Source: a bacterium
GTDB lineage: Bacteria > CAIWAD01
Direction: 5' to 3'
Assembly: GCA_030429345.1 (NCBI GenBank)
Contig: JAUIFJ010000018.1
Location: 23,286-87,285 of the forward strand
Length of the DNA stretch: 64,000 bases
In this document: positions 1 through 64,000 of the stretch, one piece after another
Numbering within the stretch: position 1 is the stretch's first letter
Layout: every line of letters begins with the position of its first letter
The notes under the pieces: generated by a model
Database searches by the model: none
What the model was told of the DNA's origin: nothing
Seen by the model: the letters and a program-made list of their open reading frames with translations, nothing else
Made by a program: the position numbers and the translations under genes

Positions 1-563
1 GCAGGGTTGGGAATGTCCAGCTCGTGCTCGCGGATGGCATGGTTGATCGCCGCCCGAAGGGTTCCTAGGACGCGGTTCGCAATGAAGTGGCCGCCGGATC
101 GCCCAATCTCGGTATGCAGTGCACTGACATCCCGTCTGCGCAGTTCCTGCAGCGTCTTTGACCCAGCCCAGTCTTGAAGGTGCTTCTCCCACTGCCAAGT
201 ATAGTCCGTCACTGTCCTTGGCCTGCGGTGCTCACGAACATATCCCATGAACTCTTCAAACAGCACTGAGATTCGAAGACCGCGGCTCTTCGGCCGCCTG
301 GCCGCCACTGGATCCTTGCCAGATCGGAAGTCCACAAGCACATCGGATGCAATCTGCCGAGCCCTGGCCAGAGGGATCTCATCCACAGATCCAATCCGCA
401 CATACCGCGCTCGTCCATCATGGTGCTTGATCACATAGAACGACTTCTGACCAGACTTGGTGACAATGCACGCCAATGCCCGGACTTGGTCATCGTAGAC
501 GACCAGGCGCGGCTTCTCAGTCTCAAGCTGCTGGATGTAACGCTGCGACAATCTGACTCGCAT
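1..563 (-). CDS. Tyrosine recombinase/integrase, N-terminal part (C-terminus beyond window edge)
   Basis: Reading the minus strand from an ATG at 563 gives 187 uninterrupted codons that run off the left edge. Residues about 1-85 look like the arm-type DNA-binding domain of phage and island integrases (KSGQKSFYVIKHHDG, then RARYVRIGS and LARARQIASDVLVDFRSGKDP). Residues about 95-187 look like the SAM-like core-binding domain (ISVLFEEFMGYV, RRPRTVTDYTWQWEKHL, RVLGTLRAAINHAI). The catalytic R-H-R-Y domain would lie to the left and cannot be seen. The gene reads away from a tRNA 3' fragment only about 155 bp upstream, the usual arrangement in tRNA-integrating elements. Its GC is lower than the neighbouring core genes. 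The family call rests on recognisable motifs and context; the exact integrase subfamily is uncertain. Confidence 0.82.
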   Translation of the reverse strand, partial: MRVRLSQRYIQQLETEKPRLVVYDDQVRALACIVTKSGQKSFYVIKHHDGRARYVRIGSVDEIPLARARQIASDVLVDFRSGKDPVAARRPKSRGLRISVLFEEFMGYVREHRRPRTVTDYTWQWEKHLQDWAGSKTLQELRRRDVSALHTEIGRSGGHFIANRVLGTLRAAINHAIREHELDIPNP

Positions 564-587
564 TGGCTATCCAATGTCTATCCAATG
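561..587. promoter_or_regulatory. Inverted/direct repeat at integrase start (possible operator)
   Basis: CATTGG and CCAATG (561-566 and 571-576) form a 6-bp inverted repeat with a 4-nt centre that includes the integrase start codon. A third half-site, CCAATG, follows at 582-587 after an 11-nt step. This geometry fits a repressor site controlling the integrase, but no regulator gene is visible, so function is inferred. Confidence 0.3.
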
Positions 588-718
588 TTTTTCGTCAATT
601 GTAGGGAATCCAAATGTAGTGTTGCAACAGAATACCGAGCACTTAGTGCGCTATTTTTCATGCTCTTATCAATCGAGGGGAATCGACTGGAATTGACTGG
701 AATCGAAGCTTCATCGAA

Positions 719-759
719 TTTTGGTCCAGACGTTCTAGGTTCGAGTCCTGGCGGGACAA
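719..759 (+). other. tRNA 3'-half fragment (tRNA-Gln-like): attachment site of the integrated element
   Basis: The segment can be read as TTTTGGT (anticodon loop, TTG anticodon), CCAGA (3' anticodon stem), a 4-nt variable loop, T-stem CTAGG (735-739), T-loop TTCGAGT, T-stem CCTGG (747-751), acceptor 3' strand CGGGACA (752-758) and discriminator A. No 5' acceptor strand (TGTCCCG), D-arm or 5' anticodon stem precedes it, so it is not a functional tRNA. A duplicated tRNA 3' part starting in the anticodon loop is the classic product of tyrosine-recombinase integration, and the integrase lies directly to the left. The intact tRNA should sit at the other end of the element, outside the window. The Gln assignment is inferred from the loop and from the A72 that would pair with U1. 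Confidence 0.7.
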
Positions 760-872
760 TCTTTTCGATAAGTATGAAGTATGAAGGATGAAGTGGGTCT
801 CTGGTGGTTTTGACGGTGTTTCGGGAATCCTTCACTCGGATGCATCACACCCAAACCAACCACCTCCCAACC

Positions 873-1037
873 GGGTCTCACTTCAGCCTTCAACCTTCAT
901 GATCCCCCAATCGCCTCCGCCACTCTCATCCCGTCCAGAGCGGCGCTGACGATCCCTGCGGCGAAGCCCGCTCCTTCCCCGCAGGGATAGAGCCCCGGCA
1001 GATCCGGGTGCCGCAGGTCCTTCCCGCGGGGGATGCG
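873..1037. repeat. Direct repeat copy A (duplicated 3' end of FAD-oxidoreductase gene)
   Basis: This 165-bp stretch matches 2264-2428 in the same orientation with about nine mismatches. It covers the last 46 or so codons of the oxidoreductase gene plus about 24 bp beyond its stop codon. The two copies bracket the low-GC PQQ-propeller gene. Confidence 0.88.
897..1037 (-). pseudogene. 3'-end fragment of FAD-dependent oxidoreductase gene
   Basis: The fragment encodes the C-terminus of the neighbouring COG2509-type oxidoreductase in the same frame (RIPRGKDLRHPDLPG... through GMRVAEAIGGS and a TGA stop) with no frameshift. Most differences from the intact copy are synonymous; one Gly-to-Ala change is visible (GFAGGIV versus GFAAGIV). 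Upstream of codon RIPRG the similarity stops abruptly, so the fragment has neither a start nor the FAD domain. The synonymous divergence suggests that it came from a related allele rather than from a very recent local duplication. Confidence 0.8.
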
Positions 1038-1191
1038 ATTCCCAAAAGTCTTGCCAATGGCCGAATTCTAGAAAGCCGAACCAAGCATATCGTACATGAT
1101 GTTTCGATCAATAAGTGAGAGAAGTTGACGGCTGACCCGAAGCACAAGAGATTCGAACCGTGCCTGATACTTTGTTTTCTCTTTAAATGGA

Positions 1192-2244
1192 CTATTGGGC
1201 GATTGACTGTCTGCATATCCCACGTAGCCCCAGGTAGTAAGCGAACTCTCCGTCAATGGAGACTCGCCCTATAACGTCGTTGCCAAGGTCGGTGTACTTT
1301 AAAAGCGATCCATTGTCCGTAGCACAAACGTAGATTGATCTCGCGACGCCTGTTACCTGCTCGTCATTCACCAACAATTGCTTGACACCAAAGGCAGAGG
1401 TACGCCAGAGCGTGCTTCCCGTAGTCAGATCTATAGCCCACATGTCTCCACCTCCCGCGCCGTATACTCTTTCATCCCGGACAACGAGCTGAACCTCGCT
1501 GACTACTTCATTATTAACCCATGCTAGTGATCCGCTCAAGTCAATGCAGGTTGCACTAGCACTTGTTGCTACGACGGCATGTCCATTCTGAATTACTGAT
1601 GAAATGATGTTTGACTCAAACATCATCAATTCAACCGGACTCTCTAATTCTGGCGTACACCGAATCACACTGTTTGTGCCACTCTGCTCCTTGGACTCGT
1701 GCACTAGTACGACCTCGCCGTCCGTCTGTACGGACTCGAGTTGGTTTTCAAAGATAATCTCGGCAACAAGAGTGCCAGCCGTGTCAATCTTACTCAGCCT
1801 ATTTCCGTTCAAAACAAAGAAGTCTTCGCCGAATGACGAGTTTATCTTGCCAGTTGCTTGCCCACCAGAAAGCTCTCTACTCCAGATAATCTCTCCACCG
1901 TTTGTAAGATCAACTGCCGCTATTCGAGCTACCCCCGTAACCAGAAAGATTGAACCAATCCTTGTGTGTGCCAATACAAGAGGTCGCAGCCCCAATCCAT
2001 GGCTGAAGGTAGTCAGATCACCAGTGCCTTTGTTTACGCACCACAAATTGCCATCGGACAGGAGAAAGCAGGCTGTGAGTTCACCGACAAAGGGCGGCGA
2101 TAGGTTGGAGATATCGGGTTCAACTTCGATGCACCAGTCTACTGGATCACGCTCCCCAACATCAGGTTCATCGGATTGACACCCGAAGCTAGCACTGAGA
2201 ACCGTTGTCACTAGGCAAAACAATCTTTGAATGTTCAATTGCAT
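1192..2244 (-). CDS. PQQ-like beta-propeller lipoprotein or exported protein
   Basis: A 350-residue protein with an N-terminal signal sequence ending in SASFGCQSDE; Cys22 could be a lipidation site, although the lipobox is not ideal. The rest shows repeated beta-propeller blades of the PQQ-like/Trp-Asp type, with strands such as AVDLTNGGEIIWSREL, IDLSGSLAWVN and AIDLTTGSTLWRTSAFG. Such proteins are usually envelope scaffolds or binding proteins; no enzymatic motif is visible. The gene is clearly AT-richer than its neighbours and is flanked by direct copies of the 3' end of an unrelated gene, so it appears to have been acquired. No convincing Shine-Dalgarno sequence precedes the ATG. Function unknown. 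Confidence 0.75.
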   Translation of the reverse strand: MQLNIQRLFCLVTTVLSASFGCQSDEPDVGERDPVDWCIEVEPDISNLSPPFVGELTACFLLSDGNLWCVNKGTGDLTTFSHGLGLRPLVLAHTRIGSIFLVTGVARIAAVDLTNGGEIIWSRELSGGQATGKINSSFGEDFFVLNGNRLSKIDTAGTLVAEIIFENQLESVQTDGEVVLVHESKEQSGTNSVIRCTPELESPVELMMFESNIISSVIQNGHAVVATSASATCIDLSGSLAWVNNEVVSEVQLVVRDERVYGAGGGDMWAIDLTTGSTLWRTSAFGVKQLLVNDEQVTGVARSIYVCATDNGSLLKYTDLGNDVIGRVSIDGEFAYYLGLRGICRQSIAQ

Positions 2245-2263
2245 CCGTCAGCCCCCCCCATCC

Positions 2264-2428
2264 GAGTCTCACTTCAACCTTCAACCTTCATGATCCCCCA
2301 ATCGCCTCCGCCACTCTCATCCCGTCCAGCGCCGCGCTGACAATGCCGCCGGCGAAGCCCGCTCCTTCACCGCAGGGATAGAGCCCCGGCAGATCCGGGT
2401 GCCGCAGGTCCTTCCCGCGGGGGATGCG
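2264..2428. repeat. Direct repeat copy B (within intact oxidoreductase gene end)
   Basis: Partner of the copy at 873-1037, about 156 of 165 positions identical. This copy is continuous with the complete oxidoreductase gene and is therefore the resident or restored end. Confidence 0.88.
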
Positions 2429-3835
2429 TACCGGGCTGCTGGTGCGGCTTTCGACTCCGACCAGCACGGCGTCCCTGTTGTCGTACAAGGGATGCTTGCG
2501 GCAGAATTCGGCCAGGCCCTTCTGTAGACGCTCCAGGATGAAGGGCGGCAGCAGTTCGGCCATGTCCACGGAAGCCAGGCCCGGGTGGTAGCTGCAGGCG
2601 GGCAGATCCTGTGATACACGGCCGGCCAGGAAGTCCTGCAGCCGCTGGGCCGGAGCGACCTGGGTCTTGCCGCCCAGCTCCCAGGCGCGCTTCTCGATGG
2701 CCGCCTGCCAGCGCTGGCCGATGAAGGGATCCGCGGGATCGCCGGGCAGGTCCTCCGGTTCGACGGCGACGACCATGCCCGAATTGGCGTAGGGAGAGGC
2801 GCGACGGGCGAGGCTCATGCCGTTGACCACCAGCTCGCCGGGGGCGGTTGCCGCAGGCACGATGAAGCCGCCGGGACACATGCAGAAACTGAACACGCCC
2901 CGTCCCCGCACGGTCGTCGCCAGGCTGTAGCTCGCGGCGGGCAGCAGCGGATGAGCGTAATCCTTCCCGTACTGCATGCGGTCGATCGCCTCCTGGGGAT
3001 GCTCGATGCGCAGGCCCAGGGCAAAGGCCTTGGCCTCGAGGCGCAGGCCCTCCTGCTTGAGGAAAGCGTGGACATCCCGCGCGCTGTGTCCGGTGGCAAG
3101 TACGACACGCTGACCGGCGAACTCGCGGCCGTCGGCGCAGCGCAGGCCCGCCAGCCGGCCCTTTCCGTCACGCAGCAGGGCTGTCACACGGCTGTCGAAA
3201 TGAAGCTCTGCGCCGGCTCGCTCCAGGCCTTCGCGCAGGGCCGTGACCACCCGGGGCAGCCGGTTCGAGCCGATATGCGGATGTGCCTCGACGAGGATCT
3301 CCGGCGTCGCGCCGAAGGACACCAGCCAGTGCAACACGCGCCGGACATCCCCGCGCTTGTGGGCACGCGTATACAACTTGCCGTCCGAATAGGTGCCGGC
3401 GCCGCCCTCGCCGAAGCCGTAGTTGCCGTCCGGGTCGACACGCGCCTCCCGCTGCACGGCGGCAATGTCGCGGCGCCGCTCGCGCACCCGGCGGCCGCGC
3501 TCGAAGAGCACCGGCCGGAATCCGCGCTCCAGGAGTTCCAGGGCCGCGAAATAGCCCGCGGGCCCCGTGCCGACAACCAGGACCCGTTCGGCACCTTCCG
3601 GCGCGGGACGGGGGCGCAGCGGAGCCTCTTGCGCGAAAGCCCCCTCCGCCAGGTGTTCCACGGCAAGCTGCCAGACCGGCGGCCGCGGGCGGCTGTCCAG
3701 GGAGCGCCGTCGCACACGCACCTCGCCCAGGGCGCTCTCCGCTACGGCGAGGACCCTTGCCGTCTCACGACGAATGGCTGCCGGGTCCTGCCCCTCCTCG
3801 AGGGACAGCCGTATGCTCAGGATCTCAGGCTGCAA
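2288..3835 (-). CDS. NAD(P)/FAD-dependent oxidoreductase (COG2509 type)
   Basis: A 515-residue flavoprotein. Residues 1-80 form a small alpha/beta domain typical of this family. A Rossmann FAD motif VLVVGTGPAGYFAALE lies at about 85-100, followed by YGFGEGGAGTYSDGKLYTR, the ATG-type strand VVLATGHSARDVH and a C-terminal FAD segment (GLYPCGEGAGFAGGIVSAALDG). The family is widespread and annotated as an uncharacterised FAD-dependent dehydrogenase; the substrate is not known. The start is a TTG at 3835, chosen because an AAAGGGG Shine-Dalgarno sequence lies a few bases upstream and because the N-terminal domain is then complete. Its 3' end is duplicated 1.4 kb away. Confidence 0.88.
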   Translation of the reverse strand: MQPEILSIRLSLEEGQDPAAIRRETARVLAVAESALGEVRVRRRSLDSRPRPPVWQLAVEHLAEGAFAQEAPLRPRPAPEGAERVLVVGTGPAGYFAALELLERGFRPVLFERGRRVRERRRDIAAVQREARVDPDGNYGFGEGGAGTYSDGKLYTRAHKRGDVRRVLHWLVSFGATPEILVEAHPHIGSNRLPRVVTALREGLERAGAELHFDSRVTALLRDGKGRLAGLRCADGREFAGQRVVLATGHSARDVHAFLKQEGLRLEAKAFALGLRIEHPQEAIDRMQYGKDYAHPLLPAASYSLATTVRGRGVFSFCMCPGGFIVPAATAPGELVVNGMSLARRASPYANSGMVVAVEPEDLPGDPADPFIGQRWQAAIEKRAWELGGKTQVAPAQRLQDFLAGRVSQDLPACSYHPGLASVDMAELLPPFILERLQKGLAEFCRKHPLYDNRDAVLVGVESRTSSPVRIPRGKDLRHPDLPGLYPCGEGAGFAGGIVSAALDGMRVAEAIGGS

Positions 3836-3982
3836 GGAGAACCCCTTTCTGCATTCCGTGTGTTCGCAGACAGCAGCGCCTCCTTCGGGAAGCGACGCTC
3901 GCCAAACCTGCCCGTCAGGGTTGGCACGACGGCAAAATAAGACTGTGCTCAGGAGGGTTCATCTTGTGTTTGCCACGTAGCG

Positions 3983-4891
3983 GTGGAATCTTGTACCGTC
4001 GGCTGTCAAAAAACCGGAATCCAGGTGAACAACGAATCCCCGCTGCTACAGGTGGACCAACTCTCCTTTTCCTACGGAGACCTGCGCGCGCTCGAAGGAG
4101 TCCGTTTCGAGCTCCACCCCGGGGAAGTCCTGGGCCTGTTGGGGCCCAATGGCGCAGGCAAGACCACTCTGGTCCACTGCTGCACGGGGCGCCTCAAGCC
4201 CGCCGCCGGCCAGGTGCGGCACCGTCAGGGCGATCCCGCGAACCCCGCCGTCCGACGATCCATGGGCGTCGCGCCCCAGGGAGGAGCGCTCTATGATGGC
4301 TTGAGCGCCCGGGAACAGGTGGAGCTCTTTGCCGGCCTGCAAGGCTTGCGCGGGCGGGAAAAGGATGCGGCAGCCCGCGAGGCCCTGGCCTTCGTCGGAC
4401 TGCAGGAAAAGGCGGACAAGCGGGCGGAGACCTTGAGCGGCGGCATGCGGCAGCGACTGAACCTGGCCATGGCCGTCGTGCACAAGCCGCCTCTGCTCTT
4501 CCTGGACGAACCCACGGTCGGCGTCGACGCCCAGAGCCGCAATGCCCTGCTCGACGGAATCGAGGCTCTGCGCCGCAAGGGGCACGGCATTCTCTACACC
4601 ACCCACTACATGCCGGAAGCCGAGCGCCTCTGCGACCGGGTCGGCATCATCGACCGCGGGCGTCTGCTGGAACTGGACAGCGTGCCGGCCCTGCTGGAGG
4701 CCCATGGCGGCGATCCCCTGGTGATCCAGGAGACAGAAGGACGCGAGATCCGCCACAGCAGCGCCGATCCCCTGCTGACCCTCGACGAGCTGCGCCGACA
4801 GGGAGCCCAGGGGCGTTTCAGGGTCGAGTACCCCGGGCTGGAACAGGTCTTCCTGCGCTGCACGGGACATGAAATCCAGGAGGAGGCGTGA
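3983..4891 (+). CDS. ABC-2 type transporter ATP-binding protein
   Basis: ATPase subunit of an ABC exporter (CcmA/NatA-like). Numbered from the ATG at 3983: Walker A GPNGAGKT at 54-61, signature LSGGMRQR at 151-158, Walker B LLFLDEP at 171-177 and the H-loop His in TTHYMPEAERLCD at about 208. The C-terminal extension of about 75 residues is usual for drug or lipid exporters of this class. A GTG at 4025 (VNNESPLLQV) is an equally plausible start, since the family normally begins just before this point and neither start has a strong ribosome site. The stop codon overlaps the permease start (GTGA), so the two are translationally coupled. The substrate cannot be inferred. Confidence 0.93.
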   Translation: MESCTVGCQKTGIQVNNESPLLQVDQLSFSYGDLRALEGVRFELHPGEVLGLLGPNGAGKTTLVHCCTGRLKPAAGQVRHRQGDPANPAVRRSMGVAPQGGALYDGLSAREQVELFAGLQGLRGREKDAAAREALAFVGLQEKADKRAETLSGGMRQRLNLAMAVVHKPPLLFLDEPTVGVDAQSRNALLDGIEALRRKGHGILYTTHYMPEAERLCDRVGIIDRGRLLELDSVPALLEAHGGDPLVIQETEGREIRHSSADPLLTLDELRRQGAQGRFRVEYPGLEQVFLRCTGHEIQEEA

Positions 4892-6189
4892 AAGCGATCT
4901 GGCTCCTGGCCTGCAAGGACTGGCGACTGCTCCTGAGGGATCGCGGCGCGCTCTTCTCGATGCTCTTCTTCCCCCTGCTCTACGCCAGTTTCTTCGGCCT
5001 GATCTTTTCCGGAGGCGGCTCCGGCGACCGCGCCATTTCCCTGGTCCTGGTCGACGAGGATTCCAGCAAGGCCTCGCGCGCCTTTGTCGCCGACCTGCAG
5101 GCCCACAAGAGCCTGAGGATCAGCGAGGCCGGGCTGGAAGAGGCGCGCGACCTGGTGCGCCTGGGCAAGCGCCAGGCCTGGCTGCGGCTCCCCCCGGGCT
5201 ATGGCGAAGCAGGCGATCGCCTCTTCTTCGGCGATCCTCCGCGCGCCGAGCTGGGAGTCGACCCCAGCCGCAAGGCCGAAGCGGGCATGCTCGAAGGCCT
5301 GCTGCAGATGATCGCCGCCCAGCGCTTCAACCAGGTCTTCTCCGGCGGCGAGGACTCCCGCCAGATCCTGGCGAAGACGCGGGACTGGCTGCGCGAGGAC
5401 AACGGCGGGCAGGTCCCCTCCTTCCTGCGCCACCTGGACCAGTTCTACGGCACCCTGGACAGCCTCTACGAAAGCCAGGAAGAACAGGGCCTCAGCGCGG
5501 AAGCAGATAGCCTGCAGGCGACGGAAAGCGGCTTTGGCGGCTTCCAGCCGATCGTGCTCGAACGGCAGGAAGTGGTCGTGCGACGGCAGGGCCCCACGAG
5601 CAGCTTCGCGGTCAGTTTTCCCCAGGGCATCGTCTGGGCCCTGATCGGCTGCGCCGCCAGTTTCGGCCTGAGCCTGATTTCCGAACGCCGCAAGGGCACC
5701 CTGGATCGCCTGAGGCTGGCCGCTGTCCGCGAGCGGGATCTGCTGGCCTCGCGAACCCTGGCCTGCATGGGCGTCATGCTGGGCGTCTGCCTGCTGCTTT
5801 TCGGTTTTGCCGTGCTCGTCTTCGGCCTGCGGCCGTCCAGCTGGCCGCTGCTTTTTACCGCCAGCCTCGCTTCAAGCTGGTGTTTCACCGGCATCATGCT
5901 CAGTTTCAGCGCCTTCGGCAAAAGCGAGCAGGCGGCTTCGGGCATCGGCTGGGGCCTGCTCAGCCTGCTGGCTATGCTGGGCGGAGGCATGATTCCGCTG
6001 ATCTTCATGCCCGGCTGGATGCGCTCCCTGAGCATGATCAGTCCCGTGCGCTGGGTGGTGGTTTCCCTGGAAGGCGCCCTGTGGCGCAATTTCGCCCCCG
6101 GCGAGATGCTGCCCGCCCTGCTGGTCCTCTTCGGCAGCGGCATCCTCTTCTTCCTGCTGGGCCTGTATACTTCCCGGCGTTCGGCGTGA
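4888..6189 (+). CDS. ABC-2 type transporter permease
   Basis: A 433-residue membrane protein with the layout of ABC2 permeases. One transmembrane helix near residues 18-38 (FSMLFFPLLYASFFGLIF) is followed by an extracytoplasmic domain of about 190 residues and then five or six helices from about residue 238 to the C-terminus (IVWALIGCAASFGLSLI, LLLFGFAVLVFGL, WGLLSLLAMLGGGMIPLIF, LLGLYTS). The cytoplasmic SERRKGTLDRLRLAAVRERDLL segment is the coupling region typical of the family. It starts with GTG overlapping the ATPase stop and its own stop overlaps the next gene, so three genes form one translationally coupled operon. It is the membrane partner of the preceding ATPase; substrate unknown. 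Confidence 0.92.
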   Translation: MKAIWLLACKDWRLLLRDRGALFSMLFFPLLYASFFGLIFSGGGSGDRAISLVLVDEDSSKASRAFVADLQAHKSLRISEAGLEEARDLVRLGKRQAWLRLPPGYGEAGDRLFFGDPPRAELGVDPSRKAEAGMLEGLLQMIAAQRFNQVFSGGEDSRQILAKTRDWLREDNGGQVPSFLRHLDQFYGTLDSLYESQEEQGLSAEADSLQATESGFGGFQPIVLERQEVVVRRQGPTSSFAVSFPQGIVWALIGCAASFGLSLISERRKGTLDRLRLAAVRERDLLASRTLACMGVMLGVCLLLFGFAVLVFGLRPSSWPLLFTASLASSWCFTGIMLSFSAFGKSEQAASGIGWGLLSLLAMLGGGMIPLIFMPGWMRSLSMISPVRWVVVSLEGALWRNFAPGEMLPALLVLFGSGILFFLLGLYTSRRSA

Positions 6190-7700
6190 TCCATTGGCGC
6201 GAAGCGGCAGGGCGCGACAGCCGGCTGGCCGTGCTGGCGAGAGGGCTGCTCCTGCTCTTCCTGCTCTCGGCCTGCGAGAGCTCTACTCCGGAACAGAGGA
6301 ACAGCCACTTCTTCAGGGACCTTCCCGAAATCCGCGAACGGGGCAGACTCGTCGCCCTGACCGGCTTCGGCGCCACGCACTACTTCCTCTACAAGGGCCG
6401 TCCGCGCGGCTACGACTACGAGCTGCTGAGCCGGCTCGGGGATTCGCTGGGGCTGCCGGTCGAGATCCGCGTGATCCGCGACCAGAACGCGCTGATCGAC
6501 AGCCTTCTCAGCGGGGCCGGAGACCTGATCGCCGGCAGCCTGACCCGCACCCGCGAACGGGCGCGAAAGGTCGACTTCTGCCTGTATCACGACACCGTCG
6601 TCCAGGTCCTGGTGCAGCGCAAGCCGGAGAACTGGCGCAAGATGAAGCGCCACGCCATCGAGGACAGCCTGGTGCGCAACGTGGTCGACCTGGCGGGCAA
6701 GCAGGTCCACGTGAGACGCGGCAGCAGCTATTACCACAGGCTGGAGAACCTGGCCGACGAGATCGGCGGCGAGATCCACCTGGTCGAGGTCAGCGGGGAG
6801 ACGCGCACGGAGGAGCTGATCCGCCGCGTGGCGGAAGGGGAGATCGAGTATACGGTCGCCGACGAGCCCATCGCCCGCCTGGCCCGCAGCCGCTGGCCAG
6901 GCATCGACAGCAAGACGAAGGTCAGCTTTCCCCAGCGCCTGGCCTGGGCCGTGAGACCGGATCACGACAGCCTGCGCCTCGCGATCGACGACTGGCTGGA
7001 GAAGCTCAAGCGGACTCCGGACTTCAATGTGATCCGCCGGCGCTATTTCGACAACAATCCGGCCTTCCGTCGCTGGGTCCGCAGTCCCTACTCCAGCCTC
7101 AGCGGAGGCGGGATCAGCGAGTACGACAGCCTGCTGCAGCTGCACGGCGAGCGCCTGGACTGGGACTGGCGCCTGCTGGCCTCGCAGGTCTACCAGGAAA
7201 GCCGCTTCGATCCGCGGGCGCGCAGCTGGGCCGGAGCTCGAGGTCTGATGCAGCTCCTGCCGGAGACGGCCCTGGCCCACGGGGCCGAGAATCCCTACGA
7301 CCCGGGACAGAACCTGGCCGCCGGGACCGACTACCTGCTCTGGCTGCAGAGGCAATGGGATCACATCGAGGATCCGCTGATCCGCCGGCAGTTCGTGCTC
7401 GCCTCCTACAACGTGGGACTGGGGCACGTGCACGACGCCCAGCGCCTGGCCGCGGCGGCGGATCTGGACAGCCTGCTGTGGGACGAACACGTGGCGACGC
7501 AGATGCTCCGCCTGGAGGACCCGGCCGTCTACAACCGGGAAGAGATCCTCTACGGCTACTGCCGGGGAAGCGAACCGGTCAACTATGTGCGCGACATCCT
7601 CGACCGCTACATCCACTACGTGATCCTGATGCTCGAGGAAGAAGAGGCGCCCGCCGACTCTCTGGACACGGATGTACCGGAAGAGGATCCACGAGGTTGA
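6186..7700 (+). CDS. mltF: MltF-like membrane-bound lytic murein transglycosylase
   Basis: A 504-residue lipoprotein with MltF architecture. The signal peptide ends in a lipobox LSAC (Cys30). A periplasmic solute-binding-like domain (SBP_bac_3 type; GRLVALTGFGATHYF, RGYDYELLSRLGDSLGLP, AGDLIAGSLTRTRERARKVDF) is followed by a C-terminal SLT transglycosylase domain. The catalytic Glu is E338 in SQVYQESRFDPRA, followed by GARGLMQLLPETA and VLASYNVGLGHVHDA. Such enzymes cleave peptidoglycan to 1,6-anhydroMurNAc products. The GTG start at 6186 overlaps the permease stop (GTGA), which places a wall lytic enzyme in the same operon as an exporter and suggests a role in envelope passage or remodelling; that link is inference. 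Confidence 0.9.
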   Translation: MIHWREAAGRDSRLAVLARGLLLLFLLSACESSTPEQRNSHFFRDLPEIRERGRLVALTGFGATHYFLYKGRPRGYDYELLSRLGDSLGLPVEIRVIRDQNALIDSLLSGAGDLIAGSLTRTRERARKVDFCLYHDTVVQVLVQRKPENWRKMKRHAIEDSLVRNVVDLAGKQVHVRRGSSYYHRLENLADEIGGEIHLVEVSGETRTEELIRRVAEGEIEYTVADEPIARLARSRWPGIDSKTKVSFPQRLAWAVRPDHDSLRLAIDDWLEKLKRTPDFNVIRRRYFDNNPAFRRWVRSPYSSLSGGGISEYDSLLQLHGERLDWDWRLLASQVYQESRFDPRARSWAGARGLMQLLPETALAHGAENPYDPGQNLAAGTDYLLWLQRQWDHIEDPLIRRQFVLASYNVGLGHVHDAQRLAAAADLDSLLWDEHVATQMLRLEDPAVYNREEILYGYCRGSEPVNYVRDILDRYIHYVILMLEEEEAPADSLDTDVPEEDPRG

Positions 7701-7701
7701 G

Positions 7702-8049
7702 GGGGCTGCAGGCTTGCGCCTGCAGCAAGGGGCGTGTGTGCGCTTCGCGCCCTGGGTATGTTGGCCGTTCAGGATGGAAGAACAAGGGCCGAACGGTGTG
7801 GCGAACTACACTATTCCGGTTCTCGATGCAGGCGGCTCGCCTCAATTCAGGCCGCGCAGCGGACTCACACCCCTTGCTGCAGGCGCAAGCCTGCAGCCCA
7901 CGGAAAAATTCGGCCATTCAGAATGAGTAAACAATAGCCTATCTATTGGGCGTACTACACTATTCCGGTTCTCGATGCAGTCGGCTCGCCACATTTCAGG
8001 CCGCGCAGCGGACTCATCCCCCTTGCTGCAGGCGCAAGCCTGCAGCCCC
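7702..8049. repeat. Tandem intergenic repeats with CTGCAGGC hairpins
   Basis: Two imperfect copies of an approximately 138-bp unit lie at 7763-7899 and 7912-8049; the best conserved part is ACTACACTATTCCGGTTCTC and what follows. Each unit ends in a perfect hairpin, GCTGCAGGC-GCAA-GCCTGCAGC. A third hairpin in the opposite orientation is at 7706-7727. The elements fill the space between the convergent mltF and DUF1579-like genes. The terminal hairpins may also help termination from both sides. No open frame in the stretch looks like a protein. This resembles REP/MITE-type intergenic elements; no transposase is visible. Confidence 0.75.
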
Positions 8050-8056
8050 GAAAAGA

Positions 8057-8593
8057 CTACTCCACCCTCCGCGCATAGTGGATGTGCCACAACAGCTTCC
8101 ACTGCTCCTGCCCTTCCTTGCGGCCTTCCCAGTACCAGTTCAGTGAATCGGGAGTGATGTCCGCGAAGCGCATGCGGCTGTGGCGCAGGGTATCCTGGCG
8201 CATCACGCTGCGTTCCAGGACCATCTGGCCATCCTCGCGCAGGCCGCCGCGGAAGTCGAGGTAGGAACCGTTGTTGTCGACCCAGGTCTGCTTCCAGACC
8301 TGTTCCTGCGGCACCCAGACCGACCAGCTGCGCCCCAGGAAGCCGGAAGCGCCCTGGGCGTCGAACTGGCGGAAGTCCTCCTGGATCACGCAGTCCCCGT
8401 AGACCCGGGAGATCGTGTTGCGTCCCTGGCCGCCCTGCCAGCTCAGGTCCCAGTCTCCGAGCCAGAAATCGAACTGGCGGAACTCCGGCTCGGCGCAGGG
8501 CGGCGCTCCCTGCTGCGCGGCCAGGGATCCCGCACAGGCCAGCAGCCCGGCCAGCACCCAGGGCAGGGCTGCGCGTGGCGCGCCATCAGGCAT
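8057..8593 (-). CDS. Exported DUF1579-like protein
   Basis: A 178-residue protein with an N-terminal export signal (PWVLAGLLACAGSLAAQQG). It could be processed by signal peptidase I after LAA or, via the LLAC sequence at 17-20, be a lipoprotein. The mature part begins with FRQFDFWLGDWDLSW, the hallmark of DUF1579-type proteins, and continues with short beta strands (ISRVYGDCVIQEDF, WKQTWVDNNGSYLDF, WNWYWEGRKEG-like). The molecular function of this family is unknown. The start overlaps the last 8 bases of lpd, so it is probably the last gene of the sucA-sucB-lpd transcription unit. Its presence behind lpd may be purely positional. Confidence 0.72.
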   Translation of the reverse strand: MPDGAPRAALPWVLAGLLACAGSLAAQQGAPPCAEPEFRQFDFWLGDWDLSWQGGQGRNTISRVYGDCVIQEDFRQFDAQGASGFLGRSWSVWVPQEQVWKQTWVDNNGSYLDFRGGLREDGQMVLERSVMRQDTLRHSRMRFADITPDSLNWYWEGRKEGQEQWKLLWHIHYARRVE

Positions 8594-9986
8594 GGATCGG
8601 CCTCTTGTCGGTGGCGGCGAGCGCGGCCTCCTTGACGGCCTCGGTGAATGTGGGGTGAGCGTGAGACATGCGCGCCAGGTCTTCCGCGCTGGCCTTGTAC
8701 TCCAGGGCGACCACGCCCTCGATGATCATGTCGGCCACGCGGGCGCCCAGCATGTGCACACCGAGGATCTCGTCCGTCTCCTGGTCCGCCAGCACCTTGA
8801 CGAAACCGTCCATCTCGCCGGCGGCGCGGGCGCGGCCCAGGGCGCGGTAGGCGAACTGCCCGCTCTTGTAGGCGCGCTTCTCTTCCTTGAGCTCCTCTTC
8901 CGTGTAGCCTACGCCCGCTACTTCGGGCCAGGTGTAGACGACGCCCGGAATGGCGCGGTAGTTCAGGTGCGGCTTCTGTCCGGCAATGCGCTCGGCAACC
9001 GCCGTGCCCTCCTCTTCGGCCTTGTGCGCCAGCATGGCTCCGCCGACCACGTCACCGATGGCCCAGATGCCCTTCGTGGTCGTCTGCAGGTCTCCGTCCA
9101 CGGGAATAAATCCCCGCTTGTCGGGCTGGATGCCCGCGTTCTCCAGGCCCAGGCTGTCCGTGAAGGGCGAGCGCCCCACGCTGACCAGGCAGTAGTCGCC
9201 CTTGAACTCGACCGCTTCGCCCTTCTTGTTTTCCGCCTTGACGCTGACCTTGCGTCCCGTGTTACGGACCTCGGTGACCTTGTGCGACAGATGGAACTCC
9301 ATGCCCTGCTTCTTCAGCACGCGCTGCAGCTCCTTGCCCAGGGACCGGTCCATGGTCGGAATCAGGGCATCCATGTACTCGACGACCTTGACCTGCGTGC
9401 CCAGGCGGGCGTATACGCTGCCCAGCTCGAGGCCGATCACGCCGCCGCCGATCACCACCATCTCCTTGGGGATTTTCGGGAACTTCAGTGCTTCCGTCGA
9501 ACTGACGATGCGTTTGCCGTCGAAGGCGGCGAAGGGCAGGGCCGTCGGCTTGGAGCCCGTGGCGATGATCGTGTGCTTCGTTTCCAGCTTGTGGATCGTG
9601 CCCTTCTCTTCCTTGACCTGGATCGTGTTGGCGTCCAGGAAGCTGCCGATGCCCTGGTGGGTCTCGATCTTGTTCTTCTTCATCAGGAACTCGAGGCCGT
9701 TGCATGTATCACGCACGACCTGGTCCTTGCGGCCCTTCATCTTCTCCCAGTCGATGGAGAGATCGCCGACCTGCACGCCGAAGTCCGCCATGTGCTTGCT
9801 GGCGTTCTCGTAGTGCTCGCTGGCGTCCAGCAGGGCCTTGGAGGGAATGCAGCCCACGTTGAGACAGGTCCCGCCGAAGGTCGGGTACTTCTCGACCAGG
9901 GCCGTCTTCAGTCCCAGCTGAGCGCAGCGGATCGCCGCCACATACCCGCCCGGCCCGCTTCCGATCACCACCACATCGTAACTCAT
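8586..9986 (-). CDS. lpd: Dihydrolipoyl dehydrogenase (E3)
   Basis: A 466-residue FAD disulfide oxidoreductase that reoxidises dihydrolipoamide of 2-oxoacid dehydrogenase complexes with NAD+. Visible are the FAD motif VIGSGPGGY (8-15), the redox-active pair Cys41 and Cys46 in GGTCLNVGCIPSK, the NAD-binding motif VIGGGVIGLELGSVYARLG, the second FAD motif GIWAIGDVVGGAMLAHKAEEEG, and the C-terminal dimer segment with the catalytic His-Glu pair (SHAHPTFTEAVKEAAL). Length is normal for the family. A strong GGGAGG ribosome site precedes the ATG at 9986. It lies downstream of sucA and sucB, separated from sucB by a 173-bp spacer that carries a repeat element, so it may also be transcribed separately. 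Confidence 0.97.
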   Translation of the reverse strand: MSYDVVVIGSGPGGYVAAIRCAQLGLKTALVEKYPTFGGTCLNVGCIPSKALLDASEHYENASKHMADFGVQVGDLSIDWEKMKGRKDQVVRDTCNGLEFLMKKNKIETHQGIGSFLDANTIQVKEEKGTIHKLETKHTIIATGSKPTALPFAAFDGKRIVSSTEALKFPKIPKEMVVIGGGVIGLELGSVYARLGTQVKVVEYMDALIPTMDRSLGKELQRVLKKQGMEFHLSHKVTEVRNTGRKVSVKAENKKGEAVEFKGDYCLVSVGRSPFTDSLGLENAGIQPDKRGFIPVDGDLQTTTKGIWAIGDVVGGAMLAHKAEEEGTAVAERIAGQKPHLNYRAIPGVVYTWPEVAGVGYTEEELKEEKRAYKSGQFAYRALGRARAAGEMDGFVKVLADQETDEILGVHMLGARVADMIIEGVVALEYKASAEDLARMSHAHPTFTEAVKEAALAATDKRPIHA

Positions 9987-10021
9987 GTATCCTCCCGGAA
10001 TGGGTTGAATTCAAACAATCG

Positions 10022-10160
10022 GAAAGAGAAGAATTCGCACGGAGAACACAGAGGAAACGGAGATCACAGGGAAGGCCAGTTCGATCTGTGGATTCCTCGC
10101 CAAGCCTCTATTCTCTTCTCCGCGTTCTCTGTCTACTCCGTGCTCTCCGTGCCAGCTCTT
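10022..10160. repeat. CACGGAG-type palindromic intergenic repeat, copy 1
   Basis: The left arm (GAAGAATTCGCACGGAGAAC from 10030) and the inverted right arm (ending near 10160, GCACGGAGAGCACGGAG on the minus strand) are imperfect inverted copies of one sequence and can fold into a long hairpin. Related arms occur at 25556-25665 and 25868-25980. It sits between sucB and lpd inside the presumed operon. Confidence 0.7.
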
Positions 10161-11410
10161 CACACCATCAACAGCATGCGCATCGGGTCTTCGAGGCGCT
10201 CCTTGACCTTGACCAGGAAGGTCACCGATTCGCGGCCGTCGATCAGGCGGTGGTCGTAGCTCAGGGTGAGATACATCATTGGACGGATCTCGACCCGGCC
10301 CTCGATGGCCACCGGCCGCTCGACAATGTTGTGCATACCCAGAATGCCGCACTGCGGCGGGTTGAGGATCGGCGTCGACATCATCGACCCGAAGACTCCA
10401 CCGTTCGAAATGGTGAAGGTGCCGCCGCTCATCTCGTCCATGCTCAGGCGGTTGTTGCGCGCCTTCTCGGCCAGCGAGCGGATCTCGGCCTCGATCTGCC
10501 AGAGGCTCATCGACTGGGCATCGCGCACCACCGGCACGACCAGGCCCTTCGGCGCGCTGACGGCAATGCCGATGTCGCAGTAGTCGTGATACAGGATCTC
10601 CTCGCCGTCGATGGCGGCGTTGACCGCCGGGACCTCCGCCAGGGCCAGGGTCACGGCCTTGGTGAAGAAGGACATGAAGCCCAGCCCGACATCGTGGGTC
10701 TCCTTGAAGGTCTCCTTGTACTTGCGGCGCAGGTCGAGAATGGCGCTCATGTCCACCTCGTTGAAGGTACTGAGCATGGCGGTCTGGTTCTTGACCGCCA
10801 CCAGGCGCTGGCTCAGCTTCTGGCGCAGGCGCGACATCTTCTCCCGCCGCAGGCCGCGTTCCCCCTCCTTCGCCACCGGAGCCGCGGCAGCTTCGGGCCG
10901 GGCCTCATTCGTCTCGACCTTCGAAGCAGGCTTTGCGGGAGCCGCGGCCTGGTGGGCGAGCACGTCCTGTTTCGTGACACGACCGCCGGGTCCGCTGCCC
11001 TTGACCTCCTGCACGGCCAGACCCGCCTCGGCGAGCATCTTCGCCGCCGCGGGACTGGCGACGGAGGCCATGCTCCCTGTGGGCCCGGAGGCTGCGGCAG
11101 GCGCTTCTTCCGGCTGCGGCGCCGGCTCTTCGGCCGCGGCGGCAGGTTCGGCGGCAGCCGCCTCTTCCCCGGCGGCCTCCGTGTCGATGGTGCAGACCAC
11201 CTCGCCGACGGCCACATCCTCGCCTTCCTGCACCAGGATCTTCAGGCGGCCGGCGGCCTCGGCGGGCACGGCCAGGGTGGCCTTCTCCGATTCGATCTCG
11301 AGCAGGTCCTCGTCCTGGCGGACCTGGGCGCCGTCCTGCTTGAGCCAGGCGGCCACCGTGACCTCGCTGATCGATTCCCCCGGACTGGGGATGCGAACCT
11401 CGACTTGCAT
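10160..11410 (-). CDS. sucB: 2-oxoglutarate dehydrogenase E2 (dihydrolipoyllysine succinyltransferase)
   Basis: A 416-residue E2 subunit. A single lipoyl domain occupies residues 1-75, with the lipoylation lysine K43 in [10 protein letters not shown]. An Ala/Pro/Glu-rich linker follows, then the peripheral E3-binding domain at about 117-150 ([27 protein letters not shown]), a second flexible linker and the catalytic core. The active-site H387xxxD391 lies in [12 protein letters not shown]. Single-lipoyl-domain organisation and the [14 protein letters not shown] segment fit succinyltransferases rather than pyruvate E2. A GGGGAACCC ribosome site precedes the ATG. It is directly downstream of sucA (51-bp gap with a hairpin). 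Confidence 0.96.
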
Positions 11411-11433
11411 GGGTTCCCCGTGTTCTCGGACGA

Positions 11434-11460
11434 CGCGCCGCCAGGGGCGGCGCGCACCGT
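11434..11460 (-). terminator. GC-rich stem-loop between sucA and sucB
   Basis: GCGCGCCGCC and GGCGGCGCG can pair around a short CCCT loop in the 51-bp sucA-sucB gap. There is no U-run, so it is more likely an mRNA processing or stability element, or a partial attenuator that sets the E1:E2 ratio, than a full terminator. Confidence 0.35.
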
Positions 11461-11461
11461 G

Positions 11462-14206
11462 TTACATGAAGGCCAGGTGCAGGATCTCTTCCTGCTCGGC
11501 CTCGTGAATCTTGTGGAAGCCGGTGGCGGTCACGCTGCTTTCGGGCCGCGTGATGCATTCCAGCTTGTGGTCGCGGAACTTGCGCAGCAGGAAGGGCCAG
11601 GCGCCCATGTTCTCCGGCTCCTCCTGGACCCAGATGTGCCTTGCCGCCGCCGGGTAGCGCGCCAGCTCCTTCAGCAGCTGCTTCTGGGGCAGCGGGTAGA
11701 GCTGTTCCAGGCGCAGGATCGCCACGTCGCGCCGCTCCCGCTCGCGCTGCCTGGCGCGCAGTTCGTAATACAGCTTGCCGCTGCAGATCAGCACTCGATC
11801 CACCTTGGAGGGCGTGGCCCAGTCGTCGCCGAGCATCTCATGGAAGCGGGTGCCCTCGCCCAGCTCCTGCAGGTCGCTGACGCACTCCTTGTGGCGCAGG
11901 AGGCTCTTGGGGCTCATCACCACCAGCGGCTTGCGAAAGCTGCGCTTCAGCTGCCGGCGCAGCAGGTGGAAGAAGTTGGCCGGCGTGCTGATGTTGCACA
12001 CCTGCATGTTCTCGTTTCCGCAAAGCTCGAGCATGCGCTCCAGGCGGGCGCTCGAATGGTCCGCGCCCTGGCCCTCGTGGCCGTGCGGCAGGAGCAGCAC
12101 CAGGCCGCTCATGCGCAGCCACTTGTTTTCGCCGCTGGCAATGAACTGGTCGAAAATGACCTGGGCCGTATTGGCGAAATCGCCGAACTGGGCCTCCCAG
12201 ATGCAAAGCCCGTGGGGCGTGGCAAGGCTGTAGCCGTATTCGAAGCCGAGCACCCCGTACTCGCTCAGCAGGCTGTTGAATATGCGAAAGGCGCCCTGGT
12301 GGTCTCCCAGATGCACCAGCGGGCGGAACTCCTCCTCGCTTTCGTCCACCTTGAGCACGGCGTGCCGGTGGCTGAAGGTGCCGCGTTCCACATCCTGTCC
12401 CGTGAGACGCACGGGGTGCCCCTCGTCGAGCAGGGTGGCGTAGGCCAGCTGCTCTCCCATCGCCCAATCGATCCGGCCCTCCTCGATCATCTTCATGCGG
12501 TCCTGGTAGATGCGGCGGATCTTGTTGAAGAAGCGCGGCGCCTCGTGCAGCGTGCTGATGCGTTTGCCCAGGTCGCGCAGGTGCCCCAGTTCCACGCCGG
12601 TCTCGGGACTGGACTCGAAGTCCTGGGGAACGGCGCGACGCAGCCCCTGCCAGTCTCCTTTGAGATAATCGTTGAGCGGAGTGCTCGACATGGAGCGCGC
12701 CTTTTCCAGGGCCTCTTCCAGGCGCCTCGCCTCCTGGTTGGCGAGGCTTTCGGGCAGCTCCGGGTCGACGCGCTTTTCGGCGAGCAGCTTGTCGCGGTAG
12801 ATCTCCAGGGGATTGGCGTGACGGGCAATGGCCTTGTAGAGCCGCGGCTGGGTGAAGCGCGGTTCGTCGGACTCGTTGTGTCCGTGCTTCCGGTAGCCCA
12901 GGATGTCGATGAAGACATCCCGCGAGAATTTCTGGCGGAACTCCATTGCCAGTTCCATCACGAAGATCAGCGCCTCGACATCGTCCCCGTTCACATGGAA
13001 GACCGGACTCAGGGTGGTCTTGGCGATGTCGGTGCAGTAGGTGCTGGAACGGCCGTCCAGGTAATTGGTGGTGAAGCCGACCTGGTTGTTGAGCACAACG
13101 TGGATCGTGCCGCCGGTCTGGAAGCCCTTCAGCTGGGACATCTGCAGCACTTCGTAGACCACTCCCTGCCCGGCGACGGCGGCGTCGCCGTGCATCAGGA
13201 TCGGCACGATGCGCTGATTGTCGGAGCCGTACTTGCTGTCCATCTTTGCGCGCGTAATGCCGACCGCGACCGGGTCGACGGCCTCCAGGTGGGATGGATT
13301 GGTGGCCAGGCTGAGGTGGACCTTGCGCCCCCCCACCATCAGATCGGAGGAGTGGCCCAGGTGATACTTGACATCGCCGGCGACTTCGTCCTCGTAGCCC
13401 TTGCCCTCGAACTCGGCCAGGATGTCCGCCGTGTCCTTGCCCATGACGTTGGAAAGCACATTCAGCCGGCCGCGATGGGCCGTGCCGATGACGAACTCCT
13501 CCACGCCCAGCTCTGCCCCCTTGCGGATCACCGCGTCAAGAGCCGGCACCAGGTTTTCGACGCCTTCGATCGAGAAGCGCTTCTGCCCGACGAAACGGCG
13601 ATGGATGAAACGCTCGAACTGCACCGTGCGCGTCAGCAGGTCCAGGATGTGCAGCTCCTCGTCGGAATCGAAACTGCGCTGGTTGCGGCTGCTCTCGATG
13701 CGCTTCTGCAGCCAGCCGACCGTCTCGGGATCGCGCATGAAAATGTATTCGACGCCGATGGAGCTGCAGTAGGTCTGCTCCATGTGTTCGATGATCGTGC
13801 GCAGGGTCACCGGCCCCAGACCGATGCGATTGCCGGCCTGGAAGACCCGGTCCAGGTCGCTTTCGTCGAGGCCGAAGGCTTCGAGCGTGATCTTGCCGTC
13901 ATAGTCACGGCGTACGCGGACAGGGTTGGTTCGCGTGAATAGATGCCCGCGCTGGCGATAGGCGCCGATCATGTTCGCCACGCGGTTCTCGCGGTCGAAA
14001 CTGCTGTCGTCTGCCGGCACTCGAGTGGCTGCCGCAGCCCCGTTGCCGTTCTCCGCCGGATCCTCCCAATGACTGCGGGCGAACTCGAAGCCTTCGAAGA
14101 AACGCTGCCAGCTGGCATCGACGCTGGCGGGATCCTCCTGGTATTGGCGGTAGAGCTGTTCCATGGACGCCGGATCGGCATTCCCCAATGAACTGAAGGC
14201 TGTCAT
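11462..14206 (-). CDS. sucA: 2-oxoglutarate dehydrogenase E1
   Basis: A 914-residue thiamine-diphosphate E1 that decarboxylates 2-oxoglutarate and transfers the succinyl group to lipoyl-E2. The N-terminus has the conserved E2-contacting start (MEQLYRQYQEDPASVDASW). The core shows GTAHRGRLNVLSNVMGK, the ThDP/Mg site MHGDAAVAGQGVVYE with LNNQVGFTTN, then the second half (EYGVLGFEYGYSLATPHGLCIWEAQFGDFAN and PHGHEGQGADHSSARLER). Length agrees with the family (about 900-940). GGAAA precedes the ATG. A DHTKD1-like 2-oxoadipate preference cannot be excluded by eye; this matters because the divergent operon next door degrades tryptophan towards 2-aminomuconate and perhaps 2-oxoadipate. Confidence 0.95.
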   Translation of the reverse strand: MTAFSSLGNADPASMEQLYRQYQEDPASVDASWQRFFEGFEFARSHWEDPAENGNGAAAATRVPADDSSFDRENRVANMIGAYRQRGHLFTRTNPVRVRRDYDGKITLEAFGLDESDLDRVFQAGNRIGLGPVTLRTIIEHMEQTYCSSIGVEYIFMRDPETVGWLQKRIESSRNQRSFDSDEELHILDLLTRTVQFERFIHRRFVGQKRFSIEGVENLVPALDAVIRKGAELGVEEFVIGTAHRGRLNVLSNVMGKDTADILAEFEGKGYEDEVAGDVKYHLGHSSDLMVGGRKVHLSLATNPSHLEAVDPVAVGITRAKMDSKYGSDNQRIVPILMHGDAAVAGQGVVYEVLQMSQLKGFQTGGTIHVVLNNQVGFTTNYLDGRSSTYCTDIAKTTLSPVFHVNGDDVEALIFVMELAMEFRQKFSRDVFIDILGYRKHGHNESDEPRFTQPRLYKAIARHANPLEIYRDKLLAEKRVDPELPESLANQEARRLEEALEKARSMSSTPLNDYLKGDWQGLRRAVPQDFESSPETGVELGHLRDLGKRISTLHEAPRFFNKIRRIYQDRMKMIEEGRIDWAMGEQLAYATLLDEGHPVRLTGQDVERGTFSHRHAVLKVDESEEEFRPLVHLGDHQGAFRIFNSLLSEYGVLGFEYGYSLATPHGLCIWEAQFGDFANTAQVIFDQFIASGENKWLRMSGLVLLLPHGHEGQGADHSSARLERMLELCGNENMQVCNISTPANFFHLLRRQLKRSFRKPLVVMSPKSLLRHKECVSDLQELGEGTRFHEMLGDDWATPSKVDRVLICSGKLYYELRARQRERERRDVAILRLEQLYPLPQKQLLKELARYPAAARHIWVQEEPENMGAWPFLLRKFRDHKLECITRPESSVTATGFHKIHEAEQEEILHLAFM

Positions 14207-14569
14207 GGTGTTTCCATTCGGCTGAAGCGGATAGCGCCGTGGGCTCTCAAGGTGGAGGGACTTCCGACGGGAGGGTGGCAGGAATTGTCCCCGGGAAAGG
14301 CCGGAAGTGCTGACACGGCATTGACCATGCGGGGAGCATCCCCTTGTCTGCTTGCGATCGCTGTGTGGTGGCCCCCTTGCGGCGGCGCGCGCAGCCCGGT
14401 GACCTGTCGGGACCCGGAATCGGCAAATATAAAGATGAAGTTAGCTGCCCGACCACAGCCAGGGGAATAAAAACGCCGGTTTTGGCCGGTTCGACACGCG
14501 AAGGGCCAAACTGGCCAAGCGGTCTGTTGCTGCTGCTGATTCCTACGCAGCAAGGCGGATCAAGCAGGG
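14207..14569. other. Intergenic region upstream of sucA, no gene seen
   Basis: This stretch holds no credible coding frame. On the minus strand a TATATT box (14427-14432) with a weak TGGTCG element 17 bp upstream could be the sucA promoter; this would give a leader of about 210 nt. A CGGGCTGC/GCAGCCCG-like GC-rich stretch lies around 14380-14400. No riboswitch was recognised. Confidence 0.3.
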
Positions 14570-14899
14570 CTACAGGACCCGGGCGCTCCCCGGGTCCACT
14601 GTCTCGAAATCCGCGAAACGCTTCTCGCTGCGAACCTGGCGCAGCAGACGCACCACGGACTGGTGGGCGGGGTGGATCGAGTAGGCCTGCAGGTCCTCCC
14701 GGCTGTCAAAGGTGGAATCCAGGCAGAGCTCGCAACTTTCAGGGTCCGCGGAATCGATGCAGGCCACAAGAAAGGAGCGGATCACGGGAATCTGTTCGGG
14801 AAGAGCCTGTAGAGCCGCCTGGGCAAGCATGCGGTTTTCCTTCCCCGACCGGCCGGCGGCCTGTGGCTTGAATTTCCAGAAGACCAGGTGACGGATCAT
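14570..14899 (-). CDS. Dabb-domain (stress-responsive alpha/beta barrel) protein
   Basis: A 109-residue protein starting MIRHLVFWKFKP, the typical N-terminal strand of Dabb-domain (PF07876) proteins, followed by a helix, the strands RSFLVACIDS and YELCLDSTFDS-like, and IHPAHQSVVRLLRQ. Members form small dimeric ferredoxin-like barrels; known ones include stress proteins and polyketide cyclases, and most have no assigned role. The start at 14899 is supported by a strong GGGAGG site five bases upstream. The gene is transcribed divergently from the kynurenine operon, with about 140 bp between them. Confidence 0.78.
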   Translation of the reverse strand: MIRHLVFWKFKPQAAGRSGKENRMLAQAALQALPEQIPVIRSFLVACIDSADPESCELCLDSTFDSREDLQAYSIHPAHQSVVRLLRQVRSEKRFADFETVDPGSARVL

Positions 14900-15042
14900 G
14901 GGCCCTCCCGCTTCTGCCTGCAACTCAGGCGGTCTCGTCGTACATTCGAAGGCGGTGAATCGCTGGTTCCGCCATGCTGCGCCGCAAGATGATGCAGCGG
15001 GATTATCCCGGCAAGAAACACACAGAATAGCGATGGATTTCC

Positions 15043-15825
15043 ATGGACCTCAATCTTAGCGGCCGCCGCGCGCTTGTCTGCGGCAGCACCCAGGGGATCG
15101 GCCTGGCCTGCGCCCGCGAACTGGCGGCCCAGGGAGCCCGGCTCTGCCTGCTGGCCCGCCGCGCGGACGAACTGGCCCGCCTGGCCTCCGAGCTTCCCGG
15201 CATGGACCATGAATGGCTCTGCGCCGATTTCCGTGACACGACAGCCCTGCAGGAGACCCTGGCCCGGTGGATCCGGGAAGGCGGCTCGGCGGATATCCTG
15301 GTCAACAACACGGGCGGCCCGTCTCCCGGACCCCTCGAACAATCCGGCACCGAAGCCTTCGAGGAAGCCTTCCGCATGCATCTGCTGGCTTCGCAGGTGC
15401 TGGTGCAGGCCCTGCTCCCGGGCATGAAGGCCCGTGCCTGGGGCCGGATCGTCAACGTGATCTCGACCAGCGTCAAGCAGCCGCTCAAGGGCCTGGGCGT
15501 GAGCAACACGGTCCGCGCCGCCATGGCCGGCTGGGCCAAGACCCTGAGCAACGAAGTGGCGCTCTTCGGCATTACGGTCAACAATGTGTTGCCCGGGGCG
15601 ACGCAGACCGCCCGCCTCGACGGCCTGATCCAGCGAACCGCCGAGCGACTGGACAAAAGTACGGAAGAGGTGAGCCGGGACATGCAGGCCCAGATTCCCG
15701 CGGGACGCTTCGCCCGGCCGGAAGAGACCGCCGCCGCCGTGCTCTTCTTCGCCTCCCCGGCGGCGTCCTACATCACGGGCACCAGCCTGGCCGTCGATGG
15801 CGGACGCTGTTCCAGCCTGAACTAG
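15043..15825 (+). CDS. SDR-family protein, first gene of kynurenine operon
   Basis: A 260-residue short-chain dehydrogenase/reductase. The cofactor motif is LVCGSTQGIGLACA (12-25) and the structural motif NNTGGPSPGPLEQ follows near 88. The catalytic region is unusual. S141 in NVISTSVK is present, but the position of the catalytic Tyr (S+13) is Ser154 and that of the Lys (S+17) is Arg158, in GVSNTVRAAMAGW. The C-terminal NNVLPGATQTARL and SYITGTSLAVDGG segments are normal. Because it heads the operon for tryptophan breakdown, it may act on 2-aminomuconate or a later unsaturated intermediate, or be a non-canonical or non-catalytic SDR; this is inference. It has no strong Shine-Dalgarno sequence. 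Confidence 0.88.
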   Translation: MDLNLSGRRALVCGSTQGIGLACARELAAQGARLCLLARRADELARLASELPGMDHEWLCADFRDTTALQETLARWIREGGSADILVNNTGGPSPGPLEQSGTEAFEEAFRMHLLASQVLVQALLPGMKARAWGRIVNVISTSVKQPLKGLGVSNTVRAAMAGWAKTLSNEVALFGITVNNVLPGATQTARLDGLIQRTAERLDKSTEEVSRDMQAQIPAGRFARPEETAAAVLFFASPAASYITGTSLAVDGGRCSSLN

Positions 15826-15850
15826 GCCTGGCGGCAGTCGGAGGTTCTTT

Positions 15851-17305
15851 GTGAGACAATGGGGCAACACCATCGCCGGGGAAAACCGGCCCGCTGCCGG
15901 CGGCGAATGGATCGAGCTGGAGAATCCGGCAACGGGCGAGATCCACGGCCGCGTGCCGGACAGCGGCAGCGAGGACCTGCAGGCCGCGGTCGGGGCGGCG
16001 CAAAAGGCCTTCCCCTCCTGGTCCCGCCTGGACCCTGAGCATCGCGCCGAACACCTGGAGGCTCTGGCTGCCGCTGTCGAGGAACACCTGGAGGAGCTGG
16101 CGCTCCTGGAATCCGTGGACAACGGCAAACCCCTGGGCCTGGCCCGCAGCGTGGACATTCCCCGCGCCGCCCGCAACCTGCGCTTCTTCGCCTCCGCCAT
16201 TCGGCAGTTCGCCAGCGAAAGCCATCGCGGGGCCTGGGGGCAGCTCAATGTCACACTGCGCAAGCCTGTCGGCATTGCCGGCTGCATCTCCCCCTGGAAC
16301 CTGCCGCTCTACCTCTTTTCCTGGAAGATCGCCCCGGCGCTGGCCGCCGGCAACTGCGTGATCGGCAAACCCAGCGAAGTGACCCCGGCCACTGCCGCCC
16401 GCCTGGGGGAACTGGCCATCGACTGCGGCTTTCCCGCCGGCGTGCTCAACATCCTGCACGGGCGTGGCGACCGAATCGGCGCCGAGCTCTGCGCCCACCC
16501 GGAAATTCCCCTGATCTCCTTCACCGGCGGCACGCTCACCGGAGCGGCCATCGCCCGGGCCACGGCCGGCCAGTTCAAGAAGCTGAGCCTGGAACTGGGC
16601 GGCAAGAATCCGACTCTCGTCTTCGCAGACGCGGACCCGCAGGCCGCCCTCGATGGCGCCCTGCGCGCCGGCTTCAGCAACCAGGGACAGATCTGCCTCT
16701 GCGGCTCGCGGCTGCTGGTCGAGCAGTCGATCTACGAGGACTTCCGGGCATCGCTCATCGAGCGTATACATAAGCTGAAAGTGGGCGATCCGCTGGACGA
16801 GCAGACAGACCAGGGCGCGCTTGTTTCCGCCGCGCACAAGGAGAAAGTCCTGTCCTACATTCGCCTGGCCCGCGAGGAGGGCGGACGCCTGCTCTGCGGA
16901 GGCGAGGAACTTTCCCTGCCCGGAAAACTGGCGCGGGGCCACTTCATCCGCCCCGCCCTGATCGAGGGCCTGGGGCCGGACAGCCGCTGCAACCGCGAGG
17001 AGATCTTCGGCCCGGTGCTGACCCTGCAGTCCTTCCGGGACACGGACGAGGCCCTGCGCCTGGCCAACGCCTCGCGCTACGGCCTGGCGGCCAGCGTCTG
17101 GACGCGCGATCTGCAGCGGGCGCATCGGCTCGCCGAAGAGCTGCAGGCGGGCATCGTCTGGATCAACTGCTGGATGCAGCGGGACCTGCGCACGCCCTTC
17201 GGCGGCATGAAGGACAGCGGGCTGGGCCGCGAGGGCGGACTCGAGGCGCTACGCTTCTTCACGGAGCCGAAGAATGTCTGCCTGCAGCTCGAGAATGGCA
17301 TGTGA
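15851..17305 (+). CDS. 2-aminomuconic 6-semialdehyde dehydrogenase
   Basis: A 484-residue NAD-dependent aldehyde dehydrogenase. Catalytic Cys282 lies in NQGQICLCGSRLLVE, general base Glu248 in LELGGKNPTLVFADAD and oxyanion Asn150 in SPWNLPLYLFSWK. The ELGGKNP and ISPWNLPLYLFSWKIAPALA segments are close to the AMSDH/ALDH8-type branch. The position next to ACMS decarboxylase and a RidA-type deaminase makes oxidation of 2-aminomuconate 6-semialdehyde to 2-aminomuconate the likely reaction. The start is GTG at 15851 with a GGAGG site six bases upstream; the gap to the SDR is only 25 bp. Possible symbols are amnC or nbaE by analogy. Confidence 0.88.
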   Translation: MRQWGNTIAGENRPAAGGEWIELENPATGEIHGRVPDSGSEDLQAAVGAAQKAFPSWSRLDPEHRAEHLEALAAAVEEHLEELALLESVDNGKPLGLARSVDIPRAARNLRFFASAIRQFASESHRGAWGQLNVTLRKPVGIAGCISPWNLPLYLFSWKIAPALAAGNCVIGKPSEVTPATAARLGELAIDCGFPAGVLNILHGRGDRIGAELCAHPEIPLISFTGGTLTGAAIARATAGQFKKLSLELGGKNPTLVFADADPQAALDGALRAGFSNQGQICLCGSRLLVEQSIYEDFRASLIERIHKLKVGDPLDEQTDQGALVSAAHKEKVLSYIRLAREEGGRLLCGGEELSLPGKLARGHFIRPALIEGLGPDSRCNREEIFGPVLTLQSFRDTDEALRLANASRYGLAASVWTRDLQRAHRLAEELQAGIVWINCWMQRDLRTPFGGMKDSGLGREGGLEALRFFTEPKNVCLQLENGM

Positions 17306-17350
17306 CCGGAAGGGGTCGACAGCGACTCCATCCATTTCACGGAGTGTGTG

Positions 17351-17779
17351 ATGAGTGACAAAGGCATTACGACCGACACGGCGCCGCCGCCCGTGGGGCT
17401 CTACCCCCATTCGCGCAAGGTGGGCAAGCTGCTCTTCCTTTCCGGCGTCGGTCCCCGTTCCCCGCAGGGCAAGGAGATTCCCGGCGTGACCGTGAACGAG
17501 GCTGGCGAGGTGGTCGCCAAGGACATCGAGGCCCAGTGCCGCAGCGTCTTCGACAACGTGCGCCGCATTCTGCAGGCCTCCGGCTCCGACTGGCGGAACC
17601 TGGTCGACGTGACGGTCTTCCTGACCGACATGCAAAACGACTTCCAGACCTATAACCGCGTATACGCCGAGTACTTCGCCGATGTCCGGCCCTGTCGCAC
17701 GACGGTCGAGATCCTCAGCCTGCCGACGCCGATCGCCATCGAGTTGAAGTGCATCGCCACCATCGACGAGGAATCCTGA
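17351..17779 (+). CDS. RidA/YjgF-family 2-aminomuconate deaminase
   Basis: A 142-residue RidA-fold protein with the family segments KLLFLSGVGPRSP, QCRSVFDNVRRILQASG, VDVTVFLTDMQNDF, YNRVYAEYF and the Arg-bearing PCRTTVEILSLPTPIAIEL. RidA proteins form trimers that hydrolyse enamines or imines. In nitrobenzoate and tryptophan degradation clusters a member of this family serves as 2-aminomuconate deaminase, and the position between the semialdehyde dehydrogenase and 3-hydroxyanthranilate dioxygenase supports that role. The ATG at 17351 is preferred over the adjacent GTG at 17348, because GGAG at 17341-17344 is well spaced for it. Confidence 0.85.
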   Translation: MSDKGITTDTAPPPVGLYPHSRKVGKLLFLSGVGPRSPQGKEIPGVTVNEAGEVVAKDIEAQCRSVFDNVRRILQASGSDWRNLVDVTVFLTDMQNDFQTYNRVYAEYFADVRPCRTTVEILSLPTPIAIELKCIATIDEES

Positions 17780-17789
17780 AGGAGGAGCC

Positions 17790-18323
17790 ATGCTGCCGCC
17801 GATCAATTTCCAGCAGTGGATCGAGGAGCACCGCGACAAGCTGAAGCCACCGGTCGGAAACCAGGTCGTCTACAAGGACACCGAGTTCATCATCATGGTC
17901 GTCGGAGGCCCCAACCGGCGCAAGGACTTCCACATCAACGAGGGCGAGGAGTTCTTCTATCAGCTTGAGGGACAGATGACCCTGCGCATCATGGAAAACG
18001 GCGCGCCCCGCGACATTCCCATATCCGCAGGCGAGATCTTCCTGCTGCCGCCGCTGGTGCCGCACAGCCCCCAGCGGGAGGCGGGCAGCGTCGGCCTGGT
18101 CGTCGAAAGGAAACGCCGACCAGAGGAGATGGACGCCTTCGCCTGGTACTGCGAGAGCTGCCACAAAGAGATCTACCGGGACACCCTGCCCTTGACGGAC
18201 ATTGTCACACAGCTTCCGGTGGTCTTCGGGAAGTACTGGTCCAGCGAGGAGCATCGGCGCTGCAAGGACTGCAACACGGTGATGCAGAAGCCGGCGGCGG
18301 CCCCGCAGGACCCGGTCTCGTGA
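17790..18323 (+). CDS. nbaC: 3-hydroxyanthranilate 3,4-dioxygenase
   Basis: A 177-residue cupin enzyme that opens the ring of 3-hydroxyanthranilate to 2-amino-3-carboxymuconate 6-semialdehyde. The iron ligands expected from the family are present: His48 and Glu54 in KDFHINEGEEFFYQ and His92 in LPPLVPHSPQR. The GGPNRRKDFH segment is diagnostic. A C-terminal rubredoxin-like metal site is intact (Cys121xxCys124 and Cys158xxCys161), as in bacterial dimeric enzymes. A perfect AAGGAGG site lies four bases before the ATG. The stop overlaps the next start (GTGA). Eukaryotic-type synonyms are HAAO/kynD. Confidence 0.95.
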   Translation: MLPPINFQQWIEEHRDKLKPPVGNQVVYKDTEFIIMVVGGPNRRKDFHINEGEEFFYQLEGQMTLRIMENGAPRDIPISAGEIFLLPPLVPHSPQREAGSVGLVVERKRRPEEMDAFAWYCESCHKEIYRDTLPLTDIVTQLPVVFGKYWSSEEHRRCKDCNTVMQKPAAAPQDPVS

Positions 18324-19345
18324 CACAGCAGCGCGCCGTAGACATCCATACGCACATCCTGCCGAAGGACTGGCCCGACCTGCGCCAGCGCTACGGCTAT
18401 GGCGGCTTCATCCGCCTGGAGCACCATTGCCCGGGCTGCGCGCGGATGTACAAGGACGACACCTTCTTCCGAGAGATCGAGGCCAACTGCTGGGATCCGG
18501 GCGTCCGCATGCAGGAGTGCGACGGGTTCGGCATCGACCTGCAGGTGCTGAGCACGGTGCCGGTAATGTTCAGCTACTGGGCGAAACCGGCGGACGCCCT
18601 CGACCTGTCGCGCCTGCTCAACGACCACATTGCCGGCATCGTCGCCAATTTCCCGACGCGCTTCGCCGGCCTGGGCACCGTGCCGCTGCAGGACCCGGAG
18701 CTGGCCTGCCGGGAACTGCAGCGCTGCGTGCGGGAGCTGGGCCTGGACGGCATCCAGATCGGCACCCATGTGGAAGGACGGAATCTCAACGATCCGGCCC
18801 TCTTCCCCGTTTTCGAGGAAGCCGCGCGCCTGGGAGCCGCCGTCTTCGTCCACCCCTGGGACATGATGGGCCGCGAGACCATGCCCGACTACTGGCTGCC
18901 CTGGCTGGTCGGCATGCCCGCCGAGTCCAGCCGCGCGCTGTGTTCGCTGATCTTCGGCGGCGTGCTCGAGCGCCTGCCCACACTGAGAGTGGCAGTGGCG
19001 CACGGCGGCGGCGCCTTTCCCGGCACCCTGCCGCGTATTCGCCACGGCTTCGCCGTGCGGCCCGACCTGTGTGCCGTCGACAATCCCGTCGACCCCGCCG
19101 AGTACCTGGGACGCTTCTGGCTCGACACGCTGACCCACGACCCGGGCCTCCTGCTGGCGCTGATCGACCTGGTCGGCGCCGAACGCCTGGCCCTGGGCAG
19201 CGACTATCCCTTTCCGCTGGGCGAGCTGGAGCCGGGGAACATGATCCGCGGCATGGAACAGCTGGACATGAAGACGCGCGGGCAGCTTCTGTGCGACAGC
19301 GCCCTTACCTGGCTTGGCCGCGGCCGGAAGGACTTCGGCTGGTGA
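18320..19345 (+). CDS. 2-amino-3-carboxymuconate-6-semialdehyde decarboxylase (ACMSD)
   Basis: A 341-residue metal-dependent amidohydrolase-fold decarboxylase. All residues expected from bacterial ACMSD are visible: zinc ligands His10 and His12 (DIHTHILPK), His178 (VFVHPWDMMG) and Asp295 (LGSDYPFPLGE), and the catalytic His228 (VAVAHGGGAFP). Numbers are within one of the Pseudomonas enzyme. It removes CO2 from ACMS to give 2-aminomuconate 6-semialdehyde, which keeps the pathway from spontaneous quinolinate formation. The GTG start overlaps the dioxygenase stop and the stop overlaps the next gene, so synthesis of these unstable-intermediate enzymes is coupled. Synonym nbaD. Confidence 0.94.
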   Translation: MTQQRAVDIHTHILPKDWPDLRQRYGYGGFIRLEHHCPGCARMYKDDTFFREIEANCWDPGVRMQECDGFGIDLQVLSTVPVMFSYWAKPADALDLSRLLNDHIAGIVANFPTRFAGLGTVPLQDPELACRELQRCVRELGLDGIQIGTHVEGRNLNDPALFPVFEEAARLGAAVFVHPWDMMGRETMPDYWLPWLVGMPAESSRALCSLIFGGVLERLPTLRVAVAHGGGAFPGTLPRIRHGFAVRPDLCAVDNPVDPAEYLGRFWLDTLTHDPGLLLALIDLVGAERLALGSDYPFPLGELEPGNMIRGMEQLDMKTRGQLLCDSALTWLGRGRKDFGW

Positions 19346-20172
19346 TCCTGCACCTGGAGCACGGCGGCCAGCTGCGCCGGGTGGACACGAGGGCCTTCTT
19401 CGAACTGGGCCTCCCGCTGGATTTCGCCGGTCCCCAGGCCCGGGCCTTCGGCGGCCCGCTTGCCAGCGCGCAGACCTTCGAGCAGGGCGGCTTTCGCGGG
19501 GACACGAGCCGCGGCGGACCCTGCAATGTGAGACAGCTGCAGCTCTCGCCCCACCTCAATGGAACACATACCGAAAGCGCGGCGCACCTGAGCAGCAAAG
19601 GTCCCGCCCTGGACGCCTGCTCCTGGCCCAGCCTGCTGCCGGCCACCCTGCTGCAGGTGGAACCGGTGGCCGCAGCCGAGTCGTCCGACACCCTTGGACC
19701 GGCCAGTCTTCCCGGCGACCGTGTCATCGACAGCCGGATGCTGGAAGCGGCGCTGGAACACGCGGACCCGGCCTGGCGCCAGGCCCTGCTGTTGCGGGTC
19801 ATGCCATTGGAACACGAGGCCTTTCGGGACTGGCAGGACCCCTGTGACACTCCCTATTTCAGTCCCGCGGCCCTGCGGTTGTTGCGCGAAGAGGGCGTGG
19901 AGCACCTGCTCTGCGAGCTGCCCTCCGTCGACCGCCTGGACGACGGCGGCCTGCTGCAGGCGCACCGCGCCTGGTGGAACCTGTCGGATACGAACAATCC
20001 GGATGTGCCCGGGGAGGGCCGACGTCGGAGTATCACGGAACTGGCCCTGCTGCCCCCGGAACTGAAGCAGGGCCCGGGGCTGCTCGAACTGCTGCCGCCC
20101 CGTTTCCGCAGCGACGCCGCGCCCAGCGCTCCGCGCTTCTACCCCCTGCTTGATGAGGAGCCCGCAACATGA
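19342..20172 (+). CDS. Cyclase-family (putative kynurenine formamidase)
   Basis: A 276-residue protein of the metal-dependent cyclase/KynB superfamily (PF04199). The signature is H71-LNGT-H76-T-E78-SAA-H82. It resembles the HxGTHxDxxxH metal site, but has one extra residue before GTH and Glu in place of Asp. Other family features are RGGPCNVRQLQLSPH and the C-terminal GVEHLLCELPSVD with HRAWWNLSD. Encoded between ACMS decarboxylase and kynureninase, with GTGA and ATGA overlaps on both sides, it is the best candidate for N-formylkynurenine hydrolysis. The variant metal motif and shorter similarity to true KynB keep the call at putative. Confidence 0.75.
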   Translation: MILHLEHGGQLRRVDTRAFFELGLPLDFAGPQARAFGGPLASAQTFEQGGFRGDTSRGGPCNVRQLQLSPHLNGTHTESAAHLSSKGPALDACSWPSLLPATLLQVEPVAAAESSDTLGPASLPGDRVIDSRMLEAALEHADPAWRQALLLRVMPLEHEAFRDWQDPCDTPYFSPAALRLLREEGVEHLLCELPSVDRLDDGGLLQAHRAWWNLSDTNNPDVPGEGRRRSITELALLPPELKQGPGLLELLPPRFRSDAAPSAPRFYPLLDEEPAT

Positions 20173-21443
20173 TCGAAGCCACGACGCTCCTGCAGAAGGC
20201 GCGCGAGCTGGACCTGCAGGAAGACCCCGCCTGCCGTCGCGCGGACTTCCATTTCCCGGAAACTGCTCCCGTATACCTTTGCGGCAACAGCCTGGGGCTG
20301 CAGCCCAGGCGGGTCGGCTCCGCGGTCGGGGACGTGCTCGCCGACTGGCGGCGCTTTGCCGTCGAAGGCCATTTCGAGGCGGCCCGTCCCTGGATGAGCT
20401 ACCACGAGGCCCTGGCGCCCTCATTGGCGGGCCTGCTCGGGGCCCGGGAAGACGAAGTCGTCTGCATGAACAGCCTCAGCGTCAACCTGCACCTGCTGAT
20501 GGCCTCCTTCTATCGGCCGACGCCGGAACGACCGGCCCTGCTGATCGAGGACGGCGCCTTTCCCTCCGACCGCTACGCCGCCGCCTCCCAGGTGAGCTTC
20601 CACGGCTTCGATCCGCAGAAGGACCTGCTGCGCCTCAAGCCCCGTCCCGGCGAGGACTGCCTGCGCGCAGAAGACATTCTGCGGCGCATCGACGCGGAAG
20701 GAGCACGCATCGCGCTGATCCTGCTGGGAGGAGTGAACTACTACACCGGCCAGAGCATGCCCATGCGCGAAATCACCGAAGCCGGTCACCGGGCCGGGTG
20801 CCAGGTGGCCTTCGACCTGGCGCACGCGGCGGGGAACATCGAACTGGCCCTGCACGACTGGGGAGTCGACTGGGCCGCCTGCTGCGGCTACAAGTACCTG
20901 AACTCGGGCCCCGGAGGCCTCTCCGCCGTATACGTACACGAACGACACGCTCTCCGGGAGGACCTGCCACGCTTCGCCGGCTGGTGGGGCCATGACAAGG
21001 ACAGCCGGTTCCGCATGCCGGAAGACTTCCGCCCGATTCCCGGCGCCGAGGGCTGGCAGCTGAGCAATCCGCCCATTCTCCCGATGGCCGCCCTGCGCGC
21101 CAGCCTGGAACTCTTCGACGAGGTCGGCATGCCGGCCCTGCGCGAGCGCAGCCGGCGCCTGACCGGCTTCCTGGAAGAGAGCCTGTCTCTGGTTGACGGC
21201 GGATTCCGCCAGCTGACGCCGCGTGATGCATCACAGCGTGGAGCCCAGCTTTCGCTGCATTTTCCGCAGGGCGCTATCGGCGTGATGCAGGGCCTGCGCC
21301 AAAGGGGCGTGATCTGCGACCTGCGCCGACCGGATGTGATCCGTGTCGCTCCGGCCCCTCTCTACAACAACCATGAAGACTGCGCGTCCTTTGTCCTCGC
21401 GTTGGATGAAAGCCTGCGGGAAAGCCGGGAGAGCTCCTCATGA
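20169..21443 (+). CDS. kynU: Kynureninase
   Basis: A 424-residue fold-type I PLP enzyme that cleaves kynurenine or 3-hydroxykynurenine to (3-hydroxy)anthranilate and alanine. The PLP Schiff-base lysine is K242 in CCGYKYLNSGPGG. Preceding it are the cofactor-binding DLAHAAGNIELALHDWGVDWA and, earlier, YLCGNSLGLQPR and the FPSDRYAAASQ segment. Substrate-side residues follow in LPRFAGWWGHD and GWQLSNPPILPMAALRASL. Length fits bacterial enzymes. It starts with ATG overlapping the formamidase stop (ATGA) and overlaps kmo in the same way. Confidence 0.96.
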   Translation: MIEATTLLQKARELDLQEDPACRRADFHFPETAPVYLCGNSLGLQPRRVGSAVGDVLADWRRFAVEGHFEAARPWMSYHEALAPSLAGLLGAREDEVVCMNSLSVNLHLLMASFYRPTPERPALLIEDGAFPSDRYAAASQVSFHGFDPQKDLLRLKPRPGEDCLRAEDILRRIDAEGARIALILLGGVNYYTGQSMPMREITEAGHRAGCQVAFDLAHAAGNIELALHDWGVDWAACCGYKYLNSGPGGLSAVYVHERHALREDLPRFAGWWGHDKDSRFRMPEDFRPIPGAEGWQLSNPPILPMAALRASLELFDEVGMPALRERSRRLTGFLEESLSLVDGGFRQLTPRDASQRGAQLSLHFPQGAIGVMQGLRQRGVICDLRRPDVIRVAPAPLYNNHEDCASFVLALDESLRESRESSS

Positions 21444-22804
21444 CAAGGATCGACCTGGTGGGAAGCGGCCTCTGCGGACCGCTGGCCGCCTCTGTGCTCG
21501 CCGCCCGGGGCTTCGAGGTCCATGCCTGGGACCGTCGCCCCGACCCCCGCGTCCACGCACTGGCCGCCGGCCGCTCGATCAACCTGGCGCTCAGCGTCCG
21601 CGGCCTGGCGGCGCTGGACCTGCTCGGCCTGCGCGAAGAGGCCCTGCGGATCAGCCTGCCGATGAAAGGGCGCCTGCTGCATGACCGCGAAGGGCAGACC
21701 ACCTTCGTGCCCTACGGCAGCCGGCCGCAGGACGCCATCCGCAGCATCAGCCGCGGAGGGTTGAACCAGCTGCTTTTGTCTCACGCCGAGGGGCGCGGGG
21801 CCTCCCTGCATTTTTCGCGGCGCCTGAAACTGGCGGATCCGGCGAAAGGCAGGCTGGTCTTCCAACGGGAAGAAAACGGACAGAAGGAAGAGCTCAACAG
21901 CCCGCACATCCTGGGCTGCGACGGCAGCGCCAGCGTTCTGCGCGCGGCGCTGGAAGAGCAGGCCGGCTCCTTCCGCGGCGGCACGGAGTGGCTGGAACAC
22001 GGCTACAAGGAACTGGAAATGCCGCCCGCCGCCGACGGCGGCTTCCGCATGCGCGAAGACTGCCTGCACATCTGGCCGCGCGGCGAGCACATGCTGATCG
22101 CCCTGCCCAACCTGGACCGCAGCTTCACCTGCACTCTGTTCATGCCGCACGAGGGCTGGCCGGGCTTCAACGGCCTGGAAGACCCGGGGGTGCTCGAGAC
22201 CTTCTTCCGCGAAGAGTTTCCCGACGCCTTCGCGCAGATTCCGGACCTCTGCGAGCAATATGCCCGCAATCCCGTGGGAAAACTGGGCACGGTCCGCTGC
22301 GCGCCCTGGCACCTGAGGGACCGCTTGCTCCTGATCGGCGACGCGGCCCACGCGGTGGTTCCCTTTTTCGGCCAGGGCATGAACTGCGCCTTCGAGGACG
22401 TCAGCGAACTGGACCGCCAGCTGGAAGCCTTCCCCGACAACCTGGGACAAGCCTTTGCCCGCACCTTCGAGCACCGCAAGGAGAACGCGGACGCTATTGC
22501 CCGCATGGCCCTGGAGAACTACGTCGAAATGCGCGACACCGTCGCCGATCCGCTCTTCCAGCTGATGAAGCAGGTCGAACATCGCCTGGAGGCCGAATTG
22601 CCGGATCGCTTTCTCAGCCGCTATTCCATGGTCAGCTTCAGCCGGATTCCCTACCGCCTGGCCTGGGAACGCGGCGAGATCCAGGCGGCCCTGCTGCGGC
22701 GCTTTTGCAGGGGCAAGGCCTCGCTGGAAGAGGTCGACCTGGCCGCAGTCAAGGAGGCCGTGAACCAGGAACTGCAACCCCTGGCCACCCTGCCGGACCA
22801 CTAG
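21440..22804 (+). CDS. kmo: Kynurenine 3-monooxygenase
   Basis: A 454-residue aromatic-ring hydroxylase of the class A flavoprotein group. The FAD dinucleotide motif is LVGSGLCGPLAA (7-18), followed by RSINLALSVRGLAAL and SISRGGLNQLLL, which are characteristic of KMO, and LGCDGSASVLRAAL. The GD motif is LLIGDAAHAVVPFFGQGMNCAFED near residue 300. It uses NADPH and O2 to convert kynurenine to 3-hydroxykynurenine at the cytosolic side; no C-terminal membrane helix is evident. It is the last gene of the operon and is followed after 9 bp by an inverted hexanucleotide repeat structure. Confidence 0.96.
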   Translation: MTRIDLVGSGLCGPLAASVLAARGFEVHAWDRRPDPRVHALAAGRSINLALSVRGLAALDLLGLREEALRISLPMKGRLLHDREGQTTFVPYGSRPQDAIRSISRGGLNQLLLSHAEGRGASLHFSRRLKLADPAKGRLVFQREENGQKEELNSPHILGCDGSASVLRAALEEQAGSFRGGTEWLEHGYKELEMPPAADGGFRMREDCLHIWPRGEHMLIALPNLDRSFTCTLFMPHEGWPGFNGLEDPGVLETFFREEFPDAFAQIPDLCEQYARNPVGKLGTVRCAPWHLRDRLLLIGDAAHAVVPFFGQGMNCAFEDVSELDRQLEAFPDNLGQAFARTFEHRKENADAIARMALENYVEMRDTVADPLFQLMKQVEHRLEAELPDRFLSRYSMVSFSRIPYRLAWERGEIQAALLRRFCRGKASLEEVDLAAVKEAVNQELQPLATLPDH

Positions 22805-22813
22805 CCCTTTTCA

Positions 22814-22981
22814 ATCGCTATCGCTATCGCTATCGCAATCGCTATCGACGGTTGGCACAGCCATACCCTGTCCCCCGCGAAGCGGCCAGGAGCAGTTCCT
22901 GGCTTTCCGGGCGCTTCGCGCGAAGGACTCTCTCTTGGTGCATGGATCGATAGCGATCCCGATAGCGATAGCGATAGCGAT
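22814..22981. repeat. Inverted pair of hexanucleotide repeats enclosing a hairpin
   Basis: The left arm 22814-22848 is built from ATCGCT units, and the right arm 22947-22981 is its reverse complement at 33 of 35 positions. The roughly 98-bp core contains a second inverted repeat (GCGAAGCGGCCAGGA with TTCCTGGC...GCGCTTCGC, about 22877-22921). The whole 168-bp unit could fold into one long cruciform or RNA structure just after kmo. It may act as the operon's 3' end or be a MITE-like element. No coding frame was found in it. Confidence 0.8.
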
Positions 22982-23104
22982 GGGATGAAGGAGAGGGAAC
23001 TGAGGGGCGAGGCGAAAAAATCTGGCTGAAAAGGGTTGGATGGACTATGTTAGGGGCGGATGTGGATCGCCCGGCCCCTTGCGGAGCCGGGCGATGGTGC
23101 AGGA

Positions 23105-23389
23105 TCACTCGTCCGGATCGAATACCGGGTGCTCCGGGACGATCACGGGAAGTTGCGGTCCGTCGCGGACCGGAACTTTCTTCGACGGACGGATCGGATG
23201 GACCGCTGCGATGGGAAGTGCGCTGTCAATGCCGGGATCCTGCGATTCGATGAAACTGTGTGGCACATTCAGTGGCCGCTGGATGTGCCCCAGTTTCACG
23301 ACTCCCTGCCCCGCGGATGCCAGAAGCGGCGAGGCGGCGAGCAGAACCGCAAGACCGGCGATGAGGGAAACAGACCTGTGCCGGTTCAT
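23105..23389 (-). CDS. Small secreted protein of unknown function
   Basis: A 94-residue protein starting MNRHRSVSLIAGLAVLLAAS with a clear signal peptide (cleavage expected after LLASAG or nearby), leaving about 65 mature residues rich in Pro and Val (HIQRPLNVPHSF, HPIRPSKKVPV, VIVPEHPVFDPDE). An AAGGAG site lies seven bases before the ATG, which is the main reason to accept this gene. No cysteine, metal motif or family resemblance was recognised. It is convergent with the kynurenine operon and divergent from the sorting-domain protein at 23756. Confidence 0.6.
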   Translation of the reverse strand: MNRHRSVSLIAGLAVLLAASPLLASAGQGVVKLGHIQRPLNVPHSFIESQDPGIDSALPIAAVHPIRPSKKVPVRDGPQLPVIVPEHPVFDPDE

Positions 23390-23656
23390 GTGGGGTCTCC
23401 TTTTCAAAGATGAATGGGTGTCTGCCCTTCCGGGCTTCCCGCTTGCACCCATCTGACCGATTTCGAGCGGGCTCGGTTTCATTCGCGGCGTCTTTTTGCC
23501 GATCTACCTGGAAATGGAACCCGAAAGCCTGAACGTGACGAACAGCGGAGGCTCCTCCCTTCTTCCGCGCCTGAACCGGTTCCACGACTCAGCAGCGTTC
23601 CCTGTGGCCTTTTGCATATGTCCGCCCGCGCCTTGAAAGGCAGCAACGGGCAGGCA
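23390..23656. other. Intergenic region, no gene seen
   Basis: Together with the promoter and leader that follow, about 366 bp separate the two divergent secreted-protein genes. I see no coding frame with a ribosome site. The segment CCCGCTTGCACCCATCTGACC and its surroundings show no obvious repeats. Confidence 0.4.
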
Positions 23657-23684
23657 TTGGCATTCGGCCGATGAATCCTAGATT
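23657..23684 (+). promoter_or_regulatory. Predicted sigma70-type promoter for the sorting-domain protein
   Basis: TTGGCA (23657-23662) and TAGATT (23679-23684) are separated by 16 bp and precede the gene at 23756 by about 70 bp. Both boxes differ from consensus at two positions. Assigned by eye only. Confidence 0.4.
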
Positions 23685-23755
23685 GAACTGTTCTACAACT
23701 ACCCCTTTGGAGCTGCGCGGCTCAAAGGGAAACCGACCCAATTGGAGGCTCACAC

Positions 23756-25495
23756 ATGATGCGTCAACGTACGGTCCTTTTGACGGCGGCTATGGGCGCC
23801 GGTCTGCTTGCCCTTTCGCCCGCCTGGGCCGCGAAGGACATCAACCTGCGCGCGACCTGGGACCACGCCGAGCAGAGTGCTGCTCCCAAGACTCCCGTCA
23901 CCCCCCGCGACACCAGCGAAGACCTGATCGCCGCGGACTTCGAAAGCGGCATGCCGGCCACCTGGTTCCTCGACACCGCGAATGGCAGCCCCGGCTGGCA
24001 GGCGGACATCGCCGCCAACGCCAGCAGCCAGTTCATGCCCTTCCCCGACCACACCACCTTCGCCTATGTCAACAGCGACGGCGCTGGCGATGGAGTGACC
24101 ATGGACGACATGATGATGACCGACCTCTTCGACATCCCCGAAGGCGTCGACTGCTTCCTGCAGTTCGAGACCCTCTGGAACGAAGGCGGCACGGGCGACT
24201 ACCAGGGCTTCGGCGAAGTGCTCTTTGCTTCCGACGGCGGCGATTTCGTGCAGATCTATGACATGAACGCCAACGGCGACGTGCTGGCCTGGGACCAGGT
24301 GCTGATCGACCTGAGCGAGTTCGCCGGCAGCAACTTCTGCCAGGTCGCTTTCCACTACTGGGATGACGGCAACTGGAGCTACGGCTGGGGCGTCGACGAT
24401 GTGCTGCTCTTCACCGCCACCGGCGACGAGTTCCCGCCCGAGATCACCGCGGCTCCCATGTACAACCATCTGGACATCAATGCCGGCATCCATCTGATGG
24501 CCGACATCGTGGATCCCTCCGACATCATGTCGGCCCAGATCCACTACCGCATGGGCGGCGGCGAGTTCATGCCCGTCGACATGCTGCCGGTCGCCGGCGA
24601 CACCTGGGAAGGCACGATTCCCGGCATCGGCGGTCCCGCCATCGTCGAGTGGAAGATTGTCGCCACCGACTTCAGCGAGAACGAGAACACGGCCGAGACC
24701 GAGAGCTACTACACGGAAGTCAGCAACGAAGCCTGGCTGCACAACGACCTGATCGGCGACACCAGCAATGGCGTCGGTTCGCCCGCCAGCCCCTGGGAGT
24801 GCGCGGTCTTCTTTGATCCGGGCGTCTACCCCATCACCCTGAGCGAGATCGAGATCGGCGGCTTCAACAATGACGTCACCGACCCCGACGTGACCATCGA
24901 CCTGCGCATCTGGGACGACAATGCCGGCGAGCCGGGCACCGTGCTCTTCAGCAGCGACGGCGTGACGCATCCCAATGCCGACTTCGGCGTCTTCGACGTG
25001 GATCCCGCTATCGAGGTGACCGGCCCCTTCTACGTGGGCTGCTCCGTGATCGCCAACCACCGCGTCTATGTTGATCAGCCGGGCTACTTCTGGCCGGGCG
25101 TCAACATGCTGAATATCGACGGCGGCGGCTGGGACGTGATGGAGGACTACGAGATCGAGGACAACTTCATGGTCCACGTCTTCGGCACCTATGACATCGA
25201 CGTCGACGTCGAGCCGACCGAGATCCTGCCCCGCAGCATGCAGCTGAGCGGCAGCTATCCCAATCCCTTCAACCCGAGCACCGAGATCGCCTTCGAGCTG
25301 GCCAGCAACCAGCACGTGCGCCTCAACATCTACAACCTGAACGGCGAGCTCGTCGAGCAGCTGCACAACGGCATGCTGCCCGCCGGCGCCAACCAGCTGA
25401 CCTGGAATGCCGAAGGCCTGGCCAGCGGCATGTACCTGGCCGTCCTGAGCAACGGCGTCCAGCAGGAAACGATCAAGCTGAGCCTGGTGCGCTAG
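23756..25495 (+). CDS. Secreted protein with C-terminal sorting (FlgD/T9SS-like) domain
   Basis: A 579-residue exported protein. The signal peptide LLTAAMGAGLLALSPAWA is followed by a beta-sandwich region (ADFESGMPATWFLDTANGSPGW; jelly-roll/MAM-like, about 45-215), an Ig-like segment around 225-310 (HLDINAGIHLMADIVDPSDI) and a further beta domain to about 490. The last 85 residues are a FlgD-like sorting domain: LSGSYPNPFNPSTEIAFEL, then VRLNIYNLNGELVEQL, GANQLTWNAEGLASGMYLAVL. This tail is typical of secreted proteins in FCB-group and related candidate phyla. No catalytic motif was found. It is acidic and rich in Asp. GGAGG lies seven bases before the ATG, and a strong terminator follows. 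Confidence 0.85.
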   Translation: MMRQRTVLLTAAMGAGLLALSPAWAAKDINLRATWDHAEQSAAPKTPVTPRDTSEDLIAADFESGMPATWFLDTANGSPGWQADIAANASSQFMPFPDHTTFAYVNSDGAGDGVTMDDMMMTDLFDIPEGVDCFLQFETLWNEGGTGDYQGFGEVLFASDGGDFVQIYDMNANGDVLAWDQVLIDLSEFAGSNFCQVAFHYWDDGNWSYGWGVDDVLLFTATGDEFPPEITAAPMYNHLDINAGIHLMADIVDPSDIMSAQIHYRMGGGEFMPVDMLPVAGDTWEGTIPGIGGPAIVEWKIVATDFSENENTAETESYYTEVSNEAWLHNDLIGDTSNGVGSPASPWECAVFFDPGVYPITLSEIEIGGFNNDVTDPDVTIDLRIWDDNAGEPGTVLFSSDGVTHPNADFGVFDVDPAIEVTGPFYVGCSVIANHRVYVDQPGYFWPGVNMLNIDGGGWDVMEDYEIEDNFMVHVFGTYDIDVDVEPTEILPRSMQLSGSYPNPFNPSTEIAFELASNQHVRLNIYNLNGELVEQLHNGMLPAGANQLTWNAEGLASGMYLAVLSNGVQQETIKLSLVR

Positions 25496-25520
25496 GCCCT
25501 GATCGATTCGCGACCCGACA

Positions 25521-25554
25521 AAGGGGCGAAGGCGCAAGCCTTCGCCCCTTTTCT
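25521..25554 (+). terminator. Rho-independent terminator after sorting-domain protein
   Basis: AAGGGGCGAAGGC-GCAA-GCCTTCGCCCCTT forms a perfect 13-bp stem with a GCAA tetraloop, followed by TTCTCTCT. It starts 26 bp after the stop codon. Confidence 0.85.
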
Positions 25555-25555
25555 C

Positions 25556-25980
25556 TCTGAAGAACTCGCACGGAGAGCACGGAGGGGACAGAGATCACGG
25601 AGAAGAGATAGGAAGGTTCTCACGCAGAGGCGCGGAGGGGCAGAGACGCAGAGTGGAAATGAGTTACCCTTCGCCCCCACGCCTGTCATCCCGCCCACGC
25701 CTGTAATCCCGTGGCTTGACCACGGGATCCTTTTCGATGTCGCAGACAGAAGTGTAATACAGGGTTGGCCCCTCCCTGCGGCGTAGCATTCCGCAGAACC
25801 CCTCCGGTCTGCGACACGGAGCAGGATCCCGTGGTCAAGCCACCGGTTGACAGCGTGGGCAAAAAGTCAGCCCTATTCTTCTCAGCGTCTCCGCCCCTCC
25901 GCGCCTCTGCGCGAGAACCTCTTCATCACTCCGTGTTCTCTCTTCCTTCTCCGCGCTCTCCGTGCGAGCTCTTCTTCATG
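25556..25980. repeat. Nested palindromic intergenic element (CACGGAG outer arms, CCCGTGG inner arms)
   Basis: Outer arms 25556-25665 and 25868-25980 are imperfect inverted copies (GAACTCGCACGGAGAGCACG against CGTGCTCTCCGTGCGAGTTC-like, plus a CACGCAGAGGCGCGGAGGGG inner stretch). Inside them, 25710-25750 and 25812-25850 form a second inverted pair built on ATCCCGTGGCTTGACCACGG and TCTGCGACA. The structure fills the space between two convergent genes. Parts recur at 10022-10160, 50930-51000 and 55757-55860. No protein-coding frame is credible here. Confidence 0.7.
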
Positions 25981-25987
25981 GTATCAC

Positions 25988-26023
25988 AAAAAAGGGCGGA
26001 CCTTCTTCCGAAGGCCCGCCCTT
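25988..26023 (-). terminator. Rho-independent terminator of metalloprotease gene
   Basis: On the minus strand, AAGGGCGGGCCTTC-GGAA-GAAGGTCCGCCCTT is followed directly by a run of six T. The stem has 14 bp with one mismatch or G-U pair. It lies 24 bp past the stop codon of the protease gene. Confidence 0.88.
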
Positions 26024-26046
26024 GTGAGCGTGGCGTGATTCCGAGG

Positions 26047-28731
26047 CTAGAGCTTGTCGCGCTCCATGGCCAGGGCGGCGTCGATGCGGCGCTGAAGGTC
26101 CGCCAGGTGCGCGCGGTCAACGGCGCTGCGGCGGATCTTCTGGCTCTGCCAGCGGTCGATCTTCGCCTTGTAGCTTCGCAGCTGCTCGGCGGCCAGCAGG
26201 CGGACATCGCGGTCCGCCTTGTCCTTCTTGGCGGTCAACAACTCGATCAGCTGGCCGGCGTGGATCGCCTGCAGGTCGCGCATCGGCAGGGTCGCCGGGG
26301 CACCGGACCAGATGGCCTTGTCGAAGGCGGTGAAGACTTCTTCCAGCTGCAGGGCACCCTGCTCGCCGCGGGCGCTGTGTTCGCTGACGCGCGCCAGGCG
26401 ACGCGGGGCGTAGAGGTTGCGGATCACCTGGGAGCGGTTGCCGGCCAGGTAGGAGTACAGCGGGAAATCGATGCGCTTGACATCCGTCGAGCCGTCGAAG
26501 CTCCAGCGATAGCCCTGGCCCATGTGATCCAGCTGTTCGCCGGCGATCTGCCAGGTCTCCTGCTCGCAAGTGGCCTCGACGATCGCCTGCAGGGCTCCTC
26601 GCTGCTCCTCACCGGAATAGGGCGCCAGGGGCTTGAGTCCCACGTAGGCCGGTTCGCGACGGGTGCGGATGCCGCCCACGTAGCGGCTGAGCGCGTCGAT
26701 GTTCTGCCAGTAGCCGCGGAAGGCGCGTTGGAAGGCGCTGCGGTAGACCAGGTGGTCCTCGTCGGGCGCCAGGAAGCGCGCCGGGTCGGCGCGCATCAGC
26801 TCGCGGGCCAGCAGCAGCTGTTCCTTCGTCCAGGTGACCTTGTCGCTGGAGAGGTCGAAGACACGGCACTCGGGATCGACGGCGCTGCCCCAGCCACGCA
26901 CATTGTAGGCATCCTCGTCCGTGCCGTAGATCAGCTGCGGCTCTGTGCTGCGATCGGCAATCGGGCGGATGGCGGCGCGGTCCTCCTCCAGGCCTCCGCC
27001 GGCGGGAGTGTAGCCCCATTGGATGGCCCAGATGTCATAGGGCCCGACCGTCGGATTGTAGAAATGGCCCTGCTTTTCCGGGTCGCGGGCGATGTTGGGC
27101 GGATCGTACTCCATCACGCTGCTGACGACGCCGATCGAGGTCTTCTCCGTGTCCGTCAGGTCCTCGAAGGAATGCAGCAGGCTGCCGCGGAAATTGTGAC
27201 GCAGCCCCAGGGTGTGCCCCACTTCGTGGGCCACCAGGGCGAAGAGGTACTGCCGCGTATACTCCCAGGGCATTTCGCCGTTGGGCTGGACCACGCCCTT
27301 GGCCAGCAGGTTCAGCGCCACCAGGTCGCTGGCTTCCCGCTTGAGCAGGGCGTTGGCGCAACAGGCGTGAGACATGCTGCCCGGAAAGCGCTCCTGGGTG
27401 CCGCTGGGCTGCAGCAGCTCGGCCAGGGCGCCGCCGTCGTCCTCCTCGCGCGGATCCGGCAGGGCCGCTCCCAGCGGGGAGACGCCTGCGCGCCAGCCCC
27501 AGCCGATGCGACGCACCATGTCGGCCTCGATCAGGATGTCGGCATTGAGGATCTGCCCCGTATAGGGATTGACCTGGCTCGGCCCCATGGCGCCGAAGCT
27601 CAGTTCACTCGAGCTGATCCAGCGGATCACATTATAGCGGATGTCGGCGGGATCCCAGTCGGCGTCGTCGGGCTGCTGCTTGACGACGACCGCGTTGCGG
27701 AAGCCTGCGGCCTCGAAGGCCTTGTTCCAGGCCAGCACTCCTTCGCTGACGATGGGGCGCAGCTCCAGGGGAATCGCGTTTTCGAGCCAGAAAGTGATCG
27801 GCTCGACGGGTTCCGAAAGCGCGGCGGCCGGATCCTGCTTCTTCAGGTGCCAGCGATTGGCCACTCGGATCATCGGGTCATTGACCGTGTCATCGCCGAA
27901 GGTGCGCCAGCCGGTCTGGAAGTAGCCCACACGGGGATCCGCCAGGCGCGGCTCGTAGTCGCTTTCGGGCAGCTCGGAGAGGCTGTAGCGCACCCGGATC
28001 TCGACGAAACGCGGATCCTCGAGTGTGCTCCAGCCATTCTTCGGCTCCTTGGTGGCAAAGGCGTAGCGCGTACCGATTTCCGTGTTCTTCGGGAAGCTCT
28101 GCAAACGATCCAGCCAGCTCATGTCCTTCTGCTGCTGGTAGGGCGTCTTCAGGACGCGCTTCAGGCGGCGGCCGACACCGATCAGGTCGTCCAGGAAGAC
28201 ATCCCCGGCTTTCACCAGCAGGGCGCCGCTGTCCTCATGCGGTTCGGCAACAATCTTGAAAGCCCCGACCGGCGAATCGCTGAAATTGCGCTCGACCATG
28301 AGCTCCGTTCCCACATAGCCCCCCGTGGGACGGAACATGAGGTTCTTCTTCAGCAGGTGGATGTGTTCGCCGACCTTGCGGAACTGCACGACCGAATGCC
28401 CTGCCGGAAGACCGGAAAGCATGCCCCGGGCGCCGATGCCCGTTTCCTGGGTCATGCTGAGGAGGAAGTCCTTGTCCAGCTGCTCCGGCAGCACCGAGAG
28501 CCAGACCTGGTTCTTCTTCTCGTCGTGATACAGTGTAAAAAGTCCCTCGATGCGCGTGGCCTCTTCGATGACCTCGGCGAAGGCCTTGCCTTCTTTCTTC
28601 TTCTTGTCGCCTTTCTTGGAGGGCGCGGGAAAATGCACTTCCATCATCGCGTCCATGTCGCTGGCATGAACGGGAAGAAGGAAGGCCAGCGCCAGGGCGA
28701 ATCGCAGAAGGATTCCTGTGTAGGAAGACAT
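26047..28731 (-). CDS. Secreted zinc metalloprotease, metzincin type (DUF5117/DUF4953-like)
   Basis: An 894-residue exported protein. The signal peptide is ILLRFALALAFLLPVHAS. The zinc site is H502-EVG-H506-TLG-LR-H512, the full HExxHxxGxxH signature, and a Met-turn-like SSVMEYDPPN follows about 40 residues later, as in metzincins. Upstream regions resemble the DUF5118/DUF5117 domains of large secreted proteases of Bacteroidota-type bacteria (FLLSMTQETGIGARGML, FRPTGGYVGTELMVERNFS, YALSELPESDYEPRLADPRVGYF-like). The ATG at 28731 has a GGAAAG site and starts right at the signal peptide; the longer frame upstream lacks one. Substrates are unknown; extracellular or periplasmic protein degradation is likely. 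Confidence 0.86.
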   Translation of the reverse strand: MSSYTGILLRFALALAFLLPVHASDMDAMMEVHFPAPSKKGDKKKKEGKAFAEVIEEATRIEGLFTLYHDEKKNQVWLSVLPEQLDKDFLLSMTQETGIGARGMLSGLPAGHSVVQFRKVGEHIHLLKKNLMFRPTGGYVGTELMVERNFSDSPVGAFKIVAEPHEDSGALLVKAGDVFLDDLIGVGRRLKRVLKTPYQQQKDMSWLDRLQSFPKNTEIGTRYAFATKEPKNGWSTLEDPRFVEIRVRYSLSELPESDYEPRLADPRVGYFQTGWRTFGDDTVNDPMIRVANRWHLKKQDPAAALSEPVEPITFWLENAIPLELRPIVSEGVLAWNKAFEAAGFRNAVVVKQQPDDADWDPADIRYNVIRWISSSELSFGAMGPSQVNPYTGQILNADILIEADMVRRIGWGWRAGVSPLGAALPDPREEDDGGALAELLQPSGTQERFPGSMSHACCANALLKREASDLVALNLLAKGVVQPNGEMPWEYTRQYLFALVAHEVGHTLGLRHNFRGSLLHSFEDLTDTEKTSIGVVSSVMEYDPPNIARDPEKQGHFYNPTVGPYDIWAIQWGYTPAGGGLEEDRAAIRPIADRSTEPQLIYGTDEDAYNVRGWGSAVDPECRVFDLSSDKVTWTKEQLLLARELMRADPARFLAPDEDHLVYRSAFQRAFRGYWQNIDALSRYVGGIRTRREPAYVGLKPLAPYSGEEQRGALQAIVEATCEQETWQIAGEQLDHMGQGYRWSFDGSTDVKRIDFPLYSYLAGNRSQVIRNLYAPRRLARVSEHSARGEQGALQLEEVFTAFDKAIWSGAPATLPMRDLQAIHAGQLIELLTAKKDKADRDVRLLAAEQLRSYKAKIDRWQSQKIRRSAVDRAHLADLQRRIDAALAMERDKL

Positions 28732-28857
28732 AGGGCTTTCCTGAGCTGTGCCGGCCCCTGGGACCGGGAATCGATGGGTGAGATGTGGTTTCCCCGGGAC
28801 CTGTGAATCCCGAAGGGGGGTTCGGCAAAGATCGCAAGAAGGCCAGTGGAAACAAAG

Positions 28858-28900
28858 GGAAAGGCCCGGACCGGAAGGACTTCCGGCCGGGGCCTTTCCC
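28858..28900 (-). terminator. Rho-independent terminator of the 536-residue secreted protein gene
   Basis: On the minus strand, GGGAAAGGCCCCGGCCGGAAG pairs around a GTC loop with CTTCCGGTCCGGGCCTTTCCC, followed by a T-rich tract (TTTGTTT). It lies 27 bp after the stop codon and upstream of the protease gene. Confidence 0.82.
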
Positions 28901-28926
28901 CGCCTGCGTCTATGTGCCGCCAACTC

Positions 28927-30537
28927 CTAGTCGCCGAAGCTTGCCTCGACCTGGTAGAAGCGCTGGCCCAGCCCGGCCGGCAAGGCCCAGTTGAGCGTCG
29001 CCAGGGTGACGACGGGCTGCCAGGGGCCCCAGGGCTGGCTCGCCTCGAAGAGGGTGTAGGACTGCGCGCCCACGTTGTTCCAGCTGAGCAGGACATTGCC
29101 CGCCGAGCGCTGGATGCCCAGGGTAGGCGCGGCTTCCGGCACGGGGGGCGTGATCAGGATTGCCGTGCCGGCGACCAGGGTGCTGCCCAGATTGTTGTAA
29201 TTGCAGACCAGGCCGTCGTCCCCGTCCCCGTTCTCGATGCCGACGGTCGCCGAGTCCAGGTCATCCTCCATCGTCTCGTACTGGAAGAGAATGCGGCCGT
29301 CGTCGTGCAACAGCACCTGGAAGGTATAAGGACCGTGCTGGGGCGAGGCGGGAGCGCGCATGGCGCCCTGCCACTGGATCACGAAACGGTTCTCGACCGG
29401 GTCATGGTAGCCCAGGACCGTCCCGCGCGGAGTGCCTCCGCTGCTCAGGTCCAGCTGATCCCAGAAAGCGCAGATCATGGCGTCGGGCTCCATGCCGTCG
29501 GGGAGGTACTGGTTGCTGCCCGGATTGTCCGAATTCAGCGGATCAAAGCACAGGAAGCCATGACTGCTGACGCGCACGCTGTCGTAGCCCAGGCCGTAGA
29601 AGAAGAAATTGAAGGGCAGTTGGGTCCAGGCGCTGCCGCTGTCGATGTTGTGCAGCAGGGTGTCCCCGATGGAGGCGATCTCGAACCAGTCGTAACTCAC
29701 CCTTGAGGGACCGTAGTTGTTCTCCCAAAGATAGCCGAAGGCATCCGGCGCCGAGCTGCCCGTCGGCCGCAGGGAGAAGCTGCCCGGGTCGGTGTTGGAA
29801 AAGGGGGCCTCCGCCCCGCTCCAGACCGCGGTAACTGTGTAGATATAGTTGATGTCGGGCAAGATGCCGGTGGTCGAATCTTCGACATAGCTGAAGCCAC
29901 TGGTGCTGGCGATTTCGATCCCGTTGCGGTAGATGCGGAAGGCATCCAGGGCGCGGCCCACTCCAGAGTCGCCTTCCGGATTCAGGCACGGCCTTCCCGG
30001 CAGGGCTTCCCGGCCCGGCTCGGGCGCGGGTGGAACCGGCAGGCCCCAGCTCAGCTCGATGCGGTCGTAGAGACCGTCCGTGGCCTCCAGGTCGGCAATG
30101 GCCCAGGTGTTGGAGAGCACATCATAGAAGAAGGGCCCCAGGGTGGTTTCCAGGGCCGCGGCACTGGCGTCGACCGCATGCAGGCTGTAGCCGATGCGCG
30201 CCCCCGGCGACTGGGCCGGAATCTCGGCCGTATAGGTCAGCCCATCAGCGCTGGTCATCGGGGTCTCGACGGGGCCGGTGTCGTCCTCCCAGCTCAGCGT
30301 GGCGCTGGCGATCCCGCTGGAATCGCTGATCTGCGCCAGGATGGTGGTCGCGCCCGCCTCGGCCTCGACCAGGCTGAAGGGCTGGGTGTGCAGGATCTCG
30401 GGCGGGGTGGTGTCCAGCAGGGGCTGCGCATCGCCGACGAGGCGGGTCGACAGCGGATCCGCGGGACCGGCCATCGCGCTCAGGACCACCAGGCCCAGCA
30501 GGGCTGCGGACAACAGGACAGTTCTCGGGCAGCGCAT
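28927..30537 (-). CDS. Secreted multidomain beta protein (paralogue of the 1426-residue protein)
   Basis: A 536-residue protein with signal peptide VLLSAALLGLVVLSAMA. Order of modules: an Ig-like domain at about 45-140 (HTQPFSLVEAEAGATTILA), a fibronectin type III-like domain at about 145-255 (AFRIYRNGIEIASTSGFSYV, YTVTAVWSGAEAPF), then a lectin-like sandwich at about 260-450 (DAFGYLWENNYG, FNFFFYGLGYDSVRVSSHGF, FWDQLDLSSG, DSATVGIENGDGDDGL), and a C-terminal beta domain ending FYQVEASFGD. The same module series occurs in the neighbouring 1426-residue protein, so the two are paralogues. It has no FlgD-type tail and no catalytic residues were recognised. Probably an extracellular or surface adhesion or scaffold protein; the role is unknown. 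Confidence 0.78.
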   Translation of the reverse strand: MRCPRTVLLSAALLGLVVLSAMAGPADPLSTRLVGDAQPLLDTTPPEILHTQPFSLVEAEAGATTILAQISDSSGIASATLSWEDDTGPVETPMTSADGLTYTAEIPAQSPGARIGYSLHAVDASAAALETTLGPFFYDVLSNTWAIADLEATDGLYDRIELSWGLPVPPAPEPGREALPGRPCLNPEGDSGVGRALDAFRIYRNGIEIASTSGFSYVEDSTTGILPDINYIYTVTAVWSGAEAPFSNTDPGSFSLRPTGSSAPDAFGYLWENNYGPSRVSYDWFEIASIGDTLLHNIDSGSAWTQLPFNFFFYGLGYDSVRVSSHGFLCFDPLNSDNPGSNQYLPDGMEPDAMICAFWDQLDLSSGGTPRGTVLGYHDPVENRFVIQWQGAMRAPASPQHGPYTFQVLLHDDGRILFQYETMEDDLDSATVGIENGDGDDGLVCNYNNLGSTLVAGTAILITPPVPEAAPTLGIQRSAGNVLLSWNNVGAQSYTLFEASQPWGPWQPVVTLATLNWALPAGLGQRFYQVEASFGD

Positions 30538-30693
30538 CGGAATTCCCCCTCTTTTGCGTTCGCCGTGCGTTTCCGGCCGTGGTGATGGCCTGTCCGGACA
30601 ACAGGCCCGGGCCGGTCTGGAAGGGTCGCAAACCGGCCGCCAGAGCGCAATGACAAAGTGGCCGGAAGGGAAATCAGGGTCCTGCCGGAGGGC

Positions 30694-30728
30694 AAGAAAA
30701 AGCCCCGCTGTCCGAAGACAGCGGGGCT
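30694..30728 (-). terminator. Rho-independent terminator of the 1426-residue protein gene
   Basis: On the minus strand, AGCCCCGCTGTCT-TCGG-ACAGCGGGGCT is followed by TTTTTC. It lies about 32 bp downstream of the stop codon. Confidence 0.88.
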
Positions 30729-30760
30729 GTTGTGTTCACAGGCTGTGAACCGGAGAACCG

Positions 30761-33700
30761 CTACTCGAAGTTGGCCTCGATGTAGAAGAACTCCATGGCC
30801 GTGGCGACCGGGTAGGACTCGCTCAGGCCGGCGTCGGAGGTCAGCAGGACGAAGGGGCCGTAGGCGCTGGAGGCACCGTAGACATCGTAGCTGCTGGCAC
30901 CGACATCGTTCCAGTTCAGGGTGACCTGGTTGGAACCGTAGGTGATGGTGACGACCGGGGCTTCCTGCGCAGCCGGCGGGCTGAAGAGGTAGCTCGTGCC
31001 GGCCAGCACCGTGCCACCGACGTTGTTGTAGTGGGCCGCGAGGCCGTCCGTGCCGTCAACATTCTGGATGCCGAGAGTGGCGCTGAGCAGATCCGCTCCC
31101 GCACCCTGGCTGTCCAGGTTGATCTCGATCGTGCCGTCGGCATTGAGGATCGCCTGGAAAGTGTGCGGCGCGCCGCCGGGGCCCGGGAACTCGGGCACTC
31201 CCGTGAACTGCACGATGAAGCGGCTATTGGCGACATCATCCAGGTAATGCACCGTTCCGACGCCATCCCCCAGGTCGAGGTCGTCCCAGAACATGGCAAT
31301 CAGGTCGCCGGGAGCGCTCGCCGAAGGCAGGTCCGTGTTGCTCAGGCTGCTGCTGCCGATGCCGAAAGTGATGATGCCGTTGGAACCGATGTAGCACTCG
31401 GTCTGGTCCACTCCGTAGAAGGGGAAACCGCTGCTCATGGTGAAGGGGCCATCGGAATCGTCATCGGTCAAGGCAACCGCCACCGCATTGAGATCAGCGC
31501 TGATGTCGGTGAAGGCGACGGGCGGGCCCATGGGATCGTTGCTGTTGATCCAGGTGTAGCCGAAGGTGTCGGGGCCGCCGCTGGTCGGACGACCGACGAA
31601 ACTGCCCAGGTCGGCGTTGCCGTCGGCGTACTCGGTGCCGCTCCAGACGCAGCGGATGGTGTAGCTGTACTCCACACCCTCGACAGCGCCGTTGGCGGCG
31701 TTGTCGGTGAAGGTGAAGTCACCGGTGGAACCGGCAAGCACGCCGTCACGGTAGATGTTGAACTGGTCCAGTTCACGTCCGTTGTCGGCGGTTTCATGGG
31801 CGGGACGCACGATGTGGTCCTTGCCGTCGACCGTGGCGATCTCGGGCTGGGCCCAGGGATTGCTCACACTGGCCGCCAGGGTACCGGGATCCGTGGGCAG
31901 GCTCCAGGTCAGCACGGTTTCGTCGAGGCCGCCGTCGGTGGCGCCCAGGTCGTTGACTGTCCAGGCTGTGGAACTGACATCGAAGGAGAAAGGACCCACG
32001 CTGCCCGCGTTCATGTTGGCACTGTTGTCGGTGGCCGAGATGCTGTAGCTGACCGATGTACCGGCAATCTGGGCCGGGATCGACGCCTCGTATACACCGC
32101 CGCCCATGTCGGCCATTGCGACCGGGGTATCGCCGCCGCCATTGTCATAGGTCAGCGTCGCACTGTCGATGCCGCTGTCATCGGTGATCGTCGCGCTGAT
32201 GGTCGTCGCGCCCGCCTCGGCCTCGATCAGGACGAAGGGCTGGGTGTGGTCAATCGTGGGAGCGATGAAGTCGCCGGCACCAGGAGCGAAGTCGATTGCC
32301 ACGTTGTCCGCAATGGTTCCGCCGGCGTCTTCGTTGTTGACCTGCAGACCGATGGTGGCATCGCTGTTCTCGCAGCCGACGGTCGCAGAGGCGGTGTTGC
32401 CGGCGATGCTCAGGTACTGGACCTTGAAGGTGCCGTCGCTGTTCAGGATCAGCTGGAAGGTGAAGGTGCCGTCGCCAGCAAGACGGGGCACGTCGTTCCA
32501 CTGGAAGATCACGCGGTTGTTCATCGCCGAGTCATCGTAGAAGTAGATGTTGCCCTGGCTGCTGGTAACCAAGTCGTCCCACAGCGGGAAGATGGCGTTG
32601 TTGGGCAGGGTCGCATTGGGAACCGGATCATTCGAGTAGTCCGTGAAGTCCGCGGAATCGAAGGTCAGGTAGCCGTTGCTGCTGGCCCAGGCCGTGCTGA
32701 AAGCACCACTGTAGAAGGGGAAGGCGAAGGGAAGAGCCTGCTCTGCACCGGCGTCGTCCCCGGCGATGTTCAAGTCGGTGCCGATGCCGGAAATCTCGAC
32801 CCAGTCGAAGGTCGCCGGGCTGGTGTCGTCGTCTGAATTGACCCAGGTGTAGCCCAGGGCATCCGGACCACCGCTCGTCGGACGGGCCACCGCCGTGCCG
32901 TCGTCGGCGTTGGAAGCGACCGTCTCGCCCTCGTCCCACAGGGCCGTCACGGTGTAGCTGTAGGTCTGCCCCACGACCACGCCGTTGCCCAGGTCATCCA
33001 CGAATCCGGGAACTGCCGTCGTGCCGACCAGGCCGCCGTCACGGTAGATGTTGTAGTTCAGGAAGGCGCGATCGCTGTTCTCCATCCACCAGTAGGGGTG
33101 GGCGGCAGCGTAGTCGCGCAGCAGCTCGTCGAGCTTTTCGCGGCTGATGTCGGCCGGCACCTCGAAGGGCAGGTCGTCCGCGCTGATCTCGCCTGTGGGA
33201 GCTTCGGGTGCGGGGAACCACGCCGGGGCGTCCCAGGTCAGGGTGATCTGGTCCAGCTCGGCGTCGCTGGCCAGCAGATTGGTGGGCGGCAGGGTGTTGT
33301 CCACCGTGTCGTAGGTCGCGCCGTCGGTGTTGTTGCCCGGCGCGCCGTCGGCCTGCACCGTGACGACCTCGACATCGAGGCTGTAGTTGCCCGGAGTACC
33401 GGGAGTCGCCAGGGCGACGCTGATCGGCTGGGTCACGCCCACGCCCAGGTTGCCCACGAAGACGCTGCTGGCGCCCAGGCCCATGTCGACGAAGACTTCC
33501 ACGTCCACCGCCGAAGCGCCCACATTGGCGACTTCCAGGTCCACGTTGGAATTGAAGCCGGCGGCGATGGGATCGTCGTAGGAGACCAGGGTCACGGCGG
33601 CGTCGAAAGCGGCGGGCTCGCCGATGAAGATGTCGTCCAGGCAGATGTCGCTTTCGTAGCCCGGGCCGGTGAAGCCGTGGAAGCGGACGACGACCGGGTT

Positions 33701-35041
33701 GGTCTGGAAGGCCGCCAGGCTGGCGACGGCTTCGAACCAGGGATCCGTGTCGGCGCTCTGCTGCTGGCCGGAGATGCTGTAGATGTCGTCGGTCCAGGTC
33801 ATGGTCACCGTGTCGTAGACATCAATGCTGAAGGTGCCCATGTTGACGCCGTACATGTGGAGCCAGCAGCTGACGACGGGGGCCGTCAGGCCGGACAGGT
33901 CCATGACAGGAGTATCCAGCACGAAGTCGGTGTTGTTGTAGCTGCTCGCCTCGGTGTAGGCGTAGGTGCCGCCGCCCGTATGGTCTTCGGAAGCGCCGGT
34001 GCCGCTGGAGCCGGTGCCGTCGCTGTCCGTGGACCAGAAGCGCGGACCGTTGATCCAGTCGCCGCCGGGAATGCCGCCGTCGAAGGTCTCTTCCAGCGGG
34101 AAGGTGCTGAGAATGCCGGTTACGCCGAAGCTGAAGGGACCTTCGACCGCCAGATTCATGTTGGCGGAGGCATCCTGGGCCTCGATGCGGTAGCTGATGC
34201 TGGTTCCCGTGGGTTGGGCCGGAATGCCGAATTCGTAGGTGTCGCCGCCCACGTTGCCCATGGCTTCGGTGACGTCGCCGCCGCCGATGTCGTAGATCAG
34301 GTTGATGCTGGACAGCCCGCTGGCGTCCGTCACATCGGCGCTGACCACATAGGGGCCGGGATCCGTGTCGGGCACATTGCCAAGGGGCGTATGGGTGATG
34401 ACGGGGGGATCGAGCTCGACCGCCGCGTCATACATGGCCAGCGTATAGGCGCCTTCGGCGGTGCTGTAGCCGTCGACGACCAGGTAGTAGGACCCGGCGG
34501 ACAACAGGCAGGTGACTTCCGATTGCAGGCTGCAGGAATCGTCGTTGCCGGCGACCAGGTTGGCCACGACATCCGGAGCGGCGCCGCCGCCGGGATCGCT
34601 GAAGATGGCCAGTCCCGTGTCGAAACCGCTTCCGCAGAGGCTGACGTAGACTTCGGTGTCGCTGGCCAGGGTGAAGCTGTACCAGGCATCTGCACCCAGG
34701 CAGGTGGAGGTGGCGCTGTAGAAACCGGTCCAGGCGCAGACAACGCCCGAGTTGTCGCTCAGGGGCCCAATGGAGTTGGTGAGACCGGCGGTGGAGCCGG
34801 AATCGAAATAGGGCAGGCCGGGAATGGCTTCCGCCGTCGTATGGTCATCGCCCCCCTGGCGCTGACCGAAGTCCGCATCCGGACGATCGGAAAGGGCCAG
34901 CAGCTCGTGCTTCAGGTCGGCGGGCATCGGCTGCCCGGCCTTCTTGAAGTCCAAGGCCTGCTGGTAGAGAGGATCCGCATTGCTGGCCAACAAGGCGGGC
35001 GCCAGCAGTCCGATTCCCAGAACCGTGGAAAGTTTGCGCAT
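30761..35041 (-). CDS. Giant secreted multidomain beta protein
   Basis: A 1426-residue exported protein with signal peptide LSTVLGIGLLAPALLAS. After a short helical stretch comes a pre-peptidase C-terminal-like domain at about 70-210 (DAWYSFTLASDTEVYVSLCG, GSYYLVVDGYSTAEGAYTLA), an Ig-like domain at about 215-310, a MAM/jelly-roll domain at about 315-490 (DDIFIGEP), a CARDB-like domain at about 495-600, and then two copies of the Ig/FN3/lectin-like module. GPDALGYTWVNSD near 727 and GPDTFGYTWINSND near 1159 mark the copies; HTQPFVLIEAEAGATTISA near 930 begins the second. The end, FFYIEANFE, matches the smaller neighbour. No enzyme motif and no FlgD-type tail were found. Probably surface or extracellular; the function is not recognisable. 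Confidence 0.78.
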   Translation of the reverse strand: MRKLSTVLGIGLLAPALLASNADPLYQQALDFKKAGQPMPADLKHELLALSDRPDADFGQRQGGDDHTTAEAIPGLPYFDSGSTAGLTNSIGPLSDNSGVVCAWTGFYSATSTCLGADAWYSFTLASDTEVYVSLCGSGFDTGLAIFSDPGGGAAPDVVANLVAGNDDSCSLQSEVTCLLSAGSYYLVVDGYSTAEGAYTLAMYDAAVELDPPVITHTPLGNVPDTDPGPYVVSADVTDASGLSSINLIYDIGGGDVTEAMGNVGGDTYEFGIPAQPTGTSISYRIEAQDASANMNLAVEGPFSFGVTGILSTFPLEETFDGGIPGGDWINGPRFWSTDSDGTGSSGTGASEDHTGGGTYAYTEASSYNNTDFVLDTPVMDLSGLTAPVVSCWLHMYGVNMGTFSIDVYDTVTMTWTDDIYSISGQQQSADTDPWFEAVASLAAFQTNPVVVRFHGFTGPGYESDICLDDIFIGEPAAFDAAVTLVSYDDPIAAGFNSNVDLEVANVGASAVDVEVFVDMGLGASSVFVGNLGVGVTQPISVALATPGTPGNYSLDVEVVTVQADGAPGNNTDGATYDTVDNTLPPTNLLASDAELDQITLTWDAPAWFPAPEAPTGEISADDLPFEVPADISREKLDELLRDYAAAHPYWWMENSDRAFLNYNIYRDGGLVGTTAVPGFVDDLGNGVVVGQTYSYTVTALWDEGETVASNADDGTAVARPTSGGPDALGYTWVNSDDDTSPATFDWVEISGIGTDLNIAGDDAGAEQALPFAFPFYSGAFSTAWASSNGYLTFDSADFTDYSNDPVPNATLPNNAIFPLWDDLVTSSQGNIYFYDDSAMNNRVIFQWNDVPRLAGDGTFTFQLILNSDGTFKVQYLSIAGNTASATVGCENSDATIGLQVNNEDAGGTIADNVAIDFAPGAGDFIAPTIDHTQPFVLIEAEAGATTISATITDDSGIDSATLTYDNGGGDTPVAMADMGGGVYEASIPAQIAGTSVSYSISATDNSANMNAGSVGPFSFDVSSTAWTVNDLGATDGGLDETVLTWSLPTDPGTLAASVSNPWAQPEIATVDGKDHIVRPAHETADNGRELDQFNIYRDGVLAGSTGDFTFTDNAANGAVEGVEYSYTIRCVWSGTEYADGNADLGSFVGRPTSGGPDTFGYTWINSNDPMGPPVAFTDISADLNAVAVALTDDDSDGPFTMSSGFPFYGVDQTECYIGSNGIITFGIGSSSLSNTDLPSASAPGDLIAMFWDDLDLGDGVGTVHYLDDVANSRFIVQFTGVPEFPGPGGAPHTFQAILNADGTIEINLDSQGAGADLLSATLGIQNVDGTDGLAAHYNNVGGTVLAGTSYLFSPPAAQEAPVVTITYGSNQVTLNWNDVGASSYDVYGASSAYGPFVLLTSDAGLSESYPVATAMEFFYIEANFE

Positions 35042-35282
35042 GAAGTGCTCCTTCGAAAGTGGTTAGGACCCGGCGCTCGTACGGCCGGATCACACAATGC
35101 TGAAAAGTCAATGGCTACTTCAGGAAGAGTATGTCTGAACGTGAAAGACCATGGCAAAAACTGCTCCAGTCTTTGAAGGTGAAAAATTGCCCTATCTCAG
35201 CTTTTCCCAAAGCTGAATTGCATGCTTAGTTCGCGCGTGGGCCTTGCCTGCTCCGGGGGGCAGTGTTCAGGAGTGACGGATT

Positions 35283-36578
35283 CTAAACGAAGTCCCGGCC
35301 GGAAGCGCGCCCTTCGCGCAGCACTCCCACCGGCCGCATGCGGAACTCGCGGCCTTCCCAGGGAGAATTCCGGCCCCGGGTGAAGGCCTCCCTTTCCCGG
35401 TAGGTCCAGATCTCCTCTGCCAGGACCGTCGCCTCGAGCATTTCGCCGAGCTGCAGGCGTGCCGCCGGCAACCCGAGCACGCGGCGGGGACCATCGCTGA
35501 AGAAGGGAAGCAGATCAGCCAGGCTCAGCAGGCCCGTTTCCACCAGGCACAGGTGGGCAGCGGCGAAACAGGTTTCCAGGCTGGCGGCACCGGCCGGACA
35601 GTAGCTGAATTCGCGGTCGATGCGGTCGAAGTCCGCCGGGCGATGGTCGCTGACGATGGCTTCCACCAGCCCTTCCCGGACTGCCTGCCGAAGGGCCTCC
35701 CGGTCTGTGTGAGGGCGCAGGGGCGGATCCGCCTTGAAGGCGGGATTGTAGTCGCTGGCCAGGAAATCCTCTTCGCTGAAGGCCAGGTGGTGCACGCCGA
35801 CGTCGGCGCTGAGCAGCAGGTCTTCCTGGCGGGCCTTCCTCATGAGCTCCATCGAGCGCTCCGTCGACAGCAGCTGCAGGTGCAGGGGGCGATTCTCCCA
35901 GGCCACGGTGGCCAGGGCGCGCTGCACGCCGAGCTCCTCGGACAGGGCCGGAATGCCCTTAAGACCGCTGCGCAGGCTGGCCGACCCCTCGTTGACCTCC
36001 CCGCCCAGCAGGCTGCGCTCGCAGGGCAGCTCGAAGAGCGGACGCTGGAAGCGGTGGGCGTAGACCATGCTGCCCCGCAGCGCCGCCGCCGAGGGCAGGC
36101 CGCCCGGCCCGTCGCTGAAGGCCGCGGCTCCCGCCTCGGCCAGTTCGCCCAGGTCGGCCAGGCGCTCCCCGCTCCCGCCGCGTGTGACACGGGCCACCGG
36201 CAGCAGGCGGGTCAGTGCGCCTTGCGCGCGCTCCAGCTGGAAGCGCAGGGCGCCCTCGTTGTCGACCACCGGATCGCTGTCGGCGAAGACGCAGACGGCC
36301 GTATAGCCGCCGCTCGCCGCGGCACGCAGGCCGCTGGCAATGCTCTCGCGCTCTTCGTGGCCCGGCTCGCCGAAAGTGGCCCGCAGGTCGACGAAGCCCG
36401 GACAGAGAATGCGGCCCTTCAGATCGACGCGGCGGGCGGCCTGCAGGCCCTCGCCGATTTCGGCGATGCGCCCGTCCTCCAGCCTCAGGTCGGCGACGCG
36501 GTCCAGGTCCGCGCCGGGGTCCAGCAGGCGGGCTCCGGCCAGCAGCCACTCGCCCTGCAGGGTGGTCGGGTGATCCAT
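35283..36578 (-). CDS. pyrC': Inactive dihydroorotase-like subunit (PyrC')
   Basis: A 431-residue protein with overall similarity to type I dihydroorotase (GRILCPGFVDL, EPGHEERESIASGLRAAASGG, DSDPVVDNEGALRFQLERA, VSDHRPADFD). The zinc ligands are not kept. The HxH at the start of the barrel is replaced by R66-A67-T68 in GFVDLRATFGEPG, and the second His of the usual HxQHVST is Leu in HLQLLSTERS; the Cys/His-Glu-Asp motif is FELPCERS. It is therefore predicted to be catalytically dead and to serve as a structural partner of aspartate carbamoyltransferase, as known for PyrC' of Pseudomonas and some other bacteria. Its ATG overlaps the pyrB stop. An active dihydroorotase must lie elsewhere in the genome. 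Confidence 0.85.
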   Translation of the reverse strand: MDHPTTLQGEWLLAGARLLDPGADLDRVADLRLEDGRIAEIGEGLQAARRVDLKGRILCPGFVDLRATFGEPGHEERESIASGLRAAASGGYTAVCVFADSDPVVDNEGALRFQLERAQGALTRLLPVARVTRGGSGERLADLGELAEAGAAAFSDGPGGLPSAAALRGSMVYAHRFQRPLFELPCERSLLGGEVNEGSASLRSGLKGIPALSEELGVQRALATVAWENRPLHLQLLSTERSMELMRKARQEDLLLSADVGVHHLAFSEEDFLASDYNPAFKADPPLRPHTDREALRQAVREGLVEAIVSDHRPADFDRIDREFSYCPAGAASLETCFAAAHLCLVETGLLSLADLLPFFSDGPRRVLGLPAARLQLGEMLEATVLAEEIWTYREREAFTRGRNSPWEGREFRMRPVGVLREGRASGRDFV

Positions 36579-37540
36579 CAGGAAGCCTCCACGGTCTTTG
36601 CGCCCAGCAGCAGGTAGAGCACGGCCATGCGCACGGCGACGCCGTTGGTCACCTGGTCCAGGATGATGCTGTACTCGCTGTCGGCGACATCGCTCGAGAT
36701 CTCCACCCCGCGGTTGATCGGTCCGGGGTGCATCACGGTCATGCCCTCCGGGGCGTGCTGCTCGAGGCGCGCCCGGGTCAGGCCGAAGCGTTCGTGGTAC
36801 TCCCGCAGGCCCGGGAAATGATGCGCCGTGTGACGCTCGAGCTGGATGCGCAGCACGTTGAGCACGTCGCTCTCTTCGATGGCCTCCTCGATGCGGTGAT
36901 ACACCCGCACACCCAGCTCGGCGATGCCGCGCGGGATCAGGGTCGGCGGCCCGCAGACCCCGACCACCGCCCCCATGCGCTGCAGGCCGTAGATGTTGGA
37001 CAGGGCCACGCGGCTGTGCAGGATGTCCCCGCAGAGCGTGACGCGCAGGCCCTGGAAGTCGGGGTGGCGATCGCGGATCGAGAGCATGTCCAACAGCGCC
37101 TGCGTCGGATGCTCGTGCGCCCCGTCGCCCGCGTTGAGGATCACGCTGTCCAGGTTGCGCGCCAGGAAGCCCGGCGCTCCGGGGCAGCTGTGGCGCATGA
37201 CGACGGCGTCGATCTTCATCGCCTCGATGTTGGCCGCCGTGTCGCGCAGGGTCTCGCCCTTCTGGGTGCTGCTGCTGCCGGCGCTGAAATTGACCGTATC
37301 ACAGCTCAGGCGCTTCTCCGCCATCTCGAAACTGATGCGCGTGCGCGTCGAGTTCTCGAAGAAGAGATTGACCACCGTGATGCCGCGCAGGGTCGGCACC
37401 TTCTTGATCGGCCGCTCGAGCACGGCGCGGAAGTGGGTCGCCGTCTGCAGGATCAGTTCCAGGTCCTCGGCCGTGTAGTGCTCCAGGCCCAGCAGGTGCT
37501 CCTGGCTCAGCCGGGCCTCGTCCCGTCTTGTCTCGTTCAT
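36578..37540 (-). CDS. pyrB: Aspartate carbamoyltransferase catalytic subunit
   Basis: A 320-residue enzyme that makes N-carbamoyl-aspartate, the first committed step of pyrimidine synthesis. The carbamoyl-phosphate site is [13 protein letters not shown], followed by [15 protein letters not shown] (flexible catalytic loop with Ser and Lys), [29 protein letters not shown] and the aspartate-side [13 protein letters not shown]. Length and motifs match class B/C enzymes without a regulatory PyrI fusion. It overlaps pyrR (ATGA) upstream and pyrC' downstream, so the three products are made in a coupled way, consistent with a PyrB-PyrC' complex. Confidence 0.97.
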
Positions 37541-38094
37541 CCCGCCTCCTCCTGCCGTTCGACCAGCCAGATGGCGTCCTCGCCGTCCTGTTCGCTCATG
37601 CGCACGCGGACCTCCTCGTCGGGGCCGGTGGGCACGTTGCGGCCGACGAAATCGGCGCGGATCGGCAGTTCCCGGTGCCCGCGATCGACGAAGACCGCCA
37701 GCTGGATGCGCCGCGGACGCCCCAGGTCCATCAGGGCGTCGAGGGCGGCGCGCACGGTGCGGCCCGTATACAGGACATCGTCGACCAGCACCAGGGTCTT
37801 GTCCTGGATGTCGAAGTCGATCTGCGTCGGCCGCACCACCGGCTGCTTGAGCGACATGCGCCAGTCGTCGCGGTAGAAGGTCACATCCAGTTCCCCGCAG
37901 GGAGGGCGAGTGCCTTCCAGCTCCTCGATGCGGCTGGCCAGGCGGCTGGCCACGTGCACGCCGCGGCTCTGCATGCCGATCAGGACCAGGTCCCGGCTGC
38001 CGCCGTTCTTCTCGAGAATCTCGTGGGCCAGGCGGGAGAGGGTGCGCGCCATGTTCTCCTGGTCGGAGAGCCGGCTCTTTTCGCGAAATGTCAT
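37537..38094 (-). CDS. pyrR: PyrR: pyr mRNA-binding regulator / uracil phosphoribosyltransferase
   Basis: A 185-residue type I phosphoribosyltransferase. The PRPP loop is [21 protein letters not shown], and typical PyrR segments are [42 protein letters not shown] and [19 protein letters not shown], the last one forming the RNA-binding surface. PyrR binds a stem-loop in pyr leader RNA when UMP or UTP is high and lowers expression; some members also make UMP from uracil. The ATG at 38094 with GAGG five bases upstream was chosen; the longer frame upstream covers the leader, where a PyrR site is found. First gene of pyrR-pyrB-pyrC'. Confidence 0.95.
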
Positions 38095-38184
38095 AGGGAC
38101 CTCGCTCTGTGGATGGAAGGATAGGCCGGGCGCGTGCGAAGACGGGCCGAAGGCCTGCGGCGGAAGGGCGTTCGATGCGGCACA

Positions 38185-38218
38185 GCGTTCCTTTTCAGCC
38201 TCGCGGGACTGGTTTAAA
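38185..38218 (-). promoter_or_regulatory. PyrR-binding RNA element in pyrR leader
   Basis: Read on the minus strand the leader contains TTTAAACCAGTCCCGCGAGG followed by CTGAAAAGGAACG. This matches the known PyrR-binding loop pattern (CAGUCC-N-GAGAGGCUGxxAAGGxxG) at almost every conserved position, including the UCC...GAGGCUG core. It lies about 90 nt upstream of the pyrR start. A short GGCC-UUC-GGCC hairpin follows, without a U-run. Control could therefore work on translation or on a weak attenuator; which of them cannot be decided by eye. Confidence 0.78.
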
Positions 38219-38435
38219 GGCGGCTGCCGGTGACTCCGGAAGCAGCCCAAGATAGCCTCGGCGAGCGGACCGGCGCAAGGTGGCGGATGAGATTTCAATC
38301 CCCTTCGGGTGCGATCTACGCCGGAAGCGCCCGGAAGGACTTCCGTGATACGGGACAAGCTTCGCCGGCGCCTGGATCCTTCTGCGAGATCTTGCTTCCA
38401 TTCTCCATCTTCGGGGGAAGCAATTCCGAGGACCC

Positions 38436-38669
38436 ATGGACTCCCCTTCCGGCAACAAGACCCTCTTCATCGTCGCCGCCGTCGTCCTGGCGCTGGCGCC
38501 ATTCACCCCCGAGCCCCACCTCGTCGAGAAACTGCGCATGCTCTTCCAGGGCACGCTGTCCCGCCCCCTGGACATCTTCGACCTCTGCATGCACGGCCTG
38601 CCCCTGCTCTTCGTCCTGGGCTGGGTCCTGCGGGATGCGTTGCGAAAGGGCAGGAACAGGGAGTCATGA
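38436..38669 (+). CDS. Small conserved membrane protein upstream of recC
   Basis: A 77-residue protein with two hydrophobic segments: [20 protein letters not shown] and [17 protein letters not shown]. Between them is the short amphipathic stretch [22 protein letters not shown]. The [16 protein letters not shown] pattern is recalled from small membrane proteins of many bacteria, some of them annotated near RND transporters; no function is established. GAGG lies five bases before the ATG. The stop overlaps the recC start (ATGA), so it is translationally coupled to the RecBCD genes. Whether this coupling has a meaning for DNA repair or is accidental is not known. Confidence 0.72.
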
Positions 38670-41600
38670 TCCACGACCACGCCGGAGCCGACACGCGGGA
38701 CCTCTTCGAGGAACTGGCCGCGACCCTGCAGCCGGAACTGGGACCGCAGGCAGGCCCGCTGGCCGCGCCGATCGTGCTGGTTCCTTCGACGGGCCTCGCC
38801 CGCTGGCTCAGGTTGCGCCTCGCGGAGCGTTTCGGCATTTGCGCCGGCCTGCAGCTGCCCTTCATCGCCAGCTGGCTGGGGGAGCTCCACGAGCAGCTGC
38901 TCGACAAGCCCGAAGGAGCCCTGCTCACGACCCGCACCCTTCCCGTGGCCCTTCTTGGCGAAGAGGCTTCCCGGGGACAGGACCGCCGGGCGGCCCGGCG
39001 CGCGCGGCAGCTGGCGGCCCACTTCGACCGCATGCTGGTCTACCAGCCGCAGGAGATCCTGCGTTGGCAGGCCGGCGAAGGCCAGGGGCTGGCCGACAGC
39101 TGGCGGGCGCTGGTCACACGGGGCGGTCCGCGCAGCCACCGCGCCGCGCGGCTGCAGGAACTGTATCACCGTCTACGCAGCCGATCGGGCGCGGAACTCT
39201 GCAGAAGCCTGCCCAGGCAACTGCATGTTTTCCGGCCGATGGATCTGCCCCCGGCCCAGAAAAGCCTGCTCGAGGCCCTGGGCGAACACCTGCAGCTGCA
39301 CCTCTACCTGCCCCGCCGCAGCGCGCAGTGCCCGGCCATTGGAGGCAGCGCCGCCCGCGCCTGGCGGGAAGCGGAAGCCTTTGCCGAGCGGGCGACGGCC
39401 CCCGAAGGCCCGCGGGAAGGATCCCTGCTGCAGCGTATACAGGACGCGCACCTTCGGGGAGCAGAGCCGGAGGCCGGGAGGCGGGCAATCGACAACAGCC
39501 TGCAGTTCTTTTCCTGTCACACGCCGCTTCGCGAAGTGGAATGCCTGGCCGAGGCCCTGCTCCGCCTGCTGCAGGAGCATCCGCACCTGGGACCGGAAGA
39601 CATCCAGCTGCGCCTCGGTGACCTGGCGCTCTATGCCCCGGCCCTGCAGCAGGTTTTCCATGCCGGCGGACCCCTGGCCGGCCTTCTGCCGATGGCCTTG
39701 CCGGGCGCCGCGGGTGACGAGGATCCTGCGGGCCGTTTCCTGCAGCGGCTGCTGGCGCTGGGCGAGTGGGAAGGACGACCCGACCAGCTGCTGGACTTCC
39801 TCTCGCCTGCCGCCCTCGCCCGCCGCTTCGACCTGGAGGAATCCGATCGCGCCCCTCTGCGCCGGCTGCTGGCGGAAGGGGGCCTGACCTTCGGGCTGGA
39901 CGAAAACCATCGCCAGGAACTGGGCCACGCGGCCCTGCGGGAAGGCAGCTGGGACTGGCTGCTTGAGCGCCTGCTGCTGGGCAGGCTGGCGGCGCCCGGC
40001 GAAGGCGATCAGGCGGCTCCCCTGCTTGAAGGGGAAGGCGCCGAAACGCTTCGCCCCCTGTGCAGCGCGGGAGTGGAAAGCGGCAGGCGTCTGGGCGGAC
40101 TGATCGAGCTGGTTTCCAGCATTGCCAGGTGGCGCTCTTTCCTGCGCGAAGCAGCAAGCCTGGTCGAGCGCCTTTCCTGGCTCGACGGCAGACTGCAGCA
40201 GGAACTGCGCCCCGAAACGGACGCGGAAGTGGCGTCGCTGCGGCGGTGGAGCGAGAGACTGGCCGAGCTGGAGCAGGAAGCGCGCCGCCAGCCTCTGGAG
40301 GGCAACTGCGAAGCAGGAGCCCTGCTCGAGCTGCTTTCCCTGTCCTCCGCCTCAAGGCCTCCGCAGGAGGCGGGCGGGCAGGATGGCCGGATCACGGCAG
40401 GCAGCCTGACCTCTCTGCGTGGCGTGCCCGCGCGGGTCGTGGCCCTGCTGGGCATGTCGGATGCCGCCTTTCCCCGCAGCTCCGCCTCGCATGAACTGGA
40501 ATCGGAGGAACTCCCCTTGCGTGACCCGCGGCGGGAAGACCTGGCGCTCTTCGAGGACAGCCTGTTGTCCGCGCAGGAGCATCTGCTCTGCTTCTGGCAG
40601 GGGCAGGACGCGCGCAGCGGAGAGCAGCTGGCCCCGGGACTTCCCTTGCGAGAATTGCTGGAGGAGGTGCGCCTGGTCTGCGGAAAGGATCCCGTGCAGC
40701 AGGAGTTCCTCCACCCCTGGCATCCGGACTACTTCGGGAAGAGCGCGAAGGGGCGCTCGCATGACAAGTCCCTGGCGGACCTGCGCAAGCGCGGCAAGGA
40801 CCCCGCCCTGCTCGACCGGATCGGCCTGCCCTTCCGCCTGCCCGACGGGGATCCTCCATCGACATTGCCGGATCTGGCCTCCTGTCTGGCATGGCTGCAG
40901 CATCCTCCTCGCCGCGAGCTGCGCGCGCTTGGCCTGCGCCTTGCCGAAAGCGGAAAGGCGGAAGAGGTAGGTTTTTTCGAACTGAAAGGCCTGGCCGGCT
41001 GGCAGCTGAGGGCGGCGCTCTGGCCACCTGCCGATGACAAGAACCTGGAAGGACGTCTGCGGGCCGATGGCCTGCTCCCCGGCGGCAGCCTGGGCGAGGC
41101 TTTGCTGGAGGAAGCAAGCGCCAGGCAGCTGGAAATCATTGACTTTGTCCGATCCATTTCCACAGATGCATTCAGCGAACACATTCCGGTGCTGATCGAT
41201 TCACGGGCCCTGCCGCAAGGCAGCCTGCCCCTGCCGGCCGCCGGAAGTCCGCTGCTCTCCCTTCAGACGGGTCGCCTGAAGGAGAAGCACAAAGTGACGG
41301 CCTGGCTGCAGCATCTGCTGCGCCACGCCGCCGGCCTGGCCGCGCCGCAGGACGACTGCCTGCTGGTAAGCTTCGACGAGAAGCCAAAAGGCCTGCGCTT
41401 CAAGGCGCCGCAGCGCCCAGCCGCGGAGCTCCTGCGCCCCTGGCTTTCCGCCCTGCCGCGCGAGGACGGCAGGCTGCTGCCCTTCCATCCCGACCTGAGC
41501 ACGCTCTGGTTTCTGCAGCAGAAGCGCTCAGGGGAGACGGCCGCCGAGGAAGCCCTGCAGGCGGCCTGGGAAGACGGTTTCCAAACGAAGGGCCTGGGCC

Positions 41601-41728
41601 GGGATCCCTGGCTGCGGCTCGTTTTCGGCCCACGAGGCCCGCTGGGCGATCACGCCCTGCGCCAGGCTTTCTGCGCCTGCGCCAGCACCCTGCTGCAAGA
41701 GCTGGAGGCCCATGAAGGCGAGCTCTGA
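38666..41728 (+). CDS. recC: Exodeoxyribonuclease V gamma subunit (RecC)
   Basis: A 1020-residue RecC-type protein, the subunit that recognises Chi in the RecBCD helicase-nuclease. N-terminal inactivated helicase-like segments are visible (VPSTGLARWLRLRLAERFGI, LQLPFIASWLGEL, CHTPLREVECLAEALLRLL). The central part has ITAGSLTSLRGVPARVVALLGM and FPRSSASHELE, and the C-terminal nuclease-like domain is degenerate, as usual for RecC. The real start is the ATG at 38666, overlapping the small membrane protein gene. The length is slightly below the E. coli protein (1122). The last 17 bases overlap recB. Chi-like recognition sequence unknown. Confidence 0.9.
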   Translation: MIHDHAGADTRDLFEELAATLQPELGPQAGPLAAPIVLVPSTGLARWLRLRLAERFGICAGLQLPFIASWLGELHEQLLDKPEGALLTTRTLPVALLGEEASRGQDRRAARRARQLAAHFDRMLVYQPQEILRWQAGEGQGLADSWRALVTRGGPRSHRAARLQELYHRLRSRSGAELCRSLPRQLHVFRPMDLPPAQKSLLEALGEHLQLHLYLPRRSAQCPAIGGSAARAWREAEAFAERATAPEGPREGSLLQRIQDAHLRGAEPEAGRRAIDNSLQFFSCHTPLREVECLAEALLRLLQEHPHLGPEDIQLRLGDLALYAPALQQVFHAGGPLAGLLPMALPGAAGDEDPAGRFLQRLLALGEWEGRPDQLLDFLSPAALARRFDLEESDRAPLRRLLAEGGLTFGLDENHRQELGHAALREGSWDWLLERLLLGRLAAPGEGDQAAPLLEGEGAETLRPLCSAGVESGRRLGGLIELVSSIARWRSFLREAASLVERLSWLDGRLQQELRPETDAEVASLRRWSERLAELEQEARRQPLEGNCEAGALLELLSLSSASRPPQEAGGQDGRITAGSLTSLRGVPARVVALLGMSDAAFPRSSASHELESEELPLRDPRREDLALFEDSLLSAQEHLLCFWQGQDARSGEQLAPGLPLRELLEEVRLVCGKDPVQQEFLHPWHPDYFGKSAKGRSHDKSLADLRKRGKDPALLDRIGLPFRLPDGDPPSTLPDLASCLAWLQHPPRRELRALGLRLAESGKAEEVGFFELKGLAGWQLRAALWPPADDKNLEGRLRADGLLPGGSLGEALLEEASARQLEIIDFVRSISTDAFSEHIPVLIDSRALPQGSLPLPAAGSPLLSLQTGRLKEKHKVTAWLQHLLRHAAGLAAPQDDCLLVSFDEKPKGLRFKAPQRPAAELLRPWLSALPREDGRLLPFHPDLSTLWFLQQKRSGETAAEEALQAAWEDGFQTKGLGRDPWLRLVFGPRGPLGDHALRQAFCACASTLLQELEAHEGEL

Positions 41729-44700
41729 AACGGGAATCCCCGCCCTGGATCTGCCCCTGCGCGGCGCCAGCCTGATCGAGGCCAGCGCCGGCACCGGCAA
41801 GACCTGGACCCTGGCAACACTCTTCCTGCGTCTGGTGCTCGAAGGTGAAGCGGCCACGTCCCCCCTGCTGCTGACCTTCAGCGAGAATGCCACGGCCGAA
41901 CTGCGCCAGCGGCTGGGGCAGCGCTTGGGCTGGGCCCTGGCCCTCCTGGAGGGAACGCTTCCGCCGGCCGATGCCGAAAAGGACCCCGTGCTGGCGAAGT
42001 GGCTCAGCCGGCGTCCGGACGAGGAAGGCGACCGCGAGCGCCTGCGCAGGGCCCTGGTGGACCTGGACCGGCTTTCGGTCTTCACGATCCACGGCTTCTG
42101 TCATCGCCTGCTCGGCGAATTCGGCTACAGCCTGGACTTCCCGCCCGAGGCCGAGCAGATTGCCGAGGAAGAGGCCCTGGGCCGCGCGCTGCAGGGGCTG
42201 CTCAGCCGCGAATGGGCCCGCCTGCCGGCCTTCATGCTCCGCTGGATCGAGAAACGGGGACCGCGCTCCTTCGAGACAGAACTCAAACAGCGCCAACGCT
42301 TGCCCGAGGCGCGACTCGTGCTTCCCGACGGGCGGGCCGACGCGCAGGCCTGGATCGACAGCGCCCAGGAGTTGCCCGCCGCCTGGCAGGAACTCCGCCG
42401 GCAAGCCGAAGGCTGGGACGCCGACTGGGACAAGCCGCTCAGGGAGTCGAAGAAACGCTATCCGGGCGCACTCCACGGCAGTACGCTGAACGCGCGGCTG
42501 CGCAAGCTGGATGGAATGCTGGCCCGGCCGGCCCCCCCTTCGCCACGGATCTTCGAGCAGGAGGCCGGCATGTATCACCCGGACTCCTTCGGCACGATCT
42601 GGCGAAGGGACAAGCTGGATGCTCCGCCAGCCGTCGAGGCCCTGGGACGCTACGCGGCACTCAACCAGCCCGCGGCCAGGTTGCAGGACGCCTTCGAACG
42701 CCGACTGAAGGAAGCGGTCCTGACGGATCTCCCGCGCCAGGTGGCAAAAGAGCGGCAGGCCCGCGGCCAGTTCAGTTTCAACGACCTGATCCAGCGCGCG
42801 CTCGCCGCCGTCAAGGGGGAACACGGGACGCGCATCGCCGCCCTTCTGCGCCGGCGTCATACAGCCGTGCTGGTCGACGAATTCCAGGACACGGATCCCC
42901 TGCAGTACGACCTGCTGAGGCGGCTCTTCCCGCCGACTGCGGAAAGGCTGCTGGTCTACGTGGGCGATCCCAAGCAGGCGATCTACCGCTTCCGCGGAGG
43001 GGATGTCCACACCTGGGCCATCGCCCGCCGGGACCTCGAAGAGGCCGGCGGCCGGCAGCTCCCCTTGACACGCTGCTTCCGCAGCGACGGCGCCCTGGTC
43101 CAGGTCTTCAACCGTCTCTTTGCCGCGCCGCGCCGTGTCTTCGGCGAGGGCGCAGCGCTGCCTGCGCCCCTGGACGTGCCGCCTGCCCGCGCAGGCAGTC
43201 GTGCGCCCGCAGGAGAGGCATTGGTGTGTCACCTGCTGCCGGAGGATCTCTGGGACGGGAACCCCGGTACCGCCCTGGAGCACTGCCTGCAGGATTGCGC
43301 CAGGCGCCTGCGCGAGGCCTGCAGCGCCGAACCCGGCCTGGAGCGAAGCCGCCTGGCCGTGCTCGTGCGCAGCAACGAGCATGCGCGGCGCATGGTCGAG
43401 GCCCTGGCCGCGGAAGGCCTGCCGGCGCGCCGACTGCTGCGCGACTCGATCTTCGACGATGAACTGGCCCTGGCCCTGCTGCAACTGCTCAGCGCCATGG
43501 CGGATCCCGCCGACGCCGCCATGCTGGCGGGCTTGTTGGCCGGGCCGCTTTCACCCCTGCCCGGCACAGCCCTCTTCGCAGAGGAAGACAGGGGCCTGGA
43601 TGCGGTGCGCGCCGCGCTGGCGCAGGCCGCCGCGAGTTGGGCCGTTCATGGGCCAGGACAGGCCCTGCCGCCCCTGCTCGAGACCTTGGATACGCGACGG
43701 GCCCTGCTGGGGGCCGAGCACGGCGAAGCGCGGCTGGGCCTCTTCCGGCAACTGCTGGACGAGCTGCTGGGCCTCTCCCGGGAACACCCCTCTCCGGATG
43801 CCCTGCTGCACGCCTGGCGCGCGCGGATCGAGGAGGCCGGCGAGCAGGATCCGGCGCCCCTGCCCGAAAGCGACGAGCAGCGCATTTCCGTGCTGACCGT
43901 GCACAGCAGCAAGGGGCTTGAATACGAACGGGTCTTCTGCCCGGTGCTCTTCGGCGACCTGGTGCGCCTGAAAGGGGCTGCCGAGCGCCCCGACGGCGAG
44001 GGCGGCCGGCTGCTGATTCCGGACCCCGACGAGAGCACGAAAGCGGCCTGGCGCGAAGACCTTTTCCTGGACAGCATGCGCCTGTGCTACGTGGCCCTGA
44101 CCCGCGCGCGCTGCCAGGTGCAGCTCTGGCTGGGGCCAGCGAATGGCGGCAAGGCGGGAATCAGCGCGCTGGGCAGCCTTCTGCAGAATGATCCGCGGGA
44201 GCCGCTGGCCCCGGACGCGCTCAAGGCCGTGCTGGCGAAACGCAGCCGCGCGCAGTGGATCACGGCCCTTGAGACGGTGCGCGGCGAGGACCTGGCCCGG
44301 CACTTTGTGCTGGGCCTGCAAGCGGCTGCTGCGGCTCCCGCCCTTGCAGCCTCCTCTTCCGGAACCTGGCGGGCCGCAGCCTTGCCCCGGGGCCGGGGCC
44401 GCTCATTCCGCGTCGGCAGTTTCAGCAGCCTGTGGCACGCGAAGGCCTCTGGAAGCGAGCACGATGAAGACTTCCTGGTGGAAGGCGTCCAGGAGAGCGC
44501 TGACGGCCTGCCCGCGGGCGCGGCCTTCGGCACCGTGATCCATGAGCTGCTCGAGGAGCTGGATTTCAGCTCGCTTGCGCCCGAAGCAGCCGAACGACTT
44601 CAGGCCGAAGAGGATCTGCTCAAGGCCTGCCGAAGAGGCCTGGCGGCAGCCGGCATGGACCCCCAGCTGGCCACGCGCCTGCAGCCGCTGCTGCTGAAAG

Positions 44701-45215
44701 CGCTGCGCTGCCGCTTCCCGGAAAGAAGCGGCATCCCGCGCCTCTGCTCGCTGAACCCTGCCGACTGCCGCAGCGAGCTCGACTTCCTCTTGCCGCTTCA
44801 GGGCTTCGAGGCCTCGCGGCTGGTGCCGCTTCTCCGGGAACACGGCTGGCCGGCGGAGCTGCCGCCGGACCTGCGCCTGAGCGGATTCCTGCGCGGATTC
44901 ATCGACCTGGTGTACTATGCGGAAGGGCGCTGGCACATTCTGGACTGGAAGTCGAATCGCCTGGAACCGGGCGGCTACGGCCCCGAAGAACTCGAAGCGG
45001 CGATGCTCGCCCACGGCTACCCCCTGCAGGCCCTGTGTTACGCCCTGGCTCTCTATCGCTGGCTGCGGCTGGGGGGCATCGACCCGGAACAGGGACTGGG
45101 GTCCGTCAGCTATTTCTTCCTGCGGGGCGTCGACAAGGAAAGCCGCGGCATCTGGAACCGTCCGCTGCCCGTGGACCTGCTTGCGGCCCTGGACAAGGAG
45201 GTCGGCCTCTCGTGA
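41712..45215 (+). CDS. recB: Exodeoxyribonuclease V beta subunit (RecB)
   Basis: A 1167-residue UvrD-like helicase with a C-terminal nuclease domain. Walker A is EASAGTGKTWTLA (residues 23-35). Helicase motifs are LLLTFSENATAELRQRL, VFTIHGFCHRLLGEF, AVLVDEFQDTDPLQYDLL, VYVGDPKQAIYRFRGGD, ISVLTVHSSKGLEYERVF and LCYVALTRARCQVQLW. The nuclease site is complete: Asp1065 in GFIDLVYY, then Asp1078 and Lys1080 in HILDWKSNRLE. It moves 3' to 5' on one strand and cuts both; with RecC and RecD it degrades linear DNA and loads RecA. The ATG lies inside the recC end, and the stop overlaps recD (GTGA). Confidence 0.95.
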   Translation: MKASSETGIPALDLPLRGASLIEASAGTGKTWTLATLFLRLVLEGEAATSPLLLTFSENATAELRQRLGQRLGWALALLEGTLPPADAEKDPVLAKWLSRRPDEEGDRERLRRALVDLDRLSVFTIHGFCHRLLGEFGYSLDFPPEAEQIAEEEALGRALQGLLSREWARLPAFMLRWIEKRGPRSFETELKQRQRLPEARLVLPDGRADAQAWIDSAQELPAAWQELRRQAEGWDADWDKPLRESKKRYPGALHGSTLNARLRKLDGMLARPAPPSPRIFEQEAGMYHPDSFGTIWRRDKLDAPPAVEALGRYAALNQPAARLQDAFERRLKEAVLTDLPRQVAKERQARGQFSFNDLIQRALAAVKGEHGTRIAALLRRRHTAVLVDEFQDTDPLQYDLLRRLFPPTAERLLVYVGDPKQAIYRFRGGDVHTWAIARRDLEEAGGRQLPLTRCFRSDGALVQVFNRLFAAPRRVFGEGAALPAPLDVPPARAGSRAPAGEALVCHLLPEDLWDGNPGTALEHCLQDCARRLREACSAEPGLERSRLAVLVRSNEHARRMVEALAAEGLPARRLLRDSIFDDELALALLQLLSAMADPADAAMLAGLLAGPLSPLPGTALFAEEDRGLDAVRAALAQAAASWAVHGPGQALPPLLETLDTRRALLGAEHGEARLGLFRQLLDELLGLSREHPSPDALLHAWRARIEEAGEQDPAPLPESDEQRISVLTVHSSKGLEYERVFCPVLFGDLVRLKGAAERPDGEGGRLLIPDPDESTKAAWREDLFLDSMRLCYVALTRARCQVQLWLGPANGGKAGISALGSLLQNDPREPLAPDALKAVLAKRSRAQWITALETVRGEDLARHFVLGLQAAAAAPALAASSSGTWRAAALPRGRGRSFRVGSFSSLWHAKASGSEHDEDFLVEGVQESADGLPAGAAFGTVIHELLEELDFSSLAPEAAERLQAEEDLLKACRRGLAAAGMDPQLATRLQPLLLKALRCRFPERSGIPRLCSLNPADCRSELDFLLPLQGFEASRLVPLLREHGWPAELPPDLRLSGFLRGFIDLVYYAEGRWHILDWKSNRLEPGGYGPEELEAAMLAHGYPLQALCYALALYRWLRLGGIDPEQGLGSVSYFFLRGVDKESRGIWNRPLPVDLLAALDKEVGLS

Positions 45216-46975
45216 GTTCCCTCTCCCCCGTCCTGTTGCCCCTGGTGCAGCAGGCGAAGATCCAGCGCCTGCACGCGATGATGGCCCAGAGGCTGCAAGA
45301 ACGGAGCGGAGCCGAGGAGTCCCTGCTGCCCCTGCTGGCCTTTTTCTGCCGCGAACTGGAGGACGGCCGCAGCAGCGTGCCGCTGGAAGAACTCTGCGAG
45401 CTGCTCCGCGAGACGAATAGCGATGCGCCCTCCGTGAAGGAGCAAGCCGAGAAGCTGGTGGACTGCGGCCTGGACGACCATCCCTTGCTGCAGCTCACTC
45501 GGGGTCGCCTGCGAAGCGGACGCTGGCGAGCGCTGGAAGAACGCCTGCTGCGGGCCCTGGAGGAACGCGCGGGCGCCCTTCCCTGCCCTGTCGCCCTGCG
45601 CGAGGAGCTGCGTTCCCTGATTCCGGAAGCCGGCGATCAGCGGCTGGCGGCGGCGCTCTTTCTCTGCCGGCGCAGCCTGCTGCTGACCGGCGGTCCCGGA
45701 ACCGGCAAGACCTGGACCATGGCCGCCTGCGTGCGGCTCTTCCGCCGGCAGCGGCAGCTGGAAGGTCTTCCCGAGGCGCGCATCCACCTGGCCGCGCCGA
45801 CGGGCAAGGCCGCCGCCCGCATGGCCGAGGGCTTTTCGGCCTCCGAGGGGCGTCCGCCATCCGGAACCCTGCACCGCCTGCTCGGCCTGGGCGGCGAGGA
45901 CAGCCCTCCCCGCTTTCATCGCCTGAATCCGCTGCCCCTCGATCTGCTGGTCGTCGACGAGCTGTCGATGGTCAGCCAACAGCAGCTGCTCACCCTGCTG
46001 GAGGCCCTGCAGCCGGAAACGAAGCTGCTCCTGCTCGGGGACCCGGAGCAGCTGGAATCCGTCGAATCCGGAGCGGTGCTTGGCGCTCTCTGTGCCCGGC
46101 CTCCGGAGGTTCCGCGAGAACTGGCTCGCGAACTCTCCCCGCTGCTGGATCCCGAAGAGTTCCCGGCTCCTGGGCCCTCATCCGGTAGCGGAAAAGGCCT
46201 TCCCCGGGTGCATCTGCGGTTGAGCCGCCGTTTTCCTCCGGGCAGCGTTTTCGACCGCGCCTGCAGCGCGCTCCGCGCAGGGCGGGCGGAAGAGCTGCTG
46301 GAGCTGTTCGACTCTTCCTGTGATACAGGTTTCAACCTGCTTCGCCGCGAACCTGCCGGGGCCGGCATGCGGGAACTGCGCCCCTACCTGCCTCCCTTCC
46401 GTCCCCTGGCGGATCCCGATGAGGGCGAGCTGCGGCAGGCCCTGGCCGAATGCCAGGCGACCCGCATTCTGAGCGCCCGCCGCTGGGGCCCCCTGGGCGT
46501 GGAGGACCTCAACCGGCGCATTGCCGGCAGCCATGCCGCCCAGGGCGATTCGACGCGGCTGCGCGAAGGCTTCGCCGGCCTGCCGATTCTTGTGAGACAA
46601 AACGCCCCTTCGCTGGACCTCTACAACGGGGACAGCGGACTGGTCCTGCGGCGCGGCGAGCGGCTTGTGGCCGCATTCCTGCGGGGCGGCGAGCTGCGCG
46701 AGCTCGGCCTGGGCAGCCTGCCCGCCTGGGACCCCGCCTGGGCGATCAGCATTCACCAGAGCCAGGGCAGCGAATACGAGCGGGTACTGGCCATCCTCCA
46801 CGACGAAGGCGGCAGCCTGCTCTGCCGCGAGCTCCTGTATACGGCTCTTTCCCGCGCCCGCGGCGACCTGCAGCTCTGGTGCACGGAAGCCAGCCTGCGC
46901 CAGGCCCTTGCCCGGACGCACCCCCGCGAAGTGCTGCTCGAGGCGGCGCTGACGGAAGGGATCAAGGAGGCATAG
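45212..46975 (+). CDS. recD: Exodeoxyribonuclease V alpha subunit (RecD)
   Basis: A 587-residue SF1B helicase (5' to 3'), the fast motor of RecBCD. An N-terminal helical interaction domain covers residues 1-130. Walker A is LLTGGPGTGKTWTMAA near 155-170; then come IHLAAPTGKAAARMAEGF, LLVVDELSMVSQQQLLTLL, LLLLGDPEQLESVESGAVL and, at the C-terminus, AISIHQSQGSEYERVLAIL and LLYTALSRARGDLQLW. Length is close to E. coli RecD (608). The GTG start at 45212 overlaps the recB stop. No gene is coupled downstream; about 250 bp of spacer follows. Confidence 0.94.
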   Translation: MSSLSPVLLPLVQQAKIQRLHAMMAQRLQERSGAEESLLPLLAFFCRELEDGRSSVPLEELCELLRETNSDAPSVKEQAEKLVDCGLDDHPLLQLTRGRLRSGRWRALEERLLRALEERAGALPCPVALREELRSLIPEAGDQRLAAALFLCRRSLLLTGGPGTGKTWTMAACVRLFRRQRQLEGLPEARIHLAAPTGKAAARMAEGFSASEGRPPSGTLHRLLGLGGEDSPPRFHRLNPLPLDLLVVDELSMVSQQQLLTLLEALQPETKLLLLGDPEQLESVESGAVLGALCARPPEVPRELARELSPLLDPEEFPAPGPSSGSGKGLPRVHLRLSRRFPPGSVFDRACSALRAGRAEELLELFDSSCDTGFNLLRREPAGAGMRELRPYLPPFRPLADPDEGELRQALAECQATRILSARRWGPLGVEDLNRRIAGSHAAQGDSTRLREGFAGLPILVRQNAPSLDLYNGDSGLVLRRGERLVAAFLRGGELRELGLGSLPAWDPAWAISIHQSQGSEYERVLAILHDEGGSLLCRELLYTALSRARGDLQLWCTEASLRQALARTHPREVLLEAALTEGIKEA

Positions 46976-47229
46976 CAGAGTTATCCCCGTTTGCGCCCCT
47001 TCGAAGGAGTCTGTGGCCTTCGCTCGGCCGCCCACTCGCGCCAGCCGGGTCGCAAAGCTGGACCAAGCCTCAAGCCCCTTCCTGCATGGGTTCCCCGGCC
47101 CGATCCCACCTGGTGCACCCTTCCGGGCACCGGGTCCTCCCGTGGGGAGCTTTCAGTCACTCGAGTCAACTTTCCTGTTCTGTAATCCGATAAATCGGAA
47201 AACGACAACTGGAAACAGAGGCACGACTC

Positions 47230-48573
47230 ATGACATTATGCACTTTCATCAAGGCCGGCCTGCTGGGAGGGATCCTGCTTGCTGCTGCCCCCCTGCAGGC
47301 GGATGACCTGGAGATCTACGGCTTCATGCAGGTCTCCGGATCCAGCCAGACATGGGATGAGGACTACGGCGCCTCCCTCGAAGCGGACGGCGCGCTTGTC
47401 GGCACATGGATCGATCATGCCCAGCAGGCCAACGCCATTGCCGGTTCGGAAATGTTCCCCTGGCAAGGCCTGGTCGGCCTGAAGGACAACACGCGCAACG
47501 ACATCAGCTTCAACCTGCAGCAGCTCAACGTGATCCTGAAGAAGCGCTTCAACCGGCAGTGGAGCAGCTTCGTCAATTTCGAAGTGGTCGAGAACTACAA
47601 GACCGACTATGCCCAGGAAAGCGAATGGGGCAGCTTCAGCGTGCAGGAGGCCTTCGTGCGCTACGCTCCCAGCGCCCGCTGGACCTTCAAGTTCGGCAAG
47701 TTCGTCCCGACCTTCGGCAACTTCTACGAGATCTACAACCGCACGCCGCTGCAGCCCTACCTCTTCCGCCCGCTGATCTTCGAGAAGAGCGTCGGCGGCA
47801 TCCTGCCTCCCGAAGACTACCTGCCCAATACGATGGCGGCCCAGGTCAGCGGGACGCTGCGTACCGGAATCGGCAAGCTGGACTATGCACTTTTCCTCGG
47901 CAACTCGGAGGAGTCCTACTTCGCCGAGAACGGCCGCAATGACACGGATGCCAAGTGCATTGGCGGCCGATTCGGCATTCGTCGCGGCCTGTTCAAGGCC
48001 GGCGTCTCGGGCAGCTACGACTACGATCGGCTCGACGCGCTCGACCTGGGCAATGACGTGGTCCTTGCAATCGACTACAAGGTGCCGCGCATGCGCTACG
48101 GTGTCGACTTCAGCGGAAGCGCTGGTCCCGTCAGCTTCGTCTGCGAGGGCATCTTCGTCGTATACGATCTCGACAGCGACCAGCAGGCCGTCGTCGATGC
48201 CTCCCATGCGGCAGGAACCTCGGCGGACAACACGCTGGACAAGAGCTTCTTCTACGCGCACCTGCAATACGATGCCGCAAAATGGTTCGTATACGGCGAC
48301 TATGACTTCGTCAACGACGGCATACAGCCATGGGGCAAGGATGGCGTCAACGCCCTGATCGGGGGTGGCGGCATTCGGCTGACCGACTCGATCACCTGGA
48401 AATTCCAGGTGGCGCAATACAGCTACGAGGTCAGCGTTCCGCACCCGCTCTTCGGCGCACCCGATCCCCTGGCCGCCCTGGGAGGGGACTTGACACCCGT
48501 CAACGCTCCTGCCGCCGGCGTCTACAAGGGGACTATACTTGATGTGCAGACCGGCATCAGCATCGCCTTCTAG
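47230..48573 (+). CDS. Outer membrane porin (OprP/OprO-like beta barrel)
   Basis: A 447-residue protein with signal peptide ILLAAAPLQA. The mature part alternates amphipathic strands with Gly/Asp turns. Examples are FNLQQLNVILKKRFNRQWSS, VNFEVVENYKTDY, EAFVRYAPSARWTFKFGKFV and VGISIAF-like, ending in an aromatic C-terminal residue (TGISIAF), as in outer membrane barrels. The FGKFVPTFGNFYEIYNRTPL segment resembles phosphate-selective porin families; the substrate is not proven. AGAGG precedes the ATG. It is the first gene of a set with a tiny phosphate-binding-like protein and a chemoreceptor. Confidence 0.8.
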   Translation: MTLCTFIKAGLLGGILLAAAPLQADDLEIYGFMQVSGSSQTWDEDYGASLEADGALVGTWIDHAQQANAIAGSEMFPWQGLVGLKDNTRNDISFNLQQLNVILKKRFNRQWSSFVNFEVVENYKTDYAQESEWGSFSVQEAFVRYAPSARWTFKFGKFVPTFGNFYEIYNRTPLQPYLFRPLIFEKSVGGILPPEDYLPNTMAAQVSGTLRTGIGKLDYALFLGNSEESYFAENGRNDTDAKCIGGRFGIRRGLFKAGVSGSYDYDRLDALDLGNDVVLAIDYKVPRMRYGVDFSGSAGPVSFVCEGIFVVYDLDSDQQAVVDASHAAGTSADNTLDKSFFYAHLQYDAAKWFVYGDYDFVNDGIQPWGKDGVNALIGGGGIRLTDSITWKFQVAQYSYEVSVPHPLFGAPDPLAALGGDLTPVNAPAAGVYKGTILDVQTGISIAF

Positions 48574-48583
48574 GAGTCATATC

Positions 48584-48994
48584 ATGAAATACACCCTGAC
48601 CCTCCTCGTCCTGGCCCTGATCGCCCTGCGTGCGACAGCAGGTGTTTCCGTGATCGCACATCCGGATGTAGACGCGGGCAGTGTAGACAAGATCACACTC
48701 GCGGACATCTACAGCCTCGACCTGCTGGCCCTTGGAGACAGCGACCTGATCGTCTTCGACCTGAGCGACGCCGACCCTGTGCGCGAGGGCTTCTATGCCG
48801 CCATCGGGAAGGAACACGACAAGATGAAGAAGCTCTGGCTCCGCGCCAAGCTTACCGGCAGCGGCGAACCGCCGACCGCCGTCGCCAGCCTGGAGGAAAT
48901 GGCCCGCGAGGTCGCGGCCACCCCGGGCGGCATCGGCTACGTGGATTCGGCCAGCGTGCCGAAGGGCGTGAAGGTCCTGGCCACTTTCGAGTAG
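48584..48994 (+). CDS. Small periplasmic phosphate-binding-like protein
   Basis: A 136-residue exported protein starting [20 protein letters not shown]. The mature part contains [46 protein letters not shown] and [20 protein letters not shown]. These are features of PstS-like (PBP_like_2) proteins: the first strand and helix with a phosphate loop region and the conserved TPGGIGYV segment. At about 115 mature residues it holds only one lobe or a reduced form, compared with 300 or more in PstS. AGGAG lies eight bases before the ATG at 48584. With the porin before and the chemoreceptor behind, a role in ligand capture and sensing is likely but not shown. Confidence 0.72.
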
Positions 48995-49056
48995 CACAGC
49001 GGCAGCGGCTCCCCCGGGGCCGCTCGGCTTCTCCCCCAAGCAAGGAAGCGCACGGA

Positions 49057-50820
49057 ATGACTTTGCAGACCAAGATCATGAGCGCCGTAACGACGATTGT
49101 CCTGCTCTCGGCGGCCTTCATCTACAACTACTTCCCGGCCCAGACCGAGAAGACCCTGCGCGAGAACTTCGATCGCAACACGGCCTTCCTCGCCGAGGCG
49201 ATCCACATGGCCGTCGACATTGCGATCACGGCACAGGAATATGACGCCATCGACAAGGCCTTCGAGTTCGCCTGGCGGAATCCCGCCACTCAGTACGTGG
49301 TGATTTTCGATGGCGGCGAGGTCTTCGTGGCACGCGATCGCGAGGGCCAGGCCTTCGAGTGGAACGCCGAAGCCGAGGAAGACCGCCGTGACCTGGTGAT
49401 CCGTCGCGGTCCCCTGAGCGAGGGCGGCATGCAGACCCTCGTCGCCAGTTCGACGGATCTGATCCAGGAGAGGATCGGCGCCGCCGAGCGATCGGCCCTG
49501 GTGCTGGCATTGGCCATGGTGCTCATCGGCATTGTCGCCTCCTGGGTGCTCGCGCGCCAGGTCAACACGCCGATCGGCCGGCTGGCCCGCGCGGCCACCG
49601 CTGTCGGGCAGGGCGACTTCAGCCAGAAGGTCGAGATCCGCAGCCGGGACGCCCTGGGCACCCTTTCGCGTGAGTTCGCCTCCATGTCGGAGCAGATCCA
49701 GGGCATCCTGGTCCAGCTCGAGGAAGAGAAAGCCACCGTCGAGCAGAAGGTGAAGGACGCCATCGCCGACGCCGAGCGCCAGAAGGCGGAGGCGATCCAC
49801 CAGAAGGAGCTGGCGCGCAAGATCGCCGACGAGGCCCAGGAAGCCCGCAGGCAGATCGAGCAGCAGGAAAGCTACCTGAGCTCGAGCGTGGACCGCATTC
49901 TCGGAGAAGTCGAGAAGTTCGGCCACGGCGACCTGCGGATGAGCCTGGCCAGCGACAGCGAGGACAGCGTGGGCCGGCTGATCCGCGGTTTCGGCAGCGC
50001 CAACGAGAACCTGCGCGAAGTCGTGAGACATCTGCTTTCCGTCTCGGGGAATGTGGGACATTCCAGCAGGGAGCTGGGAGAAGTCAGCACGCGTCTGGCC
50101 GAGAATGCCGATCTGAGCTCGACGCAGGCCACCAGCGCTTCGAGCGCCATCGAGGAAATCAACCAGAGCCTGCAGACGGTGTCCAATGCATCACGGGAGA
50201 TGACCGTCAGCATCCGCGAGATCTCCCAGAACGCGGCCAGGGCCTCCAGCGTGGCCAACCAGGCTGTGCAGGTCGCCGGCGAGACCGATTCCACAATCCG
50301 CAGCCTGGGCGAGAGCAGCAGCGAGATCGGCGAAGTGGTGCAGCTGATCCAGAACATCTCGGCGCAGACCAACCTGCTGGCGCTCAATGCGACCATCGAG
50401 GCCGCGCGCGCCGGCGAGGCCGGCAAAGGCTTCGCCGTCGTCGCCAACGAGGTCAAGGAACTGGCCAAGGAGACCGGCAAGGCCACCGAGTACATCACGG
50501 AGAAAGTGGCGCAGATCCAGTCGGGCACGGAACAGGCGGGCACCGCGATCTCGCGGATCAACGAGATCATCAGCAGCATCAACGAGATCCAGTCGAGCAT
50601 TGCCGCGGCCATCGAGGAACAGAGCGTGACGACCAGCGAGATCGTCAACAGCGTCGACCACGCTGCCCAGAGCTCGCGGAACATCGTTGCCAGCATCCAG
50701 GAACTGAGCGGCGTCACCGAACAGACCGTCACCTGGGCCGGCAACACGAGCCAGCTCTCCAGCGGACTCGAGCAGGTGACCAGCAGCCTGAAGCAGATCA
50801 CCGACCGCTTCCAGGTGTGA
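49057..50820 (+). CDS. Methyl-accepting chemotaxis protein
   Basis: A 587-residue transmembrane receptor. TM1 at about 7-25 ([19 protein letters not shown]), a short periplasmic domain at about 26-145, TM2 at about 148-166 ([21 protein letters not shown]), and a HAMP domain ([22 protein letters not shown]). A coiled coil rich in Glu/Lys and a second HAMP-like unit ([13 protein letters not shown]) precede the signalling domain. The kinase-control hairpin tip is [27 protein letters not shown] (about 425-455). No C-terminal NWETF-type pentapeptide for CheR/CheB is present. The periplasmic domain ([18 protein letters not shown]) is small and could contact the preceding binding protein. It is separated from that gene by 62 bp. 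Confidence 0.93.
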
Positions 50821-50839
50821 TCCCTCTTCCATGGAACAC

Positions 50840-50876
50840 AACCGGCCCCGGTTCGCGTCGCGACCCGGGGCCGGTT
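50840..50876 (+). terminator. Strong hairpin after chemoreceptor gene
   Basis: AACCGGCCCCGG pairs with CCGGGGCCGGTT around a 13-nt loop that itself can pair. It begins 20 bp after the stop. The T-run is poor (CATTCATGG), so termination may be partial or Rho-assisted. Confidence 0.6.
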
Positions 50877-50929
50877 CATTCATGGCTGCAAGCCGCCTGT
50901 GCGCCCTCCATGTAGCACGCCCCACCCAG

Positions 50930-51000
50930 GGGCGGAATACAGCACTCCGGTCTGCGACGCGGAAAAGGATCCCGTGGTCAAGCCACGGGATGACGACGGG
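50930..51000. repeat. CCCGTGG-type dispersed repeat
   Basis: This copy contains TCCGGTCTGCGACGCGGAAA followed by GGATCCCGTGGTCAAGCCAC and GGGATGAC. It is closely related to 25800-25850 and, in reverse, to 25700-25745. It lies between the convergent chemoreceptor and ftcD genes. Confidence 0.65.
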
Positions 51001-51098
51001 GTGCGGGAATGACCTTGTAGAGTGCAGCGTATACATCGCACCTTGCCATACGCCCGGCGTAGGGGTCGATCGCGATCGACCCTTAGGAGACCCTTGGC

Positions 51099-52790
51099 CT
51101 ACTCTACAAACGCCAGCTCCTTCTCCACCTGGTCCAGGATCTCCCTGCGGCGGGCGTGGAAGGTCTCCTGCAGGGCACGGGTCTTCGCGTCCAGGTCCTT
51201 CGCCCAGGCGCGGTCCTCAATGCCGGCCAGGTTGATGCGCACATTCATGGCCGCGCCGTCGATGGCCGTCCCCAGGGCCAGGGCGGCGACGCCGGCGTCG
51301 CTCAGGGAATTGCGGTTGCCGTGGGCCGCGGCCAGGGCGGCGCATTCCAGGGCTTCGGCGCAGGCTTCGACGACGCCGAAGGGCACCAGGGTCGCGCTGC
51401 GGTTGGCCTGCTCGATGGCGGCCTGCCGCGCCTGCTGCTCTTCCTCGCTCTTCTTCGGCAGGCGCATGGCGGCCATTACCTCGTTGAAGGCGTCCGTGTC
51501 CCGGTCGATCTGCGCCAGGAAGAACTCCTTCAGCCGCTGAGCCTTGAGCGACATGGTGTCCATGGCCTCGTCGTGCTCGCGGTATTCCTTGCGGCCGTGC
51601 GTCAGGCTGGCCACCATGGCCGCCAGGCCGGCGGCCAGGGCGCCGCAGAGAGCGGCGGTGCTGCCGCCGCCCGGCGCTGGCGCGTCGCTCGAGAGCAGGT
51701 CGGCGAAACCGCGCACGCTCAGGTCGACCAGGGCGTCGGGGCGCTGTCTCACGCGGTACTCGATGATCTTCTCCCGGGGATCGAAGGGCCCCAGGTCGTC
51801 GAGGCCCATGCTGAGGATCGCCGTGCGCACCAGCTCCTCCTCCGTGACTCCCTGCAGCTTGCCCTGCTGGCGCAGGTAGTGGCGGCCGGCCTCGAGCACC
51901 GGCTCCAGCGGCAGCAGGCCGACGAGCTCGCTGCCTGTCACACGCAGTCCGCGCTTCTCGCCCTCCTCCTTCACCGTGTCGAAGGCCACGTGGAAGGGTG
52001 TATCACGGTAGTTGGTCAGGTTCATCGAGAGCTGGGCGCGGCCGTACTCCTCGATGTACCAGCCGACGGCCTTGACCGACTTGAGCAGCCCGGGCTGGCG
52101 CACCTTCCTGCCTTCCGCATTGCGGATGAACTTGCCGGCGGCGTCGCGCCCGAATCGACCGGCCTCGCGCACGGTCAGCGCCACGTCGTGTGCCAGCTTC
52201 TTGTCGCGGCTGTTGAAGTTGATGTTGTAGGCAATCAGGAACTCGCGGGCGCTGATCGCCGTCGCGCCGCTTCGTTGCTGGCTTTCGCCGAACCCGGCGG
52301 GCCCGAAGTCCGGAGCCCAGGCGGGGTCCGCCAGCTTGCGGCCCAGGCCCTCGTACTCGCCGGAACGTACATCGGCCAGGTTGCGCCGCTCGGGGCGCGT
52401 GGCCGCGTTCTCGTAGAGGTAGACCGGAATCCGCAGCTCCCTTCCGACGCGTTCGCCCAGTTCGGCGGCCCAGCGGGCGCAGTCGTCCATGCTGCAGCCG
52501 GCAACCGGCACGAAGGGGCAGACATCGGTGGCGCCCATGCGGGCATGCTCGCCCTTGTGGTCGCGCATGTCGATTTCCTGCTGCGCCTTCGCGATCAGGC
52601 GGAAGGCGGCCTCCTGGACAGCCTCCGGTCCGCCGACAAACGTGATCACGGTGCGGTTGGTGGCGGCGCCGGGATCTACATCCAGCAGCGTAACGCCGCC
52701 GACTTGCTCCACCGCCGAAACAATGCGGCGGATCTTGTCCTTGTCGCGTCCCTCGCTGATGTTGGGAACGCATTCCACGAGTTGGGCCAT
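51099..52790 (-). CDS. ftcD: Bifunctional glutamate formimidoyltransferase/formimidoyl-THF cyclodeaminase
   Basis: A 563-residue fusion of both domains. The formiminotransferase part covers about 1-325: VECVPNISEGRDKDKI, VGGVTLLDVDPGAATNRTVITFVGG, MRDHKGEHARMGATDVCPFVP, ELIGLLPLEPVLEA-like; His and the folate loop are in place. The cyclodeaminase part covers about 355-560 and has the helical FTCD_C segments FADLLSSDAPAPGGGSTAALCGALAAGLAAMV, REHDEAMDTM and HGNRNSLSDAGVAALAL. It acts in histidine degradation, passing the formimino group to tetrahydrofolate and releasing NH3. Start at 52790 with AGGAG 9-10 bases upstream. No hut genes are adjacent. Confidence 0.93.
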   Translation of the reverse strand: MAQLVECVPNISEGRDKDKIRRIVSAVEQVGGVTLLDVDPGAATNRTVITFVGGPEAVQEAAFRLIAKAQQEIDMRDHKGEHARMGATDVCPFVPVAGCSMDDCARWAAELGERVGRELRIPVYLYENAATRPERRNLADVRSGEYEGLGRKLADPAWAPDFGPAGFGESQQRSGATAISAREFLIAYNINFNSRDKKLAHDVALTVREAGRFGRDAAGKFIRNAEGRKVRQPGLLKSVKAVGWYIEEYGRAQLSMNLTNYRDTPFHVAFDTVKEEGEKRGLRVTGSELVGLLPLEPVLEAGRHYLRQQGKLQGVTEEELVRTAILSMGLDDLGPFDPREKIIEYRVRQRPDALVDLSVRGFADLLSSDAPAPGGGSTAALCGALAAGLAAMVASLTHGRKEYREHDEAMDTMSLKAQRLKEFFLAQIDRDTDAFNEVMAAMRLPKKSEEEQQARQAAIEQANRSATLVPFGVVEACAEALECAALAAAHGNRNSLSDAGVAALALGTAIDGAAMNVRINLAGIEDRAWAKDLDAKTRALQETFHARRREILDQVEKELAFVE

Positions 52791-52940
52791 GTGCGGCTCT
52801 CCTGCCTGAAAGCGGTATGAATTGCCTGTCGGCGACAAGGTAAACTCATCCTGTGGATCTTTTACCGCGATTCCTGCACCGGCGGGCAGGATTTTCACTT
52901 CCAGGCTGACGATACGCTAGGCGTAATCGCGGAAGGGAAC

Positions 52941-54212
52941 ATGGCGGAACAGGAATTCATCCTCATCTTCTCCAAGGACGCCAACTGGGCGCGGGACCTG
53001 GAGCGGGAGCTGCGACGCAGCGAAGGCGGTTTCATCGAAGTGCTGAACCAGCCTCTTGAGCTGGTGCCGCACCTGTGGGAAAAGCCGCCCAAAATGCTGA
53101 TTCTGGACTGCAAGAACGCCTCCGGAGAGCTGCAGGAAATGCTGCAGATGCTGAGCAGCAACCAGAGGATTCTGGCACAGGATCTCTGTATTGCCCGCGG
53201 CAGCACTACCTACCCCAGCGAAGCTTTCGAGGACGAGCGCCAGGTGCTGCGTACCCTGGGAGTACAGCATCTTACAGGATCCGGCACCTCGGTCCCGATC
53301 TTCATGCGCGAGATCGCCAAGGCCCGCGACCTGCGATTGGCGGCGCAGAAGCAGCAACAGGAACGACGGAATGCCGTCGAAGAAAGCATGTTCCGCTTGC
53401 TGCTGCTGGTCAACGATCGCTGGCTGACGGAAAGCGTCCACAAGGACAAGAGCCACGACTCCTTCGAACTGGTCGATGTGCAGAGCGTAGACGAGATGGC
53501 CGGCGAATTCATGGACGAGACACCGGACACGGTGCTGATCGACCCCCGCGGCATGAATCGCGACATGAAGCGTCTGGCGCGCCTGGCCCAGCTGTTTCCT
53601 GCCTGCAACTTCAGCTATGTCGTACCAGAGGATGCCATCGAGACCTGGAAGGACAACCGGCCGGACTATGTCGGCTCCGTCTACAAACTGCCCCGCACGG
53701 CGGACGAGGTCGCGCAACTGCTCGAGGAGCTGCTTGGTCTATTGATGCTGGCCCGGCTGCAACGCCAGGAGAACATTCAGCGAGCGACCAGCCGCGATGC
53801 CGGAGACGGCAAGATCCACACCGGCACCGAGGCCATTCTGGTTGTAGACGACGACGACGAGTTCCGCACCGTCATCAGCCAGTATCTGAGAATGATCAAC
53901 TACACGATCTACCAGGCGACCGACGGACTCGCTGCCCTGAAGATGATCGAGGACAAGCACATCGACCTGGTGATCACGGATATCTACATGCCCCGCATGA
54001 ACGGCTTCCAACTCTATTTCCACCTGCGCAACGACCGCCCGCACCTGCCCGGCATCCTGATGACCGGCTACAGCGCTTCATTGGAAGAAATCGCCCCGCA
54101 GTCCATCGAACCGGCAGTGCTCCTGAGCAAGCCCTTCAGCCTGAACAAGCTGGAGCCGCTGATTCGCGGATGCCTGGAGGACGCCCAGAAATCCGAGCAG
54201 GCCGCGGGATGA
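52941..54212 (+). CDS. Response regulator with one canonical and two degenerate receiver-like domains
   Basis: A 423-residue protein. The C-terminal third (about 297-415) is a normal receiver domain: acidic cluster VVDDDDEFRTV near 301-306, phospho-acceptor Asp347 in LVITDIYMPRMNG, Thr in GILMTGYSAS and Lys in VLLSKPFS. Residues 1-130 and 148-270 each look like a degenerate receiver: strand starts FILIFSKD and RLLLLVND, with Asp56 (PKMLILDCKN) and Asp201 (DTVLIDPRGMN) at the acceptor positions but without the usual acidic pair. There is no DNA-binding output domain. GGAAGGGAA precedes the ATG. No histidine kinase is adjacent, so its partner is not known. Confidence 0.78.
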   Translation: MAEQEFILIFSKDANWARDLERELRRSEGGFIEVLNQPLELVPHLWEKPPKMLILDCKNASGELQEMLQMLSSNQRILAQDLCIARGSTTYPSEAFEDERQVLRTLGVQHLTGSGTSVPIFMREIAKARDLRLAAQKQQQERRNAVEESMFRLLLLVNDRWLTESVHKDKSHDSFELVDVQSVDEMAGEFMDETPDTVLIDPRGMNRDMKRLARLAQLFPACNFSYVVPEDAIETWKDNRPDYVGSVYKLPRTADEVAQLLEELLGLLMLARLQRQENIQRATSRDAGDGKIHTGTEAILVVDDDDEFRTVISQYLRMINYTIYQATDGLAALKMIEDKHIDLVITDIYMPRMNGFQLYFHLRNDRPHLPGILMTGYSASLEEIAPQSIEPAVLLSKPFSLNKLEPLIRGCLEDAQKSEQAAG

Positions 54213-54385
54213 AAGGCCCCGCTGCTCGTCGAGCAGCGCTGAGCTGTCCCGACCGGCGCTTTCTCCCGCTCCTCCCCTCCACCTTTTCTTCCACGGCTTG
54301 ACCGTCGAATCGGTCTCTGCGCCGCGGGATGACCACAGGCGCAGGTCTGCGGAATCGTCCCTGCGAAAAAATGTAGACGAAGAGT

Positions 54386-55624
54386 CTAGAAGCAGTAGCC
54401 GTCCGGGATGCGCGTCCCCTTCGAGAGCACGATGATGCCGTCCTTCACCTCCAGCAGGTCATTGGTGAAGTTTTCGTGTCCTTCGCGGTTCTCCAGGCGC
54501 ACACGGCTGCCGACGATCACATCGCGATCGAGAATCGCCTGGCGGATCACGGTTTCGTGCCCGATCGTGCAGCCGCCGTCCGGCGCTTCCCGGTCGCGAT
54601 AGCTGTCCGCTCCCATCAGCACCGCGCGCTCCAGGTCGACCTTGCGGCCGAGCACGCTGCGAATGCCGATCACGCTGTCGCGAATGCGGCCGCTGTCCAG
54701 GTAGCAGCCGTCGCAGACCAGGCTGTCGATCACCTCCATGCTGCCGACATGGGTCGGGGGCAGGAAGCGGGCGTGGGTGTAGATCGGCTTGTCCGCGTTG
54801 TAGAGCGACACATCGGTATTCGGCTTGGTCAGCAGCAGATTGGCCTCGAAGAAGGAGCGGATCGTCCCGATGTCCTCCCAGTAGCCCTCGTGCACGAAAG
54901 CGCGGGTCGTGAGACGCTTCATGGCGTCGGGAATGATCTCGCGGCCGAAGTCGGTGAAGTCCGGGTTCTCGTCCATCAGCTTGACCAGCGTGTCCGTATT
55001 GAAGACGTAGATGCCCATGCTGGCCATGAAGCGGCCATCGGGCTGGGCCAGGGAATCCAGCACCGCGTCTTCCTTGGGCTTCTCGACGAACTCGGAAATC
55101 GTGTGCTTTTCGCCGGTGCGCAGCAGGCCCAGCTCGGGAGCCGTCTGGCGGTCGACCAGGGTCGAGGCCACCGTGATGCAGCGCTCCTCGTCGGCCATGT
55201 GGGTTTCCATCAGGTCGCGCAGGTCCATGGTGTAGAGCTGGTCGCCCGAAAGAATGAGCACATGATCGGGCTTGTAGTTGCGCACGTGCTGCATGACCTG
55301 ACGTACGGCATCGGCCGTGCCCTGGAACCAGTTCATGTTCTCCGGGGTCTGCTCGGCGGCGAAGATCTCGACGAAGCTCTTGCGGAAATCCTTGATGAAG
55401 TAGCTGCTGTTGACATGGCGGTTCAACGAGAAGCTGTTGAACTGCGTCAACACGAAGACCTTGGTCAGGCCCGCATGGATGCAATTGGAGATGGGAATGT
55501 CGACCAGGCGGTACTTGCCGCCGAAGGGCACGGCGGGCTTGCTGCGCAGCTTGGTCAGCGGCATCAGGCGAGTGCCGCGGCCTCCTCCCAGAATGATCGT
55601 GACGACACGGTCCATGCTGTCCAT
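54386..55624 (-). CDS. glgC: Glucose-1-phosphate adenylyltransferase
   Basis: A 412-residue ADP-glucose pyrophosphorylase for glycogen synthesis. The nucleotidyltransferase motif is IILGGGRGTRLMPLT with RSKPAVPFGGKYRLVDIPISN directly behind; further family segments are FKGTADAV-like (NWFQGTADAVRQ), VLILSGDQLYTMD, FVEKP and VHEGYWEDIGTIRSFFEANL. A left-handed beta-helix follows in the last 110 residues (VCDGCYLDSGRIRDSVIGIRS, VLMGADSY). The start at 55624 has GGGAG six bases upstream. It is a single gene here, with no glgA, glgB or glgP next to it. Confidence 0.95.
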   Translation of the reverse strand: MDSMDRVVTIILGGGRGTRLMPLTKLRSKPAVPFGGKYRLVDIPISNCIHAGLTKVFVLTQFNSFSLNRHVNSSYFIKDFRKSFVEIFAAEQTPENMNWFQGTADAVRQVMQHVRNYKPDHVLILSGDQLYTMDLRDLMETHMADEERCITVASTLVDRQTAPELGLLRTGEKHTISEFVEKPKEDAVLDSLAQPDGRFMASMGIYVFNTDTLVKLMDENPDFTDFGREIIPDAMKRLTTRAFVHEGYWEDIGTIRSFFEANLLLTKPNTDVSLYNADKPIYTHARFLPPTHVGSMEVIDSLVCDGCYLDSGRIRDSVIGIRSVLGRKVDLERAVLMGADSYRDREAPDGGCTIGHETVIRQAILDRDVIVGSRVRLENREGHENFTNDLLEVKDGIIVLSKGTRIPDGYCF

Positions 55625-55756
55625 CAGGGGCTCCCTTCGGCTTCGACTCTCAGGTGGAGAGGCAATCTATCAATCACCGCGGATCTTTCATTCAGAAGAT
55701 TGTCAAGGCCCTCCACACTCCGCGATGACCTTCGTCGCCTGTTCCTCCACGCGGCA

Positions 55757-55860
55757 TGACCACCAGCCTGTCATTCACGCGGCATGACCACCACCCATGT
55801 CCTCCCGTGGCTTGACCCCACCCATGTCCTCCCGTGGCTTGACCACGGGAGGACACAAGA
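55757..55860. repeat. Tandem CCCGTGGCTTGACC repeats
   Basis: CACCCATGTCCTCCCGTGGC plus TTGACC occurs twice in tandem (from about 55793 and 55820). The second copy is completed to the palindrome CCCGTGGCTTGACCACGGG. A shorter variant with GCGGCATGACCACCA precedes it. It belongs to the same dispersed family as at 25700-25850 and 50960-51000. Confidence 0.7.
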
Positions 55861-55871
55861 CGCTTGAGGGC

Positions 55872-56960
55872 CTACTCTTCCCCGTCCTCGACGAATCCCG
55901 GCCAGCGACCCATGTAGCCGATGAACTTGTCCGACAGGCCTTCCCGGCGAAGCACTTCCCGTGATACGGGAAGATCGCGGATCACGAAGTCCGTGTTCTC
56001 TTCGACCTGCCTGGGAAAGTCGTGATGCAGGATGCCCGCCCGCCCCAGCAGGACGAAGTCGACGCCGGCCTCCAGCACCTGTCGCACATGCTCCGCCGAA
56101 TGGATCTTGCCGGCGACCGCCAGCCGGACCTTGTCGCGGGGCAGCCCGGCGTACCAGTCCAGCAGCCGCTTCTCCTTGCGCTCTTCGTCTTCCGGGAACT
56201 TGAAACTGTCCCACAGGGACATGTCCAGGAAATCGATCCGCTCCTCGGCCAGCAGGCGGCGGGCCAGGTCCAGCATCTCCCCGAAAACCAGGCCCAGGCC
56301 TTCCGGAGAAAGTCTCACGCCCAGGCAGAAGCCCCTGCCGCAGCGCTCGCGGATGCCGGCGATGATCTCGTGCAGCAGCCGTTCGCGGTTTTCAGGACTG
56401 CCGCCGTATGCGTCCTCGCGGCGGTTGTACTCGGGACTGAGGAACTGGCAAAGCAGGTAGCCGTGGGCTCCATGCAGCTCGACGCCGTCCCAGCCCGCCT
56501 CTTCGCAACGCTCGGCGGCACGGATGAAGGCCTCGCGCAGCATGTGGATCTCTTCCAGCTCCAGGGCGCGGGCGCCGGTCACATCGTGCGCCGAGGGCGC
56601 GACGGGCGCTTGCCCGCCGATCAGCTCCGAAGGCGCGCGGCAGCCGCCGTGGTGGATCTGGACGATGGCCAGGCTGCCCTGGGCGCGAATGCCCTCGGCC
56701 AGGCGCTTCATGCCGGGCAAGAGGGTATCGTCGTGCACGCCGAGCTGGCCGGCCCAGGACCTGCCGCCGGGATGCACGCTTGCGGCGCAGCTCATCGTCA
56801 GGCCGAAGCCGCCTTCGGCCCGTTTGACCAGCCAGGCGTACTCCTCGTCGGAAAGGGTGCCGTCGTCGTGGCTCTGGCGATTGGTCAGGGGCGCCAGGCC
56901 AAAGCGGTTGGCCATGCCGGGACCGCGCTGGAAGGAAAGGGAATCGTGGGGTGTGGGCAC
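55872..56960 (-). CDS. NADH:flavin oxidoreductase, Old Yellow Enzyme family
   Basis: A 362-residue FMN-dependent TIM-barrel oxidoreductase. Visible are RFGLAPLTNRQSHDDG at the N-terminus, the substrate His pair in ELHGAHGYLLCQFLSPEYN, YNRREDAYGGSPENRERLLHEI (classic OYE signature), LGVRLSPEGL, and the FMN-phosphate region LAVAGKIHSAEHVRQVLEAGVDFVLLGRAGI. There is no additional C-terminal iron-sulfur or FAD domain, so it is not a 2,4-dienoyl-CoA reductase. The substrate is unknown; such enzymes reduce activated alkenes. The start is GTG at 56960, with AAGGAG six bases upstream. Confidence 0.9.
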   Translation of the reverse strand: MPTPHDSLSFQRGPGMANRFGLAPLTNRQSHDDGTLSDEEYAWLVKRAEGGFGLTMSCAASVHPGGRSWAGQLGVHDDTLLPGMKRLAEGIRAQGSLAIVQIHHGGCRAPSELIGGQAPVAPSAHDVTGARALELEEIHMLREAFIRAAERCEEAGWDGVELHGAHGYLLCQFLSPEYNRREDAYGGSPENRERLLHEIIAGIRERCGRGFCLGVRLSPEGLGLVFGEMLDLARRLLAEERIDFLDMSLWDSFKFPEDEERKEKRLLDWYAGLPRDKVRLAVAGKIHSAEHVRQVLEAGVDFVLLGRAGILHHDFPRQVEENTDFVIRDLPVSREVLRREGLSDKFIGYMGRWPGFVEDGEE

Positions 56961-57038
56961 GAAGGGCTCCTTGTTCTGTCGAGTGTGGCTCGAAGGTGCT
57001 CAATTCGCGTGAAAAGGGGAAGGTCCCGCGGCCCGCGA

Positions 57039-57473
57039 TCAGTCCCCGTCTTCCGCTGCGCCGAGCAGGCCGATCCGCAGCAGCATCCAGGTGGCGACGG
57101 CCGACAGCAGGCAAAGAGCGATCACGATGCCCGCCAGGCTTGGCAGGTTCTGCGGAAGGGGTTCCCGCGCTCTTCCCGCCAAGGCGACCCCCAGGGGCAC
57201 CAGCAGCCCCGGCAAGGCGGCGCGGAAGAGCAGATACCGCGGCGGCCGCGGTCCTGGATTCTTCGGCCATGTGTGACGCGGATTCCAGAGGGCGAAGACA
57301 AGGCCCAGGCCGAAACCCGGCAGGGCCGGCGTGATCAGCGGGTCCAGCTGCCCAGCGAGGGACAGGGCGAAAAAGGTCTCCGCCAGCAGCTCCGCCAACA
57401 GCGCCGCGCCGTCCCAGACGGCGGCCCAGCAGACGGCGATCAGCAGTGTATCACGCAGGATTCCCCGGGGCAT
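57039..57473 (-). CDS. Hypothetical membrane protein
   Basis: A 144-residue protein with about four hydrophobic segments: TLLIAVCWAAVWDGAALLAEL, PGFGLGLVFALWN, YLLFRAALPGLLVPLGVALAG and GIVIALCLLSAVATWMLLRIG. A short polar loop with WNPRHTWPKNPGPRPPR lies in the middle. AAGGAG precedes the ATG at the right distance. No family was recognised. It lies 106 bp from the next minus-strand membrane protein gene and may share its transcript. Confidence 0.6.
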   Translation of the reverse strand: MPRGILRDTLLIAVCWAAVWDGAALLAELLAETFFALSLAGQLDPLITPALPGFGLGLVFALWNPRHTWPKNPGPRPPRYLLFRAALPGLLVPLGVALAGRAREPLPQNLPSLAGIVIALCLLSAVATWMLLRIGLLGAAEDGD

Positions 57474-57579
57474 GGTCTGGTCTCCTTACGCATCCGAGTC
57501 GAAACAGGGCCTTCGGCAGGAAAGGCAGCCAGGTCTGTGCGACGCGCCAAAGGTCCGCTCGCTTTGTGCTTCATCCGGG

Positions 57580-57948
57580 CTACCGGCGACGGAGCAGCCA
57601 GCGAAGACGCCCGCCGGAAAGCGCGTAGTGCAAAAGGACCAGGAAGAGGAACAAGCGACTGCGATCCGGCATATCGAGCCCCTGCAGACACAGGGCCGCT
57701 CCGGCGAACACCAGCAGTTCCAGCGCCAGGCGCATTGCTCCGGAGACGGGCACCGGCGCGCGACCGGAACGACTTGGGTCGCCGGGAACATTGAAGAGGC
57801 CCCAGGCAAGGGCCACAGCCAGCGGCAGGGAAAGGGCCGCCAATCCGCGAAGAAGGGCTGGCTCGACCAGGTGCCAGCCCCAGGCCAGGTAGCTGGCAAG
57901 GGCCGCCAGTTCCAGCAGGAAACGGAGGGCGTGATTCAATGCGCGCAT
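57580..57948 (-). CDS. YrdB-family (DUF2568-like) membrane protein
   Basis: A 122-residue membrane protein starting MRALNHALRFLLELAALASY. It has the typical N-terminal helix with ELAAL, then LAWGLFNVPGDPSRSGRAPVP and LALELLVFAGAALCL, which together recall the DUF2568/YrdB family (WG-F-P-DP pattern). Four helices are predicted. Function unknown in all members. The start at 57948 was chosen because the upstream extension is not hydrophobic and lacks family similarity; the ribosome site is weak. Confidence 0.68.
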   Translation of the reverse strand: MRALNHALRFLLELAALASYLAWGWHLVEPALLRGLAALSLPLAVALAWGLFNVPGDPSRSGRAPVPVSGAMRLALELLVFAGAALCLQGLDMPDRSRLFLFLVLLHYALSGGRLRWLLRRR

Positions 57949-58114
57949 GAAAGGGATTCCGGACCGGAAGGGCACGACTCGACACGAGCAAGGTTCCTGC
58001 TCTCGCGGGCACTCGCCGCTCGCACCGGAAGGCGAAGAAAAGCACCTGCTGGCTGCTTGTATACGAGCGTGTTCCTGGGAATTCCGTGCTACTCGAGCGC
58101 CGTGCAAGCCTTGC

Positions 58115-58255
58115 CTATTCGGGCCGATCCTCGGGGGACGCAGCCAGCCGGGCCTTCAGTGCTTCGACTTCACTCTTCAGTTCCCGCGCCTCCTTCTTTG
58201 CTGCACCCGCGGTAATGAAGGCGAAAAAGGCGGCCATCAATGCAATGACGTCCAT
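58115..58255 (-). CDS. 46-residue membrane-anchored coiled-coil micropeptide
   Basis: On the minus strand an ATG at 58255 opens a 46-codon frame ending at 58115. It has an N-terminal hydrophobic helix (VIALMAAFFAFITAGA) and then a heptad-like charged helix (KKEARELKSEVEALKARLAA). A GGAAAGGAAA sequence lies just upstream. The amphipathic pattern and the good ribosome site argue for a real small protein, perhaps a membrane-anchored oligomerising peptide. No homologue was recognised, and the short length keeps confidence moderate. Confidence 0.5.
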   Translation of the reverse strand: MDVIALMAAFFAFITAGAAKKEARELKSEVEALKARLAASPEDRPE

Positions 58256-58354
58256 AGGGGATTTCCTTTCCAGATGTTGCCCGAATGTACGGCGCCCACC
58301 GCGATCCGCAAAAGCGCCGCGAAAGGGCCTCGCGGCGATGGCCGTCGCGAGGCA

Positions 58355-58750
58355 CTAGAGCCACTTGTCGACGGGCGCCGTCTGCTCCCCGCCGGCACCC
58401 CCCGTGTTGACGACTCCCTGCGGTTCCACCAGCAGCACCTTGCACTCGGCCCGGGCCACCGGACGGTGTTCCACGCCCTTGGGCACAACGAAGAGTTCTC
58501 CCGCCGCCAGCTCCACATGGCTGCCGCGCAGCTCGATGCGCAGGCTACCCTCCAGCACCAGGAAAGCCTCGTCCGTGTCTTCGTGCCGGTGCCAGGTGAA
58601 CTCGCCCTGCAGGCGGGCGATCTTGAAGCAGACATCGTTCATTTGTGCGACAACCCGTGGCGACCAGGTCTCACGGAGCCGCTCGAAGGCCTGCAGCAGG
58701 TGGATGGGTGTGTCAGGCATGCGCTTGTGCTCGCTTTGATTGTGGATCAC
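58355..58750 (-). CDS. Cupin-domain protein
   Basis: A 131-residue single-domain cupin. Metal-binding motif 1 is FTWHRHEDTDEAFLVLEGSL (two His and a Glu), and motif 2 is GELFVVPKGVEHRPVA. The fold is complete in about 110 residues. Small cupins of this type are often isomerases, dioxygenases or sugar-binding regulators; nothing here fixes the reaction. The start may be the GTG at 58750 or the ATG at 58720 (MPDTPIHLL); neither has a strong ribosome site. Confidence 0.82.
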   Translation of the reverse strand: MIHNQSEHKRMPDTPIHLLQAFERLRETWSPRVVAQMNDVCFKIARLQGEFTWHRHEDTDEAFLVLEGSLRIELRGSHVELAAGELFVVPKGVEHRPVARAECKVLLVEPQGVVNTGGAGGEQTAPVDKWL

Positions 58751-59056
58751 GGACGGGAAAGCGCAGGGTCACGATCGCGATCCCGCACTCTGTGCTCCAG
58801 TGTTTCACGATGCGGATAGCATGGATGGGTGCACGGGAAACGAAGCGATATGCGGCCCGGTCGACTCACGGGCCTCCGGTTCGGCCATGGCGACAAAGGT
58901 GGAACGTGACGCGAAGAAGGCCGCTCCCTGTCATCGTAGCGGATCACTCTCGTAGGACAGCGCCTGCTCCTTGTACTCTACGCCAGGAAAGGGAGTGGCC
59001 GCTTGTGCAGGATCTAGACGGAAAAGGAGAGGGCATTGGCCGCACCGGGAGCGTGA
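58751..59056. other. Gene-poor spacer
   Basis: About 306 bp between the cupin gene and a small membrane protein gene. No frame with a ribosome site, no repeat family and no strong hairpin was noticed. CGATCGCGATCC near 58773-58785 is a short palindrome only. Confidence 0.4.
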
Positions 59057-59242
59057 TCACTGCTCCTTCTCTTCCTGGTCCTCCCTGAAACGATCGAAAG
59101 CATCCGGGAAGAAATACCCCCATGCCGCTCCGAGAGCCAAACCGAGCGCGAGCTGATCCACGGCGACTCCGATGCAAATCCCCAAGCAGATTCCCAGCCC
59201 GACCGCTCTTTGCCTGCGCTCCTGAAGGGAGGATTTCTTCAC
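59057..59242 (-). CDS. Small glycine-rich membrane protein
   Basis: A 61-residue protein with a Gly-rich hydrophobic middle: AVGLGICLGICIGVAVDQLA and LGLALGAAWGYFFP. It ends with an acidic-basic tail (FDRFREDQEEKEQ). The GxxxG spacing resembles glycine-zipper membrane proteins. The start codon is GTG at 59242 with AGAGG upstream. No function is known. Encoded alone on the minus strand. Confidence 0.5.
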   Translation of the reverse strand: MKKSSLQERRQRAVGLGICLGICIGVAVDQLALGLALGAAWGYFFPDAFDRFREDQEEKEQ

Positions 59243-59396
59243 TCTGCACCTCTGTCCTGTGTGTGCACTTCATCGATTGCCTGTACACGACCTTCGCTTG
59301 TGTACAGGTCTTCGGAGCCTGCTGGCGTCGGCGTTCCAGGAAGGAAAGCACTTGACAAGGAGAGTACGAAAAGATGGATTCGCGTGGAAACGAAAA

Positions 59397-59419
59397 GGGG
59401 CGGGAAGACCTCCCGCCCC
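59397..59419 (-). terminator. Rho-independent terminator of the SpoIIAA-like gene
   Basis: On the minus strand, GGGGCGGGA-GGTCT-TCCCGCCCC is followed by TTTTCG. The hairpin is 9 bp past the stop codon. Confidence 0.82.
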
Positions 59420-59428
59420 GGTGGGGTG

Positions 59429-59815
59429 CTAGCTTTCAAGACCGAGCCAGGCGACCGCTTCGGCCTCCGTCTCGAAGGTCTTCACTTCTCCGGCGACGAA
59501 CCAGCCGCCGACCTTGCCCAGCAGCTTCTGCCAGCTTTTCTCGCCGACGACGGCGATGCGGGCGAAGCTGTTGTTGTGCTTGAGGCCCAGCTTCAGGTCA
59601 TCCCAGGCGGCGCGGGCCTCCCAGCCTTTCAGTTCGCGCACATCGATGAGCGCGTCGATCGAGGGCTGGCGGATGCCGTAGAGCGCGGACTCCAGCATGG
59701 GATTAATGATCTCGTAGTCCTCGTGTTCCAGTGTGCCGCGGGCGGTCAGGTACAGGTAATAGCGTCTGCCAACGCGTTCGATGCCTACGGTCACACCGTG
59801 GCGATGCGAAGTCAT
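59429..59815 (-). CDS. SpoIIAA-like/STAS-fold protein
   Basis: A 128-residue protein similar to the SpoIIAA-like (CRAL-TRIO/STAS fold, PF11964) family: YYLYLTARGTLEHEDYE at the N-terminus, IDALIDVRELKGWEARAAWDDL in the middle and FARIAVVGEKSWQKLLGKVG before FETEAEAVAWL at the C-terminus. Such proteins may bind lipids or hydrophobic ligands; no enzymatic site is known. The start at 59815 is decided by a perfect AAAGGAGG site six bases upstream. It has its own terminator, so it is probably monocistronic. Confidence 0.82.
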   Translation of the reverse strand: MTSHRHGVTVGIERVGRRYYLYLTARGTLEHEDYEIINPMLESALYGIRQPSIDALIDVRELKGWEARAAWDDLKLGLKHNNSFARIAVVGEKSWQKLLGKVGGWFVAGEVKTFETEAEAVAWLGLES

Positions 59816-60125
59816 TTGTCCTCCTTTAGAGTAATTATGGCCACTTCTGTATAGGCTTAGCGGAGTCGGGGCCGAAATGTTCCCGTGGGCTTCGACCAGG
59901 CGGGCAGGAGTAAGCATCACACATCGTGTCCAAGGACCCTGTTGATTCCGAGACCTGTGTACCAGGAATCCCTTTGCTCCCATGGGAAGGAATGAATCCG
60001 GGCAGGTGTTCCCCGAGGGGTCCGTATCACGCCGGAGCCGACGAAAGCGGAGCCGGAGCCCTCAATGTAAAGCCCAGCCCTGCGCAAGGGCGGAATGTCG
60101 GCAAGGCCGTTCCGCTCCGGTACTT
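59816..60125. other. Gene-poor spacer
   Basis: About 310 bp without a credible coding frame. It probably holds the promoter of the SpoIIAA-like gene (AT-rich segment TAGAGTAATTATGG just upstream of it), and otherwise only short GC-rich palindromes (GCCGGAGCCGACG near 60030). Confidence 0.35.
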
Positions 60126-60344
60126 CTAGAGTGGCCAGGCGCGTTCGCGAATTGTCACACCATCCACATTTCCGGCGAGCAGCGCCGCTCCTGCGAAGCC
60201 ATTGGCCAGGCTCCGCGCCAGGTAGTCGTCAACCCGTGTGACAAGCGCATCCGGCCGCGAGCTCGAGTCGGTCGCGAAACCGTGCGCGACAAGGACGATG
60301 ATCGAAAGGATCGCCAGTGCTCGGACCATCGTTCTGAATATCAT
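60126..60344 (-). pseudogene. Truncated beta-lactamase-like serine hydrolase (N-terminal part)
   Basis: A 72-codon frame starting MIFRTMVRALAILSIIVLVA has a signal peptide and continues as VTRVDDYLARSLANGFAGAALLAG, the typical N-terminal entry of class C beta-lactamase/serine hydrolase-fold proteins (before the DGKVVLxxGYG strand). After this point the similarity ends and a stop follows (RERAWPL). The SxxK catalytic domain is absent, and no continuation was found in the downstream spacer. It is probably a decayed gene; a short secreted peptide cannot be excluded. Confidence 0.5.
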
Positions 60345-60425
60345 TGCCTTCTCCACGATCATGGGGACCTGCTCAGGATGGCATGCGCGCATCCAGGATG
60401 TGCAACCGGTTTCCCAGGCCTCGCG

Positions 60426-60863
60426 CTAGCGGGTGTCTGGTGCCATTGCTGGGTGGCGGTCGAATGCCGACGATGCCGTGTCGGACGGGCGACGAAGCAT
60501 CCAGAAGCCGATGGCGGCCAGTGCCAGTTCGATGAGGGTTGCCGCGAGGATCCCTGTTGCGGGCACACCATCCAGGGCCAGGCCAAGGAGGCGTGCGAGC
60601 CCGAAGGTGCCGTATACGAGAACCGCAAGCCTTTTCGCGGACACTCTCAGACCCGGGCGAAAGACTCCGAGCAGGATCAGCACCGCGCAGCCGACGAGAA
60701 GTCCTCCGGGGGCGCGGATTTCCGAGAGGAGACTGGGCTCATTGCCGAGGACGATCCCGTTTCCGGCGTGCAGGGCCTGGGGCGCCAGCAGAATAGTGCC
60801 GCCGACCGCCAGCAGCAGCAGGCCCGCAAGCAGGAGATAGGCGGATGTCAGACGGTGTTTCAT
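60426..60863 (-). CDS. DUF4345-like membrane protein
   Basis: A 145-residue protein with four hydrophobic helices: AYLLLAGLLLLAVGGTILLAP, GGLLVGCAVLILLGVF, LAVLVYGTFGLARLLGLALDG and ILAATLIELALAAIGFWML. The pattern PxALHAGNGI, EIRAPGG and RL-GL-LDG-P fits DUF4345-type proteins, whose role is unknown. The ATG overlaps the stop of the upstream NmrA-like gene (ATGA), so the two form an operon. The GNEPSLLSEIRAPGG stretch is the most conserved part. Confidence 0.75.
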   Translation of the reverse strand: MKHRLTSAYLLLAGLLLLAVGGTILLAPQALHAGNGIVLGNEPSLLSEIRAPGGLLVGCAVLILLGVFRPGLRVSAKRLAVLVYGTFGLARLLGLALDGVPATGILAATLIELALAAIGFWMLRRPSDTASSAFDRHPAMAPDTR

Positions 60864-61717
60864 CCTGCGTTCCTCCAGGTTTCAGTGCCTGCGACTTCGC
60901 GGGCGTAGTCCGCAAAGTCCCTGGGAGCACGCCCCAGCGCGCGCTGTATCCCATCGGCGAGGTGGGCATTGCGGCCGTCGAGCACGGTCGAGAACAGGTA
61001 GCCCAGCATCCAGACAACATCCTTCGGCGCCCCTGCAGCGCGGGCTTCCTGGACAAAGAGGTCATGGGGCACCTGGACGAACTGGATCGTGCGTCCAGTG
61101 GCCTTGGACAGCTCGTCGGCGACCTCGGCAAAGGTCATCGGGCGCGGCCCGGTCACTTCGTATACTTCGCCCGCGTGTCCCGGCTCGCTAAAGGCGGCGA
61201 TCGCGACCTCGGCGATGTCGTCTACATCGACAAAGGGCTCGGGGGTCTCGCCCGCGGGCAAGGTGATCTGTCCGGCATGGACCATGTCCACGAAGGCGCT
61301 TTCAGAGAAATTCTGGAAGAACCAGCTCGCCCGGATGATGGTCCACTCGAGCCCGCTTTCCTGCACGATGCCCTCGCAGGCCTGCGCCTCGCTTTCTCCA
61401 CGACCCGAGAGCAGCACCAGGCGCTGTACACCCTTCTGCCTGGCCCGCTCGACAAAGGCCTGTATGGCATCGGTCGCGCCGGGGATCGCCAGGTCGGGCG
61501 CGTAGGTGATGTATACGGCTTCCACATCGTGGAGGCAGGCATCCCAGCTGGCGTCCTTGTTCCAGTCGAAGGGCGGCGAGGCGCTGCGCGAGCCGACTCG
61601 GATCGGGATCCCCTTGGCTTTCAGCCCAGCGGCAACGCGTCGGCCGGTCTTGCCCGTTCCGCCCAGTACAAGTACGCGTCCCTTGTCGCTTGCCGCGGAT
61701 TTCTCTGTGTTCCTCAT
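60860..61717 (-). CDS. NmrA-like NAD(P)-binding protein (atypical SDR)
   Basis: A 285-residue protein with a Rossmann start VLVLGGTGKTGRRVAAGLKAKG and RVGSRSASPPFDW, then a NmrA/ergot alkaloid AgnL-type continuation: AVYITYAPDLAIPGATDAI, VQRLVLLSGRGESEAQ, GLEWTIIRASWFFQNFSE, EPFVDVDDIAEVAIAAF and EVYEVTGPRPMTFAEVA. This family includes NAD(P)H:quinone-type reductases and redox sensors without the YxxxK triad. Likely cytoplasmic. GGGAG precedes the ATG, and a TATACT box lies about 33-38 bp upstream. Confidence 0.88.
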   Translation of the reverse strand: MRNTEKSAASDKGRVLVLGGTGKTGRRVAAGLKAKGIPIRVGSRSASPPFDWNKDASWDACLHDVEAVYITYAPDLAIPGATDAIQAFVERARQKGVQRLVLLSGRGESEAQACEGIVQESGLEWTIIRASWFFQNFSESAFVDMVHAGQITLPAGETPEPFVDVDDIAEVAIAAFSEPGHAGEVYEVTGPRPMTFAEVADELSKATGRTIQFVQVPHDLFVQEARAAGAPKDVVWMLGYLFSTVLDGRNAHLADGIQRALGRAPRDFADYAREVAGTETWRNAG

Positions 61718-61749
61718 ATGCTTGCTCCCATCTATTGATTGCGAACAAG

Positions 61750-61756
61750 CAAAGTA
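61750..61756 (-). promoter_or_regulatory. Possible -10 box of the NmrA-like operon
   Basis: TATACTTTGC on the minus strand reads as a near-consensus -10 box. No good -35 box is seen at 16-18 bp. The following TTGCTTGTTCGCAATCAA has partial dyad symmetry and could be a regulator site. Confidence 0.3.
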
Positions 61757-61875
61757 TACCGCGTACAGCCCCGCGAATCTTTACAGGCTACGCCAGGATT
61801 TTTACCCTGCGCGCCAGTCAGCGGCAGGCGGCGAGTGCCTCTGGGCCAGGAGGCGAAGTGCGCCGGCGCGGGGTG

Positions 61876-62022
61876 TCACGTCATATCGGGGGGCGGGAAG
61901 CCACTGACAGCGCTGAAGCGCGCCTCGACGGTGTAGGCCTCGTAGAGCAGCCGGCGGATGCTCTCGGAATTCGCCGGATTCATGTGATCGATCCGGCCGT
62001 ACTCCAGTTCGTCGCACTTCAT
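61876..62022 (-). CDS. 48-residue protein coupled to CPBP gene
   Basis: The frame starts with an ATG that overlaps the stop of the CPBP protease-like gene (ATGA at 62019-62022). It encodes 48 residues, including ELEYGRIDHMNPANSESIRR and LLYEAYTVEARFSAVSGFPP. No family was recognised; it is neither a membrane protein nor a signal peptide protein. The translational coupling is the main argument. It could also be a truncated remnant of a longer gene. Confidence 0.4.
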   Translation of the reverse strand: MKCDELEYGRIDHMNPANSESIRRLLYEAYTVEARFSAVSGFPPPDMT

Positions 62023-62672
62023 TCCAGCAATCCCAGGTAGATCAGCGTCATTGCAAGAGTATTGTATACCCCATGGCAGATGATGGATGCCCAAAGGTTC
62101 CGCCTGAAGGCCAGGAACAGGCCAAGATAGACCACGCCGACCACGAGAGCGTTAAGGGCCCCGGCGGCTCCCAGTTGCAGGTGGTAGGCCCCGAAGAGCA
62201 GGGCCGCCAGGGCAAAGGCCAGCACCGTCGCCTGCCGGCCGGGAAGCATCTTCTCCAGGCGGGTGAAGAGGAAGCCGTGGAAGACGATCTGCTCGTAGAA
62301 CCCGCCGATCAGCCAACCCATGACGAGCATGATGAGGAACTGGATCCGGTTCTCGCGCAGGAAGTCGTAGAGGCCGACCTCTGCCGACTCGAAGTCAACG
62401 AAGAGTTCCAGCAAGGGAAAGACGAGCAGCTGCATCACGCCAAGAATCGCGACGGCCGACAAGCTTCCGACAAGGACCGCCTTCGCCGTGATCGACCTGA
62501 AGGAGAAACCAATGCTGGCGAAGGTCTCGCCAGCCTGTTTCAGGGACAGCCAGACCAGCAGCAGGATCGGCAGCGTGTAGCCGAAATTGGGCAGCAGGCC
62601 CAGGTGGGGAAAGAGCACGATGGCGGCGATGGCCAGGAGGCGAATGGGGGTGACAAGGTGGCGGCTGCGCAT
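62019..62672 (-). CDS. CPBP-family intramembrane protein with altered EExxxR motif
   Basis: A 217-residue multi-spanning protein of the CPBP/Abi family (about six helices). Family motifs are YEQIVFHGFLFTRLEK, where EExxxR would be expected, FGAYHLQLG (FxxxH) and IICHGVYNTLA (HxxxN/B). In the first motif the second Glu is Gln and the Arg is His, so catalytic competence as a Rce1-like glutamyl intramembrane protease is doubtful. Members act in prenyl-protein processing or bacteriocin immunity; the role here is unknown. A small frame is coupled to its stop. Confidence 0.82.
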   Translation of the reverse strand: MRSRHLVTPIRLLAIAAIVLFPHLGLLPNFGYTLPILLLVWLSLKQAGETFASIGFSFRSITAKAVLVGSLSAVAILGVMQLLVFPLLELFVDFESAEVGLYDFLRENRIQFLIMLVMGWLIGGFYEQIVFHGFLFTRLEKMLPGRQATVLAFALAALLFGAYHLQLGAAGALNALVVGVVYLGLFLAFRRNLWASIICHGVYNTLAMTLIYLGLLE

Positions 62673-63010
62673 GGCCCCAATGTATCCAGCAGGGAGGACT
62701 CAGCCAACCTTCTTACAGACACGGGCGCAGAGGAGGCCCGCCCCTGCGAATCCGCAGGACCTCGACGCTTTGATTGGCATGGGCGAACGGCCAAGGACCG
62801 CTGGAGCTTCCGCCTCGCGCGCAGCCCCCAAGCATCGATCCTGATCGTCGCGACAAAGGCCGGCAGCAGGAAGGCGAGCACGGAGGCTTTGTGCTTCATG
62901 ACAGGTGCTCAGTCATGGATAGAAGAAGTCCGAACGACCCTGGAGATTGAAGCTGTGGGATCGAAACGGGTTGCCTCCAGGCCAGGGCAAAGCCGCCTCC
63001 GGCCCAGCCG
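62673..63010. other. Gene-poor spacer
   Basis: About 338 bp. On the minus strand an ATG at 62899 opens a frame with a signal-peptide-like start (MKHKASVLAFLLPAFVATIR), but it soon loses protein character and runs into the CPBP gene, so it may be a gene remnant. No other feature was seen. Confidence 0.3.
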
Positions 63011-63586
63011 CTATCGCCGTACAAGGTACTCCGTGATCGAATAGCCGCTGTCGAAGGAGCGGTGTGCGTCCTTTTGCAGAGGGAAGACATCCAGTTCGTC
63101 GCGAAAGAGCGGAATGCCCTCGCCGAAGCAGACTGGAGCGGACTTCAGGATGATTCGGTCGACCAGCCCAGCCTGCAGGAGCGTCGTCGCCAACATGCTT
63201 CCGCCACAGATCCAGATCGCTTTCCCCGCCTTCGCCTTCAACCCAGCGACGCGCTCAGTGAGCATCGAGTCGATGAGTGTCACAGCCGGATCGGGAGACG
63301 CTGACATCGAGCCGGAGACCACGTACTGGTCGAGCGTCGGATACGGGTTGGTCAACCCCTGCTTCACGCCGATTTCGTAGGTGGCTCGCCCCATGAGCAC
63401 AGCGTCAAATCGCAGGTTCCCGGCGCGGCTGGCGCCCGGACGCATCGGCGCAGGAAGTGTTTCCGGATAGTGGGTCTTCAGCGCGTCGATGAAGGTCTCA
63501 TCCCATGGAAAGTCCTCGAATGACCCATTGGACCGGGCGATGAATCCATCGAGTGTCGCCGCAATGTAGTAGACCAGTTCACGCAT
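63011..63586 (-). CDS. Dihydrofolate reductase-like (RibD C-terminal) protein
   Basis: A 191-residue protein of the RibD_C/DHFR-like family: MRELVYYIAATLDGFIARS at the start, DAVLMGRATYEIGV, VVSGSMSASPDPAVTLID, KAIWICGGSMLATTLLQAGLVDRIILKSAPVCFGEGIPLF (NADPH-binding GG motif and the typical end). Function in this family is usually unassigned; reductase of small heterocycles is likely. The start at 63586 has AAGGAG seven to eight bases upstream; the longer frame at 63634 lacks one. Confidence 0.88.
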   Translation of the reverse strand: MRELVYYIAATLDGFIARSNGSFEDFPWDETFIDALKTHYPETLPAPMRPGASRAGNLRFDAVLMGRATYEIGVKQGLTNPYPTLDQYVVSGSMSASPDPAVTLIDSMLTERVAGLKAKAGKAIWICGGSMLATTLLQAGLVDRIILKSAPVCFGEGIPLFRDELDVFPLQKDAHRSFDSGYSITEYLVRR

Positions 63587-64000
63587 GGGCATCTCCTTGT
63601 TATCCGAAGGTTCCTCGAGCATGTGGAAGTACACTGGACCGGCGCTTGCCGAATCCCGAAGAAGTGGATCGGCCGCTTGTATTACAGAATTGCATTTCGA
63701 CAGTGTCGCAACGATTCCTGAGGGTCCGGGCCCCTAGTGTCGGAATGCGTTTCAGTTTCCAACGCACCACGCCAGGGCCCTGGACAGGCTCGTCTTCCGC
63801 AGGCTGCGCAGCAAGTTCACGAGTTTCCTCTGCCCATTCACCTTCTTTCGACTCTGCAAACTAAAACGACGAATGCCGATCCTCCGATTTCAATCTGGAG
63901 GCAGTAGTGTCCCATAGTTTTCACCATATAAACATTTGATTTTCATTGGTTTGAAGAATTGGTTCTCGGTGTCTACAGTGTAACGCGTCAAGTAATTCAA
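63587..64000. other. Spacer with AT-rich right edge
   Basis: About 414 bp without a gene that I can support. Up to about 63860 the composition is as elsewhere. The last 100-140 bp (TTTTCACCATATAAACATTT and onward) become strongly AT-rich, unlike the rest of the window. This may be the promoter region of a gene to the right or the border of a foreign segment. Confidence 0.35.

Follow-up and report, generated by a model that had tools for sequence, protein, structure and literature searches.

In receptors that are activated by binding proteins, such as MBP-Tar, the binding protein has both lobes and binds a ligand; a transporter usually goes with it and, to our knowledge, a dedicated porin usually does not. 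Activation of this kind has been described for the SBP-sensor kinase pairs of Pseudomonas aeruginosa (PMC11113362). In the YfiBNR (TpbB) system of the same species, the periplasmic protein YfiR has the fold of one ABC binding protein lobe and represses the inner-membrane cyclase YfiN; sequestration of YfiR by the outer-membrane protein YfiB frees and thereby activates the cyclase (PMC4655355, PMC4887326). The locus analyzed here shares parts with both designs. Like the SBP-sensor kinase pairs, it encodes a periplasmic binding-protein fold beside a transmembrane receptor, on which such a protein may also act (PMC11113362), and like YfiBNR it combines an outer-membrane protein, a small one-lobe periplasmic protein and an inner-membrane receptor with a cytoplasmic output, with no transporter (PMC4655355, PMC2837407). 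However, the outer part of YfiBNR is an OmpA-like lipoprotein, its receptor is a GGDEF protein and its periplasmic part belongs to DUF4154/YfiR, whereas here we found a predicted 16-strand porin, interchangeable receptors and a periplasmic family related to PstS (PF12849). Because both the outer-membrane part and the lobe family differ, the module is an analog of YfiBNR and no member of it.

In the window (the whole stretch of 64,000 nucleotides that was analyzed), three consecutive genes on the forward strand encode a porin of 447 aa with a signal peptide and a C-terminal phenylalanine (47230-48573), a secreted protein of 136 aa with an ATG start (48584-48994; hereafter the mini protein, or mini) and a chemoreceptor of 587 aa (49057-50820). 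Gene calls throughout this study were simple ORF calls, and the resulting gaps of 10 and 62 bp agree with those given by the sequence-only reading. Upstream of the trio lie recB-like and recD-like genes (judged from ORF translations), and downstream a convergent formiminotransferase-cyclodeaminase (FTCD) gene (identified with Pfam). A consensus scan revealed no promoter-like sites around the trio. It gave a single forward-strand terminator-like site, within the receptor gene, and such sites were no more numerous than in shuffled sequences. A single transcript for porin, mini and receptor is plausible from this layout. A perfect palindrome, CCGATAAATCGG (47187-47198), precedes the porin start by about 30 bp and has no second copy in the window, not even one with a single mismatch; its role as a candidate operator is speculative.

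The receptor matches MCPsignal (E=1.2e-29) and HAMP (residues 164-215, E=9.7e-14) in Pfam, and a HAMP profile derived from this set of receptors revealed a second, divergent and weaker HAMP (residues 275-319). Its periplasmic loop of about 120 residues is flanked by two predicted transmembrane helices; with a membrane-flanked periplasmic domain, HAMP and an MCP signaling domain, the protein is a methyl-accepting chemotaxis protein, and its small periplasmic domain and double HAMP are as noted before. The periplasmic part matched no Pfam family at threshold and by eye resembles Cache domains. Seven MCP genes were found in the host, and a chemosensory pathway is therefore likely.

The mini protein carries a signal peptide, seen by inspection, which leaves about 117 mature residues. 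When searched alone, it had no match in Pfam, NCBIfam or PDB sequences; matches in these databases came from family profiles only. Nine relatives were found in a scan of GTDB genomes, and profiles from such relatives, then used to search genomes, recovered many more minis. PF12849 (PBP_like_2) was matched by 27 of 41 mature family members, and no member of the set matched DUF4154 at E<=0.1. Solved PstS proteins were also matched by the family profile, the best at E=4e-14, in the part of the sequence that makes up one lobe. An AlphaFold model based on a 35-sequence alignment is a compact domain (pLDDT 96.9, pTM 0.89). Compared by Foldseek and VIA-align, it superposes with residues 80-187 of PBP-1 from Clostridium perfringens (4q8r; Z 14.9, with an rmsd of 1.8 over 103 aa) and with residues 78-209 of Escherichia coli PstS (Z about 10). 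Solved YfiR structures were not among the 50 fold matches listed, which excludes nothing. Thus modeled, the mini appears to be one complete PstS lobe and no ragged fragment, in keeping with the earlier claim that a protein of this size cannot be a normal PstS. A stable single lobe is reasonable, since isolated halves of binding proteins are able to fold alone (PMC10601554). Conserved features of the family include an invariant Trp (residue 85 of the window mini), a W...F.G.G.PP segment whose F, G and P are near-invariant, and a GIGYV strand. In one genome, a second mini-like stretch with two stop codons lies directly behind an intact mini (G445:C1:2451452-2451685).

The window porin reached only 16.4 bits (E=0.0056) against Pfam Porin_O_P (PF07396), under the cut-off of 20.9. 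However, when the window porin and 34 mini-adjacent relatives were combined into one profile of 35 sequences, a PDB search gave Porin O at E=3.6e-10 and Porin P at E=7e-8. The AlphaFold model of the window porin has 16 long strands (pLDDT 78.9), and OprO (Z 27.0) and OprP (Z 26.6) lead its structural matches, with other porins at about 24. The protein is therefore predicted to be a 16-strand barrel nearest to OprO and OprP, which it resembles in both profile and fold matches. It differs from them in sequence (about 17% identity), in being encoded with a signaling receptor and in its acidity. The mature protein contains 32 K+R versus 52 D+E, a composition that does not favor an anion pore of the OprP kind, with the reservation that net charge tests this only weakly.

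To measure recurrence, loci were picked by the mini profile alone, and the neighbors of 88 minis were compared with those of 136 control ORFs of similar size from the same loci. A same-strand porin-like ORF adjoined 78 minis and 8 control ORFs, a receptor next to either the mini or its porin was seen in 55 versus 10 cases, and both neighbors were present for 51 minis and a single control ORF. Fisher p-values were about 3e-39 (porin), 3e-19 (receptor) and 4e-25 (both), uncorrected for the relatedness of the loci, which are not phylogenetically independent. Beyond the proteins covered by Pfam and fold tests, porin-like calls were based on length and a C-terminal aromatic residue; many of 35 porins called by this rule matched porin or barrel families in Pfam, and the rule overlooks some others, such as those of L059 (Porin_4) and L050. 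The association of porin, mini and receptor is not due to chance.

Carriers in Pseudomonadota included Kushneria, Methylocaldum, Azonexus, Aquabacterium and Methylovorus in the GTDB scan, and Pseudoalteromonas, Alteromonas, Ideonella and Halomonas in a plasmid collection, where RefSeq labels the minis 'phosphate ABC transporter substrate-binding protein' or hypothetical. On two Alteromonas plasmids (L077 and L080), a mini-porin pair has type IV CRISPR csf genes and an N-6 DNA methylase as neighbors; the pair can thus travel on plasmids. Three further phyla were represented by genomes G149, G061 and G207. In the first, the mini was present in 48 of 299 sampled genomes (about one in six), often in several copies, and a few weak matches in carrier genomes were full-length PstS; the only genome examined of the second contains the triple with a kinase; and 12 of 19 genomes of the third have the mini. 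The window genome lies outside all three phyla, as it is related to these carriers at the level of domain only and its family and class contain few genomes. The sequence-only reading had made its proposal depend on the triple being found again elsewhere. The triple does recur, and the module occurs in at least four phyla, Pseudomonadota counted. The mini was absent from all four of the closest genomes of the window's own family and class, and its distribution is patchy.

Receptors beside the 55 minis were of several kinds: MCPs (25), GGDEF or GGDEF-EAL proteins (16), histidine kinases (12) and cyclases (2). The usual order was porin-mini-receptor with an MCP or kinase, and mini-porin-receptor with GGDEF-EAL. 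MCPs were found, for example, in a gammaproteobacterial MAG (L009), Aquabacterium (L011) and Ideonella, and GGDEF-EAL proteins in Kushneria and Methylocaldum; at L064 (5261-7033, reverse strand) the mini-adjacent receptor is a dCache-HAMP class III nucleotide cyclase, and genome G207 has two copies of the module, one with a histidine kinase and the other with an MCP. Several unusual arrangements were also observed. L045 (5461-8956) has a tandem mini-porin-mini-porin array followed by one GGDEF-EAL receptor, and at two Azonexus loci a small protein that by eye is CBS-domain-like follows the mini in place of the receptor (L007:5390-5866 and L008:6388-6843). At L055 (7801-10482, reverse strand), an MCP and a porin share one open frame, with no MCP stop before the signal peptide and likely ribosome-binding site of the porin, which could be either a sequencing error or a real overlap. 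Long frames in G526, G349 and G357 were considered as mini-receptor or mini-porin fusions and rejected, because the mini's own start and signal peptide end what is apparently a spurious upstream extension; no real fusion was found in the long frames read around minis.

Comparison of individual loci revealed which parts stay together. The closest relatives of the window porin are those of L057, L058 and L047 (27-33% identity), and the minis of these loci are three of the closest six to the window mini (34-40%). Their receptors are all histidine kinases with a 4HB-type sensor, unlike the MCP of the window. Thus, porin and mini stayed paired while the receptor changed. Distances among porins and among minis were correlated (r=0.72 over 72 pairs, a value reached in 0 of 2000 permutations), which is expected for partners but is confounded by shared descent. 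The receptors contain sensor domains of unrelated types (4HB, Cache-like and dCache), which rules out a single sensor domain common to all of them. The porin-mini pair is the constant part, and the receptor, whether MCP, histidine kinase, GGDEF-EAL protein or class III cyclase, is interchangeable. The chemoreceptor that the sequence-only reading placed in a sensing triple is thus indeed present, but that picture was incomplete: it is one of several interchangeable kinds, and next to many porin-mini pairs a receptor is missing.

Our preferred reading, to which we give slightly better than even credence, is that the trio is an instance of a widespread trans-envelope signaling module in which the mini serves as a protein messenger between porin and receptor. 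It draws on the observed gene association and receptor swapping, on the loss of the phosphate loop described below, and on the predicted single-lobe fold and OprO/P-like barrel; the contacts, the stimulus and the direction of signaling would be as follows. The porin would bind or release the mini depending on pore occupancy, a ligand or the state of the envelope. The free (or loaded) mini would then dock on the periplasmic side of the inner-membrane receptor and switch its output, which would be the chemotaxis pathway in the host and, in other genomes, that of a kinase of the histidine type, an enzyme of c-di-GMP metabolism or a nucleotide cyclase. That the inner-membrane outputs vary while the outer-membrane and periplasmic pair stays constant argues for such signal transfer, for which YfiBNR offers a close functional parallel. 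On the other hand, several unrelated types of sensor domain are odd for a single docking partner, and the 33 minis with no receptor in the tested distance suggest that a receptor may be dispensable or work in trans.

A different possibility is that a small anion or another solute enters through the porin and is bound by the lobe, which in its loaded form hands it to the receptor. The porin is OprO/P-like and the mini PstS-like, so that both descend from or resemble parts of phosphate uptake, and the two-lobed proteins of the SBP-sensor kinase pairs show that binding proteins can activate receptors (PMC11113362). The mini matches one lobe of PstS by sequence and fold. However, PstS also has a second lobe, a phosphate loop and the Pst transporter, whereas the mini has neither that lobe nor the loop and is adjoined by no Pst genes; in the predicted structure, the single lobe offers no two-lobe cleft. 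In PstS, phosphate is cradled by an SGT loop of the second lobe. In profile alignments, the loop motif was found in none of 72 minis, P or other residues occupy its columns in place of G, and SG[TS] occurs anywhere in the broad loop region in only four of them, whereas full-length PstS from four other genomes, aligned with the same profile, read SGT (SSGT, ASGT or NSGT). Phosphate sensing by the mini is thus unsupported. No ABC transporter gene adjoins the trio among the neighboring genes checked, and the whole host genome (G000), although 98% complete, contains no PF12849 match. Together with the acidity of the window porin, these observations make the relay of a captured ligand rather unlikely. 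The sequence-only reading had proposed an outer-to-inner-membrane sensing chain without uptake. A recurring module without a transporter stands, and so does the statement that no ABC transporter is encoded, as far as the genes beside the trio are concerned; PstS-style ligand capture, with phosphate or arsenate as the ligand, is not supported, since the partner lobe is missing and the phosphate loop is absent from all minis examined.

It is also conceivable, but quite unlikely in our view, that the mini is an accessory of the porin (an assembly factor or a periplasmic gate) and that the neighboring receptor directly senses a solute admitted by the porin. Porin and mini are the constant part of the module, and for 33 of 88 minis no receptor lay within the tested distance. 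Genome G149 contains five minis (L048, L049, L052, L053 and L060), four of them with a porin-like neighbor and none with an adjacent receptor; for these, receptors in trans are possible. The role of a mere accessory would leave the enrichment of receptors beside minis, the frequent order porin-mini-receptor and the wide range of outputs to be accounted for. Finally, that the mini is a decayed, functionless PstS fragment beside unrelated genes, as its short length, its lack of a Pfam match when searched alone and its absence from the four closest genomes might suggest, is very improbable and already contradicted by the conservation data, as the family, kept in at least four phyla, has an invariant Trp besides near-invariant residues, a confident compact predicted fold and consistent gene neighbors.

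No published description of a porin-mini-receptor module was found in the open-access literature. In G. bemidjiensis, a phosphate-selective porin lies beside a sensor-kinase pair, and the relevant passages of the Geobacter genome papers mention no half-PstS. Tentatively, and with a confidence just short of even, we propose that the module represents an undescribed and widespread class of trans-envelope receptor, in which the porin would be the sensor and an orphaned PstS lobe would carry the signal to the paired receptor, so that one front end could feed chemotaxis, transcription, c-di-GMP or cyclic nucleotide outputs. The presence of the mini in about one in six sampled genomes of the phylum of G149 indicates that the module is common and can be tested in cultured strains, and the interchangeable receptors provide a natural set of outputs reading the same input. 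If true, this proposal would explain many genes now annotated as components of phosphate transport, and would show in general terms how cells sense what happens at their outer membrane.
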